Shown here: one piece after another, positions 1-46,534 of the stretch
Layout: each line of letters starts with the position of its first letter
Position numbering within the stretch: the stretch's first letter is position 1
Virus record (IMG/VR): IMGVR_UViG_3300010354_000145
Span: 1-46,534 of that record
Source: a virus
Direction: 5' to 3' (one strand)
Length of the DNA: 46,534 nucleotides
Notes under the pieces: model-generated
What the model was told of the DNA's origin: nothing
The model's database searches: none
The model's input: the letters and a program-made list of their open reading frames with translations, nothing else
Translations under genes and position numbers: made by a program

Positions 1-1
1 T

Positions 2-241
2 CTATCAAAGATTCGTCCTAAACTTCGTACAACTGGGCGTATTTCTGGTAACTTCGGCAAGAACAAAGTTTCTGCAGGTTCATCACTCAATGACCTTGGT
101 GGTGATGGTAACATAGGTGCAACACAAGATGAATACCTGAACCGTCTTTATTATGCTTTTGATAACACTACCGAACCTAAACTTCGTCAGTTTCTTTATC
201 AGGAGATCCGCAAGATTCACATTCAACGTGGAACGTGGTGA
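2..241 (+). CDS. C-terminal part of an unrecognised phage protein (5' partial)
   Basis: An open frame enters from the left edge and runs 79 codons to TGA at 239-241. The peptide contains GRISGNFGKNK, a Gly/Asn/Asp-rich stretch (SLNDLGGDGNIGATQDEY) and a basic end (YQEIRKIHIQRGTW). Codon use matches the small genes that follow. I recognise no domain. It ends 12 bases before the first copy of the repeated promoter-like element, so it closes the preceding transcription unit. The start lies outside the window. Confidence 0.6.
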   Translation, partial: LSKIRPKLRTTGRISGNFGKNKVSAGSSLNDLGGDGNIGATQDEYLNRLYYAFDNTTEPKLRQFLYQEIRKIHIQRGTW

Positions 242-252
242 ACGTAAGTAAA

Positions 253-280
253 ACTGGGCCCCTGAAAGTGTCCCTATAGT
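253..280 (+). promoter_or_regulatory. Repeated promoter-like element, copy 1
   Basis: A 28-base element of the form ACTGGGCCCCTGA followed by AAGTGTCCCTATAGT, identical to copies 2, 4 and 5. TATAGT fits a -10 box, followed by a short A/C-rich leader and the 296 gene. No TTGACA lies 17 bases upstream, so GGGCCC/GAAAGTG may take that role. Recurrence only in front of small-gene clusters supports a regulatory role; the promoter function is inferred. Confidence 0.6.
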
Positions 281-295
281 ATGAGCACCACTATC

Positions 296-520
296 ATGGA
301 TCAAGTCTACTCCTACACGACCAACTGGAAAGAAGGCAAAGTCTGCCAAATGTTCATTCAGCAAGTTACACCTGAATGGCAAGAATGTGGTCACCAGTAT
401 GTTGCTATTGCTCTCAATCCTGAGACCAATAAAAGTATGGTGATGAGCAAACCGCGTTCCCATTATGATACTCTCCAATGGGTTCGTCGCTTCTGTGGTT
501 CATTCTCTCTCCTCTACTGA
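296..520 (+). CDS. Small hypothetical phage protein, 74 aa
   Basis: First gene of the mini-operon headed by element copy 1. The peptide begins MDQVYSYTTNWKEGK and ends FCGSFSLLY. It has several aromatics and three cysteines and no recognisable domain. An in-frame ATG at 281 would give 79 aa (MSTTI...). I prefer 296 because the base pair after TATAGT would be at or before the transcription start, and in copies 3, 4 and 5 the gene also starts 16-23 bases after TATAGT. The stop overlaps the next start (CTGATGATG), implying translational coupling. Function unknown. Confidence 0.65.
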   Translation: MDQVYSYTTNWKEGKVCQMFIQQVTPEWQECGHQYVAIALNPETNKSMVMSKPRSHYDTLQWVRRFCGSFSLLY

Positions 521-735
521 TGATGACTTTTACTAACGCATTGATCGCATCTGGTTATGTCTTTGATGATGAAAATTACGATGGTTGTTATGTAAAACAA
601 GATGCAGAAGGTTTCATTCATTGTTACCAAGAAGGTGAGGATGAAGGACTCTGGAATTATGTTAAAATGACTGATGAGTTTGATGTAATCCGTGAGGTTA
701 CTTTTGATCCTAATGTGAACACCATTCAGGAATGA
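520..735 (+). CDS. Small acidic hypothetical phage protein, 71 aa
   Basis: Starts at ATG 520, overlapping the previous TGA. An upstream in-frame ATG at 478 lies inside the preceding gene and is less likely. The product (MMTFTNALIASGYVFDDENY...) is acidic, with many Asp/Glu plus Tyr/Trp, and looks like a compact cytosolic early protein of a type recurrent in cyanophages. No catalytic motif is visible. Its stop again overlaps the next ATG, continuing the coupled array. Confidence 0.65.
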   Translation: MMTFTNALIASGYVFDDENYDGCYVKQDAEGFIHCYQEGEDEGLWNYVKMTDEFDVIREVTFDPNVNTIQE

Positions 736-902
736 TGATGATGAAAAACTACAAAATTACCGTTGAAACATTTGATGGGTTGCGTACTATTTGGTACGAA
801 AAGTCGAAAGCAAAGAAAGCACCAACACTCATTTGCAATCGTGTCTATCAACAACTCTGTGGATTGAACATTAAAGAAATCGACGTTACTCTCTCTGTTT
901 GA
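735..902 (+). CDS. Small basic hypothetical protein, 55 aa
   Basis: Begins ATGATGATGAAA at 735, overlapping the previous stop, and ends with TGA at 900-902, which overlaps the next ATG. The sequence (MMMKNYKITVETFDGLRTIW...) suggests an N-terminal beta hairpin followed by a Lys-rich segment (EKSKAKKAPTL). Its basic charge contrasts with its acidic neighbours. No family recognised. Reality is supported by exact stop-start overlaps at both ends. Confidence 0.6.
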   Translation: MMMKNYKITVETFDGLRTIWYEKSKAKKAPTLICNRVYQQLCGLNIKEIDVTLSV

Positions 903-1123
903 TGATGACTAACCTGCAAGAGTTCTACGATTATGTTCTCTCTTTCTATGGTGATGGTGGATTGTATCCTATGAGTGCAACATTGGACCTGATTGAACAA
1001 GCAACTCTCACACATCTTCAGATACTTGAACTGAAAGGAAATGAGTTCTGTGGTGATAGTGTTGACCGTGAATGTGTAAGAGATTTGTTAATCTCCAAAT
1101 ACAAACTTTCATTCCCAAACTAA
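902..1123 (+). CDS. Small conserved-type phage protein, 73 aa
   Basis: ATG at 902 overlaps the preceding TGA; a TTG three bases earlier is not needed. The sequence MMTNLQEFYDYVLSFYGDGGLYPM... with a later GDSVDRECVRDLL block resembles, from memory, a small helical protein recurrent in cyanophages and other phages, of unknown function. Predicted mostly helical, acidic and cytosolic. It sits in the middle of the first mini-operon, four bases before the next gene. Confidence 0.65.
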   Translation: MMTNLQEFYDYVLSFYGDGGLYPMSATLDLIEQATLTHLQILELKGNEFCGDSVDRECVRDLLISKYKLSFPN

Positions 1124-1127
1124 TCCT

Positions 1128-1271
1128 ATGAAGTACATTGTTGAGTTATACGTTGGCGGCAAAGTCTTCAAGGAAGAAGTGCAAGCAACCAACCCAAAAG
1201 ATGCAAGAGAAACAGCATTAGCTAGGAATCCCAAGGCAAAAGTTGTTGGCGTCAATGTTTCTTTCAAGTAA
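1128..1271 (+). CDS. Small hypothetical protein, 47 aa
   Basis: ATG at 1128 follows the previous stop by four bases. The product (MKYIVELYVGGKVFKEEVQA... ending AKVVGVNVSFK) looks like a beta-hairpin, helix, beta-strand mini-domain: a strand pair around GGK, an Ala/Arg/Asn-rich helix, and a final Val-rich strand. It is the last gene of the first mini-operon. Its TAA overlaps the first base of element copy 2. Function unknown. Confidence 0.6.
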   Translation: MKYIVELYVGGKVFKEEVQATNPKDARETALARNPKAKVVGVNVSFK

Positions 1272-1298
1272 CTGGGCCCCTGAAAGTGTCCCTATAGT
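1271..1298 (+). promoter_or_regulatory. Repeated promoter-like element, copy 2
   Basis: All 28 bases are identical to copy 1. Its first A is the last base of the preceding TAA stop codon, so there is no spacer between the upstream gene and the element. It heads the 1314/1478/1705 cluster. Confidence 0.6.
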
Positions 1299-1313
1299 AT
1301 GAGCACTCAACAA

Positions 1314-1478
1314 ATGACTTTCACCGTCCGTTTCGATTCCAATGCTCTCGATTCTCCTGAGTTCATTGGACCTTTCTACACTGAAGAAGAAGCACAAGAT
1401 TATGCTGATGATCGCAATGGTTCGTTAGCACTTGCTGGTATTCCTTCCTCTGTTGCTTGTTACTCTGTTGTTGATTGA
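1314..1478 (+). CDS. Small hypothetical protein, 54 aa
   Basis: Starts MTFTVRFDSNALDSPEF and ends SSVACYSVVD. An in-frame ATG at 1299, directly after TATAGT, would add MSTQQ. The 1314 start keeps the same 15-base leader length as the 296 gene after copy 1 and is preferred. It contains the acidic segment YTEEEAQDYADDRNG, resembling the 'front of a strand, then EEA helix' layout of small host-interaction proteins, but no known family. Stop TGA overlaps the next ATG. Confidence 0.55.
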   Translation: MTFTVRFDSNALDSPEFIGPFYTEEEAQDYADDRNGSLALAGIPSSVACYSVVD

Positions 1479-1708
1479 TGATGAAAACATTAACACTCCA
1501 AGTCACAGAAGTTTCGTTTGATTTTGATGATGAAGATTTCACTGTAGAAGAACAACAAGAGGTCATCAATTCTGTTGTTGGTAATGTCTTTGAGGTAGAA
1601 GTTGAGGACGATGATGATGAAACGATTGCAAATTGCCTGGTTGAAGAAGTCACAGATTACACTGGTTGGTGTGTCTTTGGTCTTGATTTTGTCCACATTC
1701 TGAAATGA
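1478..1708 (+). CDS. Very acidic small phage protein, 76 aa
   Basis: ATG at 1478 overlaps the preceding stop. By my count the product carries about 21 Asp/Glu against two Lys, in runs such as FDFDDEDFTVEE and EVEDDDDE, giving a strongly negative small protein. The ends are hydrophobic strands (TLTLQVTEV; WCVFGLDFVHIL). Similar short acidic proteins recur in cyanophages without assigned function. DNA mimicry is conceivable from charge alone but is speculation. Its last codons overlap the next start (AATGATC). Confidence 0.65.
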   Translation: MMKTLTLQVTEVSFDFDDEDFTVEEQQEVINSVVGNVFEVEVEDDDDETIANCLVEEVTDYTGWCVFGLDFVHILK

Positions 1709-1989
1709 TCTCCCTTCCTAATCCTACAAGTAAAATGTCACTCACTCAAGAACAATACGATAAACTGCTCGCAGCATACATTGAGCGGATTGTTGGTGGA
1801 ATGGATCTCGGCAGTTTGATGGAGTTTGCATCCGAACAGTTGGAACTTAATCTCCGTCAGAATTGCTCACTTGATGAAGAATTGATTGATGAGATTTGTT
1901 GGATTTGTGATGATGAAGTTGCTGCTGATTTGTTAGAATCTGTGGGCGCCAATCCTGCTGATTTTGATGTGAATGTTGATGAAAGTTGA
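1705..1989 (+). CDS. Acidic helical hypothetical protein, 94 aa
   Basis: ATG at 1705 overlaps the previous TGA (ATGA). An internal ATG at 1735 (MSLTQEQYDKLLAAY...) would give 84 aa and is a plausible alternative start, as similar cyanophage proteins begin there from memory. The body is helical and acidic, with IDEICWICDDEVAADLLE near the C-terminus. It is the last gene of the copy 2 mini-operon, just before element copy 3. Function unknown. Confidence 0.65.
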   Translation: MISLPNPTSKMSLTQEQYDKLLAAYIERIVGGMDLGSLMEFASEQLELNLRQNCSLDEELIDEICWICDDEVAADLLESVGANPADFDVNVDES

Positions 1990-2000
1990 GGCAATTAAAA

Positions 2001-2028
2001 TTACTCACCTCTAAAGTGTCCCTATAGT
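2001..2028 (+). promoter_or_regulatory. Repeated promoter-like element, copy 3 (divergent upstream half)
   Basis: It retains the 16-base core AAAGTGTCCCTATAGT exactly, but the upstream half reads TTACTCACCTCT instead of ACTGGGCCCCTG. This defines the conserved core and suggests that GGGCCC is dispensable. The ATG immediately after TATAGT opens only an 8-codon frame here, so it is not the gene start. Confidence 0.5.
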
Positions 2029-2044
2029 ATGAACATCTCGCACA

Positions 2045-2197
2045 ATGAGTCGTAAAAGTTTAACATTCAAGTCCCCCGACAAAATGAAAACAATTCTCCT
2101 GATCTTCGCCATTGTTTTATTCCTCTCACCACCAGTAAGGTACACAACGTCTCAAACATTGCACACCGTAGCAGACATTATCTCTCCTCATGATTGA
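2045..2197 (+). CDS. Small single-pass membrane protein, 50 aa
   Basis: ATG at 2045 is 16 bases after the element's TATAGT. A basic N-terminus (MSRKSLTFKSPDKMK) is followed by a hydrophobic segment (TILLIFAIVLFLSPP, about residues 15-30) and a polar tail, fitting an inserted membrane peptide with its N-terminus in the cytoplasm, or an uncleaved signal anchor. An internal ATG (M14) directly before the hydrophobic segment is an alternative. It overlaps the next gene by 8 bases. Function unknown. Confidence 0.55.
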   Translation: MSRKSLTFKSPDKMKTILLIFAIVLFLSPPVRYTTSQTLHTVADIISPHD

Positions 2198-2312
2198 AAC
2201 TGATTATTACATTCTCCCCGAAGAAATCCACTCAGAGATTATCATTGAAGCAAACAAACTTAATGTCTCTGTTGATTACTTTCTGATGGAGTTCTGTAAG
2301 GTTGATGATTAA
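2190..2312 (+). CDS. Small acidic hypothetical protein, 40 aa
   Basis: ATG at 2190 lies inside the end of the 50 aa gene. The product MIETDYYILPEEIHSEIIIE... ends VDYFLMEFCKVDD and looks like two short helices. Its TAA stop runs straight into element copy 4 (TAAACTGGGCC), the same arrangement as at 1269-1271. No family recognised; the coupled position is the main support. Confidence 0.5.
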   Translation: MIETDYYILPEEIHSEIIIEANKLNVSVDYFLMEFCKVDD

Positions 2313-2340
2313 ACTGGGCCCCTGAAAGTGTCCCTATAGT
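2313..2340 (+). promoter_or_regulatory. Repeated promoter-like element, copy 4
   Basis: All 28 bases are identical to copies 1, 2 and 5. TATAGT is followed by ATAAG rather than ATGAG and then an A/C-rich leader (CACACACACAAACCACA) to the ATG at 2364. Here the downstream part clearly acts as an untranslated leader. Confidence 0.6.
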
Positions 2341-2363
2341 ATAAGTCACACACACAAACCACA

Positions 2364-2678
2364 ATGCGAGTCATCGAACGCCAAATGAATGATGCAATCC
2401 AACAAGAAAAGGATTGGAAGAAAGATAACACTGAGGTCGTCAATTATTCCAATGTTTCTGATGTGTTTCTGTATGGTAATCTGATTGCTCGGATAGGCGA
2501 AACCTGGATCGAATTGTTCGATGGAGGTTATCAGTCAGCAACCACAAAGAGTCGCCTTAATGCTATTCTTGCTGCTCATGGTTGCGACAATGAGTATGTC
2601 TTCCAGAAGAAAGGTCAGTGGTTTGTTCAATACAATGGAGGACCGATTCCTTTCTTCTCAGGTATGCGTCTCGCTTGA
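2364..2678 (+). CDS. Conserved-type small phage protein, 104 aa
   Basis: Starts at ATG 2364 after a 23-base A/C-rich leader. The order is a helical N-terminus (MRVIERQMNDAIQQEKDWKK), the strands VFLYGNLIARIG and IELFDGGYQS, a TTKSRLNAIL helix, then VFQKKGQWFVQYNG. The pattern of a DGG(Y/W)xS turn followed by TTKSRLNAIL is, from memory, a family widespread in cyanophages and other phages with no assigned function. It shares a transcription unit with the 43 aa gene and the terminator downstream. Confidence 0.75.
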   Translation: MRVIERQMNDAIQQEKDWKKDNTEVVNYSNVSDVFLYGNLIARIGETWIELFDGGYQSATTKSRLNAILAAHGCDNEYVFQKKGQWFVQYNGGPIPFFSGMRLA

Positions 2679-2688
2679 AATTAAAACA

Positions 2689-2820
2689 ATGATTGAAACA
2701 CTCCTTGCATCACTTGTCGTCGGTCAGGTTATCATCGGACCAAATCTTTTGCAAACTGATTACCTAACTGAACGTGAGGAAATTATCACTATAGTGGAGA
2801 CAATACAAGAAGTTCGTTAA
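2689..2820 (+). CDS. Small hypothetical protein, 43 aa
   Basis: ATG at 2689, ten bases after the preceding stop. A longer reading from 2521 overlaps the 104 aa gene and is rejected. The N-terminus MIETLLASLVVGQVIIGPN is hydrophobic and could be a short membrane segment; the C-terminus (EREEIITIVETIQEVR) is charged and helical. It is the last gene before the terminator at 2828. Function unknown. Confidence 0.5.
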   Translation: MIETLLASLVVGQVIIGPNLLQTDYLTEREEIITIVETIQEVR

Positions 2821-2827
2821 TACATAG

Positions 2828-2854
2828 AGACCCTACTCATAGGGTCTTTTTTTT
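2828..2854 (+). terminator. Rho-independent terminator
   Basis: Perfect 7-base arms AGACCCT / AGGGTCT, extended by an A-T pair, close a CTCA loop and run into eight T residues. It sits 7 bases after the 43 aa gene and ends the early-type block of coupled small genes. Confidence 0.9.
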
Positions 2855-3159
2855 ATGCTTTTTATACAAAATAACGTTAAAAACGATTAAAAAAGCCTTT
2901 TTTAATTATAGCTAAGTGTTTTTATTCGTTTATGCTTGTTAAGTCTTTATGCGTCTAAAAGCATAAACGAATGGGGCATTTATGTGCTTTTAATCCTCTG
3001 AGACCTTGTGATTTATGTGCTTATAAATGTGCCGGGTGCTTGTGATCTTTGGCGTCATTGTATCAGCACTCCGCGAAAAAGTCAAGACCCCCCGAGTTAT
3101 CAAATCCCCACACATCCCCGCACAAAATCCCCCAACCGCTCATAAATACTCCCCAGGAC
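2855..3159. other. Non-coding region with inverted and iteron-like repeats
   Basis: About 300 bases without a convincing gene. It contains a near-palindrome with 9-base arms around one C (2887-2905); a 14-base perfect inverted repeat ATTCGTTTATGCTT / AAGCATAAACGAAT (2924-2937 and 2959-2972, 21-base spacer); TTTATGC at 2852, 2929 and 2946, and inverted at 2961; a 12-base direct repeat ATTTATGTGCTT at 2978 and 3011; and C-tracts between 3088 and 3154. The density of repeats suggests a regulatory or replication-related site, but no family is recognised. Confidence 0.6.
2924..2972. repeat. 14-bp perfect inverted repeat, 21-base loop
   Basis: Arms 2924-2937 and 2959-2972 are exact reverse complements. 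The loop contains another TTTATGC. No T-run follows, so it is not a typical terminator. It could be a protein-binding cruciform or an RNA hairpin. Confidence 0.75.
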
Positions 3160-3188
3160 TTGACAATAATTCCAGAGCATCTTACAAT
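3160..3188 (+). promoter_or_regulatory. Consensus sigma70 promoter
   Basis: TTGACA at 3160-3165, a 17-base spacer, and TACAAT at 3183-3188. This is an almost perfect host-type promoter, 27 bases before the 57 aa gene at 3216, and differs from the repeated 28-base element used by its neighbours. Confidence 0.8.
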
Positions 3189-3215
3189 ACCTCTATACAC
3201 ATTCGGAGCGTACTT

Positions 3216-3389
3216 ATGTCGGTTGCTTATTCCCAGGCACAGAAGCAGCGTTATAGAATCACTCTGGATCTATCAGTGTTCGGTGACTTCGACCCACACC
3301 AGATTGATTGGGAGAAGTTATTCAAGCTAGAACCTGCAGAGAAGTGTGAAGCTTATGTGGAAGATCTTAATGCACCTGATCGTTGGTGA
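3216..3389 (+). CDS. Small hypothetical protein, 57 aa
   Basis: I chose ATG 3216, which follows the sigma70 promoter at 3160-3188 and a GGAG ribosome site (CGGAGCGTACTT). A longer frame from 3027 would run through the promoter and is rejected. The product MSVAYSQAQKQRYRITLDL... continues with FDPHQIDWEKLFKLEPAEK, a charged helical segment, and ends in NAPDRW. No family recognised. Its own strong promoter suggests high early expression. Confidence 0.65.
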   Translation: MSVAYSQAQKQRYRITLDLSVFGDFDPHQIDWEKLFKLEPAEKCEAYVEDLNAPDRW

Positions 3390-3418
3390 GTTGGTAACAA
3401 CGAACGTCGGTGAGTATT

Positions 3419-3446
3419 ACTGGGCCCCTGAAAGTGTCCCTATAGT
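3419..3446 (+). promoter_or_regulatory. Repeated promoter-like element, copy 5
   Basis: Identical over 28 bases to copies 1, 2 and 4. It is followed by GTAAGG and a purine/A-C-rich leader to the GTG start at 3467. Confidence 0.6.
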
Positions 3447-3466
3447 GTAAGGACGCAACGCAAACA

Positions 3467-3712
3467 GTGAGCACCACCTACCAGCACAATGCTCTCGACA
3501 TTTCTTATAACGGTTGGGAGAACTATGAGACCTGGAATGTTGCACTCTGGATCAACAATGATGAGGGTCTTTATCACCTTGCTATGGAGTGTGGTGATTA
3601 TCAATCCTTCTGTGATTGTGTCGGTTCTGATGCAGTAACTGGTGATGGGGTTCGTTATAATGACCCCAAGGTAAATGTGATCCAAATCAATAGCGACGTG
3701 TTCGACCTGTAA
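3467..3712 (+). CDS. NYETW-type small phage protein, 81 aa
   Basis: Starts with GTG (GTGAGCACC), 20 bases after TATAGT of element copy 5. No ATG is available upstream in frame. The core NGWENYETWNVALWINND is a signature I recognise from a widespread family of small phage proteins annotated only as a domain of unknown function (DUF7249-like, from memory). The rest is acidic, with CGDYQSFCDCVGSD. It is likely an early or accessory cytosolic protein; function unknown. Confidence 0.75.
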   Translation: MSTTYQHNALDISYNGWENYETWNVALWINNDEGLYHLAMECGDYQSFCDCVGSDAVTGDGVRYNDPKVNVIQINSDVFDL

Positions 3713-3791
3713 GGTATAACAAAGGGGAATGAGATGCGCCTTATAAAGACACTCAGTTCACACACAGTTTCTAACACTTTTCTTTTTGATT

Positions 3792-3932
3792 ATGTCCAAG
3801 TCTGTTCTCATTTCTCTGCTTGCACAAGGTAACACTGGCGCGGAGATTCTGCAGATTCTTGATAGTCTTACAGAGGACAATCAGCAGTCCATTTCTTATA
3901 ACGAACCGACTGCAGATCCTATTGAGTTCTGA
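3792..3932 (+). CDS. Small hypothetical protein, 46 aa
   Basis: ATG at 3792 (MSKSVLISLLAQGNTGAEIL...). The N-terminal half is an amphipathic helix of the form LISLLAQGNTGxxILxILDSL, which I recall from several cyanophage small proteins; the tail SISYNEPTADPIEF is acidic and disordered. An 80-base leader separates it from the NYETW gene, so it may be cotranscribed. No function is known to me. Confidence 0.6.
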   Translation: MSKSVLISLLAQGNTGAEILQILDSLTEDNQQSISYNEPTADPIEF

Positions 3933-4174
3933 TGCTAACTGTGTGCCCCTTGGTCGTTAGACAGAGCGTGAGCGATGTTGACTGTGAGGGGCACTTATGT
4001 TAGGATGGTGCTTATAGTGGTTCGGCAGCGTTTCTGCGGGGTTCTTGTGGCGTGCGGGGCGGCGTTGTTATAAGCGCCCCCCCCCTAATTAAAAAAAGCA
4101 AACTACCCTAACCTACAGAGGTGACAAATCGACCTCTAAATATCACAATCATAAAAATTTTCCGGAGTATTAAA
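3933..4174. other. GC-rich non-coding stretch with hairpins
   Basis: About 240 bases without a gene. It holds the imperfect long hairpin 3935-4003, a G-rich stretch with a GGGGCG/CGCCCC hairpin and a run of nine C (4056-4085), and a 6-base inverted repeat AGAGGT/ACCTCT (4117-4137). Its composition differs sharply from the AT-rich sequence that follows. Confidence 0.5.
3935..4003. ncRNA. Possible structured RNA (long hairpin)
   Basis: Outer arms CTAAC (3935-3939) and GTTAG (3999-4003) enclose perfect 8-base inner arms GTGCCCCT (3943-3950) and AGGGGCAC (3987-3994), separated by small internal loops, with a 36-base apical loop. It directly follows the 46 aa gene and lacks a T-run. It could be a 3' UTR structure, a small RNA or a processing signal. 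The RNA-gene interpretation is inference. Confidence 0.3.
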
Positions 4175-4285
4175 ATGTTCACCCGTTGGATTCATAAAAA
4201 CGGTAAGTCCCGCCCAGACAAACGCTATAAGAGCTACAAGTCTCAAGCAAAGACTAATGGAGCAAAGAAAAGAAAGAAGAAGTGA
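4175..4285 (+). CDS. Very basic small protein, 36 aa
   Basis: ATG at 4175 with a strong ribosome site (CCGGAG, 8 bases upstream), the same leader motif as the 4445 gene. The product MFTRWIHKNGKSRPDKRYK... ends in AKKRKKK, with about half of its residues Lys/Arg/His, suggesting nucleic-acid binding. A terminator follows at 4329-4362. No family recognised. Confidence 0.65.
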   Translation: MFTRWIHKNGKSRPDKRYKSYKSQAKTNGAKKRKKK

Positions 4286-4328
4286 GAAGAAGAGCGCCCT
4301 ATTGGAACTTCTGGAAGGTTGTATTAGC

Positions 4329-4362
4329 GGGGTGGATGATTCGTTATCCACGCCCTTTTTTT
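4329..4362 (+). terminator. Rho-independent terminator
   Basis: GTGGAT / ATCCAC arms, extended by G-C pairs around a one-base mismatch or bulge (GGGGTGGAT...ATCCACGCCC), enclose a short loop and are followed by seven T. It ends the unit carrying the 36 aa basic gene. Confidence 0.85.
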
Positions 4363-4444
4363 ATTGCACTAGGATTTTGTGTGATTGTGATATATAATGC
4401 GGTTACAAAATAAAATGGAAAGAAAAAATTCCGGAGATATTTTT

Positions 4445-4645
4445 ATGCCTCTAACTGAAAAAATATATCACATATATGCAAAGGATAAGTGTTTATTTCA
4501 TTCACTGAAAGAAGAAGAATTTAATATCACTTGGAAAACATTGCATAATCTTGTTGAAGTACTTGATACGAAATATGCAGGTAATGATTTAACCTATGAA
4601 GAACTGATAGTGAATAAGAAGGTGGTCGGAGAATCTTCTTATTGA
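4445..4645 (+). CDS. Conserved-type cyanophage hypothetical protein, 66 aa
   Basis: I chose ATG 4445, which has CCGGAG at the right distance. An in-frame ATG at 4397 would add 16 residues but lacks a ribosome site, and a TATAAT box at 4393-4398 overlaps it. The product MPLTEKIYHIYAKDKCLFHS... continues as EEEFNITWKTLHNLVEVL and ends GESSY. This small alpha/beta protein is, from memory, of a type common in cyanophages near the baseplate genes. Function unknown. Confidence 0.7.
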   Translation: MPLTEKIYHIYAKDKCLFHSLKEEEFNITWKTLHNLVEVLDTKYAGNDLTYEELIVNKKVVGESSY

Positions 4646-4670
4646 CAAATACTAAATAAACGGATAAAAT
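4642..4670 (+). promoter_or_regulatory. Sigma70-type promoter with a late-like motif in its spacer
   Basis: TTGACA (4642-4647), 17-base spacer, TAAAAT (4665-4670), 24 bases before the glycosyltransferase-like gene. TTGACA overlaps the stop codon of the 66 aa gene. The spacer contains CTAAATAAA, close to the late-type TAATAAATA motif, so the gene may be read both early and late. Confidence 0.6.
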
Positions 4671-4694
4671 TGAATTTGAAGGTTTATTCAACTT

Positions 4695-5462
4695 ATGGCA
4701 AAAGGATTTACTGTTAAGGCAGCATCACCAAAACCCAAGACTGATGATTGGGATTATGATGCAATTAAAGAAAGAATGAAAGGTAAGAGTATTGTATTCT
4801 GTCTTCCTGGAAGAGGATGCTCTTTTATCTTTCTAAAAGCATTTGTACAACTTTGTTTTGATCTTGTACAAAATGGAATGGCAATTCAGATTTCTCAAGA
4901 TTATTCTTCCATGGTGAACTTTGCACGTTGTAAAGTATTAGGTGCGAATGTTCTCCGTGGACCAAAGCAAGTTCCTTGGGATGGAAAACTTCAGTATGAT
5001 TATCAACTATGGATTGATAGTGATATTGTTTTTGATTCGAACAAATTTTGGCAACTCTGTGATGTTGCTCTTTCAGAAGATGGGACGGAGCGTGAAATTG
5101 TCGCAGGATGGTATGCAACTGAAGATGGTCACACAACCTCTGTCGCACACTGGTTAGAGGAGGATGATTTCCGTAAGAATGGTGGAGTGATGAATCATGA
5201 AACTGTGGAATCAATCAGCAAGCGTCGTAAGCCATTCACTGTAGACTACACAGGTTTTGGGTGGGTGCTCATTAAGAAGGGTGTCTTTGAGAACCTTGAG
5301 TATCCTTGGTTTGCTCCGAAGATGCAAGTCTTTGAGTCTGGTGCAGTTCAGGATATGTGTGGTGAAGATGTTTCATTCTGTCTTGATGCAAAAGAGAATG
5401 GACTAGAGATCTGGTGCGATCCTCGTATTCGTGTGGGTCATGAGAAAACTCGTATTATCTGA
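4695..5462 (+). CDS. Glycosyltransferase-like protein, 255 aa
   Basis: Likely a GT-A-fold sugar transferase that modifies phage or host glycans or DNA; the substrate is not evident. Features: an N-terminal Rossmann-like start (GKSIVFCLPGRGCSF, residues 30-44); an Arg-containing helix (SMVNFARCKVLG); a DSD metal/nucleotide-sugar motif at residues 108-110 (WIDSDIVF); an acidic GED motif near residue 223 (CGEDVSFC), typical of the catalytic base region; and a late His (RVGHEK). The start has a sigma70 promoter upstream. Its stop overlaps the next ATG (TGATGG), so it forms an operon with the 50 aa and 46 aa genes. Such genes are common in cyanophage genomes. Confidence 0.7.
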   Translation: MAKGFTVKAASPKPKTDDWDYDAIKERMKGKSIVFCLPGRGCSFIFLKAFVQLCFDLVQNGMAIQISQDYSSMVNFARCKVLGANVLRGPKQVPWDGKLQYDYQLWIDSDIVFDSNKFWQLCDVALSEDGTEREIVAGWYATEDGHTTSVAHWLEEDDFRKNGGVMNHETVESISKRRKPFTVDYTGFGWVLIKKGVFENLEYPWFAPKMQVFESGAVQDMCGEDVSFCLDAKENGLEIWCDPRIRVGHEKTRII

Positions 5463-5614
5463 TGGAAAAACTTTATAATATTCTTTATAAAGGAAGGAAA
5501 ATTTATACAAACCTCAGTGCTGATTCATGTACTGAGGTTCTTCAAGACCTCTCAGAATCTTTTTTCTCGGGAGAAGATATTAATTTAGAATTTATAGAAT
5601 TGGAGGAAACTTAA
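5462..5614 (+). CDS. Conserved-type small cyanophage protein, 50 aa
   Basis: ATG 5462 overlaps the stop of the glycosyltransferase-like gene. The product MEKLYNILYKGRKIYTNLSA... ends LEFIELEET. It begins with a beta-hairpin pattern and ends in an acidic tail whose codons supply the GGAGG ribosome site for the next gene. I recall similar small proteins in cyanophages at this place. Function unknown. Confidence 0.7.
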   Translation: MEKLYNILYKGRKIYTNLSADSCTEVLQDLSESFFSGEDINLEFIELEET

Positions 5615-5755
5615 ATGGCTAAAGGTGGAAGTAGTAAGATTGTTTTTCAACCAGGAGCACCGAAGAAGACTCGACAAGGACGTTCAGCTCGTACATTACT
5701 CAGTGCAACCTCTCGTAATGGTAAAAAGAAAAGATATCGCGGACAAGGAAAATAG
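5615..5755 (+). CDS. Small basic conserved cyanophage protein, 46 aa
   Basis: Begins directly after the preceding TAA, with TTGGAGGAAACTTAA giving a strong ribosome site. The sequence MAKGGSSKIVFQPGAPKKT... ends RNGKKKRYRGQGK. It is rich in Lys/Arg/Gly and probably unstructured, with a likely nucleic-acid or virion-interior role. Its motif SSKIVF(D/Q)PGAPK is familiar from many T4-like cyanophages. A terminator follows at 5766. Confidence 0.75.
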   Translation: MAKGGSSKIVFQPGAPKKTRQGRSARTLLSATSRNGKKKRYRGQGK

Positions 5756-5765
5756 TATAGATAAG

Positions 5766-5789
5766 GCAGGGGGAAACTCCTGCTTTTTT
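5766..5789 (+). terminator. Rho-independent terminator with a GAAA tetraloop
   Basis: Seven-base arms GCAGGGG/CTCCTGC (one G-U pair) close a GAAA tetraloop and are followed by six T. It separates the glycosyltransferase operon from the next gene. Confidence 0.85.
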
Positions 5790-5799
5790 ATTAGACTTT

Positions 5800-6495
5800 A
5801 TGGCATATCTAAATCACAATCTCCCAACAATTACCTGTTATATTCGTAATGAGTTTTTGTATAATCATAAAAAAGGGCACGGAGAGGTAACTTTATGCGA
5901 CGTACACTCCGTAGCGTCCTTAGAGAAGCACGTACCCCTCTTTGAGGCGTTTTTAGAGAACGGGGTAAACTGGACTCGAAGACCAATTCATGCTTTTTGT
6001 TGGAAACCTAATGCACCCGTTCCAGAACTAGAGGAGTGTATGTGGTGGGATTGCTTCTCCCCTTATATTGATGTTCAAGTACGTTCAAGATTGGCTAACT
6101 TACGTGCTGAACTAATCAATTATAGAGGAGAAAAAAATGAAGGAACCTATATGTTCACTCTTGATTGGTCATGGGAATCAAAATCTACATTGAATACTAA
6201 TTTTAGTGAGACTCCAGAACACAAATGTGCCCATTTTTTCAAAATGGATAATGGAAACTTCTATGCATACCCTAATAATAAGATATTATGGTATGATGAT
6301 GCATGGACAAAGAATAGAATTACCAAAAATCCAGGGTATGAAATAGATTTGACCGAATATTCCGTTGAGAATCGTCGTAAAATAGAGACATCAGACGATT
6401 TTATGTACGAAATCAAAGAAATTCGGGATAGCAACCCCGTAAAAAGTTCTGATTTAACAAATCAGGAGCTAAAAAATGACCAAACAAGTCGATAA
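5800..6495 (+). CDS. Conserved-type cyanophage protein of unknown function, 231 aa
   Basis: The sequence MAYLNHNLPTITCYIRNEFL... has an N-terminal region with HGEVTLCDVHSV and RPIHAFCWKP, a conserved-looking aromatic/Cys block (ECMWWDCFSPYIDV), a central TYMFTLDWSW and a charged C-terminal tail. There are no membrane segments or signal peptide. From memory, a protein of this type commonly sits just upstream of gp25 in cyanophages, so a structural or morphogenesis role is possible but unproven. It starts 10 bases after the terminator and overlaps the next gene by 20 bases. Confidence 0.75.
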   Translation: MAYLNHNLPTITCYIRNEFLYNHKKGHGEVTLCDVHSVASLEKHVPLFEAFLENGVNWTRRPIHAFCWKPNAPVPELEECMWWDCFSPYIDVQVRSRLANLRAELINYRGEKNEGTYMFTLDWSWESKSTLNTNFSETPEHKCAHFFKMDNGNFYAYPNNKILWYDDAWTKNRITKNPGYEIDLTEYSVENRRKIETSDDFMYEIKEIRDSNPVKSSDLTNQELKNDQTSR

Positions 6496-6730
6496 AGACG
6501 AAAATTTCATGAAAAATGAGTGGGGAACTCAATTTTTATCATCTGAATATGGTTGGGAAGCAAAAATAGAGAAGCAAAAGATGCTTCGTGAGATTGCAAA
6601 TGACGATTTAACACCAAAAAAGCATGATTTTTACCACCAAAACGAAATTCATGCAAAAATTCGTAATGATGAAGACTATGATGATTGGGAATATGGAACT
6701 GAACCACTCTATGAGTCCAAAAATCGTTAA
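6476..6730 (+). CDS. Acidic hypothetical protein, 84 aa
   Basis: ATG 6476 lies within the end of the 231 aa gene, with AGGAG 8 bases upstream. The product MTKQVDKDENFMKNEWGTQF... is highly charged, with AKIEKQKMLREIANDDL predicted as a helix and the acidic DEDYDDWEYG near the end. No family recognised. The overlap suggests coupled expression with the upstream gene; the late-type motif just downstream starts the gp25 unit. Confidence 0.7.
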   Translation: MTKQVDKDENFMKNEWGTQFLSSEYGWEAKIEKQKMLREIANDDLTPKKHDFYHQNEIHAKIRNDEDYDDWEYGTEPLYESKNR

Positions 6731-6736
6731 TAAATA
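6728..6736 (+). promoter_or_regulatory. Late-type promoter motif before gp25
   Basis: TAATAAATA, close to the T4 late promoter TATAAATA, ends 20 bases before the gp25 start and overlaps the previous stop codon. Confidence 0.6.
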
Positions 6737-6756
6737 AGTTAGATTTATTCATTTTT

Positions 6757-7158
6757 ATGCCTGTAGAACGGGTAAGTAAAGGTTTTAAAGACTTAAGCAT
6801 GTCCTTTCAAGTCAATCCGATCAATTATGATTTGATTGCACTTAAAAATGAGACTGCGATTGCCCGTTCTATCCGAAATCTAGTGCTTACATATCCCGGA
6901 GAGAAGTTTTTTAACGAAAATCTAGGATCAAAAGTAAGTCGTTCTCTCTTTGATAACATTGATGATATATCAGCATCTGTTATAAAAGATGAAATTGAAA
7001 ATACGATTCAAAATTATGAGCCAAGAGTTGATCTGATTGATGTTGTAGTTGATCCTGATTACGATAATAATAATTTCAATGTTACCGTGAATTACTACAT
7101 TATAGGAATTGATGCTCTTCCGCAGCAATTATCATTTGCACTTCAGCCAACACGATAA
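6757..7158 (+). CDS. gp25: Baseplate wedge subunit gp25
   Basis: A 133 aa protein, against 132 in T4. It is the small GPW/gp25-fold protein of the baseplate wedge, which contacts gp6 and the inner baseplate near the sheath. Family-like segments are NETAIARSIRNLVLTYPGEK, FNENLGSKVSRSLFDN and the C-terminal strands VTVNYYIIG. The next gene, gp6, starts at the base after its stop, the usual cyanophage pairing. A late-type TAATAAATA lies 20 bases upstream. Identification rests on sequence pattern, length and synteny. Confidence 0.93.
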   Translation: MPVERVSKGFKDLSMSFQVNPINYDLIALKNETAIARSIRNLVLTYPGEKFFNENLGSKVSRSLFDNIDDISASVIKDEIENTIQNYEPRVDLIDVVVDPDYDNNNFNVTVNYYIIGIDALPQQLSFALQPTR

Positions 7159-9075
7159 ATGGCATTAGTTAATTTTACCAATCTAGACTTCGATCAAATT
7201 AAAACTTCGATAAGGGATTATCTTAGATCGAATTCAAATTTTACTGACTATGATTTTGAGGGTTCAAACCTCTCAACACTAATTGATGTATTAGCATATA
7301 ATACCTATATTTCCTCATACAATGCTAATATGGTTAGCAATGAGGTTTTTATTGATAGTGCAACTTTAAGAGAAAATGTTGTTGCATTAGCAAGAAATAT
7401 AGGATATGTACCTAGATCAAGAACAGCGTCAAGAGCTACCGTTTCATTTTTTGTAGATACAACTGGATTTTCAACGAAACCACTTACATTAACCCTTAAA
7501 AAAGGAGTTGTCTGCACTTCTTCGAGCACATTTGGATCTGAAAGTTACACATTTGCTATTCCGTCTGATATAACAGTCCCTATTGTAAATGGAATAGCAT
7601 CTTTTGATGAAATTAAAGTTTATGAGGGGACATTTTTAACCTCAAATTTTACAGTTCAAGCAGAAAATCCAGCACCGCCTCAAAGATATATCTTAGAGAA
7701 TGCTAATATTGATACTTCTACGATTCAAGTATCAGTAAGAGATAGTCAATCTAGCACATCATCAAGAAAATTTAATCTATCCAATAATTTATTTGAAATT
7801 ACATCAACTTCAAGAGTATTCTTTTTACAAGAAATTGAAGATCAAAGATATGAATTAATTTTTGGCGATGGAATTTTTGGAGAGAAACTTCAGGCACAAA
7901 ATTATATTGATGTTTCTTATATTGCTACCAATGGAGAATCTGGAAATGGTGTTTCTGCATTTTCTTTCAATGGAAGAATTGTAGATAATAACAATAATCT
8001 CGTTACGACTGGAATTTCTTTAATTACCACTAATATTGTTTCTGAGGGTGGAAAAGAAATTGAATCAATTGATTCAATTAAGAAATATGCACCGCAAGTT
8101 TATGCTACACACAATCGAGCCGTAACTGCTGCCGATTATGAAGCATTGATTCCAAAAATTTATCCAGAAACTCAATCGGTTTCTGTTTTTGGTGGAGAAG
8201 ACTTAATCCCCCCTCAATATGGAAAGGTTTTTATTACAATCAAACCTTTCAATGGACAATTTGTACCCAATTCAATTAAAGATAACTTAAAAAGTGAGTT
8301 AAGAAAATATAGTGTTGCTGGAATTGTTGCAGAAATTGAAGATTTGAAGTACTTATATGTCGAAGTAGATACAACTGCTTATTATAATTCAAATCTTGCT
8401 CCAACCTCAGATTATGTAAAGACTTTAATATTAGATAATATTAATGCTTATGCTGCTTCTACAGAATTAAATAAGTATGGAGCAAGATTTAAGTATAGTA
8501 AGTTTCAAAAAATTGTTGATGATAGTCATGAATCAGTCACTTCAAATATTACAAAAATACAAATGAGAAGAGACTTGAGAGCAAGTTTAAATCAGTTTGC
8601 TAGTTATGAAATTTGTTATGGAAATGCATTTCATATTAAAAATATGAGTGGCTATAACATAAAGTCTTCTGGTTTTAAAGTTAGTGGAATTCCTGAAACG
8701 GTTTATCTTGGAGACATTCCAAATGCAGATGGAAAAAGGGGAACAGTTTTCTTGTTCTCAAACCCGGATTTCCCAAATCTACAAGTAAACCAAAAGTCTA
8801 TAGGAACGATTGATTATGAAAAAGGTGAAATTTTGCTAAATTCAATTAATATTATTTCAACTGAAAAAAATTCTGCTGGTGAAGCAATTATTGAAATTGC
8901 AGTAGTTCCAGTTTCGAATGATGTTCTAGGAAAACAGGATCTTTATTTACAACTAGATATTAATAAGAGTATTTTGAATATGAAGATTGATAGTATGTCC
9001 TCTGGTGCTGATATTTCAGCATCTTTATATGATGTTACCACAAGTTACACAAACGGCAGCCGTATAAGAAAATAA
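7159..9075 (+). CDS. gp6: Baseplate wedge subunit gp6
   Basis: A 638 aa protein (T4 gp6 is about 660). gp6 forms the ring joining the baseplate wedges. The N-terminus is typical: LDFDQIKTSIRDYLRSNS, DYDFEGSNLSTLIDVLAYNT and the NMVSNEVFIDSATLRENV helix, the start of a gp6/Mu gp47-like (baseplate J) protein. The middle has an IFGDGIFGEKL motif and the segment HNRAVTAADYEALIPKIYPE, both characteristic of baseplate J family members. It directly follows gp25 and precedes the gp7-like gene by 4 bases, so translation is likely coupled. Confidence 0.93.
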   Translation: MALVNFTNLDFDQIKTSIRDYLRSNSNFTDYDFEGSNLSTLIDVLAYNTYISSYNANMVSNEVFIDSATLRENVVALARNIGYVPRSRTASRATVSFFVDTTGFSTKPLTLTLKKGVVCTSSSTFGSESYTFAIPSDITVPIVNGIASFDEIKVYEGTFLTSNFTVQAENPAPPQRYILENANIDTSTIQVSVRDSQSSTSSRKFNLSNNLFEITSTSRVFFLQEIEDQRYELIFGDGIFGEKLQAQNYIDVSYIATNGESGNGVSAFSFNGRIVDNNNNLVTTGISLITTNIVSEGGKEIESIDSIKKYAPQVYATHNRAVTAADYEALIPKIYPETQSVSVFGGEDLIPPQYGKVFITIKPFNGQFVPNSIKDNLKSELRKYSVAGIVAEIEDLKYLYVEVDTTAYYNSNLAPTSDYVKTLILDNINAYAASTELNKYGARFKYSKFQKIVDDSHESVTSNITKIQMRRDLRASLNQFASYEICYGNAFHIKNMSGYNIKSSGFKVSGIPETVYLGDIPNADGKRGTVFLFSNPDFPNLQVNQKSIGTIDYEKGEILLNSINIISTEKNSAGEAIIEIAVVPVSNDVLGKQDLYLQLDINKSILNMKIDSMSSGADISASLYDVTTSYTNGSRIRK

Positions 9076-9079
9076 GAAT

Positions 9080-12000
9080 ATGGTAGAATCAAGAGTTAAG
9101 ATTAGTTCGATTGTTGAAAATCAACTTCCTCTCTTTGTTAAGGAAGAATTTCCTTTAGTAGAAGAATTTTTATCACAGTATTACATTTCTTTAGAGTCTC
9201 AAGGTGGAATATCAGATATTCTTCAAAATATTGATCATTATATAAAATTAGAACAACTCACAAATCTTGTTAGTTCCACCACCACAACTTCAAGTATTAC
9301 TTTTAGTGATGATGTTATTAATGTCTCATCAACGTCAGGATTTCCAGAATCTTATGGATTGTTAAAAATTGGAAATGAAATTATTACATACACATCCAAA
9401 ACAAATACTACATTTGGTGGTTGTATAAGAGGATTTAGTGGAGTTACCTCGTATCATGATTCAACAAAACCAGATCATTTAGTTTTCTCTTCCTCAGAAA
9501 TTGAAGAGCATTTAAGTGGAACGTCGGTATCTAATTTAAGTATTCTCTTTTTGAAAGAGTTTTTTAGAAAAGTAAAAACGCAATTTGCTCCGGGGTTTGG
9601 TGAAAGAGATTTAGACTCAGATTTAAATCAAAATCTTTTCATAAAGCAATCAAAAGATTTTTATTCATCTAAAGGAACTGATCAGTCTTTTGAAATTCTT
9701 TTTAGAGCTTTATATGGTGAAGATGTTGAAGTAATTAAACCAAGAGATTATCTTTTTATTCCATCTAATGCACAATATCGTGTTACCCGCGACTTAGTTG
9801 TAAAAGCACTTGATGGGGATCCTTTAGATTTACAAAACAGAACTTTATATCAAGATCAAGATTCTAATTTTCCAAAAGCATATGGATCTATTAATAATAT
9901 AGAAAGAATTGTAAGAGGATCTGAAGAATATTACGTAATCAGTTTAGATTATGATTATAATAAAGATATTAATGTAGAAGGATCTATTTTTGGTTCTTTT
10001 TCAATTCACTCACAAACAAAGTTAATTACACCTGCAGTAATTAACTCTAATACTCTTGATGTTGATTCTACTATCGGATTTCCAAAATCCGGATCACTAG
10101 TCGCTGATCTTGATAACGGAACTTCTGTTATCATTAACTATACTTCAAAATCTTATACTCAATTTTACGGTTGCACAGGAATAGATCAAAGTTTAGAATC
10201 TGGTCAAGATTTAAGAATTAACTCTTATGCTTATGGTTATTCTGGAATTGGAACAGAGAATGTTGTAAAGGTAAGAGTTACTGGAGTTTTATCAGATCTT
10301 CAAATTGATCAGAATACAAAGTATCATACTGAAGGTAGTAAAATTCAAGTAAAAACTCTTGGAAAAGATGTAAATGATATTAAAGCAAATAATTGGATCT
10401 TTAATATTGCAACAACTTATAATATTAATAAATTAGAACTTGTTGATTCTTCAAACTTTTCTTATAGAATAACAACATTTGATAATCATAGTTTATTTGT
10501 CGGAAACGAAGTAAAGTTAATTTTTACTGATGGAATTGAAATATTTTCATCCGTCTCGGAAGTTTTAAACACAAAATCTTTTGTAGTTACTGGTCAAGGT
10601 CAGTTAAACGTTTCTAGAAAAGACAAAGTTCAAAAATTAATTCAAAAAACTGATGCGTTAAATTTTCCATCAGCAAATATTTACAGTACGGATATTCAAA
10701 ATACTTATCAGGATCAAGATGGGTCAATTTACGTAGCATCATCATCTTTACCAAGTTACTTAAATCAACCTTTAACAATACAAAATAAATCTGTAATTTT
10801 CTCAGGGACTTTTAATGGAGAGGAACTGTCCATAGGTGTTCATGGTTTTTATACTGGAGATGCTATCTTCTATACTTCGGTTTCATCTACAAATACTCTA
10901 GGTATTAGTGATGGGTTATACTACGTAAAAAAAATTAGTTCAACCTCAATTAAACTTGCAAGAAGTAGATCAAATTTATACAATGGAAAATACTTAAGTT
11001 TTAGTGCAACGGTATCAAATAACCAAATTGTTTTAAATGATCTTGCTAATCAATCTTTAGAAAGTCAAAAAATAGTCAGAAAAATTTCAAACCCACAAAT
11101 TCCTAATGAACCACAATTAACATCTCCAGGTCCAATTGGAATTTTGGTCAATGGAGTTGAAATTTTAAATTACAAATCCAAAGATGCAATTTTTTATGGT
11201 CCACTAGAAGAAATTAATGTATTATCTCCAGGATCAAACTATGATGTTATTAATCCACCAGTTCTATCAATAAGTGATACTGTAGGAACAGGAGCTACTG
11301 GATATTGTGAAGTTGAAGGTAATTTTGAAGAAATTCGTGTAATTGATGGTGGATTTGATTATGTATCGGAACCAATTATCACAATTACTGGTGGAAATGG
11401 GTTTGGAGCAAAAGCAAAGGCAAATCTTTTTGAATTTGAGCACTTTGTAACTTTTAGTGCGATTCAAAATTCTGGGCAAGTTAATTTAACTAGCAATACA
11501 ATTGGACTTTCTTCTTATCATAAATTTAGAGATGGTGAAAAAATTGTTTATAAACCCGATGGTCAACAAGCAATTGGTGGTTTAACAACAGATTCTGTTT
11601 ATTATGCTTCAGTTCAAGATTCTTTAAGCATAAAATTACATAACACTTATAATGATGCGATTGCTGGTATTAATACAATAGATTTAACCTCTTATGGAGT
11701 AGGAAGTCAAAGAATCTTATCTTTTAATTTGAAGAAAAAAATATCTTCAATTACTGTTTATGATAATGGATCTGGATATAAAAATAGAAAAATTTCGGTA
11801 ACATCATCCGGAATTAACACCTATTCAAATTCTATTACTGCAAAAAATCATGGATATTCTACTGGAGAAATTATTAAGTATGAAACCAGTGGAGTTGAGA
11901 TTGGTGGATTAACCTCTGGGCAATCTTACTACATTACTTCTATAGATAAAGATTCTTTTAAATTATCTTTAGTTGGATCTGCAACAACAATTGGAATTGG

Positions 12001-15000
12001 ATCCGCTATTGTTGGAGTTTCTACACTTTCCAATTTTTACTTTAATACAAATCAATACATTGATTTTACTTCTTCTGGAAGTGGTTATCATACGTTTAAT
12101 TATCTACCAATTAATGTATCAGTAAATGGTATAATTGGAGTATCTACTAGAACAAATCAAAACTTTAACGCGATTTTACAACCTATAGTAAGAGGTGAGA
12201 TTAAGTCAGTATTTTTAGAATCTGGTGGAGAAAATTACGGATCTGAAGAAATTATAAACTTTAATAGACAACCTACGTTTACTTTACAAAGTGGAACAGG
12301 GGCTGAAGTAGTTCCAGTTATTTCAAATGGTAAAATTGTCGAAGTTCTTGTTACAAATCCTGGATATGGATACAACTCACCCCCATCATTTATAATTTCT
12401 AGATCTGGAACTGGTGCTTCATTAACACCGGTTATTTCTAATGGATCTTTATCTGAAGTAAAAGTAATTTATGGTGGTAAAGGGTATGAATTAGAAAAAA
12501 CAACTATTAAAGTTGTTTCTGCTGGTTCTGGATCAGAGTTTCAATCTCTTACACAACAATGGACAATTAATTTAGTTGAAAGATCTATTAGGAGCAATCA
12601 AATAACAGATGATGATGGATTTCTTTATACCGGAATTAATTCAAATTATGGATTACAATACACTCATTTATATGCACCAAGAAAATTAAGACAAACAATT
12701 CTTTCTCAAAAAATTGTTAATGGGCAAAATGTTTATGTTCCCGACTTAAGCATTGATTTGAATGGTAGAGAAACTTTATCTAATTCACATTCCCCAATAA
12801 TTGGATGGGCATACGATGGAAATCCAATTTATGGTCCGTATGGATATGAAACTACAAAAGGTGGAAAAATTAAACTATTAGAATCGGGATATTCTGGGGT
12901 ATTAAAAAATAATAGACCATCTACATCTACATATCCTCTAGGATTTTTTGTCGAAGATTATTCTTACCAAGGAACTGGAGATCTTGATGAATATAATGGA
13001 AGGTTCTGCATAACTCCAGAATTTCCAAATGGAGTTTATGCATACTTTGCAACTATTAATCCATCAAATCTAGAATCTTCACCACCATTTCAAAATTACA
13101 GAAAACCAGTATTTCCTTATTTTATTGGGAATAGATATAAGTCAATTCTTAATGAGTATAATGTACTACCATCTTCAAATCAAGATGACTTAGATTTAAA
13201 TGAAATAGGTGTTTTTAGGAACACTATACCATATGGTCTCCTCAATAAAAACACTGATTATGAATTTATTTTAAATCCAAATAGAATTAAAAAACAAAAT
13301 TCATTCATTACATATGCAAGTTCTGGAACTATAGATTCTGTTGGAATTAAAACTGGTGGTCTTAATTATCAAGTAAAAGACAAAGTTATTTTTAATAATT
13401 CAAATACAGGTGGTCAGGGAGCTAGTGCTGAGGTAAGCTTAATAAGAGGAAAAACTATAAATCAAATTAGTGTTAATAATATATCAATTGATGAAGTTGA
13501 ATTCATTCCTACTTCTTCCGAAGGATTTTTTATTGGATTTTCCCCATCTCCACATAATCTTTTAAATTCGGATGTTATCACTATCACAGGAGTAAGCACA
13601 TTTTCCACATATTTAGAAAAAACTTATACCATTGGAGTAAGATCCGATACTTTTTCTATTTTAACTGGTGTTGGTACAACTGGAGCAACCGGTATCGTCA
13701 CTTATTTTGATGTTATTGGTAGATTAGAATATCCTTGGATAAGAGAAAATGATATTTTACAAATCAATTCTGAAAAAATAAAAGTATTAAATATTGAACC
13801 AGAACTAAGTAGAATAAGAGTTCTAAGAGAGCAAGAAGGATCTATAGGAACTTCTCATACAGTTTCAACTCTTTTATATGAAAATCCAAGAAAGTTTATT
13901 CTTAATACAGGAATAAGTTCAGTAATATCAAACTACAAATATAATAGAGAATTATATTTTAATCCAATAGATGCAGTCGGATTAGGAACAATTTCTGGAG
14001 TTGGTATTGGAACAACATTATTATTTTCAAATCCAGGAACTGGGCTAACATCTTTGTTTATTCCCACCAGATCAATATACTTACCAAATCACAATTTAAA
14101 TACTGGCGATGAATTAATTTACTCTTCAAATGGTGGAAATCCATTATCAGTTTCTACAACTGGATTTACTTCATTCCAACTTACTGATAATCAAATTGTT
14201 TACACTGCTAAGATAAACGATAACTTGATTGGAATTGCAACATATAGAGTTGGTCTTGGATCATTTGGTTCTTTTGTTGGAATTAATAGTTCTATTAATA
14301 CCGATATTTTATATTTTACTGGGTTAGGTTCTGGGGAAATACATAGTTTTACAACAAACTATAATAATGTAATTACTGGTGAAGTAAATAAAAATCTAGT
14401 TACAGTTTCTACTGCGTCAACTCACGGATTACAAGTTAATGATAATATATTTTTAGAGTGTTTAACGGGAGTTTCAACATCTTATACAATTAAATATAAT
14501 GATTATCACAGAAGACTAGTAGTTAATCCAAAAGATTTTACTGCAGGAGATGTTGATGTAACTAATGATACTATCAATATAAATTCTCATGGATTTGTCT
14601 CTGGAGAAAAAGTTATTCATACTGCAACAACTCCATCTGGAGGATTGAAAAATAATGGAATATATTTTATTGTAAAAATTGATAATAATAAATTTAAGTT
14701 ATCTGAAACATCTTATAATTCCACATTAAACACCCCAATATGTGTTAATTTAACAAGTGCATCATCAGGCACTATATCTTTAATAAATCCTCAGATTATT
14801 GCAAGGAAAAATCAAAAAGTTATTTTTGATGTATCAGATTCTTCTTTATCATACAATAAAAACTTTACAAGTTATTCTGCTTTTGAATTCAATCTCTACA
14901 CTGACTCAAAATTTAATAATATTTTTGAATCCCAAATTAAAACAAATGTATTTTATGTAATTAGAACAGGTAGAGTTGGTATAGACACAACGGCTACAGT

Positions 15001-18000
15001 AACTTTAACATTATCGGATAACATACCAGAAGTTCTTTACTATAAACTAGTTCCAATAGATTATGATAATAATGATGAAACAAAATTAGAAATCATTACC
15101 GATTCAGAAAATATTTTAGATAATAATAGATTGTTAGTCAATAATAGTGTTTATAGCGGAAGTTATACAATTTCTGGAATTACTACCAATAGTTTTTCAT
15201 ACAATGTTGTAAGAAATCCAGAAAAAGCATCTTACCTTTCCTCTGAAGCAAAATTATCGTATACAACGAATTCCTTAACTGCTTTTGGTGAAATTTCTAA
15301 CGTTAGGGTAACTTCTAGTGGAAGAGGATATAAATTTATCCCGCAAGTTTCTAAAATCATATCTCTTTATGGTAATGGATCAGTTTTAGAACCATCTAGT
15401 TCCACAATTGGAAAGATAGTTTCCACAGAAATTCAAGATATTGGATTTGAATATTCCGCAGATAAAACATTAAGACCTATAGCAAAAATTCCACAAATTA
15501 TTAAAATAACTTCACTATCTTCTTTTGAAAGAATAGGAATTTCTTCAGTTGGTAAAAATTATACTATTGCTCCAAATTTAATTGTTCTCGACGGAATTAC
15601 GAATGATATTATTAATGATGTTGATTTAAGATATAATATTGGGGATAATGAAGTTACTATTTTTAGAAATACAAAAGGTATTAATAATACAAAACCAAAT
15701 ATTATTCCGACAAATAATTCAAATGGAATAGGTATTAATTCAATATCATTTAATAGTAGTACAAAGCAAGTTACTGTAGGATTAGCAGTAAGTTATAGTT
15801 CTTCTGCAGATTATCCGTTTGCAGTAGGAGATAAAGTTCTTATTGAAAATACTAGTGTTGGTGTTGGAACTACCTCTAAAGGATATAATTCTTCTTCTTA
15901 TGGATATTCATTATTTACATTAATTTCTATTGATCCTAATATTGGTGGCGCAAATGGAACAGTAACATATAGCCTAGAAAATTATTTGCAACCCGGAGAA
16001 AGTCCAGGAACTTTTTCTGCTGTGTATTCTTCAGGGATAATAACACCAGAAAAGTTTTTCCCAATTTTTGATGTAACTTTAAAGAAAAATCAATTTTTTA
16101 TCAATGAAGAAATTAGATCTTTAAATGCAAATGGAATAGTTGAAAAATGGGATTCTAATAATGAAATATTAACAGTTTTAACAATAGATAAGTTCAATCC
16201 AAATAGTTTAATTATTGGATCTTCTTCAGATTCTCAAGCAGTAATAGAATATATTTTAGATTACGATTCGTCATATGAAGTTTCTTCATCTTCAATTGTT
16301 AAAAAGGGATGGAAGACAGAATCTGGATTCCTGAATAATGATTTCCAAAGAATTCACGATAGCGATTATTATCAGTATTTCTCTTATGCTTTAAAATCCA
16401 AAATAGAATATGAAGACTGGAAAGATCCGGTCAGTAGCATGAATCATACTGCAGGATTTAAGAAATTTTCTGATCTTGTTGTTGAATCTAAAGATGTTAA
16501 TTTTGTAGGAATATCAACAGAACAAAATTCAGGAGATTTTATAGGAATTTCTGATTTAATTCGTGTAATTGATTTAAATTGTATTAATGATTTTGATTTA
16601 GCTACTGAAAAAACCCTTATAATAGATTCTAATGTAATTTCTGATGAGATCGTATTTAAGTCTGCAACCTTGCAGGATTATTTTGAATCTATTGGGAACA
16701 GAGTTTTAATTATTGATGATATTAGTAATCAATTTAATAGTAACCCAAGACCAACAGAATACAGTTCAGTAGATTTATTTGCATTGAATTTAGCAAGATC
16801 TAAAAAATATATTACATATGTTATTGATAAAAGATATACTGGAGAAAGACAAATTCTTTTAGTTACTTTATTGCATAATGATTCTCAAGGATTTTTAAAT
16901 CAATATGGTAGAGTTGAAACGGTAGGTGATCTTGGATCTTTTGATTTTAATATTATTGGTTCAGAAGGACAACTTTTGTTTTATCCAAATAAGTATCAAG
17001 TCAATGATTATAATGTAAGTCTATTCTCTTATGATATAAGAGACACTATTGCAGGAATTGGAACTGTTAATTTGGGAGATAGTGTAAAAATTTCTAGTAG
17101 CACTAAAACAATTCCTGTTGGATTTAGCACTACGACAACTTTAGTTGGAATTGCATCAACTTATAGAGCATCTAAAATTTTAGTTCAGTATGCTGCTGCT
17201 AACCAATCATACTACGAATATGATGAATTGACTGTTATTCACGATGGATCTGATGTAGAATTTCTAGAATATGGACAACTATCAACTGATACATTATCAC
17301 CAATAGGTTCTTCTGGAATAGGAACGTACAGTGCTTACTTATCTGGTTCAAATTTAAATATTGATTTTACTCCAAATGCCGGTCTTGGTGTTACTTATTA
17401 CGTAAATACTCTTCGTGTTTCTATTGCAAATACTTCTTCATCTGGAGTAGGTACGGAAACTTTAAATACTGGATATTTAGAGTCAAGAATTACATCAATT
17501 GCTTCAAGTACGTCTCCTGTTGCAAACGTTATTTCTGAATATTCAAGCACGTACTCTTGTGCTTACTATATCGCATGTTTGGAAGATCTTACCAATAATC
17601 AACAGCAAATATCAGAAATTATTGTTGCAGATGATGGAACTACTCCATCCATAACAGAGTTTGGAATTTTACAAACTAACTCTACAATAGGGGATTTTGA
17701 TGTAACCATTTCTGGAGGAAAAACCCAACTTACATTCACTCCAATATCTAATGCGGAAGTTCAAGTTAGAGTATTTCAAAATGCTTTGAGAACTCTTAAT
17801 CCTACTAGTTCCGATTCTTCTATAGATTTAACAAATGCCGCAATTGAAACTGGATATGGAACCTATGAAGGAACTTTTTCAGATATAAAACGAGCATTTG
17901 CTTTAAATCATCGACAACTTCCAATTTTTAGAAGAGATTTTGTTGGAAGTGCTTCGACGGTAGTAGATACAGTTAATAATTTAATCAAAATTCCAAATCA

Positions 18001-21000
18001 CTTTTTTGTTACTGGTGAAGAGTTAACTTATAATTACGCTGGCGCAGGAACAACTCAAGCTATTGGAATTTCTACAACAATGATAACAGGTATTGGAACA
18101 ACTGATAAACTTCCAACAACTGTATATGCAATTAAAGTTGATAATTCTAATATTAAACTTTCATCTTCTGCAGAAAACGCTCTTAAAACTATCCCTGATG
18201 TTTTAGTTCTCTCTTCAGTTGGAATAGGAACCTCTCATTCTTTCGTTTCCAAAAAACAAAATTCTAGAGTTTTAGTTAGTATTGATAATGTAATTCAATC
18301 TCCTATTGTTGCAACATCCGTTACAACAACTGTTGCGAATCAAATTTCTATTATAGACAATGAAATAAAAGTATCTGGTATTACTTCTTTCTTTGGGGGA
18401 GATTTGATAAAAATTAATAATGAAATAATGAAGGTAGAATCTGTTGGGTTTGGAAGTACAAATGTTTTCTTGGTAAGAAGACCTTGGATGGGAACAGGAA
18501 TATCTTCACATTCCAATGGAGATTTGATTACAAAAGTAACTGGAGATTATAATATCGTCGATAATACAATAAACTTTGTGACGGCTCCTTATGGATTGGT
18601 CCCAATAGGAACTACTGCAGGAAGTCCAGATAATGTAGACTACGTTGGAATTAGCACCTTCTCAACGTTCAGTGGAAGGTCTTTCATTAGATCTGGTATT
18701 CCAAATACAAGTGATGAACCTTATAATAAAAATTATGTTTTTGATGATATTTCGGCAAACTTTACTGGATACTCAACATCATTCACTCTAAAATCGAATA
18801 AAACAAATGTAACTGGTATTTCCACGGATAATTCAATTATATTAGTCAACCAAATATTCCAAGGTCCACAAAGACTCGGTGGGTCAGTAAGTATTGTTGG
18901 TGATTGTACACTTAAAGAAAATGTAGGAATTACCAGCATTCAATTTACAGGTTCAATTTCATCAACATCTTATGATATAAACACTGCTAATGTTCCTCTT
19001 GGTGGGGTTATTGTTTCTGTTGGTTCAACTGAAGGGTTTGGATATCAACCATTAGTCTCTGCTGGAGGAACTGCTATCATATCTGGATTGGGAACTATTT
19101 CCTCAATTAGTATTGGTAACAGTGGATCTGGATATCGCTCTGGACTTCAAACTGTTAGAGTTGGTATTCAGACTGAAGATCTTGTAGATACAAATATTAC
19201 TTATATTGGAGTTGCTTCAATTAGCAGCGGTAATATTGTAAGTGTCTCTATTACTAATCCTGGAGTTGGTTACACTTCATCAAATCCTCCAATTGTAATT
19301 TTTGATTCTCCATTAAGTTATTCAAGTATTCCGTTAGTTTATAGTTCTTCTTCTGTTCCTGGTCTTGGAACAGGAGCAAAGGCCAACATTGTTGTTGGGC
19401 AAGGTTCTAGTATAATTGATTTTGAAATTACAAATACTGGATATGGATATGGGCAAGGAGATATACTAACAATTGGAATTGGTGGAACAGTTGGTATTCC
19501 AACAAATACATCAATACCTTATAAAGAATTCCAAATTACAATTGATAGAACATATTCAGATAGTTTCTCTGGTTGGTCTTTAGGAAATCTTTTAGTTCTT
19601 GATCCATTTGATTCTTTATTTGATGGTACAACGACTTCTTTCCAAATTTCTCTTAATGGACTTCCAAAATCTATCAGAGCCAAATCTGGTTCTAATATTG
19701 ATGTTCAAGCAACTCTTCTAATCTTTATAAATGATGTACTACAAGTTCCTGGAAAAGGATATGTTTTTAATGGCGGAAGTTTTATAACTTTTACTGAACC
19801 ACCAAAAGTCGGAGATACTTCCAAAATTCTATTCTATCAAGGAACTTCTTCTGTCGATGTTTTGGATGTTGATATACTTGAAACAATAAAGGTTGGAGAT
19901 ACTGTTAGATTGAATGATGATGAAATTGCATACAAGGAAGATGAAAGACTTGTTACTGCAGTAAATTCTATTGATACTATTAACACTAATCCATATGCTG
20001 GACCTGGAATTACTGCAAATGAAAGTTATGTTCGTCCTCTAATTTGGTGTAAACAAACTAATGATTTGTTTATCAATCAAAAGCCAATTACAAAAGATAG
20101 AACTTGGTACGAACCACTGATCTATCCAAGCACCAGAATTATACAAACTGTAGGTGTTGGTTCTACTGTTATTTTTGTTGAAAGTGTAAAAACATTCTTT
20201 GATAGTTCAAAAGAAAATTCAACAAAACAAAATAAAATCAGAATCATATCGCAAAACAGTGTTGCTGGTGCTTCTGCTACTGCAATTGTTTCTGCAGCAG
20301 GAACGATTACATCTGTCTCTATTACCTCTGGTGGTATTGGATATACGTTTGCACCTTCTGTTACATTTGCAAATCCAGTTGGACTTGGATCGACACAAAG
20401 AGCAACCGCAACTTCTTCGGTGACCTCTGGAGTTGTTACTTCAATTACAGTTACTACTCCTGGAGTAGGTTATACAATTACAAATCCACCGGTGGTCTTA
20501 ATTGAAGAACCAAAATCATCTGGATATGTTGAAGATATATCTTCAGTTACCTATAGTGGTGACTTTGGAATTATATCCGGTGTTTCTACAGTATCAGTTG
20601 GAGTTGCATCAACCGGAATTGTATTTGATTTACTAATACCAAAAGATTCTTTCTTGAGAGATTCTTCCATTGTTGGTACTTCATTAACTGTAAGTGGAAT
20701 TCAAACTGGATATTATTTTGTAGTTTATAATTCAAATGTTGGAAGTGGAGTTACTTCACTAAGACAAGATGGATCTGTTGTGAGTATTGGTACTTCATTC
20801 TTAGATAATGTATATGAAGTGTCTTCTGTCTCAATTGCACAAACAGATGCAGTTGGATTTGGAGTTACTTATGTTGCGAAAGTAACTGTAAGTGTTAAAA
20901 ATTATAATGGACTTGTTGGAACTGGATATAGTAATTTCTTTGGTGAATACAGTTGGGGAAGAATTTCTACTCCAACCAGAATAAATCCAAGAGAATTTGA

Positions 21001-21085
21001 ATATTACAATAATGGATTGATTGGAGTTTCTACTTCACCAATCGTTGAAAGATATAATCCCCTCAAATACCTAAATTATAACTAA
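9080..21085 (+). CDS. gp7: Giant baseplate wedge protein, gp7-like, 4001 aa
   Basis: Likely the baseplate wedge initiator in place of T4 gp7 (1032 aa), greatly enlarged. The N-terminal ~300 residues carry the recognisable core: VEEFLSQYYISLESQGG, then DFYSSKGTDQSFEILFRALY (about residues 190-212), matching the T4 gp7 segment with DFYSTKG...FLFKVLY. The rest is beta-rich modules: GxGY repeats (about residues 710-790, 1035-1155, 3320-3470, 3720-3815), 'HG...G(D/E)xIxY...YYV' modules (several between 570 and 3060), short 'GxIxIxxE' domains, a YHYH domain (about 1235-1355) and a triplicated ~80-100 aa module (2575-2906). The last ~600 residues include an unrepeated block around RTWYEPLIYPSTR. No stop or frameshift interrupts 12 kb, so it is expressed as one chain or later processed. 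The surface modules probably reach out as adhesive or stabilising elements of the baseplate. Confidence 0.85.
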   Translation: MVESRVKISSIVENQLPLFVKEEFPLVEEFLSQYYISLESQGGISDILQNIDHYIKLEQLTNLVSSTTTTSSITFSDDVINVSSTSGFPESYGLLKIGNEIITYTSKTNTTFGGCIRGFSGVTSYHDSTKPDHLVFSSSEIEEHLSGTSVSNLSILFLKEFFRKVKTQFAPGFGERDLDSDLNQNLFIKQSKDFYSSKGTDQSFEILFRALYGEDVEVIKPRDYLFIPSNAQYRVTRDLVVKALDGDPLDLQNRTLYQDQDSNFPKAYGSINNIERIVRGSEEYYVISLDYDYNKDINVEGSIFGSFSIHSQTKLITPAVINSNTLDVDSTIGFPKSGSLVADLDNGTSVIINYTSKSYTQFYGCTGIDQSLESGQDLRINSYAYGYSGIGTENVVKVRVTGVLSDLQIDQNTKYHTEGSKIQVKTLGKDVNDIKANNWIFNIATTYNINKLELVDSSNFSYRITTFDNHSLFVGNEVKLIFTDGIEIFSSVSEVLNTKSFVVTGQGQLNVSRKDKVQKLIQKTDALNFPSANIYSTDIQNTYQDQDGSIYVASSSLPSYLNQPLTIQNKSVIFSGTFNGEELSIGVHGFYTGDAIFYTSVSSTNTLGISDGLYYVKKISSTSIKLARSRSNLYNGKYLSFSATVSNNQIVLNDLANQSLESQKIVRKISNPQIPNEPQLTSPGPIGILVNGVEILNYKSKDAIFYGPLEEINVLSPGSNYDVINPPVLSISDTVGTGATGYCEVEGNFEEIRVIDGGFDYVSEPIITITGGNGFGAKAKANLFEFEHFVTFSAIQNSGQVNLTSNTIGLSSYHKFRDGEKIVYKPDGQQAIGGLTTDSVYYASVQDSLSIKLHNTYNDAIAGINTIDLTSYGVGSQRILSFNLKKKISSITVYDNGSGYKNRKISVTSSGINTYSNSITAKNHGYSTGEIIKYETSGVEIGGLTSGQSYYITSIDKDSFKLSLVGSATTIGIGSAIVGVSTLSNFYFNTNQYIDFTSSGSGYHTFNYLPINVSVNGIIGVSTRTNQNFNAILQPIVRGEIKSVFLESGGENYGSEEIINFNRQPTFTLQSGTGAEVVPVISNGKIVEVLVTNPGYGYNSPPSFIISRSGTGASLTPVISNGSLSEVKVIYGGKGYELEKTTIKVVSAGSGSEFQSLTQQWTINLVERSIRSNQITDDDGFLYTGINSNYGLQYTHLYAPRKLRQTILSQKIVNGQNVYVPDLSIDLNGRETLSNSHSPIIGWAYDGNPIYGPYGYETTKGGKIKLLESGYSGVLKNNRPSTSTYPLGFFVEDYSYQGTGDLDEYNGRFCITPEFPNGVYAYFATINPSNLESSPPFQNYRKPVFPYFIGNRYKSILNEYNVLPSSNQDDLDLNEIGVFRNTIPYGLLNKNTDYEFILNPNRIKKQNSFITYASSGTIDSVGIKTGGLNYQVKDKVIFNNSNTGGQGASAEVSLIRGKTINQISVNNISIDEVEFIPTSSEGFFIGFSPSPHNLLNSDVITITGVSTFSTYLEKTYTIGVRSDTFSILTGVGTTGATGIVTYFDVIGRLEYPWIRENDILQINSEKIKVLNIEPELSRIRVLREQEGSIGTSHTVSTLLYENPRKFILNTGISSVISNYKYNRELYFNPIDAVGLGTISGVGIGTTLLFSNPGTGLTSLFIPTRSIYLPNHNLNTGDELIYSSNGGNPLSVSTTGFTSFQLTDNQIVYTAKINDNLIGIATYRVGLGSFGSFVGINSSINTDILYFTGLGSGEIHSFTTNYNNVITGEVNKNLVTVSTASTHGLQVNDNIFLECLTGVSTSYTIKYNDYHRRLVVNPKDFTAGDVDVTNDTININSHGFVSGEKVIHTATTPSGGLKNNGIYFIVKIDNNKFKLSETSYNSTLNTPICVNLTSASSGTISLINPQIIARKNQKVIFDVSDSSLSYNKNFTSYSAFEFNLYTDSKFNNIFESQIKTNVFYVIRTGRVGIDTTATVTLTLSDNIPEVLYYKLVPIDYDNNDETKLEIITDSENILDNNRLLVNNSVYSGSYTISGITTNSFSYNVVRNPEKASYLSSEAKLSYTTNSLTAFGEISNVRVTSSGRGYKFIPQVSKIISLYGNGSVLEPSSSTIGKIVSTEIQDIGFEYSADKTLRPIAKIPQIIKITSLSSFERIGISSVGKNYTIAPNLIVLDGITNDIINDVDLRYNIGDNEVTIFRNTKGINNTKPNIIPTNNSNGIGINSISFNSSTKQVTVGLAVSYSSSADYPFAVGDKVLIENTSVGVGTTSKGYNSSSYGYSLFTLISIDPNIGGANGTVTYSLENYLQPGESPGTFSAVYSSGIITPEKFFPIFDVTLKKNQFFINEEIRSLNANGIVEKWDSNNEILTVLTIDKFNPNSLIIGSSSDSQAVIEYILDYDSSYEVSSSSIVKKGWKTESGFLNNDFQRIHDSDYYQYFSYALKSKIEYEDWKDPVSSMNHTAGFKKFSDLVVESKDVNFVGISTEQNSGDFIGISDLIRVIDLNCINDFDLATEKTLIIDSNVISDEIVFKSATLQDYFESIGNRVLIIDDISNQFNSNPRPTEYSSVDLFALNLARSKKYITYVIDKRYTGERQILLVTLLHNDSQGFLNQYGRVETVGDLGSFDFNIIGSEGQLLFYPNKYQVNDYNVSLFSYDIRDTIAGIGTVNLGDSVKISSSTKTIPVGFSTTTTLVGIASTYRASKILVQYAAANQSYYEYDELTVIHDGSDVEFLEYGQLSTDTLSPIGSSGIGTYSAYLSGSNLNIDFTPNAGLGVTYYVNTLRVSIANTSSSGVGTETLNTGYLESRITSIASSTSPVANVISEYSSTYSCAYYIACLEDLTNNQQQISEIIVADDGTTPSITEFGILQTNSTIGDFDVTISGGKTQLTFTPISNAEVQVRVFQNALRTLNPTSSDSSIDLTNAAIETGYGTYEGTFSDIKRAFALNHRQLPIFRRDFVGSASTVVDTVNNLIKIPNHFFVTGEELTYNYAGAGTTQAIGISTTMITGIGTTDKLPTTVYAIKVDNSNIKLSSSAENALKTIPDVLVLSSVGIGTSHSFVSKKQNSRVLVSIDNVIQSPIVATSVTTTVANQISIIDNEIKVSGITSFFGGDLIKINNEIMKVESVGFGSTNVFLVRRPWMGTGISSHSNGDLITKVTGDYNIVDNTINFVTAPYGLVPIGTTAGSPDNVDYVGISTFSTFSGRSFIRSGIPNTSDEPYNKNYVFDDISANFTGYSTSFTLKSNKTNVTGISTDNSIILVNQIFQGPQRLGGSVSIVGDCTLKENVGITSIQFTGSISSTSYDINTANVPLGGVIVSVGSTEGFGYQPLVSAGGTAIISGLGTISSISIGNSGSGYRSGLQTVRVGIQTEDLVDTNITYIGVASISSGNIVSVSITNPGVGYTSSNPPIVIFDSPLSYSSIPLVYSSSSVPGLGTGAKANIVVGQGSSIIDFEITNTGYGYGQGDILTIGIGGTVGIPTNTSIPYKEFQITIDRTYSDSFSGWSLGNLLVLDPFDSLFDGTTTSFQISLNGLPKSIRAKSGSNIDVQATLLIFINDVLQVPGKGYVFNGGSFITFTEPPKVGDTSKILFYQGTSSVDVLDVDILETIKVGDTVRLNDDEIAYKEDERLVTAVNSIDTINTNPYAGPGITANESYVRPLIWCKQTNDLFINQKPITKDRTWYEPLIYPSTRIIQTVGVGSTVIFVESVKTFFDSSKENSTKQNKIRIISQNSVAGASATAIVSAAGTITSVSITSGGIGYTFAPSVTFANPVGLGSTQRATATSSVTSGVVTSITVTTPGVGYTITNPPVVLIEEPKSSGYVEDISSVTYSGDFGIISGVSTVSVGVASTGIVFDLLIPKDSFLRDSSIVGTSLTVSGIQTGYYFVVYNSNVGSGVTSLRQDGSVVSIGTSFLDNVYEVSSVSIAQTDAVGFGVTYVAKVTVSVKNYNGLVGTGYSNFFGEYSWGRISTPTRINPREFEYYNNGLIGVSTSPIVERYNPLKYLNYN
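12775..13135 (+). other. YHYH domain within the gp7-like protein
   Basis: At about residues 1233-1352 the chain reads NSHSPIIGWAYDGNPIYGPY, then LDEYNGRFCITPEFPNGVYA and KPVFPYFIGNRY. This is the pattern of the YHYH domain known from marine bacterial and phage surface proteins. It lies among repeats of a different kind, so it looks like an inserted module. Confidence 0.8.
16800..17800 (+). repeat. Three tandem copies of a ~80-100 aa beta module
   Basis: Three successive segments in the gp7-like protein (about 16800-17045, 17170-17430 and 17550-17800) share a layout: a strand such as ERQILLVTLLHND or YYEYDELTVIHDG or QQQISEIIVADDG, then (Q/E)(Y/F)G(R/Q/I)(V/L), a GSFDFNI/GDFDVTI-like strand, then L(L/N/T)F(Y/D/T)P and a final strand. 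The copies are clearly diverged, indicating an old duplication. Confidence 0.7.
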
Positions 21086-21091
21086 TAAATA
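21083..21091 (+). promoter_or_regulatory. Late-type promoter motif before gp8
   Basis: TAATAAATA overlapping the stop of the gp7-like gene, 16 bases before the gp8 ATG. Confidence 0.6.
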
Positions 21092-21107
21092 GATAAAAAA
21101 CTTCAAA

Positions 21108-22661
21108 ATGTCCGCAATTATAACTGACCAACTCAGAATTTTAAATGCAAAGAATTTTGTAGCAGCAGCAACTTCTTCTACAAATTCTTATTATTCTTTT
21201 ATTGGTCTACCAAACGCATCTGATTATTCCTCAACCTGGGATGCAACTCCCCCTGCACCAAAAGATAGTTTTGAGCAGGAGAATGATTATTGGGATACTA
21301 TGATTGCTTTGAAAAAAATTTCTGCTGGAGATGTAAATCAAGTTGTAAAGAAAAATATTTGGACATCCGGTACAACTTATGATATGTACCGTCACGATAT
21401 TAGTAGAACAAATACATCAAAACCATCTGGAGCAACTAGCCTATACTCTGCAAATTATTTTGTAATTAATGAAGATTATAAAGTTTATATCTGCCTTCAA
21501 AACGGAACAAATCCAGAAAATCCAACAGGCAGACCATCTCTTGATCAACCAACCTTTACTGATCTAGAACCAAGAACTGCCGGTGATAGTGGTGATGGAT
21601 ATATTTGGAAATATCTTTATACAATTAAACCAAGTGAAATTGTAAAATTTGATTCTACTAATTTTATGCCTGTCCCAAAAAATTGGGAAGCTAGCACTGA
21701 TAATGCAGCAGTTAGAGATAATGCTTTAACAAGTGGTCAGTTAAAAATCGTGACCATTACAAATCGTGGAGTTGGATTGGGAACAGCAAATAGAACTTAT
21801 ACAAGAGTTCCTATTAAAGGAGATGGATCTGGAGCTGAAGTAACAATAGTTATCAATAACGATTCAAAAGTAGATTCGGTTACAGTTTCTCGCGGTGGTT
21901 CTGGATATACTTACGGAACTGTTGATTTGATTTCTGGCGGGGTTCCAACAGGTTCAACTTCTCCGATTTTTAATGTGATTATACCACCTCAAGGAGGTCA
22001 TGGTTCTGATATTTACAGAGAACTTGGTGCATCGAATGTTTTAGTTTACTCTAGAATAGAAAACGATACAGAAAATCCAGATTTTATTACAGGAAATCAA
22101 ATTGCTAGAGTTGGAATTGTAGAAAATCCAGAAACATATGGTTCTTCTACACTTTTATCTGAAAGTAAAGTTAGTGCGATTTATGCACTTAAACTAACTG
22201 GAATTGGGTATAGCACAGCATCTTTTACTGCGGACTCAAGAATTACTCAGACAATTGGTGTTGGTTCCACTGCAGTTGGGAGAGTTGTTTCATACGACTC
22301 AGCGACTGGAGTTCTTAAATACTGGCAAGATAAATCTTTGGTTGGGTTTAATAGTGATGGGTCCCAAAATATTTCACCAACTTATGGATTTAACTTAAAT
22401 AGATTTACATCTTCACCATCAACTGGAGGATCTGTAAATATTATTGGGGGTAGTGTTACCCTAGGAATAGACACAAGTTTTACAGGCGTATCTACTACAA
22501 TAAATAGTAGAACATATTACCTTGGTCAATCCTTTATAAATGGGATTTCAAATCCAGAAGTTAAAAAATATTCTGGAAACATTATTTACGTTGATAATAG
22601 ACCTTCAATAACTAGGTCAACAAACCAAAAAGAAGATATCAAAGTTATTTTGCAATTCTAA
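21108..22661 (+). CDS. gp8: Baseplate wedge subunit gp8
   Basis: A 517 aa protein, longer than T4 gp8 (334 aa). gp8 binds the wedge between gp7 and gp10. The N-terminus MSAIITDQLRILNAKNFVAA, the segment YYSFIGLPNASDYSS and the block YDMYRHDISRTN...YKVYICLQNGTNPENPTGRPS (in parts) fit cyanophage gp8. The motif DSGDGYIWKYLYTIKPSE is especially typical. The extra length includes a GxGY-type insertion near residues 215-290 (VTVSRGGSGYTYG). It lies between the gp7-like and DUF4815 genes, as in T4-like order. Confidence 0.88.
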   Translation: MSAIITDQLRILNAKNFVAAATSSTNSYYSFIGLPNASDYSSTWDATPPAPKDSFEQENDYWDTMIALKKISAGDVNQVVKKNIWTSGTTYDMYRHDISRTNTSKPSGATSLYSANYFVINEDYKVYICLQNGTNPENPTGRPSLDQPTFTDLEPRTAGDSGDGYIWKYLYTIKPSEIVKFDSTNFMPVPKNWEASTDNAAVRDNALTSGQLKIVTITNRGVGLGTANRTYTRVPIKGDGSGAEVTIVINNDSKVDSVTVSRGGSGYTYGTVDLISGGVPTGSTSPIFNVIIPPQGGHGSDIYRELGASNVLVYSRIENDTENPDFITGNQIARVGIVENPETYGSSTLLSESKVSAIYALKLTGIGYSTASFTADSRITQTIGVGSTAVGRVVSYDSATGVLKYWQDKSLVGFNSDGSQNISPTYGFNLNRFTSSPSTGGSVNIIGGSVTLGIDTSFTGVSTTINSRTYYLGQSFINGISNPEVKKYSGNIIYVDNRPSITRSTNQKEDIKVILQF

Positions 22662-22667
22662 AGACTC

Positions 22668-25600
22668 ATGCCACAAGAAACGAATCTTAACGTCTCTCCT
22701 TATTTTGATGACTTTGATCCTACTAAAGGATATCATAAAATTTTATTTAAACCAGGGTATCCAGTTCAGGCTAGAGAATTAACAACTTTACAATCAATAT
22801 TACAAAATCAAATTGAGCAGTTTGGAACTCATACTTTTAAAGAAGGAACTCCTATAATTGATGGAAGTATAACTTATAGAAATGACTTAAATGTCGTAGT
22901 TATAGAAGATCAATATCAAGGAATATCAGTAGAGTTAATTTTACCTTATTTAATAGGAAAAAAAATTAAAGGACAAACTAGTGGTATAACCGCTGTAGTA
23001 AATTCATATCTTATACCATCATTGTCCTCAATTGGTAGAACTACTCTTTATGTAAATTATCTAGATTCTAGTTCTTCAAATAATGAAAATAAAGTATTTT
23101 TAGATGGAGAAACTCTTTTATTTGAAGATGAAGCGGAATCTTTATTTTTGAATGAAAATTCTTCTTCTTTACCCCAAAGATCGGAAGGATTTGCAATAAC
23201 TGTCTCTCAAAATTGCACTACAATTGGATCTGCGGTTTTCATTGATAATGGAGTTTATTTCATCAGAGGATATTTTGTACAAATATCTAGGAATACTTTG
23301 TATTTGGATCAATATTCAAATAATCCAAGTTATAAGGTAGGTTTGCGTATTTTTGAAGAATTTATTAATTCATACGAAGATTCTACTTTAAATGATAATT
23401 CTCAAGGATTTTCAAATTATGCTGCTCCTGGAGCAGATAGATTTAAGATAACCGCAGTTTTAGACAAAATTGGATTAGATTCTACAGATAATGAAAATTT
23501 TGTTCAACTTTTAGAAATAAGAAATGGGATTCTAATCTCTGCTAATAGAACTACAGAGTATAATAAACTTTCTCAAGAGTTTGCTAGAAGAACATTTGAT
23601 GAATCTGGGGATTATTATATTAAACCACCAAATATTACAGCACAAGAAACTTTAAATGATTTAAAAGGAAACAATGGGGTATTTCTAGAAAATCAATTAA
23701 CTTATAATAATAACTTCCCAAGCGAAGATATTGGAACATATACAATTTCTCCATTAAAAGCATATATTAGAGGATTTGAAGTTGAAACTATTTCCCCAAC
23801 ATTTATAGATTTTAAAAAACCAAGAACTACTAAAATTTTAGAAAATCAATCTATCAATTATTTTACTGGTCCAACATATACGCTGAATAGAGTATATGGA
23901 TCTCCTATAGTTAGTATTTCTACCTCTTATACAGTAAGTCTTAGGGACTCAAGAGTTGGATTATCACAGACTACAGCACCAGGAACGGAAATTGGTCTTG
24001 CAAGGGTTTATGATTTTGCATTAGAGTCTGGATCATATAACACATCAAATTTAGACACAAATCAATGGGACATATCTCTTTATGATGTCCAAACATACAC
24101 TGCTGTTGAATTAAATGAACCAATAACTATTTCAGTTCCTACACACATTAAAGGAAAAGAGAGTGGGGCAATTGGATACCTTAGATATGATGTTTCAAAC
24201 AATAGAAATCTAACTGTATACGATACTAAAGGCAAATTTTCTCTTGGAGAAAAATTAATTTTTAATGGAATTGAGAACACACGAGTTACTACTAAAGTTA
24301 AAAATTATGGAACTGGAGATGTTAAGTCTTTATATGGAATAGTTGGAAGTGCTTATACTTTTACGGCAGATACAGTTCAATCTACTTTATCAATTATAGG
24401 TCAAGTATCAATTACACAACAATCTGGTGGAATTAGCACAGTCACTTCTTCAAATGCAAATTTTGTTGGAGTTGCGTCTACTGGTAATTTAGTATCTTTT
24501 TCAAATCCCGGATTATCGACAAATACTTATGCAAAAATTGAAAGCGTTTCTTCAAATTCACTAACAATTAGTGGATTAACAACTGTTATTGGCGTTGCAG
24601 ATGGCGGATTGCCGACAGTAACTATTAATCCATCTGATTTTAAAATTTTAACAACCTCCCTTCAATCATCTGTAGATAATACGCTTTATACAGTTTTACC
24701 AAAACAAAATATTGCTTCAGTAGATTTTACTAATTCTAGTTTAACAATTAGAAAACAATTTGACGTTACAATTACTTCCAATTCTACAGGGTCTATTACA
24801 GCATCCACAAATGAAACGTTTTTGCCATATGATGAAGAAAGATATGTGTTAATTCGTGAAGATGGATCGACAGAACCGTTAAGCTCTGATAAATTCTCTT
24901 TTACAAATGGATCCCAAACTTTAACTATTAATGGTCTTGGATCAAACGGAAATGCTAAATTAATTACAACTCTCAGAAAGATTAATATCAAATCTAAAAT
25001 TAAAGTAAAAAATAGAATAAAATCTATTATTGTAGATAAATCAAAATATTCTGCTTCTGGTACTGGAACAACAACTTTAAATGATGGACTTACTTATGGA
25101 AATTATCCATATGGAACTAGAGTTCAAGACGAAGAAATTTGCTTACTTGAACCTGATGTAACTAAAATATATGGAATTTTTGAATCTAATGACACGAATA
25201 ATCCAGATTTGCCGTCTATTATTCTAACATCACTTTCTGGCCCAACTAATAAAACTGGAGATCTTCTCATCGGAGAAGAATTTATTGGAGAAACAAGTCA
25301 GTCTATTGGTATTTACAGCGAAAAAATTAATGATTTAAAAATAGGATTTAATTATTTAAATTCAAATACTTTTATAAATGGAGAAAAAATAACTTTTAAA
25401 GACTCTGGTATTACTGGATTTATATCTTTGTTGGACGCTGGAGATAGAGACATTACTTCTCAGTTTATTTTAGAATCTGGACAAAAAGATACAATTTATG
25501 ATCAATCAAAAATTATTAGAAATTCTACGTTCAAAGAACCCACAAAAAAACTCAAAATATTTTTTGAATCTGCAAGTTTCTTGTCTGCAGATACTGGAGA

Positions 25601-28022
25601 CTTAACTACTACTAATTCTTATGAGCAATTTGATTATTGCGATATAAACACAATAAATGGTATTCGAAATTCAGATATCTTAGATATTAGACCTAGAGTT
25701 TCTACTCCAACTATTACGGAGGGATCAAGATCTCCATTTGAATTTTTATCAAGATCATTTACTTCATCTGGAAACAGTGCAGCAAATATTCTTGCATCCG
25801 ACGAATCAATTTTATTGAGTTACTCATTTTATTTACCAAGAATTGATAAAATTTTCTTAACAAAAGATGGAGTTTTTCAATTAAGTAATGGAACTCCATC
25901 AGAAATTCCACAAGAACCGATTTCAAACGATGATGCACTACAGATAGCAACTATTGCACTTCCAGCTTATCTTTGCAATATTAACGATGTTAGTATTAAC
26001 TTGAATCAGTATAAGCGTTATAAAATGTCCGATATCAGTAAACTTGAGGACAGAATTAAAAACTTAGAATTTTATACCGCTCTTTCATTACTTGAAATTG
26101 ATACGTCAAATCTTTTAATACAAGATGCCAACGGATTGAATAGATTTAAATCTGGATTTTTTGTAGATGATTTTTCAACTACAATTTCGCAGAAAAAAAT
26201 AACAATTGTTAAAAATAGTATTGATATATCAAATTCAGAGTTAAGACCAACTCATTATTCTACTTCTATTGATTTATTACTTGGAACAAATTCACTTTCT
26301 GGTATTAGTACTTCTGGAGGAAATCCTTTAGCAGATTTACGAACTGATAATAGCTTAATTGGAAGTGGAGTAAGAAGAACTGGACAACTTATTACTTTAG
26401 ATTATACCGAGGTTGCACATATAACTCAACCATATTCATCTAGAGTTGTAAATGTAACTCCATATGTTGCAGATTATTTTGGAGGAACTATCCAATTATT
26501 CCCATCATCAGACTTGTGGGTTGATCAGGTTAGAGTTGAAGCAAAAACAGTTAACGCGGAAGGAAATTATAATCAAACAAAATCTCAACTAACTGCCCAA
26601 GGATTTGATGCACAAACTGGATTTGGTCCAGTAACATGGGGATCGTGGGAAACAGTTTGGACTGGATCTAATGTTTCTACAAGCACTAGAGAAGTAACAA
26701 GAGGTTATCAAGTCTTTAGTGAACAACTTAATACGACAACAAAAACTGGAACGTCAACCAGACAAGGAACAAGAAAAGTATTAAAGGAAGATTTTGCAAA
26801 TACTTCTTTTGGAGACAGAGTTTTAAATTCTCAAGTTATTCCAAATATAAGATCAAGAAATATAGAATTTATTGCAAAGAGATTAAAACCATCCACAGCA
26901 GTTTATGCATTTTTTGATGGAGTAAATGTAAATAAATTTGTTATTCCAAAACTTTTGGAAATAACGATGTCTAGTGGTGTATTTAATATTGGCGAAACGG
27001 TTGTAGGATCTTTTGATGATAAAAATTCAACTTCTCCAAAAATTACATTTAGAGTAGCACAACAAAATCATAAGTATGGAAGTTATAACAGTCCTTCAGA
27101 TGTTTACACTATAGACCCTTATACCAGAAATTCAACAATTTCTTCAAATTATTCCGCAACTTCAACTATTTTAAATATCGATACTTATAGTTTATCCAAT
27201 CAACCACAAGGACAATTTAGTGGATATGTTGCTGTCGGTATGAAATTAAGAGGTCAAACAAGTGGTGCAGAAGCAACAATTAGTAATTTAAGATTAGTAA
27301 CTGATAATCTTGGTGTTGTTATTGGATCTTTCTTTATACCGGATGGAAATATTAACGTGAATCCAAAGTTTGAATGTGGAACTAAGTTATTCAGACTTAC
27401 AAGTAGTTCTTCAAATGCTCAAGTTGTAGGATCATTTACAACTGCAGCAGAAGAAAGATATTTTGCCGAAGGAAAAATCAATACTGTCCAAGAGAATATT
27501 ATAGCAATAAGAAATGCTAGAGTTGAAACACAAAATACATCAGAAAGTCAAGTCGTATCTGAGACTGGTGATCCAGTTGTTGTTAGTAGCACTTTGATTA
27601 GAACAATTCCACCACCGCCACCTCCACCACCTCCACCACCACCTCCACCACCAAGGCCGCCTGGTCCTCCACCACAACCGCCACCACCAAGGCCGCCTGT
27701 TCCACCGCCACCATTACCAATAAATGCACCACCAAGAGTTCCTCCTCCACCTCCACCTCCACCTCCACCACCACCTCCACCGCCACCAGCGGTAACGGGT
27801 TCTTGGGTAATCGGCAAAGGTGGCGTACAATGGCAGTCAACAAATCCTTTTGTTCCGCAAGTATATCCACCTACCTTTAACGCAGGAGGTACAATAAATT
27901 ATAGTGCTCCTGGCGGAGCAATAGTATCTCAAGGTTCAGGTAGATCTGATATAAACTTGAAGAAAAATATTAAAAATATTGATAATGCGCTAATCAGACT
28001 ACTAAATATTAAAACTAATTAA
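22668..28022 (+). CDS. DUF4815-type baseplate/tail fibre protein, N-terminal part, 1784 aa
   Basis: Occupies the gp9/gp10 position and is probably a baseplate-attached structural or fibre protein. The N-terminus (PYFDDFDPTKGYHKILFKPG, PVQARELTTLQSILQNQIEQ) is the signature of the DUF4815 family. The middle contains 'SGAxGYLRY...FSLGEKL' beta modules. Near the end, residues about 1648-1707 are almost pure proline, followed by a Gly-rich stretch (SWVIGKGGVQW) and SGRSDINLKKNIKNIDNA, the beginning of an S74 intramolecular chaperone with its Ser1760-Asp1761 pair. A TAA then cuts the S74 domain short; its remainder is in the next ORF in another frame. In relatives I recall, the DPLAQSF region of the 834 aa gene belongs to this same protein, so the gene seems split by an insertion. 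Confidence 0.8.
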   Translation: MPQETNLNVSPYFDDFDPTKGYHKILFKPGYPVQARELTTLQSILQNQIEQFGTHTFKEGTPIIDGSITYRNDLNVVVIEDQYQGISVELILPYLIGKKIKGQTSGITAVVNSYLIPSLSSIGRTTLYVNYLDSSSSNNENKVFLDGETLLFEDEAESLFLNENSSSLPQRSEGFAITVSQNCTTIGSAVFIDNGVYFIRGYFVQISRNTLYLDQYSNNPSYKVGLRIFEEFINSYEDSTLNDNSQGFSNYAAPGADRFKITAVLDKIGLDSTDNENFVQLLEIRNGILISANRTTEYNKLSQEFARRTFDESGDYYIKPPNITAQETLNDLKGNNGVFLENQLTYNNNFPSEDIGTYTISPLKAYIRGFEVETISPTFIDFKKPRTTKILENQSINYFTGPTYTLNRVYGSPIVSISTSYTVSLRDSRVGLSQTTAPGTEIGLARVYDFALESGSYNTSNLDTNQWDISLYDVQTYTAVELNEPITISVPTHIKGKESGAIGYLRYDVSNNRNLTVYDTKGKFSLGEKLIFNGIENTRVTTKVKNYGTGDVKSLYGIVGSAYTFTADTVQSTLSIIGQVSITQQSGGISTVTSSNANFVGVASTGNLVSFSNPGLSTNTYAKIESVSSNSLTISGLTTVIGVADGGLPTVTINPSDFKILTTSLQSSVDNTLYTVLPKQNIASVDFTNSSLTIRKQFDVTITSNSTGSITASTNETFLPYDEERYVLIREDGSTEPLSSDKFSFTNGSQTLTINGLGSNGNAKLITTLRKINIKSKIKVKNRIKSIIVDKSKYSASGTGTTTLNDGLTYGNYPYGTRVQDEEICLLEPDVTKIYGIFESNDTNNPDLPSIILTSLSGPTNKTGDLLIGEEFIGETSQSIGIYSEKINDLKIGFNYLNSNTFINGEKITFKDSGITGFISLLDAGDRDITSQFILESGQKDTIYDQSKIIRNSTFKEPTKKLKIFFESASFLSADTGDLTTTNSYEQFDYCDINTINGIRNSDILDIRPRVSTPTITEGSRSPFEFLSRSFTSSGNSAANILASDESILLSYSFYLPRIDKIFLTKDGVFQLSNGTPSEIPQEPISNDDALQIATIALPAYLCNINDVSINLNQYKRYKMSDISKLEDRIKNLEFYTALSLLEIDTSNLLIQDANGLNRFKSGFFVDDFSTTISQKKITIVKNSIDISNSELRPTHYSTSIDLLLGTNSLSGISTSGGNPLADLRTDNSLIGSGVRRTGQLITLDYTEVAHITQPYSSRVVNVTPYVADYFGGTIQLFPSSDLWVDQVRVEAKTVNAEGNYNQTKSQLTAQGFDAQTGFGPVTWGSWETVWTGSNVSTSTREVTRGYQVFSEQLNTTTKTGTSTRQGTRKVLKEDFANTSFGDRVLNSQVIPNIRSRNIEFIAKRLKPSTAVYAFFDGVNVNKFVIPKLLEITMSSGVFNIGETVVGSFDDKNSTSPKITFRVAQQNHKYGSYNSPSDVYTIDPYTRNSTISSNYSATSTILNIDTYSLSNQPQGQFSGYVAVGMKLRGQTSGAEATISNLRLVTDNLGVVIGSFFIPDGNINVNPKFECGTKLFRLTSSSSNAQVVGSFTTAAEERYFAEGKINTVQENIIAIRNARVETQNTSESQVVSETGDPVVVSSTLIRTIPPPPPPPPPPPPPPPRPPGPPPQPPPPRPPVPPPPLPINAPPRVPPPPPPPPPPPPPPPPAVTGSWVIGKGGVQWQSTNPFVPQVYPPTFNAGGTINYSAPGGAIVSQGSGRSDINLKKNIKNIDNALIRLLNIKTN
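27605..27790 (+). repeat. Poly-proline coding repeat (CCA/CCG/CCT tracts)
   Basis: Two runs of roughly 16 prolines each, separated by Pro/Arg/Gly/Gln-rich and PINAPPRV segments, encoded by simple CCA/CCT/CCG repeats. A rigid polyproline-II linker is expected. The C-rich coding strand makes the opposite strand read as spurious poly-Gly frames. Confidence 0.9.
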
Positions 28023-28027
28023 TTGAA

Positions 28028-28360
28028 ATGACTTTGAAAAAATTATTAAAAATAAATGGAAAACAATATGAGTGGAATGAAAAAATGGCTGAGTTAACAG
28101 GTGTAAGAGGAATTCATCATGGAGTTATAGCTCAGGAAGTTCAAAAAGAATTTCCTGAGATGGTTTATAAAGGTTCTGATGGTTATTTGTGTGTTGATTA
28201 TATTCAGTTAATTCCTGTAATGATCGAAGCGATTAAAGAATTAAAGCAAGAAATTGATGCTCTCAAAACAAATAGTTCAAACACCACAGTAGAAACAAAA
28301 ACTGGTGAAACTCTATGGACATGGGGTTCTAACAGTTATGGAAAAATTAGGACAAAATAA
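28028..28360 (+). CDS. Separated S74 chaperone half with RCC1-like remnant, 110 aa
   Basis: Starts 5 bases after the stop of the DUF4815 protein, in a different frame. It reads TLKKLLKINGKQYEWNEKMA, then HHGVIAQEVQKEFPEMVYKG and LCVDYIQLIPVMIEAIKEL, the central and C-terminal parts of a Peptidase_S74 (endosialidase-type) chaperone domain, ending in the usual coiled helix. The catalytic Ser-Asp and LKKNI part are on the upstream gene. The C-terminus LWTWGSNSYGKIRTK begins like an RCC1 repeat. Removing one A from the run at 28342-28346 would restore YGKLGQNNLTQYSSK. It is either a trans-acting chaperone subunit or decay of a fibre module; both remain open. Confidence 0.6.
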   Translation: MTLKKLLKINGKQYEWNEKMAELTGVRGIHHGVIAQEVQKEFPEMVYKGSDGYLCVDYIQLIPVMIEAIKELKQEIDALKTNSSNTTVETKTGETLWTWGSNSYGKIRTK

Positions 28361-28421
28361 TTTAACACAATATTCATCTAAATAATGTATCATAGAATAA
28401 TAAAAGTCAACAGATATTAAA

Positions 28422-30926
28422 ATGAAAATTGTAGATCCTTTAGCACAGTCATTTTACGTTGATCCAGAAACTGGAATTTTTGTTACTTCTGTTGACTTAT
28501 ATTTTTGGTCAAAGGATGATAATTTACCACTGACTGTGCAACTTAGACCTATGGAATTGGGTCTTCCAACTCAAAAAGTATATCCTTTTAGTGAAGTTGT
28601 TTTGGATCCAAAAGATGTTAAAATTTCTAATGATGCGACAATTCCAACAAAAGTAACTTTTGAATCTCCAATCTACTTAAGTGGTAGAAAATTTCATTCG
28701 ATTGTTTTATTATCTAATTCAGATCAATATAATGTTTGGGTTTCTAAATTAGGTGAATTTGATGTTACTTCTAGTTCTGGAGTAGAATCAAAGCAAATTT
28801 TAGTTACAAAACAACCACTATCTGGTGGACTATTTAAATCACAAAATGCAGTAACTTGGAATGAAAGTCCATATGAGGATTTGAAGTTTACTTTATACAC
28901 AGCATTTTTTCTCGGACCAAGAGGTGATATAAATTTCTATAATCCCGAATTAAATACTGGAAACGCTCAAATTGCAACCTTATTACCAAATGCACTTGAG
29001 TTTTCTTCAAAAAAAATAAGGGTTGGTTTGGGGACCACAGTTCAAGACTCCGGATTAACTCTTGGAAATACAATCAGCCAACAAAATACAAATGCAACAG
29101 GTAATTATGTAGGATCTGCAGGCACTGCATTTGGATCTTTGAGGATTGTTAATGCTGGAGTTGGTTATACACCATCATCTGGATCGCAAGTTTATAGCGG
29201 CATTGCTCTCACTAGCATCACAGGAAATGGTAGAAACGCTACTGCAAATATCACTATTACTAATGGAGTAGCGGTTGCAGCGACAATAAGTGATGGTGGT
29301 ACTGGATATGTTATTGGTGATATTATTACCGCTACTCAAATAGGTTCTCAAACTTTAGGAAGAAATTTACAATTATCTGTCCAAAATTTAAGTGGAATTA
29401 ATGAATTAATCTTAGATAATGTTCAGGGTGATTTTGAAGCTGGTGTTGGAAAAACAATAAGATATACAAATAATCTTGGAATAACTACGGATTTAAATTA
29501 CTCCGTTGGTGGAAATATTGTGATACCTGCAGATGGTATACAAGTTGAAACCGATGGATTAAATATCAAAGTAAATCATAAGAACCATGGTATGCACGCT
29601 GGAGAAAACATTGTAAAAATTTCTAATGTTCTTTCTGATGTAAAACCAATAAAAATTACAGCAGGTTATGCTAAAAATTCTTCTTCAGATATTTTAGTAA
29701 GCGAAACTATAAACTTTTCAACTTTTGAAAATGTAGGGATAAGCAGTACAAATCCAGGTTATATTTTAATAGGAGATGAGATACTATCCTATGAGGGAGT
29801 GACCTCAAATTCTTTAACTGGTGTTACCAGACAAATTGATCAAACACTATCATCTAGTTATTCTGAAGGAACATCGGTTTATAAGTATGAATTAAATGGT
29901 ATATCTTTAAGGAGAATTAACACGAATCATACATTACAAGATGCTACTGTTAATGATCCTATTGATCTTGATTATTATACGATAAAAATTGATACTTCTC
30001 AAGATGGAAAAACTACATCACTTCCCCAAGGACAAGTTGATAGAAGTGTTGGTATTAGTTTTCCAAAACTTTATGCAAAAGAAACAAAATCTGCGGGAGG
30101 AAATTTAATTAATGCAACACAAAATATACAATATGAAATTGTAAGACCTAATATTCAAACGTTAACTCCAAATGGAACTAGCATTTCAGCAAAGATGAGA
30201 ACTATTGGGGGAACTAGTGTTGATGGAAATGAAATTTCCTTCGAAGACAAAGGATTTTCAGACATTTCCTTAAGTTCAAATAATTACTTTGATTCTCCAA
30301 GATTAGTATGTTCAAAAGTAAATGAAGATGAAAGGCTGGATAATATTTCTGGGAATAAGTCTTTGAATATTAATTTATCTTTAACGTCAACGGACGCTTT
30401 CATTTCTCCAGTTATTGATTTGGATAGGATTGGATTGGTTTTAATTACAAATAGAGTTAATAATCCAATTCAAAATTATATTACAGATAACAGAGTGAAC
30501 ACACTTGAGGACGATCCATCTTCATTTGTGTATGCAACCAATAGTATTGCTTTAGAGGCACCTGCAACATCCATTAAACTTTTGTTAGCAGCTTATGTTA
30601 ATATTTTTAGCGATTTGAGAGCACTTTATGCAATTCAAAATGATCCAAACGAAACACCAGTTTATTACCCATTTCCTGGATTTTCTAATTTAGATTCTTC
30701 GGGACAAGTTATTGAGGATTCATTGAGTGATGGAACTTCCGATAAAAAAGTTGTTAAAACTGATGTTCTTGCGTATGCGAGTGATGAGATACCTTTTAGA
30801 GACTACGAGTTTACAATAGATTCACTTCCTTCTTTTAGATACTTTAGTATTAAAATAGTTGGAACTTCAACTAATCAAGCATTTCCACCTAGAATAAAAG
30901 ATTTTAGAGTTATTGCTCTTGCTTAA
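28422..30926 (+). CDS. Baseplate/tail fibre structural protein, 834 aa
   Basis: Begins MKIVDPLAQSFYVDPETGIF, then SVDLYFWSKDDNLPLTVQLR, ELGLPTQKVYPFSEVVLD and GRKFHSIVLLSNSDQYNVWV. From memory this block normally occurs inside cyanophage DUF4815 proteins, so it looks like the C-terminal part of the 22668 gene, now with its own start. A weak late-like CTAAATAAT lies 35 bases upstream; no strong ribosome site is visible. The middle has a GxGY module (VNAGVGYTPSSG, SDGGTGYVIGD) and a 'GYILIGDEILSYEG' module like those in the gp7-like protein. The C-terminal third (FVYATNSIALEAPATSIKLL, NETPVYYPFPGFSNLD) is a virion-type domain ending in IKDFRVIALA. Confidence 0.75.
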   Translation: MKIVDPLAQSFYVDPETGIFVTSVDLYFWSKDDNLPLTVQLRPMELGLPTQKVYPFSEVVLDPKDVKISNDATIPTKVTFESPIYLSGRKFHSIVLLSNSDQYNVWVSKLGEFDVTSSSGVESKQILVTKQPLSGGLFKSQNAVTWNESPYEDLKFTLYTAFFLGPRGDINFYNPELNTGNAQIATLLPNALEFSSKKIRVGLGTTVQDSGLTLGNTISQQNTNATGNYVGSAGTAFGSLRIVNAGVGYTPSSGSQVYSGIALTSITGNGRNATANITITNGVAVAATISDGGTGYVIGDIITATQIGSQTLGRNLQLSVQNLSGINELILDNVQGDFEAGVGKTIRYTNNLGITTDLNYSVGGNIVIPADGIQVETDGLNIKVNHKNHGMHAGENIVKISNVLSDVKPIKITAGYAKNSSSDILVSETINFSTFENVGISSTNPGYILIGDEILSYEGVTSNSLTGVTRQIDQTLSSSYSEGTSVYKYELNGISLRRINTNHTLQDATVNDPIDLDYYTIKIDTSQDGKTTSLPQGQVDRSVGISFPKLYAKETKSAGGNLINATQNIQYEIVRPNIQTLTPNGTSISAKMRTIGGTSVDGNEISFEDKGFSDISLSSNNYFDSPRLVCSKVNEDERLDNISGNKSLNINLSLTSTDAFISPVIDLDRIGLVLITNRVNNPIQNYITDNRVNTLEDDPSSFVYATNSIALEAPATSIKLLLAAYVNIFSDLRALYAIQNDPNETPVYYPFPGFSNLDSSGQVIEDSLSDGTSDKKVVKTDVLAYASDEIPFRDYEFTIDSLPSFRYFSIKIVGTSTNQAFPPRIKDFRVIALA

Positions 30927-30928
30927 TT

Positions 30929-31156
30929 ATGAACTATTCAAGAATAGAAGGTCATGCTAATTTAATTAGAGATGAGTCAACAAACGCAATTTTAAATACT
31001 AACATGACCGAGTATAAAAATTATCTTGCTTTAAAAAAATCTAAAGAAAATGAGACAAAAAGAATAGAAAATTTAGAGTCTGATATAAAATCCGTGAAGG
31101 ATGATTTAACAGAAATTAAGGATTTACTTAGAGGGATCATCAATGGACCCAGATAA
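30929..31156 (+). CDS. Small coiled-coil structural-region protein, 75 aa
   Basis: MNYSRIEGHANLIRDESTNA is followed by LNTNMTEYKNYLALKKSKEN and a heptad-rich C-terminus (RIENLESDIKSVKDDLTEIK), a probable coiled coil. I recall this type of protein immediately upstream of gp13 in cyanophages; its role is unknown and it might be a minor virion or assembly protein. It starts two bases after the preceding stop and overlaps the next gene by 14 bases. Confidence 0.8.
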   Translation: MNYSRIEGHANLIRDESTNAILNTNMTEYKNYLALKKSKENETKRIENLESDIKSVKDDLTEIKDLLRGIINGPR

Positions 31157-31313
31157 AATTACTTTAGAAAATATATCTAAAATGTTTGAATATGAAAAAC
31201 TTGCTAGAGATATAGATAGTATAGATGATATTGAAACTTTGAGGGATTATTCAAAGTCGTACATTAAATTATATCTCAGTCAACAGGAAGTAATAGCAAA
31301 TCTTAAATTCTAA
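31143..31313 (+). CDS. Small conserved-type protein upstream of gp13, 56 aa
   Basis: ATG 31143, with GAGGG 8 bases upstream inside the preceding gene. The product MDPDKITLENISKMFEYEKL... continues IDSIDDIETLRDYSKSYIKL; it is helical and acidic, similar in layout to small proteins at this place in other cyanophages. Its TAA overlaps the gp13 ATG (TAATG). Three genes (75 aa, 56 aa, gp13) are therefore overlapping and probably coupled. Confidence 0.75.
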   Translation: MDPDKITLENISKMFEYEKLARDIDSIDDIETLRDYSKSYIKLYLSQQEVIANLKF

Positions 31314-32158
31314 TGGCGCAACCATCTACTAGACAAGAACTCATTGATTATTGTAAAAGAAAACTGGGTGCTCCAGTTTTAGAAATTAATGTTGCCGATG
31401 AACAAATTGAAGATTTAGTGGATGATGCAGTTCAATTTTTCCAGGAAAGACATTTTGATGGTGTTTATCCCGCGTTTTATAAGTATAAAGTAACGCAATC
31501 TGATATTGAAAGAGGAAGAGCAGGTTATAGTGGTGAAAGTGTAGGAATAGCGACTACATCTGCAACTACAAATATTGTTGGTACGGCGACAACTTTCACG
31601 TATCAAGAAAACAGTAATTATTTGCAGGTTCCACCTAATATAATTGGAGTAAATAAAATATTTACTTTTGATGGAGCAAATACAATTACTCATAATATGT
31701 TTAGTGTTAAATATCAATTATTTTTAAATGATATTTACTACTGGGGAACAACAGAACTTTTAAGTTATGCAATGGTAAAAACTTATCTTGAAGACTTGGA
31801 TTTTTTGCTCAATACTCAGAAACAAATAAGATTTAATAAAAGACAAGACAGATTGTATTTAGATATTGATTGGGGATCTGTAAGAGAAGGGCAATATTTC
31901 ATAATTGATTGCTACTCAACTCTTGATCCAAGTGATTATTCTAGAGTTTGGAACGATTCTTTCTTAAAACCATATTTAACCTCATTGATCAAAAGACAGT
32001 GGGGGCAAAACATGATGAAATTTACTGGAGTTAAATTACCAGGAGGAGTTGAGTTAAATGGAAGACAAATGTACGATGACGCTCAAAGAGAAATTGATAT
32101 TTTAATGGAAAAAATGTCTAGCACTTATGAACTTCCACCACTAGACATGATCGGATAA
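31313..32158 (+). CDS. gp13: Neck protein gp13
   Basis: A 281 aa protein (T4 gp13 is 309). gp13 forms, with gp14, the neck that closes the filled head and joins the tail. Typical features: RQELIDYCKRKLGAPVLEIN, ADEQIEDLVDDAVQFFQERH, QVPPNIIGVNKIF, and the C-terminal FLKPYLTSLIKRQWGQNMMK, LPGGVELNGRQMYDDAQREI. It directly precedes gp14 by four bases. A small Ser/Thr-rich insertion lies near residues 74-100 (IATTSATTNIVGTATT). Confidence 0.92.
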   Translation: MAQPSTRQELIDYCKRKLGAPVLEINVADEQIEDLVDDAVQFFQERHFDGVYPAFYKYKVTQSDIERGRAGYSGESVGIATTSATTNIVGTATTFTYQENSNYLQVPPNIIGVNKIFTFDGANTITHNMFSVKYQLFLNDIYYWGTTELLSYAMVKTYLEDLDFLLNTQKQIRFNKRQDRLYLDIDWGSVREGQYFIIDCYSTLDPSDYSRVWNDSFLKPYLTSLIKRQWGQNMMKFTGVKLPGGVELNGRQMYDDAQREIDILMEKMSSTYELPPLDMIG

Positions 32159-32162
32159 TAAA

Positions 32163-33575
32163 ATGCTTAATCCGTTTTTTCTTCAAGGATCTAAGACAGA
32201 ACAAGGTCTTATTCAAGATCTAATAAACGAACAACTCCGAATGTATGGAGTTGAAGTTTATTATCTTCCCAGAAAATACCTTACAGAAAACACTGTAATT
32301 AGAGAAGTTATTGAATCTTTGTTTGATGTTGCTTATCCAATAGAAGCTTATGTGGACACTTACGAAGGATACGGTAATAATCCAACTATATTATCAAAGT
32401 TTGGAATTCAGGCACTAAATGAAATTAATTTAATTATTTCCAGAGAAAGATTTAAAAATTATATCTCACCTTTGATTAAAAATCAATCTAATATTAAACT
32501 TTCATCAAGACCAAAAGAAGGCGATCTAGTCTATTTTCCTTTGGGAGATCGTATTTTTGAAATAAAATATGTTGAGCACGAAAAACCATTTTATCAACTT
32601 CAAGGATTATATACGTATGAATTACGATGTGAATTGTTTAGATATGAAGATGAACTTATTAATACTGGCGTAGAAGAAATTGATGATACAATTAGTGGAG
32701 ATGATCCTGCAGATGAAAATCAAGTTGCTATTGGTAATGTTGTAAGTCTTACGATGGTTGGAGCAGCTGTTACCGCGATAGCAACCGCTTCTATTATTAA
32801 TGGTGGAGTAAGGTATATTACTGTTACAAATAGAGGTGGTGGGTATACAAGTACACCAACAGTTGGAATTTCTTCAGCACCATCTGGAGGTAAAACCGCA
32901 ACGGCAACTGCTCAAATGATAGGTGGAATTGTAGTCTGCAATGATAATACAAATCCAAATGCAAAATCAGTTCAAAGTGTTGCTCTTACAAATTCTGGAT
33001 ATGGATATACCGTTGCGCCTGGAGTAAGGTTCATTGGAGGCGGCGGTAGTGGTGCAACAGGTATTTCATCTATCGGAAATGGTGTTGTTGGAGTAATTAC
33101 AATTACTAATCCAGGTTCTGGATATGCTGCTGCTCCATCGGTTACTTTCAGTGGAATTTCATCAGTATCAGCTGCAGCAACGGTAACAGTATCTTCTGCA
33201 GGTACAATTACTTCCATCAATCTCACCAATGCAGGATTGGGATATACTGTTGCGCCTACGATCATTATAGGAAATCCAAATGTCGGTGGAATAGGAACTT
33301 ATGTCTTTAATGAACTTGTTACTGGGTCTCAAAGTGGAACTACAGCAAGAGTTAAACTTTGGAATTCGGTCACGAATGTACTTCAAGTATCTCAGATTGA
33401 TGGTGAATTTACTCCAGGAGAAACAATCGTTGGAGCAGCATCAAGTGCATCTTACAGTTTAAGAGTTGCTGATGTTTATCCAATAAGTGATGGATATGCA
33501 GCAAATAAAGAAATAGAAGATGAAGCAGACAGTATCATAGACTTCAGTGAGACAAATCCTTTTGGTATGCCTTAA
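32163..33575 (+). CDS. gp14: Neck protein gp14 with inserted GxGY repeat domain
   Basis: A 470 aa protein, while T4 gp14 is 256. Residues 1-180 follow the family: MLNPFFLQGSKTEQGLIQDL, YGVEVYYLPRKYLTENTVIR, and RPKEGDLVYFPLGDRIFEIK. Residues about 215-370 are three or four repeats of the form 'ITVTNRGGGYTSTPTVGIS', 'VALTNSGYGYTVAPGVRFIG', 'ITITNPGSGYAAAPSVTFSG' and 'INLTNAGLGYTVAPTIIIG'. A 'FTPGETIVGAASSASYSL' module follows, and the last ~30 residues (KEIEDEADSIIDFSETNPFG) return to gp14. The insertion would project from the neck. It sits between gp13 and gp15 as in T4. Confidence 0.9.
   Translation: MLNPFFLQGSKTEQGLIQDLINEQLRMYGVEVYYLPRKYLTENTVIREVIESLFDVAYPIEAYVDTYEGYGNNPTILSKFGIQALNEINLIISRERFKNYISPLIKNQSNIKLSSRPKEGDLVYFPLGDRIFEIKYVEHEKPFYQLQGLYTYELRCELFRYEDELINTGVEEIDDTISGDDPADENQVAIGNVVSLTMVGAAVTAIATASIINGGVRYITVTNRGGGYTSTPTVGISSAPSGGKTATATAQMIGGIVVCNDNTNPNAKSVQSVALTNSGYGYTVAPGVRFIGGGGSGATGISSIGNGVVGVITITNPGSGYAAAPSVTFSGISSVSAAATVTVSSAGTITSINLTNAGLGYTVAPTIIIGNPNVGGIGTYVFNELVTGSQSGTTARVKLWNSVTNVLQVSQIDGEFTPGETIVGAASSASYSLRVADVYPISDGYAANKEIEDEADSIIDFSETNPFGMP
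32805..33275 (+). repeat. Tandem GxGY(T)xxP repeats in gp14
   Basis: Four ~35-45 aa units, each with a strand, a G(G/Y/S/L)GYTxxP turn, a strand and an Ala/Thr-rich or Gly-rich segment. The same motif recurs in the gp7-like, gp8 and 834 aa proteins. The nucleotide sequences of the copies differ, so the duplication is not recent. Confidence 0.8.
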
Positions 33576-33578
33576 TTT

Positions 33579-33587
33579 AGATAAATA
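33579..33587 (+). promoter_or_regulatory. Late-type promoter motif before gp15
   Basis: AGATAAATA, one of the weaker matches to the late-type motif, 23 bases before the gp15 ATG in an AT-rich 35-base gap. Confidence 0.5.
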
Positions 33588-33610
33588 TTAGTTATTAATA
33601 GTTAATTCAG

Positions 33611-34612
33611 ATGTTTGAATATTTTTATCACGAAATTTTACGAAGAACTGTAATTTCATTTGGTTCTTTGTTTAATAATATAACCATTAAGCATAAAAAT
33701 AATTCTGACGAGGTTGTAAGCTCAATCAAAGTTCCGTTGGCTTATGGACCAACACAAAAATTTCTAGCGAGATTAAATCAATCGCCAGATTTAAATAAAC
33801 CGGTACAAATTACGTTACCCAGAATATCTTTTGAATTCACTGGTTTAACATATGATCCAACAAGAAAGTCTACAACAACTCAAACTTTTACAACTAAATC
33901 AGCGACTGACGGCACAGAAACAAAAAAAGTTTTTCTACCAGTCCCTTATAATATGCAATTTGAATTAAGCATCATGTCTAAACTGAATGATGATGCACTT
34001 CAGATTGTGGAGCAAATCTTACCTTATTTTCAACCTGCATACACAATGACGGTTGAGTTAGTTGATTTGATTAATGAAAAAAGAGATGTTCCAGTTGTAC
34101 TCGAAAATATTACCATGCAAGATGATTATGAAGGAGATTTTACAACTAGAAGAGTTTTGATTTATACATTAAGATTTACCGTAAAGACTTATCTTTTTGG
34201 TCCTATTTCTTCCGCAACGAAGGATATTATCAAAAAAACAACCGTCAGTTATATTGCTGGAGATACTACCAATACTCCAACGAGAGAGGTTGTATATTCT
34301 GCAGAACCAAGAGCAATCAAAAACTATACGGGAACTGTTATAACAAACTTAGCAAAAGATATTACTACGGAAGACACATTAGTAACAGTAAATGACGCAA
34401 GTTCCATTTCAATTAACACATATATTGATCTGGAAGGAGAAGAATTGTACGTTAAGTCTAAAGCAGGTAATGTACTTACCGTTGATAGGGGAAGAGATGG
34501 TACAACGATAACATCACACTTAACAGGTGCTCAGGTTAAATCAATCACCGCAACAGATAACACTCTTATAGAAGATGGTGATGATTTTGGATTTAGTGGT
34601 ACTACCTTTTAA
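33611..34612 (+). CDS. gp15: Tail sheath stabiliser/terminator gp15 with C-terminal extension
   Basis: A 333 aa protein (T4 gp15 is 272). gp15 caps the tail and connects it to the neck. The first ~240 residues match the family: MFEYFYHEILRRTVISFGSL, VPLAYGPTQKFLARLNQSPD, ITLPRISFEFTGLTYDPTRK, FLPVPYNMQFELSIMSKLND. The last ~85 residues are an added domain: IDLEGEELYVKSKAGNVLTV, then DRGRDGTTITSHLTGAQVKS. It matches the 'GxxIxIxxEIIxY...RGxxGTxxxxH' modules in the gp7-like protein. It is followed at six bases by gp16. Confidence 0.9.
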   Translation: MFEYFYHEILRRTVISFGSLFNNITIKHKNNSDEVVSSIKVPLAYGPTQKFLARLNQSPDLNKPVQITLPRISFEFTGLTYDPTRKSTTTQTFTTKSATDGTETKKVFLPVPYNMQFELSIMSKLNDDALQIVEQILPYFQPAYTMTVELVDLINEKRDVPVVLENITMQDDYEGDFTTRRVLIYTLRFTVKTYLFGPISSATKDIIKKTTVSYIAGDTTNTPTREVVYSAEPRAIKNYTGTVITNLAKDITTEDTLVTVNDASSISINTYIDLEGEELYVKSKAGNVLTVDRGRDGTTITSHLTGAQVKSITATDNTLIEDGDDFGFSGTTF

Positions 34613-34618
34613 TAAAAA

Positions 34619-35056
34619 ATGAAAATGACGAAAAAATTTGATAATCTCAATGAAACTTTTAACGTAGATGGTGATATTGTTCCTGTTAAATCAGAGCAAG
34701 TTTCCAATGAAATAGAAAAGTATGCTTCAGCAGCAGATGATATTAAAAAAGATTATGAATACGCTAGAGGCAATTTGTATTCTTTAGTTGAAAAAGGGCA
34801 GGAGGCAATTAACGGTATTCTTGAATTAGCGCAAGAAAGTGAAATGCCTAGAGCTTATGAAGTTGCAGGTCAATTGATTAAAAACACAAGTGAAATTGCA
34901 GAAAAACTGATGGCGCTGCATAAGGTTAAAAAAGATGTTGAAGAAGAAAAAACAAAAGGTCCTACTACAGTAAACAATGCACTTTTCGTTGGATCTACTG
35001 CAGAGTTAGCTAAATTATTAAAACAACAGTCTCAAATAGACGATGAAAACATTTAA
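34619..35056 (+). CDS. gp16: Small terminase subunit gp16
   Basis: A 145 aa protein (T4 gp16 is 164). It forms the ring that regulates the gp17 packaging motor and recognises DNA. It is predicted all-helical, with NEIEKYASAADDIKKDYEYA, GNLYSLVEKGQEAINGILEL, SEMPRAYEVAGQLIKNTSEI and the C-terminal ALFVGSTAELAKLLKQQSQI, all fitting cyanophage gp16. ATGs at 34619 and 34625 are both possible. Its end overlaps the next small gene by 14 bases. Confidence 0.88.
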   Translation: MKMTKKFDNLNETFNVDGDIVPVKSEQVSNEIEKYASAADDIKKDYEYARGNLYSLVEKGQEAINGILELAQESEMPRAYEVAGQLIKNTSEIAEKLMALHKVKKDVEEEKTKGPTTVNNALFVGSTAELAKLLKQQSQIDDENI

Positions 35057-35198
35057 ACAGTTTCAAGAAGAGTGGACTAATAAATATAAAAAGAGTATTG
35101 ATTGCTCCAATCCGAAAGGATTTTCTCAACGTGCTCATTGTGCAGCGAGAAGAAAAAGAGCAAAAGGTGAAGAGACTAAATCAAAACCAGTTGAATAA
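35043..35198 (+). CDS. Small basic head-internal-type protein, 51 aa
   Basis: MKTFKQFQEEWTNKYKKSID resembles the capsid-targeting N-terminus of T4 internal proteins (MKTYQEFIAEA in IPI). It continues CSNPKGFSQRAHCAARRKRA, a basic module known to me from other phages, where it ends in a KTKSKPV-like tail; here it ends ETKSKPVE. This suggests a DNA-binding protein packaged in the head and perhaps trimmed by gp21. It overlaps gp16 by 14 bases, and its TAA overlaps the next ATG. Confidence 0.65.
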   Translation: MKTFKQFQEEWTNKYKKSIDCSNPKGFSQRAHCAARRKRAKGEETKSKPVE

Positions 35199-36949
35199 TG
35201 CCTAAAATCAAGTCACATAAAACAGTTGAGCAAATTGCAAAGAAGCATCGTCTTGATGTTTCTTTCATACAAAAGCAACTTGATATGGGAGAACCTATTG
35301 AACACGAACATACCAAAGATCACGAATTAGCAATGGACATTGCTCTTCAACATCTTGATGAAATTCCAGATTATTATACTCGTTTGAAAAAGATGGAAGC
35401 AGATGCTAAAAAGCATCATAAAAAATTTAAAGATGTTACTGAAGAAGGTCTTAGAGATTGGTTTGGAAAATCTAAATCAAAAGATGGAAAGTCTGGATGG
35501 GTAAATGTTGTGACTGGCGGAACTTGTGCTAGTGACGAACCAGGAGAAGGCGTTCCAAAGTGTGTCTCTTCGGCAAAGAGAGCGAGTATGACCCCAGCAG
35601 AAAGACTTTCTGCAGCAAGAAGAAAAAAAGAAGCAGATCCAGGACAACAACAAAAAACTGGCGCGGCAAAACCAACATACGTTTCAACTGATAGTCCAAG
35701 AAAAAAAATGAAAAAAGAAGAAGTGGAACTACAAGAAGTCAAAGATAAACCAGGAAAAAGTAGTGGTAAAAAGGACGCTTGCTATCATAAAGTAAAGTCA
35801 CGTTATAGTGTTTGGCCAAGTGCATATGCATCGGGAGCACTGGTTAAGTGTCGTAAAGTTGGTGCTGCAAACTGGGGAACTAAATCGGAGGAAACCATGC
35901 AAGAAGAGGAAAGATATTGTCCATTATGTGATAAGAGAGAAACAAGATCTCAATGTTCTTACGGCGAAAAGGCATGGGATAAAGTTTCTGTAAAAGATGA
36001 AGAGTATTCAATGGTTAGATCAGAAATCCAAACCATTATGAATGCTGCGAAAAGACTTAATGCAAAAGTAGGTAAAGGTGAAGGTAATCTTGAAGCATGG
36101 GTACAATCAAAGATTACTAAAGCAGCAGATTATATTGATACCGCAGCAGATTATATTGATAGTGGAGAGATGGAAGAACAGAAACTAGTGGATAAAATTA
36201 AAAGTGAAGTGTTAGACGAAAAATGTTGGCCTGGTTATAAAAAGAAAGGCATGAAAACAATGTTTGGAAAGAGATATCCAAATTGTGTAAAAGCAGAAGA
36301 TGTAACTATTGAAGATGCTGATGGTAATACATTTGCGGAGGTTGTGGATTTAATTAAACCAGAACCAATCAAAGGATTTAAGTCTCAAGTAGAAGAAGCA
36401 ACACGTCTTCAAGCACAAACCGGTAACATAGTTGGAGTTACTCTTTCTTGGAGAGGAAAATATTACTCACTGAGAATGTTTTTCCCGCAGGTAAAACTCC
36501 CAACAAGAAAGGAAATAAATGATGAACTTCAGAAGGTTTATCCAGGTTCTAATGTAATATATCATTCAGTTTCTGAACTTCAACCAGGACAACCTTTGAT
36601 TCAACCAGGACTTCAAGGTGGTTCATTAGCATCTCCAGGTCCATCTAAGAAATATGTAAAGCCATATGGAGAGCAAGTTGAATTTGATGAAGATTGGCAA
36701 AAAGTCAATCGTCAAGACAAAACAGATGGATTAAGTCAAGCAGCAGTTAATGCATATCGTCGTGAGAACCCTGGTTCGAAACTCCAAACTGCTGTTACTG
36801 AAAAAAATCCATCAGGTAAAAGAGCAAAACGTCGCTCTTCATTTTGTCGTAGAATGAAAGGAATGAAATCAAAATTAACATCAGCAAAAACTGCTAGAGA
36901 TCCGGATTCTAGAATTAATAAAGCACTTCGTCGTTGGAATTGTAATTAG
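35198..36949 (+). CDS. Mosaic Lys/Cys-rich protein, possibly head-internal, 583 aa
   Basis: Several short modules are joined: residues 1-75 (HTKDHELAMDIALQHLDEIP, DYYTRLKKM; DUF5661-like); ~80-135 (LRDWFGKSKSKDGKSGWVNV, GGTCAS...; DUF5872-like); ~185-225 (KDACYHKVKSRYSVWPSAYA, VKCRKVGAANWG); ~235-310 (CPLCDKRETRSQC, possible zinc site, then GNLEAWVQSKITKAADYIDT); CWPGYKKKGMKTMFGKRYPN; ~395-455 (LSWRGKYYSLRMFFPQVKLP, YPGSNVIYHSV); and the C-terminus GLSQAAVNAYRRENPGSKLQ...RINKALRRWNC (DUF6321-like). Domain names are from memory. It is very basic overall, so nucleic-acid binding is likely. It overlaps the previous gene by one base and lies between the terminase subunits. Possibly processed by the gp21 protease. 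Confidence 0.7.
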   Translation: MPKIKSHKTVEQIAKKHRLDVSFIQKQLDMGEPIEHEHTKDHELAMDIALQHLDEIPDYYTRLKKMEADAKKHHKKFKDVTEEGLRDWFGKSKSKDGKSGWVNVVTGGTCASDEPGEGVPKCVSSAKRASMTPAERLSAARRKKEADPGQQQKTGAAKPTYVSTDSPRKKMKKEEVELQEVKDKPGKSSGKKDACYHKVKSRYSVWPSAYASGALVKCRKVGAANWGTKSEETMQEEERYCPLCDKRETRSQCSYGEKAWDKVSVKDEEYSMVRSEIQTIMNAAKRLNAKVGKGEGNLEAWVQSKITKAADYIDTAADYIDSGEMEEQKLVDKIKSEVLDEKCWPGYKKKGMKTMFGKRYPNCVKAEDVTIEDADGNTFAEVVDLIKPEPIKGFKSQVEEATRLQAQTGNIVGVTLSWRGKYYSLRMFFPQVKLPTRKEINDELQKVYPGSNVIYHSVSELQPGQPLIQPGLQGGSLASPGPSKKYVKPYGEQVEFDEDWQKVNRQDKTDGLSQAAVNAYRRENPGSKLQTAVTEKNPSGKRAKRRSSFCRRMKGMKSKLTSAKTARDPDSRINKALRRWNCN

Positions 36950-36965
36950 TAATTAGGTTTTTATT

Positions 36966-38609
36966 ATGAGTGATGTATATCTTGGTAATCCATTATTAAA
37001 AAAAGCAAATACTCCCATTGAGTTTACTCAAGAACAAATTCTTGAGTTTCTTAAATGTCAGGATGACCCTGTTTATTTTGCTAACAATTATGTAAAAATT
37101 GTAACTCTAGACCATGGTCTGCAAACATTCAAGCCATATCATTTCCAAGAGAAATTAATTAATAATTTCCATAAGAATAGATTTAACATTTGCAAAATGC
37201 CACGACAGACTGGAAAGTCTACAACTGTGGTATCTTTTCTTTTACATTATGCGGTATTTAATGATAATGTAAATATTGGTATTCTCGCAAACAAAGCAGC
37301 AACAGCAAGAGAACTTTTAGATAGATTACAAACTGCTTATGAGAATCTACCAAAGTGGATGCAACAAGGAATTATTTCTTGGAACAAAGGTTCTCTAGAA
37401 CTTGAAAACGGCTCAAAGATTTTAGCAGCATCTACATCAGCATCTGCTGTTCGTGGTATGTCTTTTAATATTTTATTTTTGGACGAATTTGCGTTCGTTC
37501 CAAATCATATAGCAGACTCATTCTTTGCATCGGTTTATCCAACAATTACTTCAGGTAAACAAACTAAAGTTATTATAGTCTCAACTCCACACGGTATGAA
37601 CCATTTCTACCGAATGTGGCATGATGCTGAAAAAGGTAAAAATGAATATGTCTTTACTGATGTTCATTGGAGTGAGGTTCCTGGTCGTGATGAAGAATGG
37701 AAGGCACAAACTATTGCAAACACTTCAGAACAACAATTTAAAGTTGAATTTGAATGTGAATTTTTAGGATCTGTTGACACTTTAATTGCACCAAGCAAAC
37801 TCAGATCTCTCGTATACGACCATCCTAAGACCCGGAGCGCGGGTTTAGATGTATATGAAGACCCTATTGAAAATCATGATTATCTAATCACTGTAGACGT
37901 TGCTAGAGGGGTGGGAAACGATTATTCTGCATTTACTGTAGTGGACATAACTCAATTTCCACATAAAGTAGTTGCAAAGTATAGGAACAATGAAATAAAA
38001 CCAATGTTATTCCCAAGTATAGTTCATGAAGCAGCAACCGCATATAACAACTCTTACATTTTATGTGAAGTAAATGATGTTGGAGATCAAGTAGCAAGTA
38101 TTCTTCAATATGATTTGGAATATAATAATCTACTCATGTGCTCCATGAGAGGAAGAGCGGGACAGATTGTTGGACAAGGATTTTCTGGAAAGAAAACTCA
38201 ACTTGGGGTGAAGATGTCCAAAACGGTTAAAAAAGTTGGATGCCTTAATCTTAAAACAATGATTGAGGAAAATAAACTTCTTTTAAATGATTATGAAATC
38301 ATCAGTGAATTAACAACCTTTATTCAAAAACATAATTCATTTGAAGCAGAAGAAGGATGTAATGATGATCTTGCAATGTGTCTGGTAATTTATGCTTGGT
38401 TGGTTGCACAAGATTATTTTAAAGAACTCACTGATCAAGACGTAAGAAAAAGATTATATGAAGAACAAAAAAATCAAATTGAACAAGATATGTCTCCCTT
38501 TGGATTTATTTCAGATGGATTAGATAGTAATAGTTTTGTTGATGTTGATGGCGATAGATGGTTTGTTGATGAATATGGAGATCGTGCTTACATGTGGGAG
38601 TACATGTAA
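36966..38609 (+). CDS. gp17: Large terminase subunit gp17
   Basis: A 547 aa protein (T4 gp17 is 610). It is the ATP-driven DNA packaging motor and headful nuclease, acting at the portal. Visible: Walker A MPRQTGKST (residues 78-86), Walker B ILFLDEFAF with Asp173/Glu174, coupling motif STPHG (207-211), and nuclease acidic residues in TVDVARGVGND (Asp311), EVNDVGD (Glu368) and GCNDDLA (Asp467/468). Start ATG 36966 has a weak AGG upstream. The next gene starts at the base after its stop. Unlike T4, it does not overlap gp16; two genes lie between. Confidence 0.97.
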   Translation: MSDVYLGNPLLKKANTPIEFTQEQILEFLKCQDDPVYFANNYVKIVTLDHGLQTFKPYHFQEKLINNFHKNRFNICKMPRQTGKSTTVVSFLLHYAVFNDNVNIGILANKAATARELLDRLQTAYENLPKWMQQGIISWNKGSLELENGSKILAASTSASAVRGMSFNILFLDEFAFVPNHIADSFFASVYPTITSGKQTKVIIVSTPHGMNHFYRMWHDAEKGKNEYVFTDVHWSEVPGRDEEWKAQTIANTSEQQFKVEFECEFLGSVDTLIAPSKLRSLVYDHPKTRSAGLDVYEDPIENHDYLITVDVARGVGNDYSAFTVVDITQFPHKVVAKYRNNEIKPMLFPSIVHEAATAYNNSYILCEVNDVGDQVASILQYDLEYNNLLMCSMRGRAGQIVGQGFSGKKTQLGVKMSKTVKKVGCLNLKTMIEENKLLLNDYEIISELTTFIQKHNSFEAEEGCNDDLAMCLVIYAWLVAQDYFKELTDQDVRKRLYEEQKNQIEQDMSPFGFISDGLDSNSFVDVDGDRWFVDEYGDRAYMWEYM

Positions 38610-38840
38610 ATGGATTTAGACAAACAAATTAAATTAGGTCATTTATTACTTACAGATAGACAATGTAGAGTGTGTGGAATAGAAAAAAATTTAATTGATG
38701 GATTTTATAGAACACGTAAAGATCGTGGACCAGTTGCATCATCTTTTTCATATGAGTGTAAAGAATGCACAATTAAAAGGATAATTGTTGGTAAGATGAC
38801 TACAAAAGTTTTTGATAGATGGGAATATCCTGACTGGTAA
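38610..38840 (+). CDS. Small zinc-ribbon protein, 76 aa
   Basis: Starts directly after gp17's TAA. Four cysteines, CRVCG (19, 22) and CKECT (50, 53), with a basic stretch YRTRKDRGP between them, form a likely zinc ribbon. The pattern CxxCGxxKxxxxFYxxxxxx...YxCKECxxKR is that found at the N-terminus of many phage HNH/endonuclease VII-type proteins, but no nuclease domain follows. It is either a stand-alone DNA-binding ribbon or a remnant. It may be cotranslated with gp17. Confidence 0.75.
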   Translation: MDLDKQIKLGHLLLTDRQCRVCGIEKNLIDGFYRTRKDRGPVASSFSYECKECTIKRIIVGKMTTKVFDRWEYPDW

Positions 38841-38850
38841 GTAATTCACG

Positions 38851-38880
38851 TCACGTTTCCCCTGTGAAAAGTGAGGTTTT
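38851..38880 (+). terminator. Probable rho-independent terminator
   Basis: Arms TCACGTTTC (38851-38859) and GAAAAGTGA (38866-38874), pairing with one mismatch, have a six-base loop and are followed by AGG and TTTT. It sits between the zinc-ribbon gene and the late-type motif of gp18. Confidence 0.5.
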
Positions 38881-38888
38881 AATAAATA
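38880..38888 (+). promoter_or_regulatory. Late-type promoter motif before gp18
   Basis: TAATAAATA, 34 bases before the gp18 ATG and touching the preceding terminator's T-run. This terminator-then-promoter order fits a highly expressed late gene. Confidence 0.65.
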
Positions 38889-38922
38889 TTTTTTAGTTAA
38901 ACTGAGATTTACGGAGAAAAAC

Positions 38923-41079
38923 ATGGCGACTCCTCAATTATCTCCAGGCGTACTCGTCAGAGAGGTTGATCTAACTGTAGGAAGAGCTGATAATGTTTTA
39001 GATAATATTGGAGCAATTGCTGGTCCTTTTGCAATTGGTCCTGTTGATCAAGCGATTGATATTACAACCGAACAGCAATTAATCAATACTTTCGGAAAAC
39101 CACTTTCCACAGATGCACAATATGAATATTGGATGAGTGCATCTTCTTTCCTTTCATATGGTGGCGTTCTTAAAGTTGTAAGAACTAGCGGATCTACATT
39201 AAATAACGCCAACTCCACAAGAGCAGGTGTAAGCAGCAGCTCTTTAAGAATTAAAAATTATGATGATTACAACGCTAATTATTCTGCAGACACTGTAACA
39301 TGGGGAGTAGCAGCAAAAAATCCAGGAGCATGGGCAAATAAACTCAAAGTATGCTTAATTGATGATAAAGCAGACCAAACTCTGTCGATTGCATCAACAA
39401 CAGGTGTTTCTGTTGGGATGGGAGTAACAACTCCTCTTACAAATCAAGTCATTCCAGGACTAGGCACTACAACAACTTTTACTGGATATTTAAAAGGAAT
39501 CATCACTGGAGTTGGTGCTTCTACAATTGATGTTAAGATTGTATCTAGAGTAACTTCTGCTGGTGTTGAAACGGGAACAACATATTCACCAAGAGATCAA
39601 GCAAATTCATTTAGACCAGGAAACACCGTTTCTGTTATAAATTCATCTGGTGTTGGTGTTGCTACTGCTACTCTTGGATCATCAGAAAATGATGTTCTTG
39701 ATTGGTATGATCAACAAACTCTTGGTCTTACAAATTCTCTAGTTTATTGGAAATCAATTGCTCCTAAACCAATATCAAGCAATTATTCACTTTCTAGACA
39801 AGGCAAAAATGATGGTCTCCATGTTGTTATTGTGGATGATCTTGGATCAGTAACTGGAATTCAGGGAAATCTTCTTGAGAAGCATTTATTCCTCTCTAAG
39901 GCATCTGATGCTATCTCTGCAGAAAATTCACCACAAAAAGTATTCTGGAAAGATTATCTAGCATTAAATTCTGCATACATTTATGCTGGCGATAATCCTT
40001 CCGATGGATCTGATGGATTTGTAGCAGCATCTGGATTTAGTTCTGGATTTGCTGGAATTACAACTGCTTCTGGACTCTGGAATCAAAGTGCTCAAGGAGT
40101 TACTTATAACGTAATTGGAAACGCTACTTATAATTTAACTGGTGGCGTAGATTATTCAGCATCTGGTGGAATGACTGCTACCCTTGGTGACTTAATTACT
40201 TCATATGAACTTTTCTCTAACAAAGATGAAATTCAAGTTGATTATTTAATAAATGGTCCTGGACTTGCTAATAAAGCAGATTCTCAAGCAAAGGCAAATT
40301 ATCTAATTTCTCTTGCTGAATCTAGAAAAGATTGCGTAGCGGTTGCTTCACCTCATCGCGCAGACGTTGTTGATGTAACAAATACAACAACTCAAACCAA
40401 TAACGTTATTCAGTTCTTCTCACCACTTTCTTCTTCATCATATGCGGTATTTGATAGTGGTTATAAGTACACATACGATAGATTTAATAATAAGTTCCGT
40501 TACATCCCATGTAACGCTGATGTTGCTGGTTTGATGGTAAGAACAAATATTGTTTCTTATCCTTGGTTCTCACCAGCAGGTCAACAAAGAGGCATTTTAA
40601 ATAATGCAATTAAACTTGCATACAATCCAAATAAAGCACAAAGAGATCAACTTTATCCATTGAGAATTAACTCAATTGTAAATCAACCCGGAATTGGAAT
40701 TCTGCTCTTTGGTGATAAAACTGCTCTTGGATATGCATCTGCATTTGATAGAATTAATGTTCGTCGCTTGTTCCTTACTGTTGAGCAAGCACTTCAGAGA
40801 AGTGCCCAAGCACAACTATTTGAACTAAACGACGAAATCACAAGAGCAAACTTTAGAAACATCGTTGAACCATACCTCCGTGATGTTCAGGCAAAGAGAG
40901 GTCTCTATGGATTCCTTGTTGTTTGTGATGCATCAAATAACACACCTGATGTTATTGATAACAATGAATTCAGAGCTGATATTTATCTGAAACCTGCTAA
41001 ATCAATTAATTACGTAACACTTACTTTTGTTGCTACCAGAACTGGAGTAAGTTTTGAAGAAGTCGCTGGTACTGTTTGA
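38923..41079 (+). CDS. gp18: Tail sheath protein gp18
   Basis: A 718 aa protein (T4 gp18 is 659). The contractile sheath forms around the tail tube. N-terminus LSPGVLVREVDLTVGRADNV and FAIGPVDQAIDITTEQQLIN, and the C-terminal sheath core AFDRINVRRLFLTVEQALQR, NFRNIVEPYLRDVQAKRGLY, FRADIYLKPAKSINYVTLTF are typical. A variable region (about residues 145-260) of Thr/Gly/Val-rich sequence probably forms the outer protrusion domain. ACGGAG 8 bases upstream sets the start. Confidence 0.96.
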   Translation: MATPQLSPGVLVREVDLTVGRADNVLDNIGAIAGPFAIGPVDQAIDITTEQQLINTFGKPLSTDAQYEYWMSASSFLSYGGVLKVVRTSGSTLNNANSTRAGVSSSSLRIKNYDDYNANYSADTVTWGVAAKNPGAWANKLKVCLIDDKADQTLSIASTTGVSVGMGVTTPLTNQVIPGLGTTTTFTGYLKGIITGVGASTIDVKIVSRVTSAGVETGTTYSPRDQANSFRPGNTVSVINSSGVGVATATLGSSENDVLDWYDQQTLGLTNSLVYWKSIAPKPISSNYSLSRQGKNDGLHVVIVDDLGSVTGIQGNLLEKHLFLSKASDAISAENSPQKVFWKDYLALNSAYIYAGDNPSDGSDGFVAASGFSSGFAGITTASGLWNQSAQGVTYNVIGNATYNLTGGVDYSASGGMTATLGDLITSYELFSNKDEIQVDYLINGPGLANKADSQAKANYLISLAESRKDCVAVASPHRADVVDVTNTTTQTNNVIQFFSPLSSSSYAVFDSGYKYTYDRFNNKFRYIPCNADVAGLMVRTNIVSYPWFSPAGQQRGILNNAIKLAYNPNKAQRDQLYPLRINSIVNQPGIGILLFGDKTALGYASAFDRINVRRLFLTVEQALQRSAQAQLFELNDEITRANFRNIVEPYLRDVQAKRGLYGFLVVCDASNNTPDVIDNNEFRADIYLKPAKSINYVTLTFVATRTGVSFEEVAGTV

Positions 41080-41112
41080 TTAAGGTAAAAACCACAAGGA
41101 GGAACTTAAAAA

Positions 41113-41682
41113 ATGGCACACTCTATTCAGGATTTTAAATCAGCACTCATTGGTGGTGGCGCCCGCCCCAATTTATTTGAAGTAACTATTCCAGGAAATA
41201 TTCCAGGATCTGGTGTATTACCAAATAACTTTTCTCTACTTTGCAAATCAGCTGCACTTCCTGCTTCCAATATTGCTTCTATTGATGTACCTTTTAGAGG
41301 AAGAATTTTTAAGGTAGCAGGTGACCGTACTTTTGATACTTGGACAATTAATGTTATTAATGATCAAGATTTTGCAATTAGAAATGTAATGGAATCTTGG
41401 ATGCAATCCATTGGTCAATATGCTGATGGAAGCGGTTTTACAAACCCAGCAGATTACATGGTAAATGCTTATGTAAAACAATTCAAGAGAGGTAGAAGTA
41501 ATGTTGGTTTTGACACACCAACAGGATCCGGTCTTGAAGTTGCACAAACATACAAGTTTTATGATATTTTCCCAACTAACATTGCTGCAATTGATTTGTC
41601 ATATGATACATCAGATGCAATTGAAGAATTTACTGTAGAGTTCCAAGTTCAGTACTGGACTCCTACCAATGAAGAAGCATAA
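41113..41682 (+). CDS. gp19: Tail tube protein gp19
   Basis: A 189 aa protein (T4 gp19 is 163). It is the inner tube protein that conducts DNA. Diagnostic segments: FKSALIGGGARPNLFEVTIP, CKSAALPASNIASIDVPFRG, RTFDTWTINVINDQDFAIRN and the C-terminal DLSYDTSDAIEEFTVEFQVQ. The strong ribosome site AAGGAGG lies 10 bases before the ATG. It follows the sheath gene, as in T4. Confidence 0.95.
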   Translation: MAHSIQDFKSALIGGGARPNLFEVTIPGNIPGSGVLPNNFSLLCKSAALPASNIASIDVPFRGRIFKVAGDRTFDTWTINVINDQDFAIRNVMESWMQSIGQYADGSGFTNPADYMVNAYVKQFKRGRSNVGFDTPTGSGLEVAQTYKFYDIFPTNIAAIDLSYDTSDAIEEFTVEFQVQYWTPTNEEA

Positions 41683-41688
41683 TAAATA
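41680..41688 (+). promoter_or_regulatory. Late-type promoter motif before gp20
   Basis: TAATAAATA overlapping the gp19 stop codon, 27 bases before the gp20 ATG. Confidence 0.6.
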
Positions 41689-41715
41689 GTCTAAAGGAAA
41701 ATAACAAAATAAATT

Positions 41716-43398
41716 ATGGCAAGATTGTTTGGTTTTTCAATTGAAGATACAGAACCACTGTCTCCGAATGCGGTCAGTCCAGTACCTCCTAATAATGAGG
41801 ATGGAACTGACCACTATCTGAGCAGTGGTTTTTTTGGATCATATGTAGACATTGAGGGTGTTTATAGAACAGAATTTGATTTAATCAAGCGATATCGTGA
41901 AATGGCACTTCATCCAGAGTGTGATAGTGCAATTGAAGATATTGTAAATGAAGCAATTGTATCAGACACAAATGATACTCCAGTAGAAATTGAGCTATCA
42001 AATCTTAATGCTAGTGATGGTATTAAGAAAAAAATCAGGCAAGAATTTAAATATATTTTATCACTTTTAGATTTTGATAAAAAGTCTCATGAGATTTATA
42101 GAAACTGGTATGTTGATGGAAGACTTTACTATCACAAAATGATCGACTTTAAGAATCCTCACGAAGGAATTCAAGAGTTGCGTTACATAGATCCAATGAA
42201 AATGAGATATGTAAGGCAGCAAAAGAAAAGTGAGAAAGACAAATATAGATTATCAAATATTAATGCGGATAATCCGATGGATTTTGAGTTTCCCGAAATT
42301 GAGGAATATTTCATTTATAATCCAAAAATGACTTATCCATCAAGTAATCCATCATCATTGGGTGGAACTGCTGGAATTAAAATGTCCAAGGATTCTATCA
42401 CTTATTGCACTTCAGGTCTTGTAGATAGAAACAAGGGATCAACACTTTCATATCTTCATAAAGCAATTAAGTCTCTCAATCAACTTAGAATGATTGAAGA
42501 CTCTCTAGTTATTTACAGATTGTCCCGTGCTCCAGAACGTAGAATTTTCTATATTGACGTTGGTAATCTACCCAAAGTAAAGGCAGAACAATATCTTCGT
42601 GATGTAATGATGCGTTATCGTAACAAACTTGTTTACGATGCAAATACTGGTGAAATTCGTGATGATAAAAAATTCATGGCGATGCTTGAAGATTTTTGGC
42701 TTCCAAGAAGAGAAGGTGGTAGAGGAACTGAAATTTCGACCCTTCCTGGCGGTCAGAATCTTGGAGAAATTACTGATATTGAATACTTTAAGAAAAAACT
42801 TTATCGTTCCCTAAATGTTCCACCATCGAGAATGGATGGAGAAGGTGGATTTAATCTTGGACGTTCTTCAGAAATTCTTCGTGATGAAGTTAAGTTCAGT
42901 AAGTTTGTTGCTCGTTTGAGAAAGAGATTCTCATATATGTTCCACGATATGTTGAGAACTCAATTAATCCTCAAAAATATCATTACTCCTCAAGACTGGG
43001 ATATTATGGAGGAGCATATTCAGTATGATTTCTTATATGATAATCACTTTGCTGAACTCAAAGATGCAGAACTTCTTAACGAAAGATTGAATATGGTTCA
43101 GGTTGCAGAACCATATGTTGGAAAATATTTTTCTCAGGATTATCTAAGAAGAAAAATTCTTCGTCAGACTGATGAAGAAATTCTGGAACAGGATAAAATT
43201 ATGAAGAAAGAAATTAAAGATGGAATTATCCCTGATCCCAATGTACCTGTTGATCCTGCAACCGGTATGCCTTTAGGTCCAGAAACCGCAGGAATGGATT
43301 TGGGTCAATTAGTAATGGAACCAAACATTGATGCTCAAGGTGCTGCAACAGAAGCAAGTGGGAAAATAGCGGAAATGCCCAAGGGTGGCGAGATATAA
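41716..43398 (+). CDS. gp20: Portal protein gp20
   Basis: A 560 aa protein (T4 gp20 is 524). It is the dodecameric portal at the head vertex and docking site of gp17. Recognisable: YREMALHPECDSAIEDIVNE, FKYILSLLDFDKKSHEIYRN, WYVDGRLYYHKMID, DSLVIYRLSRAPERRIFYID and the block SLNVPPSRMDGEGGFNLGRS, the region used as the cyanophage gp20 marker. The C-terminus (PDPNVPVDPATGMPLGPETA onward) is Pro/Gly-rich and flexible. Followed by the prohead core gene. Confidence 0.97.
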   Translation: MARLFGFSIEDTEPLSPNAVSPVPPNNEDGTDHYLSSGFFGSYVDIEGVYRTEFDLIKRYREMALHPECDSAIEDIVNEAIVSDTNDTPVEIELSNLNASDGIKKKIRQEFKYILSLLDFDKKSHEIYRNWYVDGRLYYHKMIDFKNPHEGIQELRYIDPMKMRYVRQQKKSEKDKYRLSNINADNPMDFEFPEIEEYFIYNPKMTYPSSNPSSLGGTAGIKMSKDSITYCTSGLVDRNKGSTLSYLHKAIKSLNQLRMIEDSLVIYRLSRAPERRIFYIDVGNLPKVKAEQYLRDVMMRYRNKLVYDANTGEIRDDKKFMAMLEDFWLPRREGGRGTEISTLPGGQNLGEITDIEYFKKKLYRSLNVPPSRMDGEGGFNLGRSSEILRDEVKFSKFVARLRKRFSYMFHDMLRTQLILKNIITPQDWDIMEEHIQYDFLYDNHFAELKDAELLNERLNMVQVAEPYVGKYFSQDYLRRKILRQTDEEILEQDKIMKKEIKDGIIPDPNVPVDPATGMPLGPETAGMDLGQLVMEPNIDAQGAATEASGKIAEMPKGGEI

Positions 43399-43401
43399 AT
43401 A
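43394..43401 (+). promoter_or_regulatory. Late-type promoter motif before gp67
   Basis: Exact TATAAATA, the T4 late consensus, overlapping the gp20 stop codon, 25 bases before the 53 aa gene. Confidence 0.65.
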
Positions 43402-43426
43402 AAGAAAATTACTTAGGTATTAGAAA

Positions 43427-43588
43427 ATGGATGACCTTCTTGATATGATCGCCGCTGATGAGGCACCTTCTCAAATTAGCGACAAAATTAAAGAATTACT
43501 TTTTTCAAAATCAGCAGAAAAAATTGATGAATTTCGTCCTGCTGTAGCTATGAGTATGTTTGGACAAGAGGAACAAGAAGAGGAATGA
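43427..43588 (+). CDS. gp67: Prohead core protein gp67-like, 53 aa
   Basis: MDDLLDMIAADEAPSQISDK, IKELLFSKSAEKIDEFRPAV and an acidic end (MFGQEEQEEE) match, from memory, the small cyanophage prohead core protein named gp67 and lie at the T4 gp67 position between portal and protease. It is shorter than T4 gp67 (80 aa). It is a scaffolding-core component degraded by gp21 during head maturation. The next gene starts two bases after its stop. Confidence 0.8.
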   Translation: MDDLLDMIAADEAPSQISDKIKELLFSKSAEKIDEFRPAVAMSMFGQEEQEEE

Positions 43589-43589
43589 T

Positions 43590-43910
43590 ATGAAATCTTT
43601 CAGGCAATTTATCTCAGAATCAGTTAATATTGCTGGCGATTTCACAGGAAATCTTTACATTAACTCGCAACAAGAACAACCACAACAAGTTGGTGAAGAA
43701 TATGTTGCAGATGTAATGTGGAATGGAAGTTTATATCGTTTAGAATTAGTTACTAAGACTGGAATTCCATCAGTAAGAGATCTTGGTGAACAATTACAAT
43801 CCGATTATCCCGGAGCAGTTGTTCATCAAATTTATCCAGTTACAGAAAAGAATTTAAACATCAAAAACGCACAAAGATATCACCCATCAAAATTGGAATG
43901 GATTGATTAA
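43590..43910 (+). CDS. Head core/internal-type protein, 106 aa (gp68 position)
   Basis: ATG 43590 gives MKSFRQFISESVNIAGDFTG. The opening MKxFxxF(I/L)xE resembles T4 internal-protein capsid-targeting sequences, and ISE at residues 8-10 fits the gp21 (I/L)xE cleavage rule. Residues 40-90 (VADVMWNGSLYRLELVTKTG, LGEQLQSDYPGAVVHQIYPV) share a layout with a domain of the 583 aa protein. By position it corresponds to gp68. A longer reading from 43560 overlaps gp67 and is not needed. Its TAA overlaps the next ATG. Confidence 0.7.
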   Translation: MKSFRQFISESVNIAGDFTGNLYINSQQEQPQQVGEEYVADVMWNGSLYRLELVTKTGIPSVRDLGEQLQSDYPGAVVHQIYPVTEKNLNIKNAQRYHPSKLEWID

Positions 43911-45184
43911 TGGCTCAGTGGAATAAAAAGACTCAAGATTTTTTAGATCAAGAAAGATCTTTATTTGAAGTTTTTAATATCGCAGATCACTGGGGTAACC
44001 AGACAGACTGGAGACCTCAGTTTTCTAATAACAACAGACTTAAGACTGCACCTTTCCAAACAGTTTTCTTTAATACTTTCCAATATGGTAAAGAGACTGA
44101 TGTTTGGGATGAGAGAATAGTTGGAGTTGGAACTGCAACTTGGAACCAATATTCCAGTAATATAATTATGCAAGTTGGTTCTACCGCTGGTAGTAAAGTT
44201 ACCAGACAAACCAAACATGTGATGAGATATATTCCAGGCAGACCAGCAACACTTGCATTTGCAATTCGTCTTGATACTCCACAGGTCGGTATTCGCAGAA
44301 GATTTGGTTTATTTGATGATAATAACGGTGCATACTTTGAGGATAATGGAGGAACATATTCTTATGTGATTCGCACTAGTACATCTGGAATTACTACAGA
44401 AATAAGAGTTGGTAGAAATGAATGGAATGGCGAAAAGTTTGATGGTAATGGTTGGACTGGTGTAACTGCAGATCCAACAAAACAACAGATGATTTCTATC
44501 AACTACGAATGGTATGGTGCAGGAACTGTAGATTTTGCTTGGTTGATGAAGGGAGAAACTATCAAGAGTCATACTTTTGATAACTCAAATACAAATAATT
44601 TTGTTTGGTGTTCTAGTCCCTTTCTCCCAATTCGCTGTGAGATTGAGAATGTAACTGGTGTTGCAGGAACGCATTATCTTTATCAGGGTTCAAATTCTCT
44701 AATTCAAGAAGGTGGAGCAGATAAACTTGGAACTCTTTTGAGTCAGTCTAATGGTATTACTGGAACCACAATGGCGGTTGCAAATACATTCTATCCGATC
44801 ATCAGTTTAAGACTCAAATCATCTGCTTTAAATTCAGTAATGCTTATGAGATCACTGCAAGCAGTAACAAATGATAATACTAATATTTACTGGAAAGTTT
44901 TGCAGAACACAACATTAACCAATCCAAACTGGACAAATCATGCAGATCCAGATTCATTTATTCAATATGATACTTCTGCAACTGCACTTTCTGGTGGTAG
45001 AGATATTCTTTCTGGATTTGTAGTATCTGGTGGTTCTACTCTGATTGAGATTGATAGACTTGCAGATTTGCAGATTGGAAGATCTGGTATTGGAACAATC
45101 AGTGATACGATTACACTTGCTTGTGCATCTCCCAATACTAACAAAGCAGCACTTGCGGTGTTAAACTGGATTGAACAAAGGTAA
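43910..45184 (+). CDS. Probable virion structural protein, 424 aa
   Basis: ATG overlaps the preceding stop (TAATGG). The N-terminus QDFLDQERSLFEVFNIADHW resembles, from memory, the beginning of several cyanophage virion proteins. The middle is beta-rich (KHVMRYIPGRPATLAFAIRL, GIRRRFGLFDDNNGAYFEDN, KQQMISINYEWYGAGTVDFA) in a lectin/concanavalin-like jellyroll style; the C-terminus has GGRDILSGFVVSGGSTLIEI. No signal or membrane segment. Position between core genes and gp21 suggests a head decoration or fibre protein expressed late. Function inferred. Confidence 0.65.
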   Translation: MAQWNKKTQDFLDQERSLFEVFNIADHWGNQTDWRPQFSNNNRLKTAPFQTVFFNTFQYGKETDVWDERIVGVGTATWNQYSSNIIMQVGSTAGSKVTRQTKHVMRYIPGRPATLAFAIRLDTPQVGIRRRFGLFDDNNGAYFEDNGGTYSYVIRTSTSGITTEIRVGRNEWNGEKFDGNGWTGVTADPTKQQMISINYEWYGAGTVDFAWLMKGETIKSHTFDNSNTNNFVWCSSPFLPIRCEIENVTGVAGTHYLYQGSNSLIQEGGADKLGTLLSQSNGITGTTMAVANTFYPIISLRLKSSALNSVMLMRSLQAVTNDNTNIYWKVLQNTTLTNPNWTNHADPDSFIQYDTSATALSGGRDILSGFVVSGGSTLIEIDRLADLQIGRSGIGTISDTITLACASPNTNKAALAVLNWIEQR

Positions 45185-45194
45185 TTTTATTAAA

Positions 45195-45203
45195 TAATAA
45201 ATA
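45195..45203 (+). promoter_or_regulatory. Late-type promoter motif before the 185 aa gene
   Basis: TAATAAATA, 24 bases before the ATG of the 185 aa gene. Confidence 0.6.
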
Positions 45204-45227
45204 ACTAAAAGTGTACTATTTAAAATA

Positions 45228-45785
45228 ATGGCTCATAGACCAGTTGGGGTTGGTTCCTCATTTACTTTTTCTACAGGTGCTGCAACTACCGGTGCTAATT
45301 CATTCTCAGTTCAATCAAGTGTACTGAGAGTTGTTGCTGAAGGTGCAGGTGCATATGTAAAAATTGGAGTTGGAACTCCTTCTGCAACAAACGCAGATTA
45401 TTATGTTCCCGCAGGAAAGTCAGAAACTCTTGCGCTCACTAAAGCATCGAATCGTGTTGTTGGAATAACCACTGGAACAACAACAATTGTTACTGTTCCA
45501 GAAGGAACTCAAGTTCCATTTGGTGTTGGTGATTATGTAACGTTAACTGCAAGTGGGCAATCATATTATGATTTTACTCATAAAGAAGTCATATCAGTTG
45601 ATACTTCTTCAAATGTAGATGGATATTATCAAACAAGAATGACTGTTGCTAATAATTCTAGTGGGATTGTAACTGCATTTTCTTCAAGAGATGCAACTGT
45701 ATCGATTTCAAATAAAGTTTCTGCATATGGTGCAGGTTCAGGAACTCTTTACTACCAACAAGTACAAATCACAGGGCAAGCATAA
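45228..45785 (+). CDS. Probable virion decoration-type protein, 185 aa
   Basis: MAHRPVGVGSSFTFSTGAAT is followed by a Ser/Thr/Val/Gly-rich, apparently all-beta sequence: SSVLRVVAEGAGAYVKIGVG, SATNADYYVPAGKSETLALT, GVGDYVTLTASGQSYYDFTH, TLYYQQVQITGQ. Few charged residues and no Cys fit a stable capsid or tail surface protein. It has its own late-type motif. Its TAA overlaps the gp21 ATG (ATAATGA). Specific role unknown; head decoration is inferred from place and composition. Confidence 0.65.
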   Translation: MAHRPVGVGSSFTFSTGAATTGANSFSVQSSVLRVVAEGAGAYVKIGVGTPSATNADYYVPAGKSETLALTKASNRVVGITTGTTTIVTVPEGTQVPFGVGDYVTLTASGQSYYDFTHKEVISVDTSSNVDGYYQTRMTVANNSSGIVTAFSSRDATVSISNKVSAYGAGSGTLYYQQVQITGQA

Positions 45786-46435
45786 TGAAACTCATCACAG
45801 AAGAAATTGAATCAGTAGAAGTTATTACCGAAGAAAAAGACGGTAAAAAAACTCTTTATATTCAAGGTCCTTTCCTTCAAACCGAAGTTGTAAACAGGAA
45901 CGGTAGAATGTATCGTATGCCTGTAATGGAAAGAGAAGTGAAGCGTTATACTGAGCAATATGTAAACAAAGGTCGTGCTCTTGGAGAACTTGGTCACCCA
46001 GATGGTCCTACTGTAAATCTGGATCGCGTTTCTCATAAAATTGTTTCTCTCCATAAAGAAGGAAATAATTTCATTGGTAAAGCACAAATTCTTTCCACAC
46101 CAATGGGTAAGATTGCCGAATCACTTTTGAAAGAAGGTGTTACTCTTGGAGTTTCTTCTCGTGGTATTGGTTCAGTCAGACCAACCAGGGAAGGATATAC
46201 TGAAGTTGGTGAAGATTTTATGCTTGCAACCGCTGCTGATATTGTTGCTGATCCCTCTGCACCTGATGCTTTTGTTCAGGGAATTATGGAAGGTAAGGAA
46301 TGGATCTGGGATGGTGGTATGTTAAGAGAAAAAGTTGCAGAAAACACTAAACGTAGAATAAATACTCTCGTTGATAATGGTGTTCTTGAAGAATATAAGT
46401 TATCTCTTTTTAATGAGTTTTTAAACTCATTGTAA
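45785..46435 (+). CDS. gp21: Prohead core protease gp21
   Basis: A 216 aa protein (T4 gp21 is 212). It is the serine-type protease that matures the T4-type prohead, cutting gp22, gp23, gp67/68 and internal proteins after (L/I)xE. Catalytic candidates: His71 in GELGHPDGP, Ser124/125 in LGVSSRGIG, Asp152/156 in ATAADIVADPSAPDAF. The N-terminus MKLITEEIESVEVITEE contains ITE sites compatible with self-cleavage. ATG overlaps the preceding stop. Confidence 0.95.
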   Translation: MKLITEEIESVEVITEEKDGKKTLYIQGPFLQTEVVNRNGRMYRMPVMEREVKRYTEQYVNKGRALGELGHPDGPTVNLDRVSHKIVSLHKEGNNFIGKAQILSTPMGKIAESLLKEGVTLGVSSRGIGSVRPTREGYTEVGEDFMLATAADIVADPSAPDAFVQGIMEGKEWIWDGGMLREKVAENTKRRINTLVDNGVLEEYKLSLFNEFLNSL

Positions 46436-46445
46436 TTTATTAAAT

Positions 46446-46453
46446 TATAAATA
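46446..46453 (+). promoter_or_regulatory. Late-type promoter motif before gp22
   Basis: TATAAATA, 37 bases before the ATG at 46491; ACGGAGAG, 7-14 bases before that ATG, supplies a ribosome site. Confidence 0.6.
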
Positions 46454-46490
46454 AATATAGTTTATAACTAAGGTTAAACGGAGAGTTCAA

Positions 46491-46534
46491 ATGTCTCGTG
46501 GAGATTTACAAGAAATGGAAGTAGGCACAAAGCA
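46491..46534 (+). CDS. gp22: Prohead scaffold gp22, N-terminal fragment (3' partial)
   Basis: Fourteen codons remain before the window edge: MSRGDLQEMEVGTK. Order (gp21 then gp22 then gp23 in T4-like phages), a late-type motif and a ribosome site CGGAGAG support gp22, the main scaffolding core protein; the start also looks like that of cyanophage gp22 from memory. Too little sequence for certainty. Confidence 0.65.
   Translation, partial: MSRGDLQEMEVGTK

Follow-up and report, generated by a model that had tools for sequence, protein, structure and literature searches.

Phage-private, promoter-like elements head small-gene cassettes in T4-like cyanophages and may be read by a virion-borne protein

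What are the repeated elements that head successive cassettes of small genes at the end of this viral record, and what might read them? In the window, by which we mean the whole stretch analysed (46,534 nucleotides, IMG/VR record IMGVR_UViG_3300010354_000145), the 28-mer ACTGGGCCCCTGAAAGTGTCCCTATAGT occurs in four exact copies (253-280, 1271-1298, 2313-2340 and 3419-3446), and its 16-base core AAAGTGTCCCTATAGT is exact in a fifth place, 2013-2028, after TTACTCACCTCT. An earlier sequence-only reading had already described these repeats, four 28-base copies being identical and a fifth sharing the core; an exact-match scan recovered them, and they withstood a shuffle control: with up to three mismatches, the core matched six sites in 46.5 kb, all on the + strand, as against a mean of 0.52 in shuffled windows, none of which (0/100) reached six. 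The sixth site (2780-2795, three mismatches, within an open frame) is probably a chance match. The features are as follows.

253-280, + strand: element copy 1, box ACTGGGCCCCTG at 253-264, core at 265-280; ATG at 281
281-1271, + strand: cassette 1, five small open frames (281-520, or from 296; 520-735; 732-902; 902-1123; 1128-1271)
1271-1298, + strand: element copy 2, box at 1271-1282, core at 1283-1298; ATG at 1299
1299-1989, + strand: cassette 2, three small open frames (1299-1478; 1478-1708; 1705-1989)
2001-2028, + strand: element copy 3, foreign-type box TTACTCACCTCT at 2001-2012, core at 2013-2028
2045-2312, + strand: cassette 3, two small open frames (2045-2197; 2190-2312)
2313-2340, + strand: element copy 4, box at 2313-2324, core at 2325-2340; then ATAA; gene ATG at 2364
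2364-2820, + strand: cassette 4, Kyano_Gp96 gene (2364-2678) and a 43-aa open frame (2689-2820)
2828-2854, + strand: terminator-like hairpin (intrinsic type) closing cassette 4, AGACCCTA / TAGGGTCT and a T run, as read from the sequence
3419-3446, + strand: element copy 5, box at 3419-3430, core at 3431-3446; then GTAA; gene GTG at 3467
3467-3932, + strand: cassette 5, DUF7249 gene (3467-3712) and a 46-aa open frame (3792-3932)

Every copy was said to be followed by two to five small genes, and the open frames indeed number five, three, two, two and two, commonly with ATGA or TGATG overlaps; the last frame of cassette 2 is DUF7326. In copies 1-3 TATAGT is directly abutted by an ATG. What diverges in copy 3 is the standard box of other phages, SynMITS9220M01 among them.

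Arrays of the element were found in a T4-like cyanophage group that includes S-SM2, SynMITS9220M01 and many IMG/VR contigs, and were absent from the 14 other cyanophage records tested. Among these, Syn19 has one core-like site with two mismatches (at 124380), and the remaining 13 have three-mismatch sites or none (0-5 per record; 1-3 with a reversed-pattern control). An exact core search matched at least 120 stretches of viral contigs, and the core followed by RTRA matched none in a bacterial and archaeal collection of 84,980 species. An analogous repeat exists in S-PM2, with a better TATAAT. Judged by titles and the beginnings of abstracts, no paper on this element was found, and the matches listed in a text search of papers for part of the core string were all unrelated. 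Loci were collected through the exact core, a neighbouring gene and the protein family described below, each giving a lower bound; identical elements and identical proteins were dropped, and because some loci share one contig, not all are independent phages. Among the matches listed for the neighbouring gene, 27/80 had an element at the score used, many of the loci having little upstream sequence; since four loci (L203, L238, L257, L273) have 10 kb and zero elements, the gene does not imply the element.

Across phages the core follows AAAGTGTCC[C/T][T/A][A/G]TAGT-RTRA with small variants, some of them private to certain phages, whereas the upstream box of about 12 bp is nearly constant inside one phage and different between phages. 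We compared columns in the 95 loci with at least three elements, out of 151 element-bearing loci among 207 scanned. Box columns -12 to -6 had identities of 0.85-0.97 within loci versus 0.29-0.44 between them, column -9 had 0.97 versus 0.71, and core columns differed by at most 0.12. Within-genome identity falls outside -13 to -4, and the adjacent core hardly varies between genomes. The only near-constant upstream bases are G at -9 (89%) and C at -5 (98%); the latter figure comes from an unfiltered set, as the counts of ATG, column identity, terminators and box types excluded candidates lacking that C and cannot bear on it. No TTGACA-like -35 was found, the upstream box varying from phage to phage. 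The proposed dedicated element class, standing before cassettes on its own strand and having an unusual upstream box where TTGACA would be expected, is supported, and related cyanophages carry it too. By eye, a box-core hairpin suits only part of the box types, and changes in the core are not silent as peptide coding would have them.

The box type is that of its own locus in 657/673 elements and that of another phage in 15/673. The latter lend slight weight to the proposal that cassettes are shuffled at the repeats; the import of genes behind copy 3 was not borne out, the relatives of its genes occurring in phages of many box types.

Where would transcription start? An ATG abuts TATAGT in 257/566 copies, and its frame stays open for at least 20 codons in 95%; where another ATG follows within 60 nt, it shares the frame in 149/180. 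In 163/400 abutting-ATG copies, no in-frame ATG, GTG or TTG occurs within the following 15 codons. One example is a DUF6267 gene whose Syn9 and S-PM2 homologues retain the same N-terminal motif, and some genes with the abutting ATG as sole plausible start sit right behind a terminator. Counter-cases exist: an early stop interrupts the frame in at least 9 of the 163 copies, and in window copy 3 the ATG at 2029 yields 8 codons only, the gene starting at 2045. Judged from these reading frames, translation starts at the abutting ATG in nearly half of the copies, and RNA should therefore begin at or before it. This conflicts with the earlier suggestion of TATAGT as a -10 with a start 5-9 bases downstream: a sigma-70-like TATAGT or TAGTRT would put the start about 5-9 bases past the A of the abutting ATG, and a start at or before the ATG leaves no canonical -10 at the correct distance.

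A terminator ends within 25 nt before the box in 23/843 elements versus 32/8430 random places, a 7-fold excess, and these 23 end 7-24 nt before it. That some copies stand right behind a terminator speaks for transcription starting at the element itself; as only these few do, most cassettes can be reached by read-through. We also considered, and rejected, a host -10 ahead of the box, TAnnnT being in clear excess only at -17 (277/843 versus 125.6 expected), which we attribute to TAA stops adjoining boxes that begin with GTT.

The protein family that we name BOXBP (S-SM2 member S-SM2_065, about 190 aa) occurs in 7/25 records, each array-bearing, and in 0/14 of the named array-less phages. No BOXBP gene was seen in the window, where the arrays sit at the record's end; elements lacked a BOXBP match in this and three other records (G000, G001, G006 and G008), in all four near the record end, and the BOXBP reading in G004 contains one in-frame TAA. 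In 39 loci (39 of 42 distinct BOXBP proteins), the C-terminal part correlated with the box at Mantel r 0.57, other parts at 0.14-0.24, and partial correlations were 0.53 for the C-terminal part versus 0.06. In a scan of the best 40-column window across 29 families BOXBP came top (0.61, runner-up 0.45), having been chosen by eye from the alignment before both tests. Part of the box signal must reflect shared ancestry, since every part of BOXBP correlates with the box above permutation (p <=0.004) and a first scan of families over their whole length ranked BOXBP only fifth. A held-out set of 32 loci was drawn from 77 new ones (66 with elements, 53 with at least three, 59 with a readable protein), excluding proteins identical to training or test ones and retaining near relatives. 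There, the C-terminal nearest neighbour predicted 11.16/12 box positions, versus 9.94 for the N-terminal neighbour and 5.99 at random, with at least 10/12 right in 30 loci versus 24; in L293 and L343 the N-terminal neighbour predicted better. Box type thus tracks the C-terminal domain of BOXBP. The first covarying family (S9220 43833-44471, r = -0.93) was rejected: its 13 members have mostly ACTGGGCC-like boxes, SynMITS9220M01 being the single strongly deviating one, and L116, despite a different box, is more similar than L070, whose box is nearly that of the others.

For BOXBP, a PDB profile search gave 0 hits, the S-SM2 member has no Pfam match at E 0.5, and a VIA search reached at best Z 4.8, to helical proteins of unrelated functions. 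The structure model is confident in the C-terminal helices only, and the S-SM2 protein is very basic (28% K+R).

A late-type TAAATA lies 20-45 nt upstream of 78/90 BOXBP genes versus 508/4310 ORFs (11.8%). The N-terminus, MKTFQxF, resembles that of T4 IPIII (MKTYQEFIAEA), and residues 4 and 7 are given as key to capsid targeting in the parts of the source available (PMC9026906). Both key residues are present in BOXBP: F7 is found in 90/90 and F4 in 87/90, though the search pattern fixed residues 1-4 as M[KRQ][TS][FLI]; E10 occurs in just 47/90, and a loose pattern finds a cleavage-like motif in 72/90. With this T4-like capsid-targeting start and a late-promoter motif upstream of most members, BOXBP is probably packed into the virion and injected with the DNA.

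We therefore favour, as the probable account, a phage-private promoter class read by a virion-borne, DNA-binding BOXBP. Each element would be the promoter of one small-gene operon, combining the common core with the private box of about 12 bp. The C-terminal two-helix domain of BOXBP would read the box and send RNA polymerase to the phage's own arrays, activating rather than repressing them, with transcription probably starting within the element, at or before the often-abutting ATG. Probably made late, bearing a T4-type capsid-targeting start and probably packed into the particle, BOXBP would be injected beside the DNA, so that the arrays could switch on at once in the next cell, early in infection. 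More tentatively, it is quite possible that BOXBP acts as a virion-delivered, self-specific key whose exchangeable C-terminal domain reads only its own boxes, cassettes with other boxes and those of co-infecting relatives staying silent until recoded.

The alternatives differ in what they make of the box and of the abutting ATG. An ordinary sigma-70 promoter, with TATAGT (or TAGTRT two bases on) as -10, a start 5-9 bases downstream and the box as a deviant -35, seems unlikely to us. T12, A13, T15 and T17 are among the most constant core bases, T12, A13 and T17 being key places of a possible TAGTRT hexamer, leaders are A/C-rich, the distance to the next ATG is mostly 15-23 nt where none abuts, and the S-PM2 repeat fits the same reading; but the abutting ATG, which on that reading matters in read-through RNA only, is the sole plausible start of many genes, the DUF6267 gene included, and a host sigma factor leaves a phage-private, domain-tracking box unexplained. 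Somewhat more doubtful is an element acting in RNA, transcribed from upstream promoters, with BOXBP binding box RNA to aid translation or guide cleavage at TAGT/RTRA. With a used ATG, transcripts could include box and core, the S-SM2 BOXBP is strongly basic, 820/843 boxes have no terminator directly before them and many cassettes run on; against this stand the excess of terminators just upstream of the box and box-core pairing that, by eye only, fails across box types.

That gene conversion homogenised the box, under neutral drift and with no protein reader, is very improbable: it would account for copies alike within a genome and for foreign ones, but conversion tracts are not expected to respect a 12-bp border, at which identity drops, and the C-terminal domain predicts the box in held-out loci. 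We give scarcely any credence to a promoter for a single-subunit (T7/Syn5-like) phage RNA polymerase with the box as its specificity region. One box type, ACTGGGCCCCTGAAA|G, resembles the Syn5 promoter ATTGGGCACCCGTAA|GGG over 15 bp, at 11/15 positions by eye, as far as the promoter is given in the accessible text (PMC3950665), but most other boxes look unlike it, and no cognate polymerase was recognised: PF00940 was found in 1/25 records, P-SSP7, and in none of the 24 others, the complete S-SM2 and SynMITS9220M01 genomes included.

The proposed system recalls T4 middle promoters, with their MotA box and AsiA sigma appropriation: in the portions of the source at hand, the -35 there gives way to a phage-specific box around -30 that a phage protein recognises (PMC2988021). 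It differs in that S-SM2 BOXBP has no Pfam match, each phage has a box of its own, the -10 spacing to be expected clashes with the used ATG, and BOXBP appears late and virion-borne whereas MotA is an early product. The PeSLs (promoter-early stem-loops) of T4-like phages, as described in the consulted part of PMC4503421, are likewise repeated promoter cassettes amid small genes, some of our copies also lying behind a stem-loop terminator; unlike in PeSLs, such a terminator accompanies only a small minority of elements. Modular shuffling is a further trait of PeSLs; what bears on it here is the 15/673 elements with another phage's box, with no sign of gene import behind copy 3. BOXBP starts like IPIII, one of the T4 internal head proteins with a capsid-targeting sequence (IPI-III, Alt), and Alt is injected and affects early transcription, according to the available sections of PMC2988021 and PMC9026906, in which specific reading of a promoter box is described for neither. 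The virion RNA polymerases of N4 and phiKZ-like phages, in the excerpts available, are likewise virion-carried factors for early genes, but BOXBP is below any known RNA polymerase size.

The element offers a testable candidate answer to how a T4-like cyanophage group could activate many small genes of unknown function, and its series of box types paired with small protein domains is a natural set for studying protein-DNA recognition. It points to an injected head protein as a possible promoter-specific transcription factor and to private promoter codes as possible in lytic phages, with foreign elements as their visible record. If true, this would mean private addressing and lock-and-key diversification among lytic phages.

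The sequence-only reading had placed five copies of a repeat in the window, at 253, 1271, 2001, 2313 and 3419, each heading small overlapping genes; these positions proved exact, and the genes were borne out as open frames. The element consists of an upstream box of about 12 bp and a 16-base core ending in TATAGT. The 46.5 kb hold five exact cores, on the + strand only, and shuffled sequences gave about 0.5 match even with three mismatches allowed. Three of seven translated cassette proteins matched Pfam families (Kyano_Gp96, DUF7249 and DUF7326), and four had no Pfam match. A 3-mismatch core at 2780-2795, within an open frame, is probably due to chance. Positions 3160-3218 contain a textbook sigma-70 promoter (TTGACA at 3160-3165, 17 nt, TACAAT at 3183-3188, and GGAG ahead of an open frame at 3216), so ordinary host-type promoters are probably also used by this phage.

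The window, a virus record of 46,534 bases, comes from a relative of S-SM2 (Kyanoviridae, Nilusvirus) among the T4-like cyanophages. A viral contig, L107, matches cassettes 1, 2 and 3 and the first part of cassette 4 at 100% identity (990, 697, 284 and 331 nt), diverges near the first bases of the window, and extends about 5.3 kb farther upstream, with four more elements of the ACTGGGCC/ATTGGGCC type (positions calculated by hand). Upstream of the window start in this near-identical phage (L107, reverse strand, about 1905-3606), an element precedes a 249-aa possible nuclease, which is followed by a 320-aa protein carrying a DPPF methyltransferase motif, as judged by eye.

The exact core occurs in at least 120 stretches of viral contigs, with up to 11 copies per stretch and on one strand only within each stretch among the matches listed. 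With up to three mismatches allowed, same-strand arrays were present in S-SM2, SynMITS9220M01 and the IMG/VR records G001-G005 and G007; in S-SM2 and SynMITS9220M01, they precede the gp25/gp6 baseplate wedge genes. At the same threshold, only scattered sites were found in Syn9, P-SSM2, S-PM2, S-SCSM1, Bellamy, Syn19, P-HM2, DSL-LC02, S-CRM01, S-SSM7, S-SKS1, P-SSP7, S-8S53 and S-SCSM2R. These 14 array-less phages had 0-5 sites per record, versus 1-3 for a reversed-pattern control, every site having three mismatches except one 2-mismatch site in Syn19. The element was seen in 27 of 80 loci fetched via a neighbouring 255-aa gene, indicating that not all relatives carry it, and no match to the core followed by RTRA was found across 84,980 species of bacteria and archaea.

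With AAAGTG beginning at position 0, 236 distinct flanked copies showed RTRA at positions 16-19, A at position 22 (85%), G at -9 (89%), C at -5 (98%), and an A/C-rich, G-poor leader. The remaining positions from -13 to -1 appear variable when phages are pooled and are nearly constant in each phage.

Boxes of individual phages and records
S-SM2: AAGGGGGGTCG
SynMITS9220M01: mostly TTACTCACCTC
G007: GTTAGTAACCTC
G005: mostly ACTGGGCCCT
G003: mostly CTCTGGGGCCTT
G002: ACTGAGCC

Across 95 loci with at least three elements, identity at -12 to -6 was 0.85-0.97 within loci versus 0.29-0.44 between them (0.71 at -9), and within- and between-locus values for the core differed by at most 0.12. Phage-own core variants do exist (AAAGTGGACC in L205, AGATTGTCC in L202). 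In 92 loci, the box was of the own-locus type in 657 of 673 elements, of another phage's type in 15, including window copy 3, and of neither in one. Hairpins or sequences with no obvious gene, possibly small RNAs, follow elements at S-SM2 51940, SynMITS9220M01 41436 and 42546, and in L019, L026 and L041; one such sequence, in L041, is GAAGGGAxACTACAGGG, with a similar one in L019. A gene for an MjaI-type restriction endonuclease (PF09568, E 1.2e-46; L127 10148-10675, S-SM2 50147-50674), already annotated as a restriction enzyme, lies directly behind a box with a degenerate core at S-SM2 50103.

Of 566 copies, 257 have an ATG directly after TATAGT. Its frame stays open for at least 20 codons in 95% of these (1% and 26% for the other two frames), and where another ATG follows within 60 nt, the nearest shares this frame in 149 of 180. 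Among the 309 copies lacking an abutting ATG, 49% have this frame open, and the next ATG lies mostly 15-23 nt on and favours one frame far less (130/83/79). A larger set gave 384 open frames among 400 with an abutting ATG versus 195 of 380 behind GTA/ATA, and by protein-similarity groups the next ATG was in frame in 45 of 57, out of frame in 7 and absent in 5. No further in-frame ATG, GTG or TTG occurred within 15 codons in 163 of these 400 copies, at least nine of which have an early stop (60 of 118 kinds listed). The clearest used ATG is that of the DUF6267 gene, whose N-terminal motif is kept in its Syn9 and S-PM2 homologues; the ATG of window copy 3, as an exception, opens just eight codons. 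Since the abutting ATG is a used start, the RNA should include it. The main tension, carried as the first rival explanation, is that TAGTRT contains the key bases of a sigma-70 -10, and a -10 there would place the start beyond that ATG. A T7-like polymerase, looked for in 25 records by PF00940, was found only in the array-less P-SSP7.

In 23 of 843 distinct elements, a predicted intrinsic terminator has its end 7-24 nt upstream of the box; at 8430 random places in the same loci, 32 had one within 25 nt and 53 within 40 nt. In L016, L023, L101 and L293 (L016 and L101 being near-identical), a terminator, the element and a gene with the abutting ATG as the only nearby start follow one another, so that a start site outside the element is hard to accommodate. 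These terminator predictions suggest that the element itself is the transcription start.

One protein family, BOXBP, has a C-terminal part that changes along with the box. It ranked fifth in a first whole-protein scan (r = -0.31 with box mismatches), whose first-ranked family was set aside because its box variety was too small. Among 29 families common to at least 15 loci, the 40-column window best tracking box identity was BOXBP C-terminal (r = 0.61); the runner-up (r = 0.45) was the best of about 200 windows in a 2058-column protein. In 39 loci, all BOXBP parts correlated with the box above permutation, the C-terminal part at r = 0.57 and the others at 0.14-0.24, with partial r of 0.53 for the C-terminal part when the N-terminal one is controlled for and 0.06 with the roles exchanged. 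As BOXBP had been chosen after looking, it was tested on 32 new loci fetched by BOXBP similarity, using the nearest neighbour among 42 training proteins. The neighbour by C-terminal domain predicted 11.16 of 12 box positions, that by N-terminal part 9.94 and a random one 5.99; at least 10 were right in 30 versus 24 of the 32 loci (C- versus N-terminal; Wilcoxon p 0.002, a guide only, since the held-out loci are related). The N-terminal neighbour gave 3-6 of 12 in L288, L321, L353, L283, L357 and L323, where the C-terminal came closer (8-12), and was better by 1-2 positions in L293 and L343. By profile search, 7 of 25 records contain BOXBP, all of them array-bearing. The 14 array-less phages gave no match, nor did the four remaining records, including the window, whose elements lie near a record end.

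TAAATA is the core of T4-type late promoters, and its presence 20-45 nt upstream of 78 of 90 BOXBP genes, versus 508 of 4310 ORFs, suggests late expression. BOXBP begins MKTFQxF, with F7 in 90/90, F4 in 87/90 (residues 1-4 being partly fixed by the search pattern) and E10 in 47/90; T4 IPIII and IPI begin MKTYQEFIAEA (translated here) and MKTFKEF. The first 10 residues of IPIII are reported to suffice for packaging, 4 and 7 serving targeting and 8 and 10 processing (PMC9026906). A pattern search showed such N-termini to be rare in these genomes, with three in S-SM2, one in SynMITS9220M01 and none in Syn9 or S-PM2. A small basic 51-aa ORF in the window (35043-35198) starts with the capsid-targeting-like MKTFKQFQEE and perhaps encodes another packaged protein. 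The BOXBP member S-SM2_065 (193 aa) had no Pfam hit, the AlphaFold2 model of BOXBP was confident only for C-terminal helices 159-189 and 196-210, and fold and sequence searches of the PDB were uninformative.

Neither the element, nor phage-private boxes, nor a promoter-specific protein targeted to the capsid was described in the cyanophage literature searched, which lacked most subscription papers. In L191 (S-PM2 record 21809-24605), a phage without the element has nine copies of an analogous repeat, in which a CCCCTATAATGAC-like stretch, often with a hairpin before it, leads to TCAGTTCAAACGA and then ATG; cyanophages other than the element carriers may have promoter arrays of their own. For the carriers, we consider it most likely, with moderate confidence that was slightly lowered because BOXBP residues 1-4 are partly pattern-fixed and late expression is read from a motif only, that BOXBP would be injected, would bind its own boxes and, once bound, would bring in RNA polymerase, which would start inside the element. 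By analogy, this logic would combine T4 middle promoters, where a box for a phage activator stands in place of the -35, with T4 Alt, a head protein that is injected and acts on early transcription (PMC2988021), in a setting similar to that of the PeSLs (PMC4503421).

Follow-up and report, generated by a model that had tools for sequence, protein, structure and literature searches.

A shuffled multi-module protein and probable precursor, ORF583, is encoded between the terminase genes gp16 and gp17 of a T4-like cyanophage, and the new observation is that a phi-x-E motif (phi = V/I/L/M/F), which resembles the cut site of the T4 prohead protease gp21, stands directly before most module starts of this protein and its relatives. 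ORF583 is probably a precursor of internal head proteins that gp21 cuts into small pieces. The window, i.e. the whole stretch of 46,534 nt that was analysed (IMG/VR record IMGVR_UViG_3300010354_000145), belongs to a freshwater cyanophage known from sequence alone.

The genes gp16, ORF51, ORF583 and gp17 are located on one strand, and neighbours overlap or are separated by short gaps (Table 1). The first-pass annotation had placed two Lys/Cys-rich genes (51 and 583 aa) between the terminase subunits, and the coordinates, strands and lengths given there were correct. Both proteins are Lys/Arg-rich and contain Cys, ORF51 with a pI of 9.95, 27% K+R and 2 Cys, and ORF583 with a pI of 9.36, 19% K+R and 11 Cys. 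The first 14 nt of ORF51 lie within gp16, and its last base is also the first base of ORF583 (TAATG); the corresponding overlap with the start of the ORF583-type gene was found at the end of 61 of the 69 standalone module-A genes. A programmed frameshift fusing ORF51 to ORF583 was set aside, because reading of the sequence revealed no slippery heptamer and the TAATG coupling is enough. The S-PM2 late-promoter sequence NATAAATA (PMC2984593) was present in 12 copies on the plus strand of the window (raw count), several of them directly 5' of late genes; the copy at 35079 lies inside ORF51, 119 bp before ORF583.

Table 1. Genes, modules and predicted gp21-type sites (slash, predicted cut) in the window. 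CTS, capsid-targeting sequence.
Feature	Position	Strand	Match or remark
gp16, terminase small subunit, 5' flank	34619..35056	+	phrog_445 3.5e-51; Pfam DNA_Packaging PF11053
ORF51, CTS-like start MKTFKQFQE, then module A (basic, two-Cys)	35043..35198	+	
ORF583, probable modular precursor, order BCDEFGHI	35198..36949	+	
Module B (DUF5661)	35219..35398	+	PF18905 3.1e-13
Predicted site VTE/EG (E82), before module C	35441..35443	+	E82 >=90% conserved
Module C (WVNVVTGGTC..., two Cys)	35450..35692	+	profile built here; phrog_3477, phrog_12753
Predicted site LQE/VK (E180), before module D	35735..35737	+	E180 >=90% conserved, alignment A1 only
Module D (ACYHKVKSRYSVWPSAYASGALVKCRK, two Cys)	35744..35878	+	profile built here
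Predicted site MQE/EE (E236), before module E	35903..35905	+	phi-x-E motif in linker
Module E (RYCPLCDKRETRSQC)	35912..35989	+	profile built here
Module F (helical)	36002..36169	+	profile built here
Predicted site MEE/QK (E327)	36176..36178	+	phi-x-E motif in linker
Predicted site LDE/KCW (E341), before module G	36218..36220	+	phi-x-E motif in linker
Module G (two Cys)	36221..36292	+	profile built here
Predicted site FAE/VV (E381)	36338..36340	+	phi-x-E motif in linker
Predicted site VEE/AT (E400), before module H	36395..36397	+	invariant in alignment A2
Module H (beta-beta-alpha-beta)	36404..36598	+	profile match to 43590-43910, hhalign probability 93.8
Predicted site FDE/DWQ (E498), before module I	36689..36691	+	invariant in A1, >=90% in A2
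Module I (DUF6321), very basic, predicted piece pI 11.2	36692..36946	+	PF19846 1.6e-14
gp17, terminase large subunit, 3' flank	36966..38609	+	Pfam and PHROGs
Second CTS-led gene, MKSFRQFISE/S..., then standalone module H (phrog_1742), 3' of gp20	43590..43910	+	
gp21, prohead protease, presumed cutter	45785..46435	+	phrog_207 head maturation protease 4.8e-82

Profiles built in this analysis defined modules A-M. Eight of them (B-I) make up ORF583, so that the earlier count of at least five was an underestimate; two are Pfam families (DUF5661 and DUF6321), and different stretches of the protein match many separate PHROGs of unknown function. Relatives in S-SRM01, DSL-LC02, S-SCSM1 and S-B43 possess these modules in other orders and combinations, and across loci the profiles of modules A-M delineated many architectures, with module I in last position in 56 of the 57 representatives carrying it. 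The modules had also been described as known separately in other phages, and separate genes were indeed found both elsewhere and in the same window. Module A has its own gene in the window (ORF51), is an N-terminal fusion in S-SRM01 and is internal in DSL-LC02. Module I stands alone directly after a CTS at locus L328 (gp16, 2523-2933; ORF, 2953-3237; gp17, 3241-4893), and a related 143-aa form of this CTS plus module I gene lies between gp16 and gp17 at locus L269. Module H is matched by the C-terminal half of the 43590-43910 product (hhalign 93.8%, 27% identity, 48 columns), and the models of the two have a common strand-strand-helix-strand order. The predicted pieces are basic for modules C, D, G, H and I, acidic for E+F and near neutral for B.

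Other domains are embedded in the mosaic proteins of relatives, including a DUF192 domain (PF02643; L077:5137-6990 and L058:4829-6994) and a SAM-lyase-family module (PF23780) in S-SZBM1_194 (L006:10253-12376), shortly 3' of an internal CTS-like ITYREFIAE/G. The same SAM-lyase-family module constitutes a standalone CTS-led gene in P-SSM2 (P-SSM2_114; L330:3495-4004). Searched by sequence against the PDB, ORF583 gave chance haemoglobin matches only and the SAM-lyase-family module gave no match. In S-SRM01, the gp16-gp17 interval also contains a gene annotated as endonuclease VII-like (L001:7777-8187), and a 135-aa ORF that starts similarly is present in the interval of locus L119; an endonuclease VII-like gene in this place could possibly drive module shuffling.

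In T4, residues 4 and 7 of the CTS are responsible for targeting and residues 8 and 10 govern processing, a CTS with D10 allowing targeting while inhibiting processing (PMC9026906). When all six frames of the window were scanned, only two ORFs of at least 40 aa had a CTS-like start, namely ORF51 (module A) and 43590-43910 (module H), and the window's ORF583 had no N-terminal CTS. The likeness of MKTFKQF to T4 capsid-targeting sequences, pointed out in the first-pass annotation, holds family-wide for the targeting positions (F4 in 52/53, F7 in 53/53 and E9 in 50/53 distinct ORF51 relatives) but does not extend to the cleavage positions, as position 8 is mostly Q and position 10 mostly D, without the T4 cleavage residues (8 = I/L, 10 = E); the FQE at positions 7-9 would suit a looser cleavage motif. 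In the family of 43590-43910, which starts MKSFRQFISES, F4, F7 and E10 are invariant and position 8 is I, L or M throughout (44/44 aligned sequences). Inside the gp16-gp17 intervals, the strict CTS pattern was found nine times, compared to 0 in reversed sequences.

T4 gp21 cleaves after L/I-x-E (PMC9026906). The residues 5' of module starts showed a recurrent phi-x-E regardless of the preceding module, and the gp21 cutting suggested in the first-pass annotation is consistent with the occurrence of such motifs at module borders far beyond chance. Based on 60 representatives with <70% identity, a phi-x-E motif with its E at most four residues before the module was present at 182 of 296 junctions, compared to 32.7 (sd 5.3, maximum 49) after shuffling of each 20-residue upstream stretch, a test run on the data in which the module borders and the motif had first been spotted, the shuffling control being fixed afterwards. 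With a limit of six residues, the counts were 197 and 48.0 for the same 296 junctions, and in an earlier set of 30 representatives the motif was present at 124 of 178 junctions (36.5 expected). In that smaller set, phi-x-E was in excess in linkers (303 vs 181 expected, sd 11) and less frequent than expected inside modules (70 vs 91, sd 8.6). Among phi-to-E spacings, the enrichment ratio was 4.0 at spacing 2 and 1.4-2.4 at the others, while phi-x-K before modules was depleted (ratio 0.26).

The motif travels with modules H, G and I across differing upstream neighbours. Module H was preceded by a site at 43/43 junctions, with five different upstream neighbours, and module G at 24/25 D-G and 13/14 F-G junctions; the exceptions were the E-F and K-C junctions, where a site was present in just 3/15 and 0/3 cases, respectively. 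In ORF583 itself, four of the site glutamates (E82, E180, E400 and E498) vary little or not at all in alignments A1 and A2. The P3 residues in linkers (V 84, M 77, I 54, L 48, F 40) are broader than the L/I of T4. In the AlphaFold model of ORF583 (pTM 0.21; four rows from annotated phage records were left out of the alignment), small domains are separated by low-confidence linkers, with the sites at 82, 180, 236, 327, 341, 381 and 400 located in such linkers and the site at 498 directly after one.

The number of motifs was rejected as a telling sign, as ORF583 possesses 12 (eight in linkers and four inside modules) compared to 9.3 in shuffled sequences, and other proteins of the window are similar; it is the placement of the motif, not its number, that is unusual in ORF583. 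This ordinary total would also be expected of an uncut multidomain virion protein whose linker glutamates, a common residue there (13%), serve flexibility or solubility. Such a protein is nevertheless improbable, as the enrichment persists against shuffles of unchanged composition and peaks at a phi-to-E spacing of 2, and as the CTS of single-module versions ends in the same phi-x-E motif.

Packaging of the protein, as proposed in the first-pass annotation, agrees with reports of homologs in the virions of two relatives. In S-CREM2, whose virions contain 52 proteins according to mass spectrometry, the ORF583 homolog gp137 was detected with 4 peptides (4.1% coverage), as was the CTS-led gp136 (PMC10665884); the C-terminus of gp137 consists of modules H and I. 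The second homolog, S-SCSM1_29, is labelled 'virion protein' in the genome record, a label that is not exactly equivalent to detection by mass spectrometry (48 labels by hand count vs 45 proteins in the paper), and SSCSM1_30 is without this label. In the virions of S-SZBM1 (30 proteins by mass spectrometry), S-SZBM1_191 (module H), _192 (CTS and module I) and _194 were all missing. S-SZBM1_195 (87 aa), which is abundant in these virions, was considered as an internal peptide and rejected, as it had no module match and no CTS.

Among the 218 of 219 S-CREM2 genes that were scanned, a strict CTS within the N-terminal 12 residues was found in gp6, gp14, gp136 and gp154. All four proteins were detected in virions, compared to a chance expectation of 0.14 (Fisher p = 0.003), in a count that was not blind since some N-termini were known before the genome-wide tally. 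Of these, gp6 belongs to the SAM-lyase family (PF23780, 2.3e-19) and gp154 resembles cytidylyltransferases. A CTS-like sequence at the N-terminus or close to it was also noted in four virion-detected S-CREM2 proteins of L333, namely gp6 (838-2082; SAM-lyase family), gp12 (4705-7314; annotated as Cas9-like), gp13 (7311-7547; 78 aa) and gp14 (7580-9847; a kinase), the start being strict in gp6 and gp14. S-SCSM1_91, an NMNAT reported in the virion (L247:38819-40048), starts with the CTS MKSFLQFLKE/A, and the virion-detected S-CREM2 gp154 (L251:4609-5469) with MKNFSSFLTE/A; these CTS starts would account for the packaging of both proteins.

The T4 genes for gp67 and gp68 are located between gp20 and gp21, the place occupied by the module-H gene 43590-43910 in the window. 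ORF583 might be a prohead core protein, like T4 gp67, gp68 or gp22, that helps to build or size the head, with gp21 cutting it chiefly to empty the head and with no host role for the pieces. In these phages, phi-x-E motifs are also abundant in the gp22 scaffold, and T4 gp22 and gp67 each yield several peptides on cutting, which are mostly removed (PMC9026906). A core protein nonetheless appears unlikely given that the modules are mostly basic with paired Cys, occur singly behind CTSs, as internal proteins do, and are freely exchanged, that the SAM-lyase-family and DUF192 domains of relatives are unneeded by a scaffold, and that homologs are reported in finished virions.

Relatives of ORF583 were found by tblastn in 517 of 50,697 phage records, 470 of which are named Synechococcus, Prochlorococcus or Cyanophage. 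A set of loci was compiled from two viral-contig searches and annotated loci, those with gp16 and gp17 on one strand being kept (n = 89, window included). The gp16-gp17 distance varied from 690 to 6263 bp in this set, and at least one module protein was encoded between the two genes in 89/89 loci. As homologs were found in 517 records and a module protein in every one of these intervals, ORF583 is a regular feature of T4-like cyanophages and not a chance ORF. The gp16-gp17 region was already known as a gene-gain hot spot (Sullivan 2010, PMC3037559), and extra genes between gp16 and gp17 are therefore not new in themselves. Recombination at such a hot spot could in principle join gene fragments without any virion function, but this explanation is hardly credible in view of the constant presence of a module protein in the interval, the nearly invariable last position of module I, the strong constraint seen in the alignments and the homologs reported in virions.

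In the preferred reading, that of a cleavable precursor of internal head proteins, ORF583 would be made alongside the terminase genes and enter the prohead core, where gp21 would cut it after phi-x-E in the flexible linkers. The products would be about seven pieces (B, C, D, E+F, G, H and I; 4-11 kDa), mostly basic, plus short spacers, and the pieces would stay with or follow the DNA. ORF51 and 43590-43910 may each encode a further member of this set, imported through a T4-type CTS. The gp16-gp17 interval would act as a cassette in which modules are gained, lost and shuffled, most of them retaining their cut site. The shuffling of the modules, the placed and conserved motifs and the conserved CTSs are seen in the sequences themselves, while the gp21 cut, the stay of the pieces in the mature head, their passage to the host and any effect they have in it are inferred.

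Taken further, the gp16-gp17 interval might be an effector cartridge with a shuffled precursor, whose gp21-cut pieces would be ejected with the DNA and immediately disable or commandeer the host, the CTS-led single genes being ancestral; this extended view is put forward tentatively, and the odds are somewhat against it. Candidate effectors would be the SAM-lyase-family domain of relatives and module H, which perhaps adopts a Gp2-like RNA-polymerase-binding fold. Based on the models of module H (36404-36598 and 43590-43910), T7 Gp2 (4lk0_M) was the top match by VIA-align, tied with unrelated ribosomal rows (Z of 4.8, rmsd 2.3, 50 aligned, and Z of 5.2, rmsd 2.5, 50 aligned; Foldseek E ~1). Foldseek searches of both models against the PDB gave no match at E <=0.001. 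The modelled module H thus weakly resembles T7 Gp2 and the RNA polymerase epsilon subunit (YkzG), a likeness that is not significant. Because this likeness is weak and the SAM-lyase-family and DUF192 domains occur in relatives only, a host-directed role of the pieces, the least supported part of the earlier interpretation, is offered as a lead only.

Many cyanophage virion proteins are of unknown function. If the precursor reading is true, a rule of 'CTS plus phi-x-E borders' would reveal head-borne proteins from sequence and would explain the entry of an NMNAT, a kinase and a SAM-lyase-family protein into cyanophage virions, and the non-DNA cargo injected by T4-like phages would become testable from existing mass-spectrometry data. 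A module-shuffling precursor processed by the prohead protease would then represent an additional route of phage protein delivery into hosts. No earlier description of a precursor whose shuffled modules are bordered by prohead-protease motifs was found in the open-licence literature searched. Its parts are known, namely the internal proteins of T4, CTSs and maturation by gp21 (PMC9026906), as well as polyvalent proteins (PMC5512222).

The T4 internal proteins IPI, IPII and IPIII are, like the proteins described here, small and often basic, with an N-terminal CTS whose key residues are 4 and 7; they are cut by gp21 after L/I-x-E, and their gene content differs among relatives (PMC9026906). Unlike ORF583 and its relatives, which combine up to nine modules per chain with predicted sites at most borders, they are single genes with one N-terminal cut. 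They are also CTS-led, whereas the long ORF583 of the window is not, so the CTS likeness holds for ORF51 and 43590-43910 only. T4 gp22 and gp67 resemble ORF583 in having several gp21 sites in one chain, as predicted here, and some of the T4 peptides are retained (PMC9026906). They are, however, scaffold and core proteins, and not shuffled domain mosaics that are also found as CTS-led genes. To our knowledge, the head proteins of phiKZ and SPN3US show no module shuffling between terminase genes. They are similar in that a gp21-like protease cuts many of them C-terminal to Glu after a short motif and that some are ejected (PMC9026906). The polyvalent proteins of phages and conjugative elements, which are presumed to accompany the DNA and to take part in conflicts with the host, are likewise long domain chains (2-15 domains) and are reported to be notably scarce in cyanobacteria (Iyer et al. 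2017, PMC5512222). In contrast to the mostly small modules of ORF583, for which the separate gp21 is the presumed cutter, polyvalent proteins consist mainly of larger enzyme domains and often contain their own peptidase.
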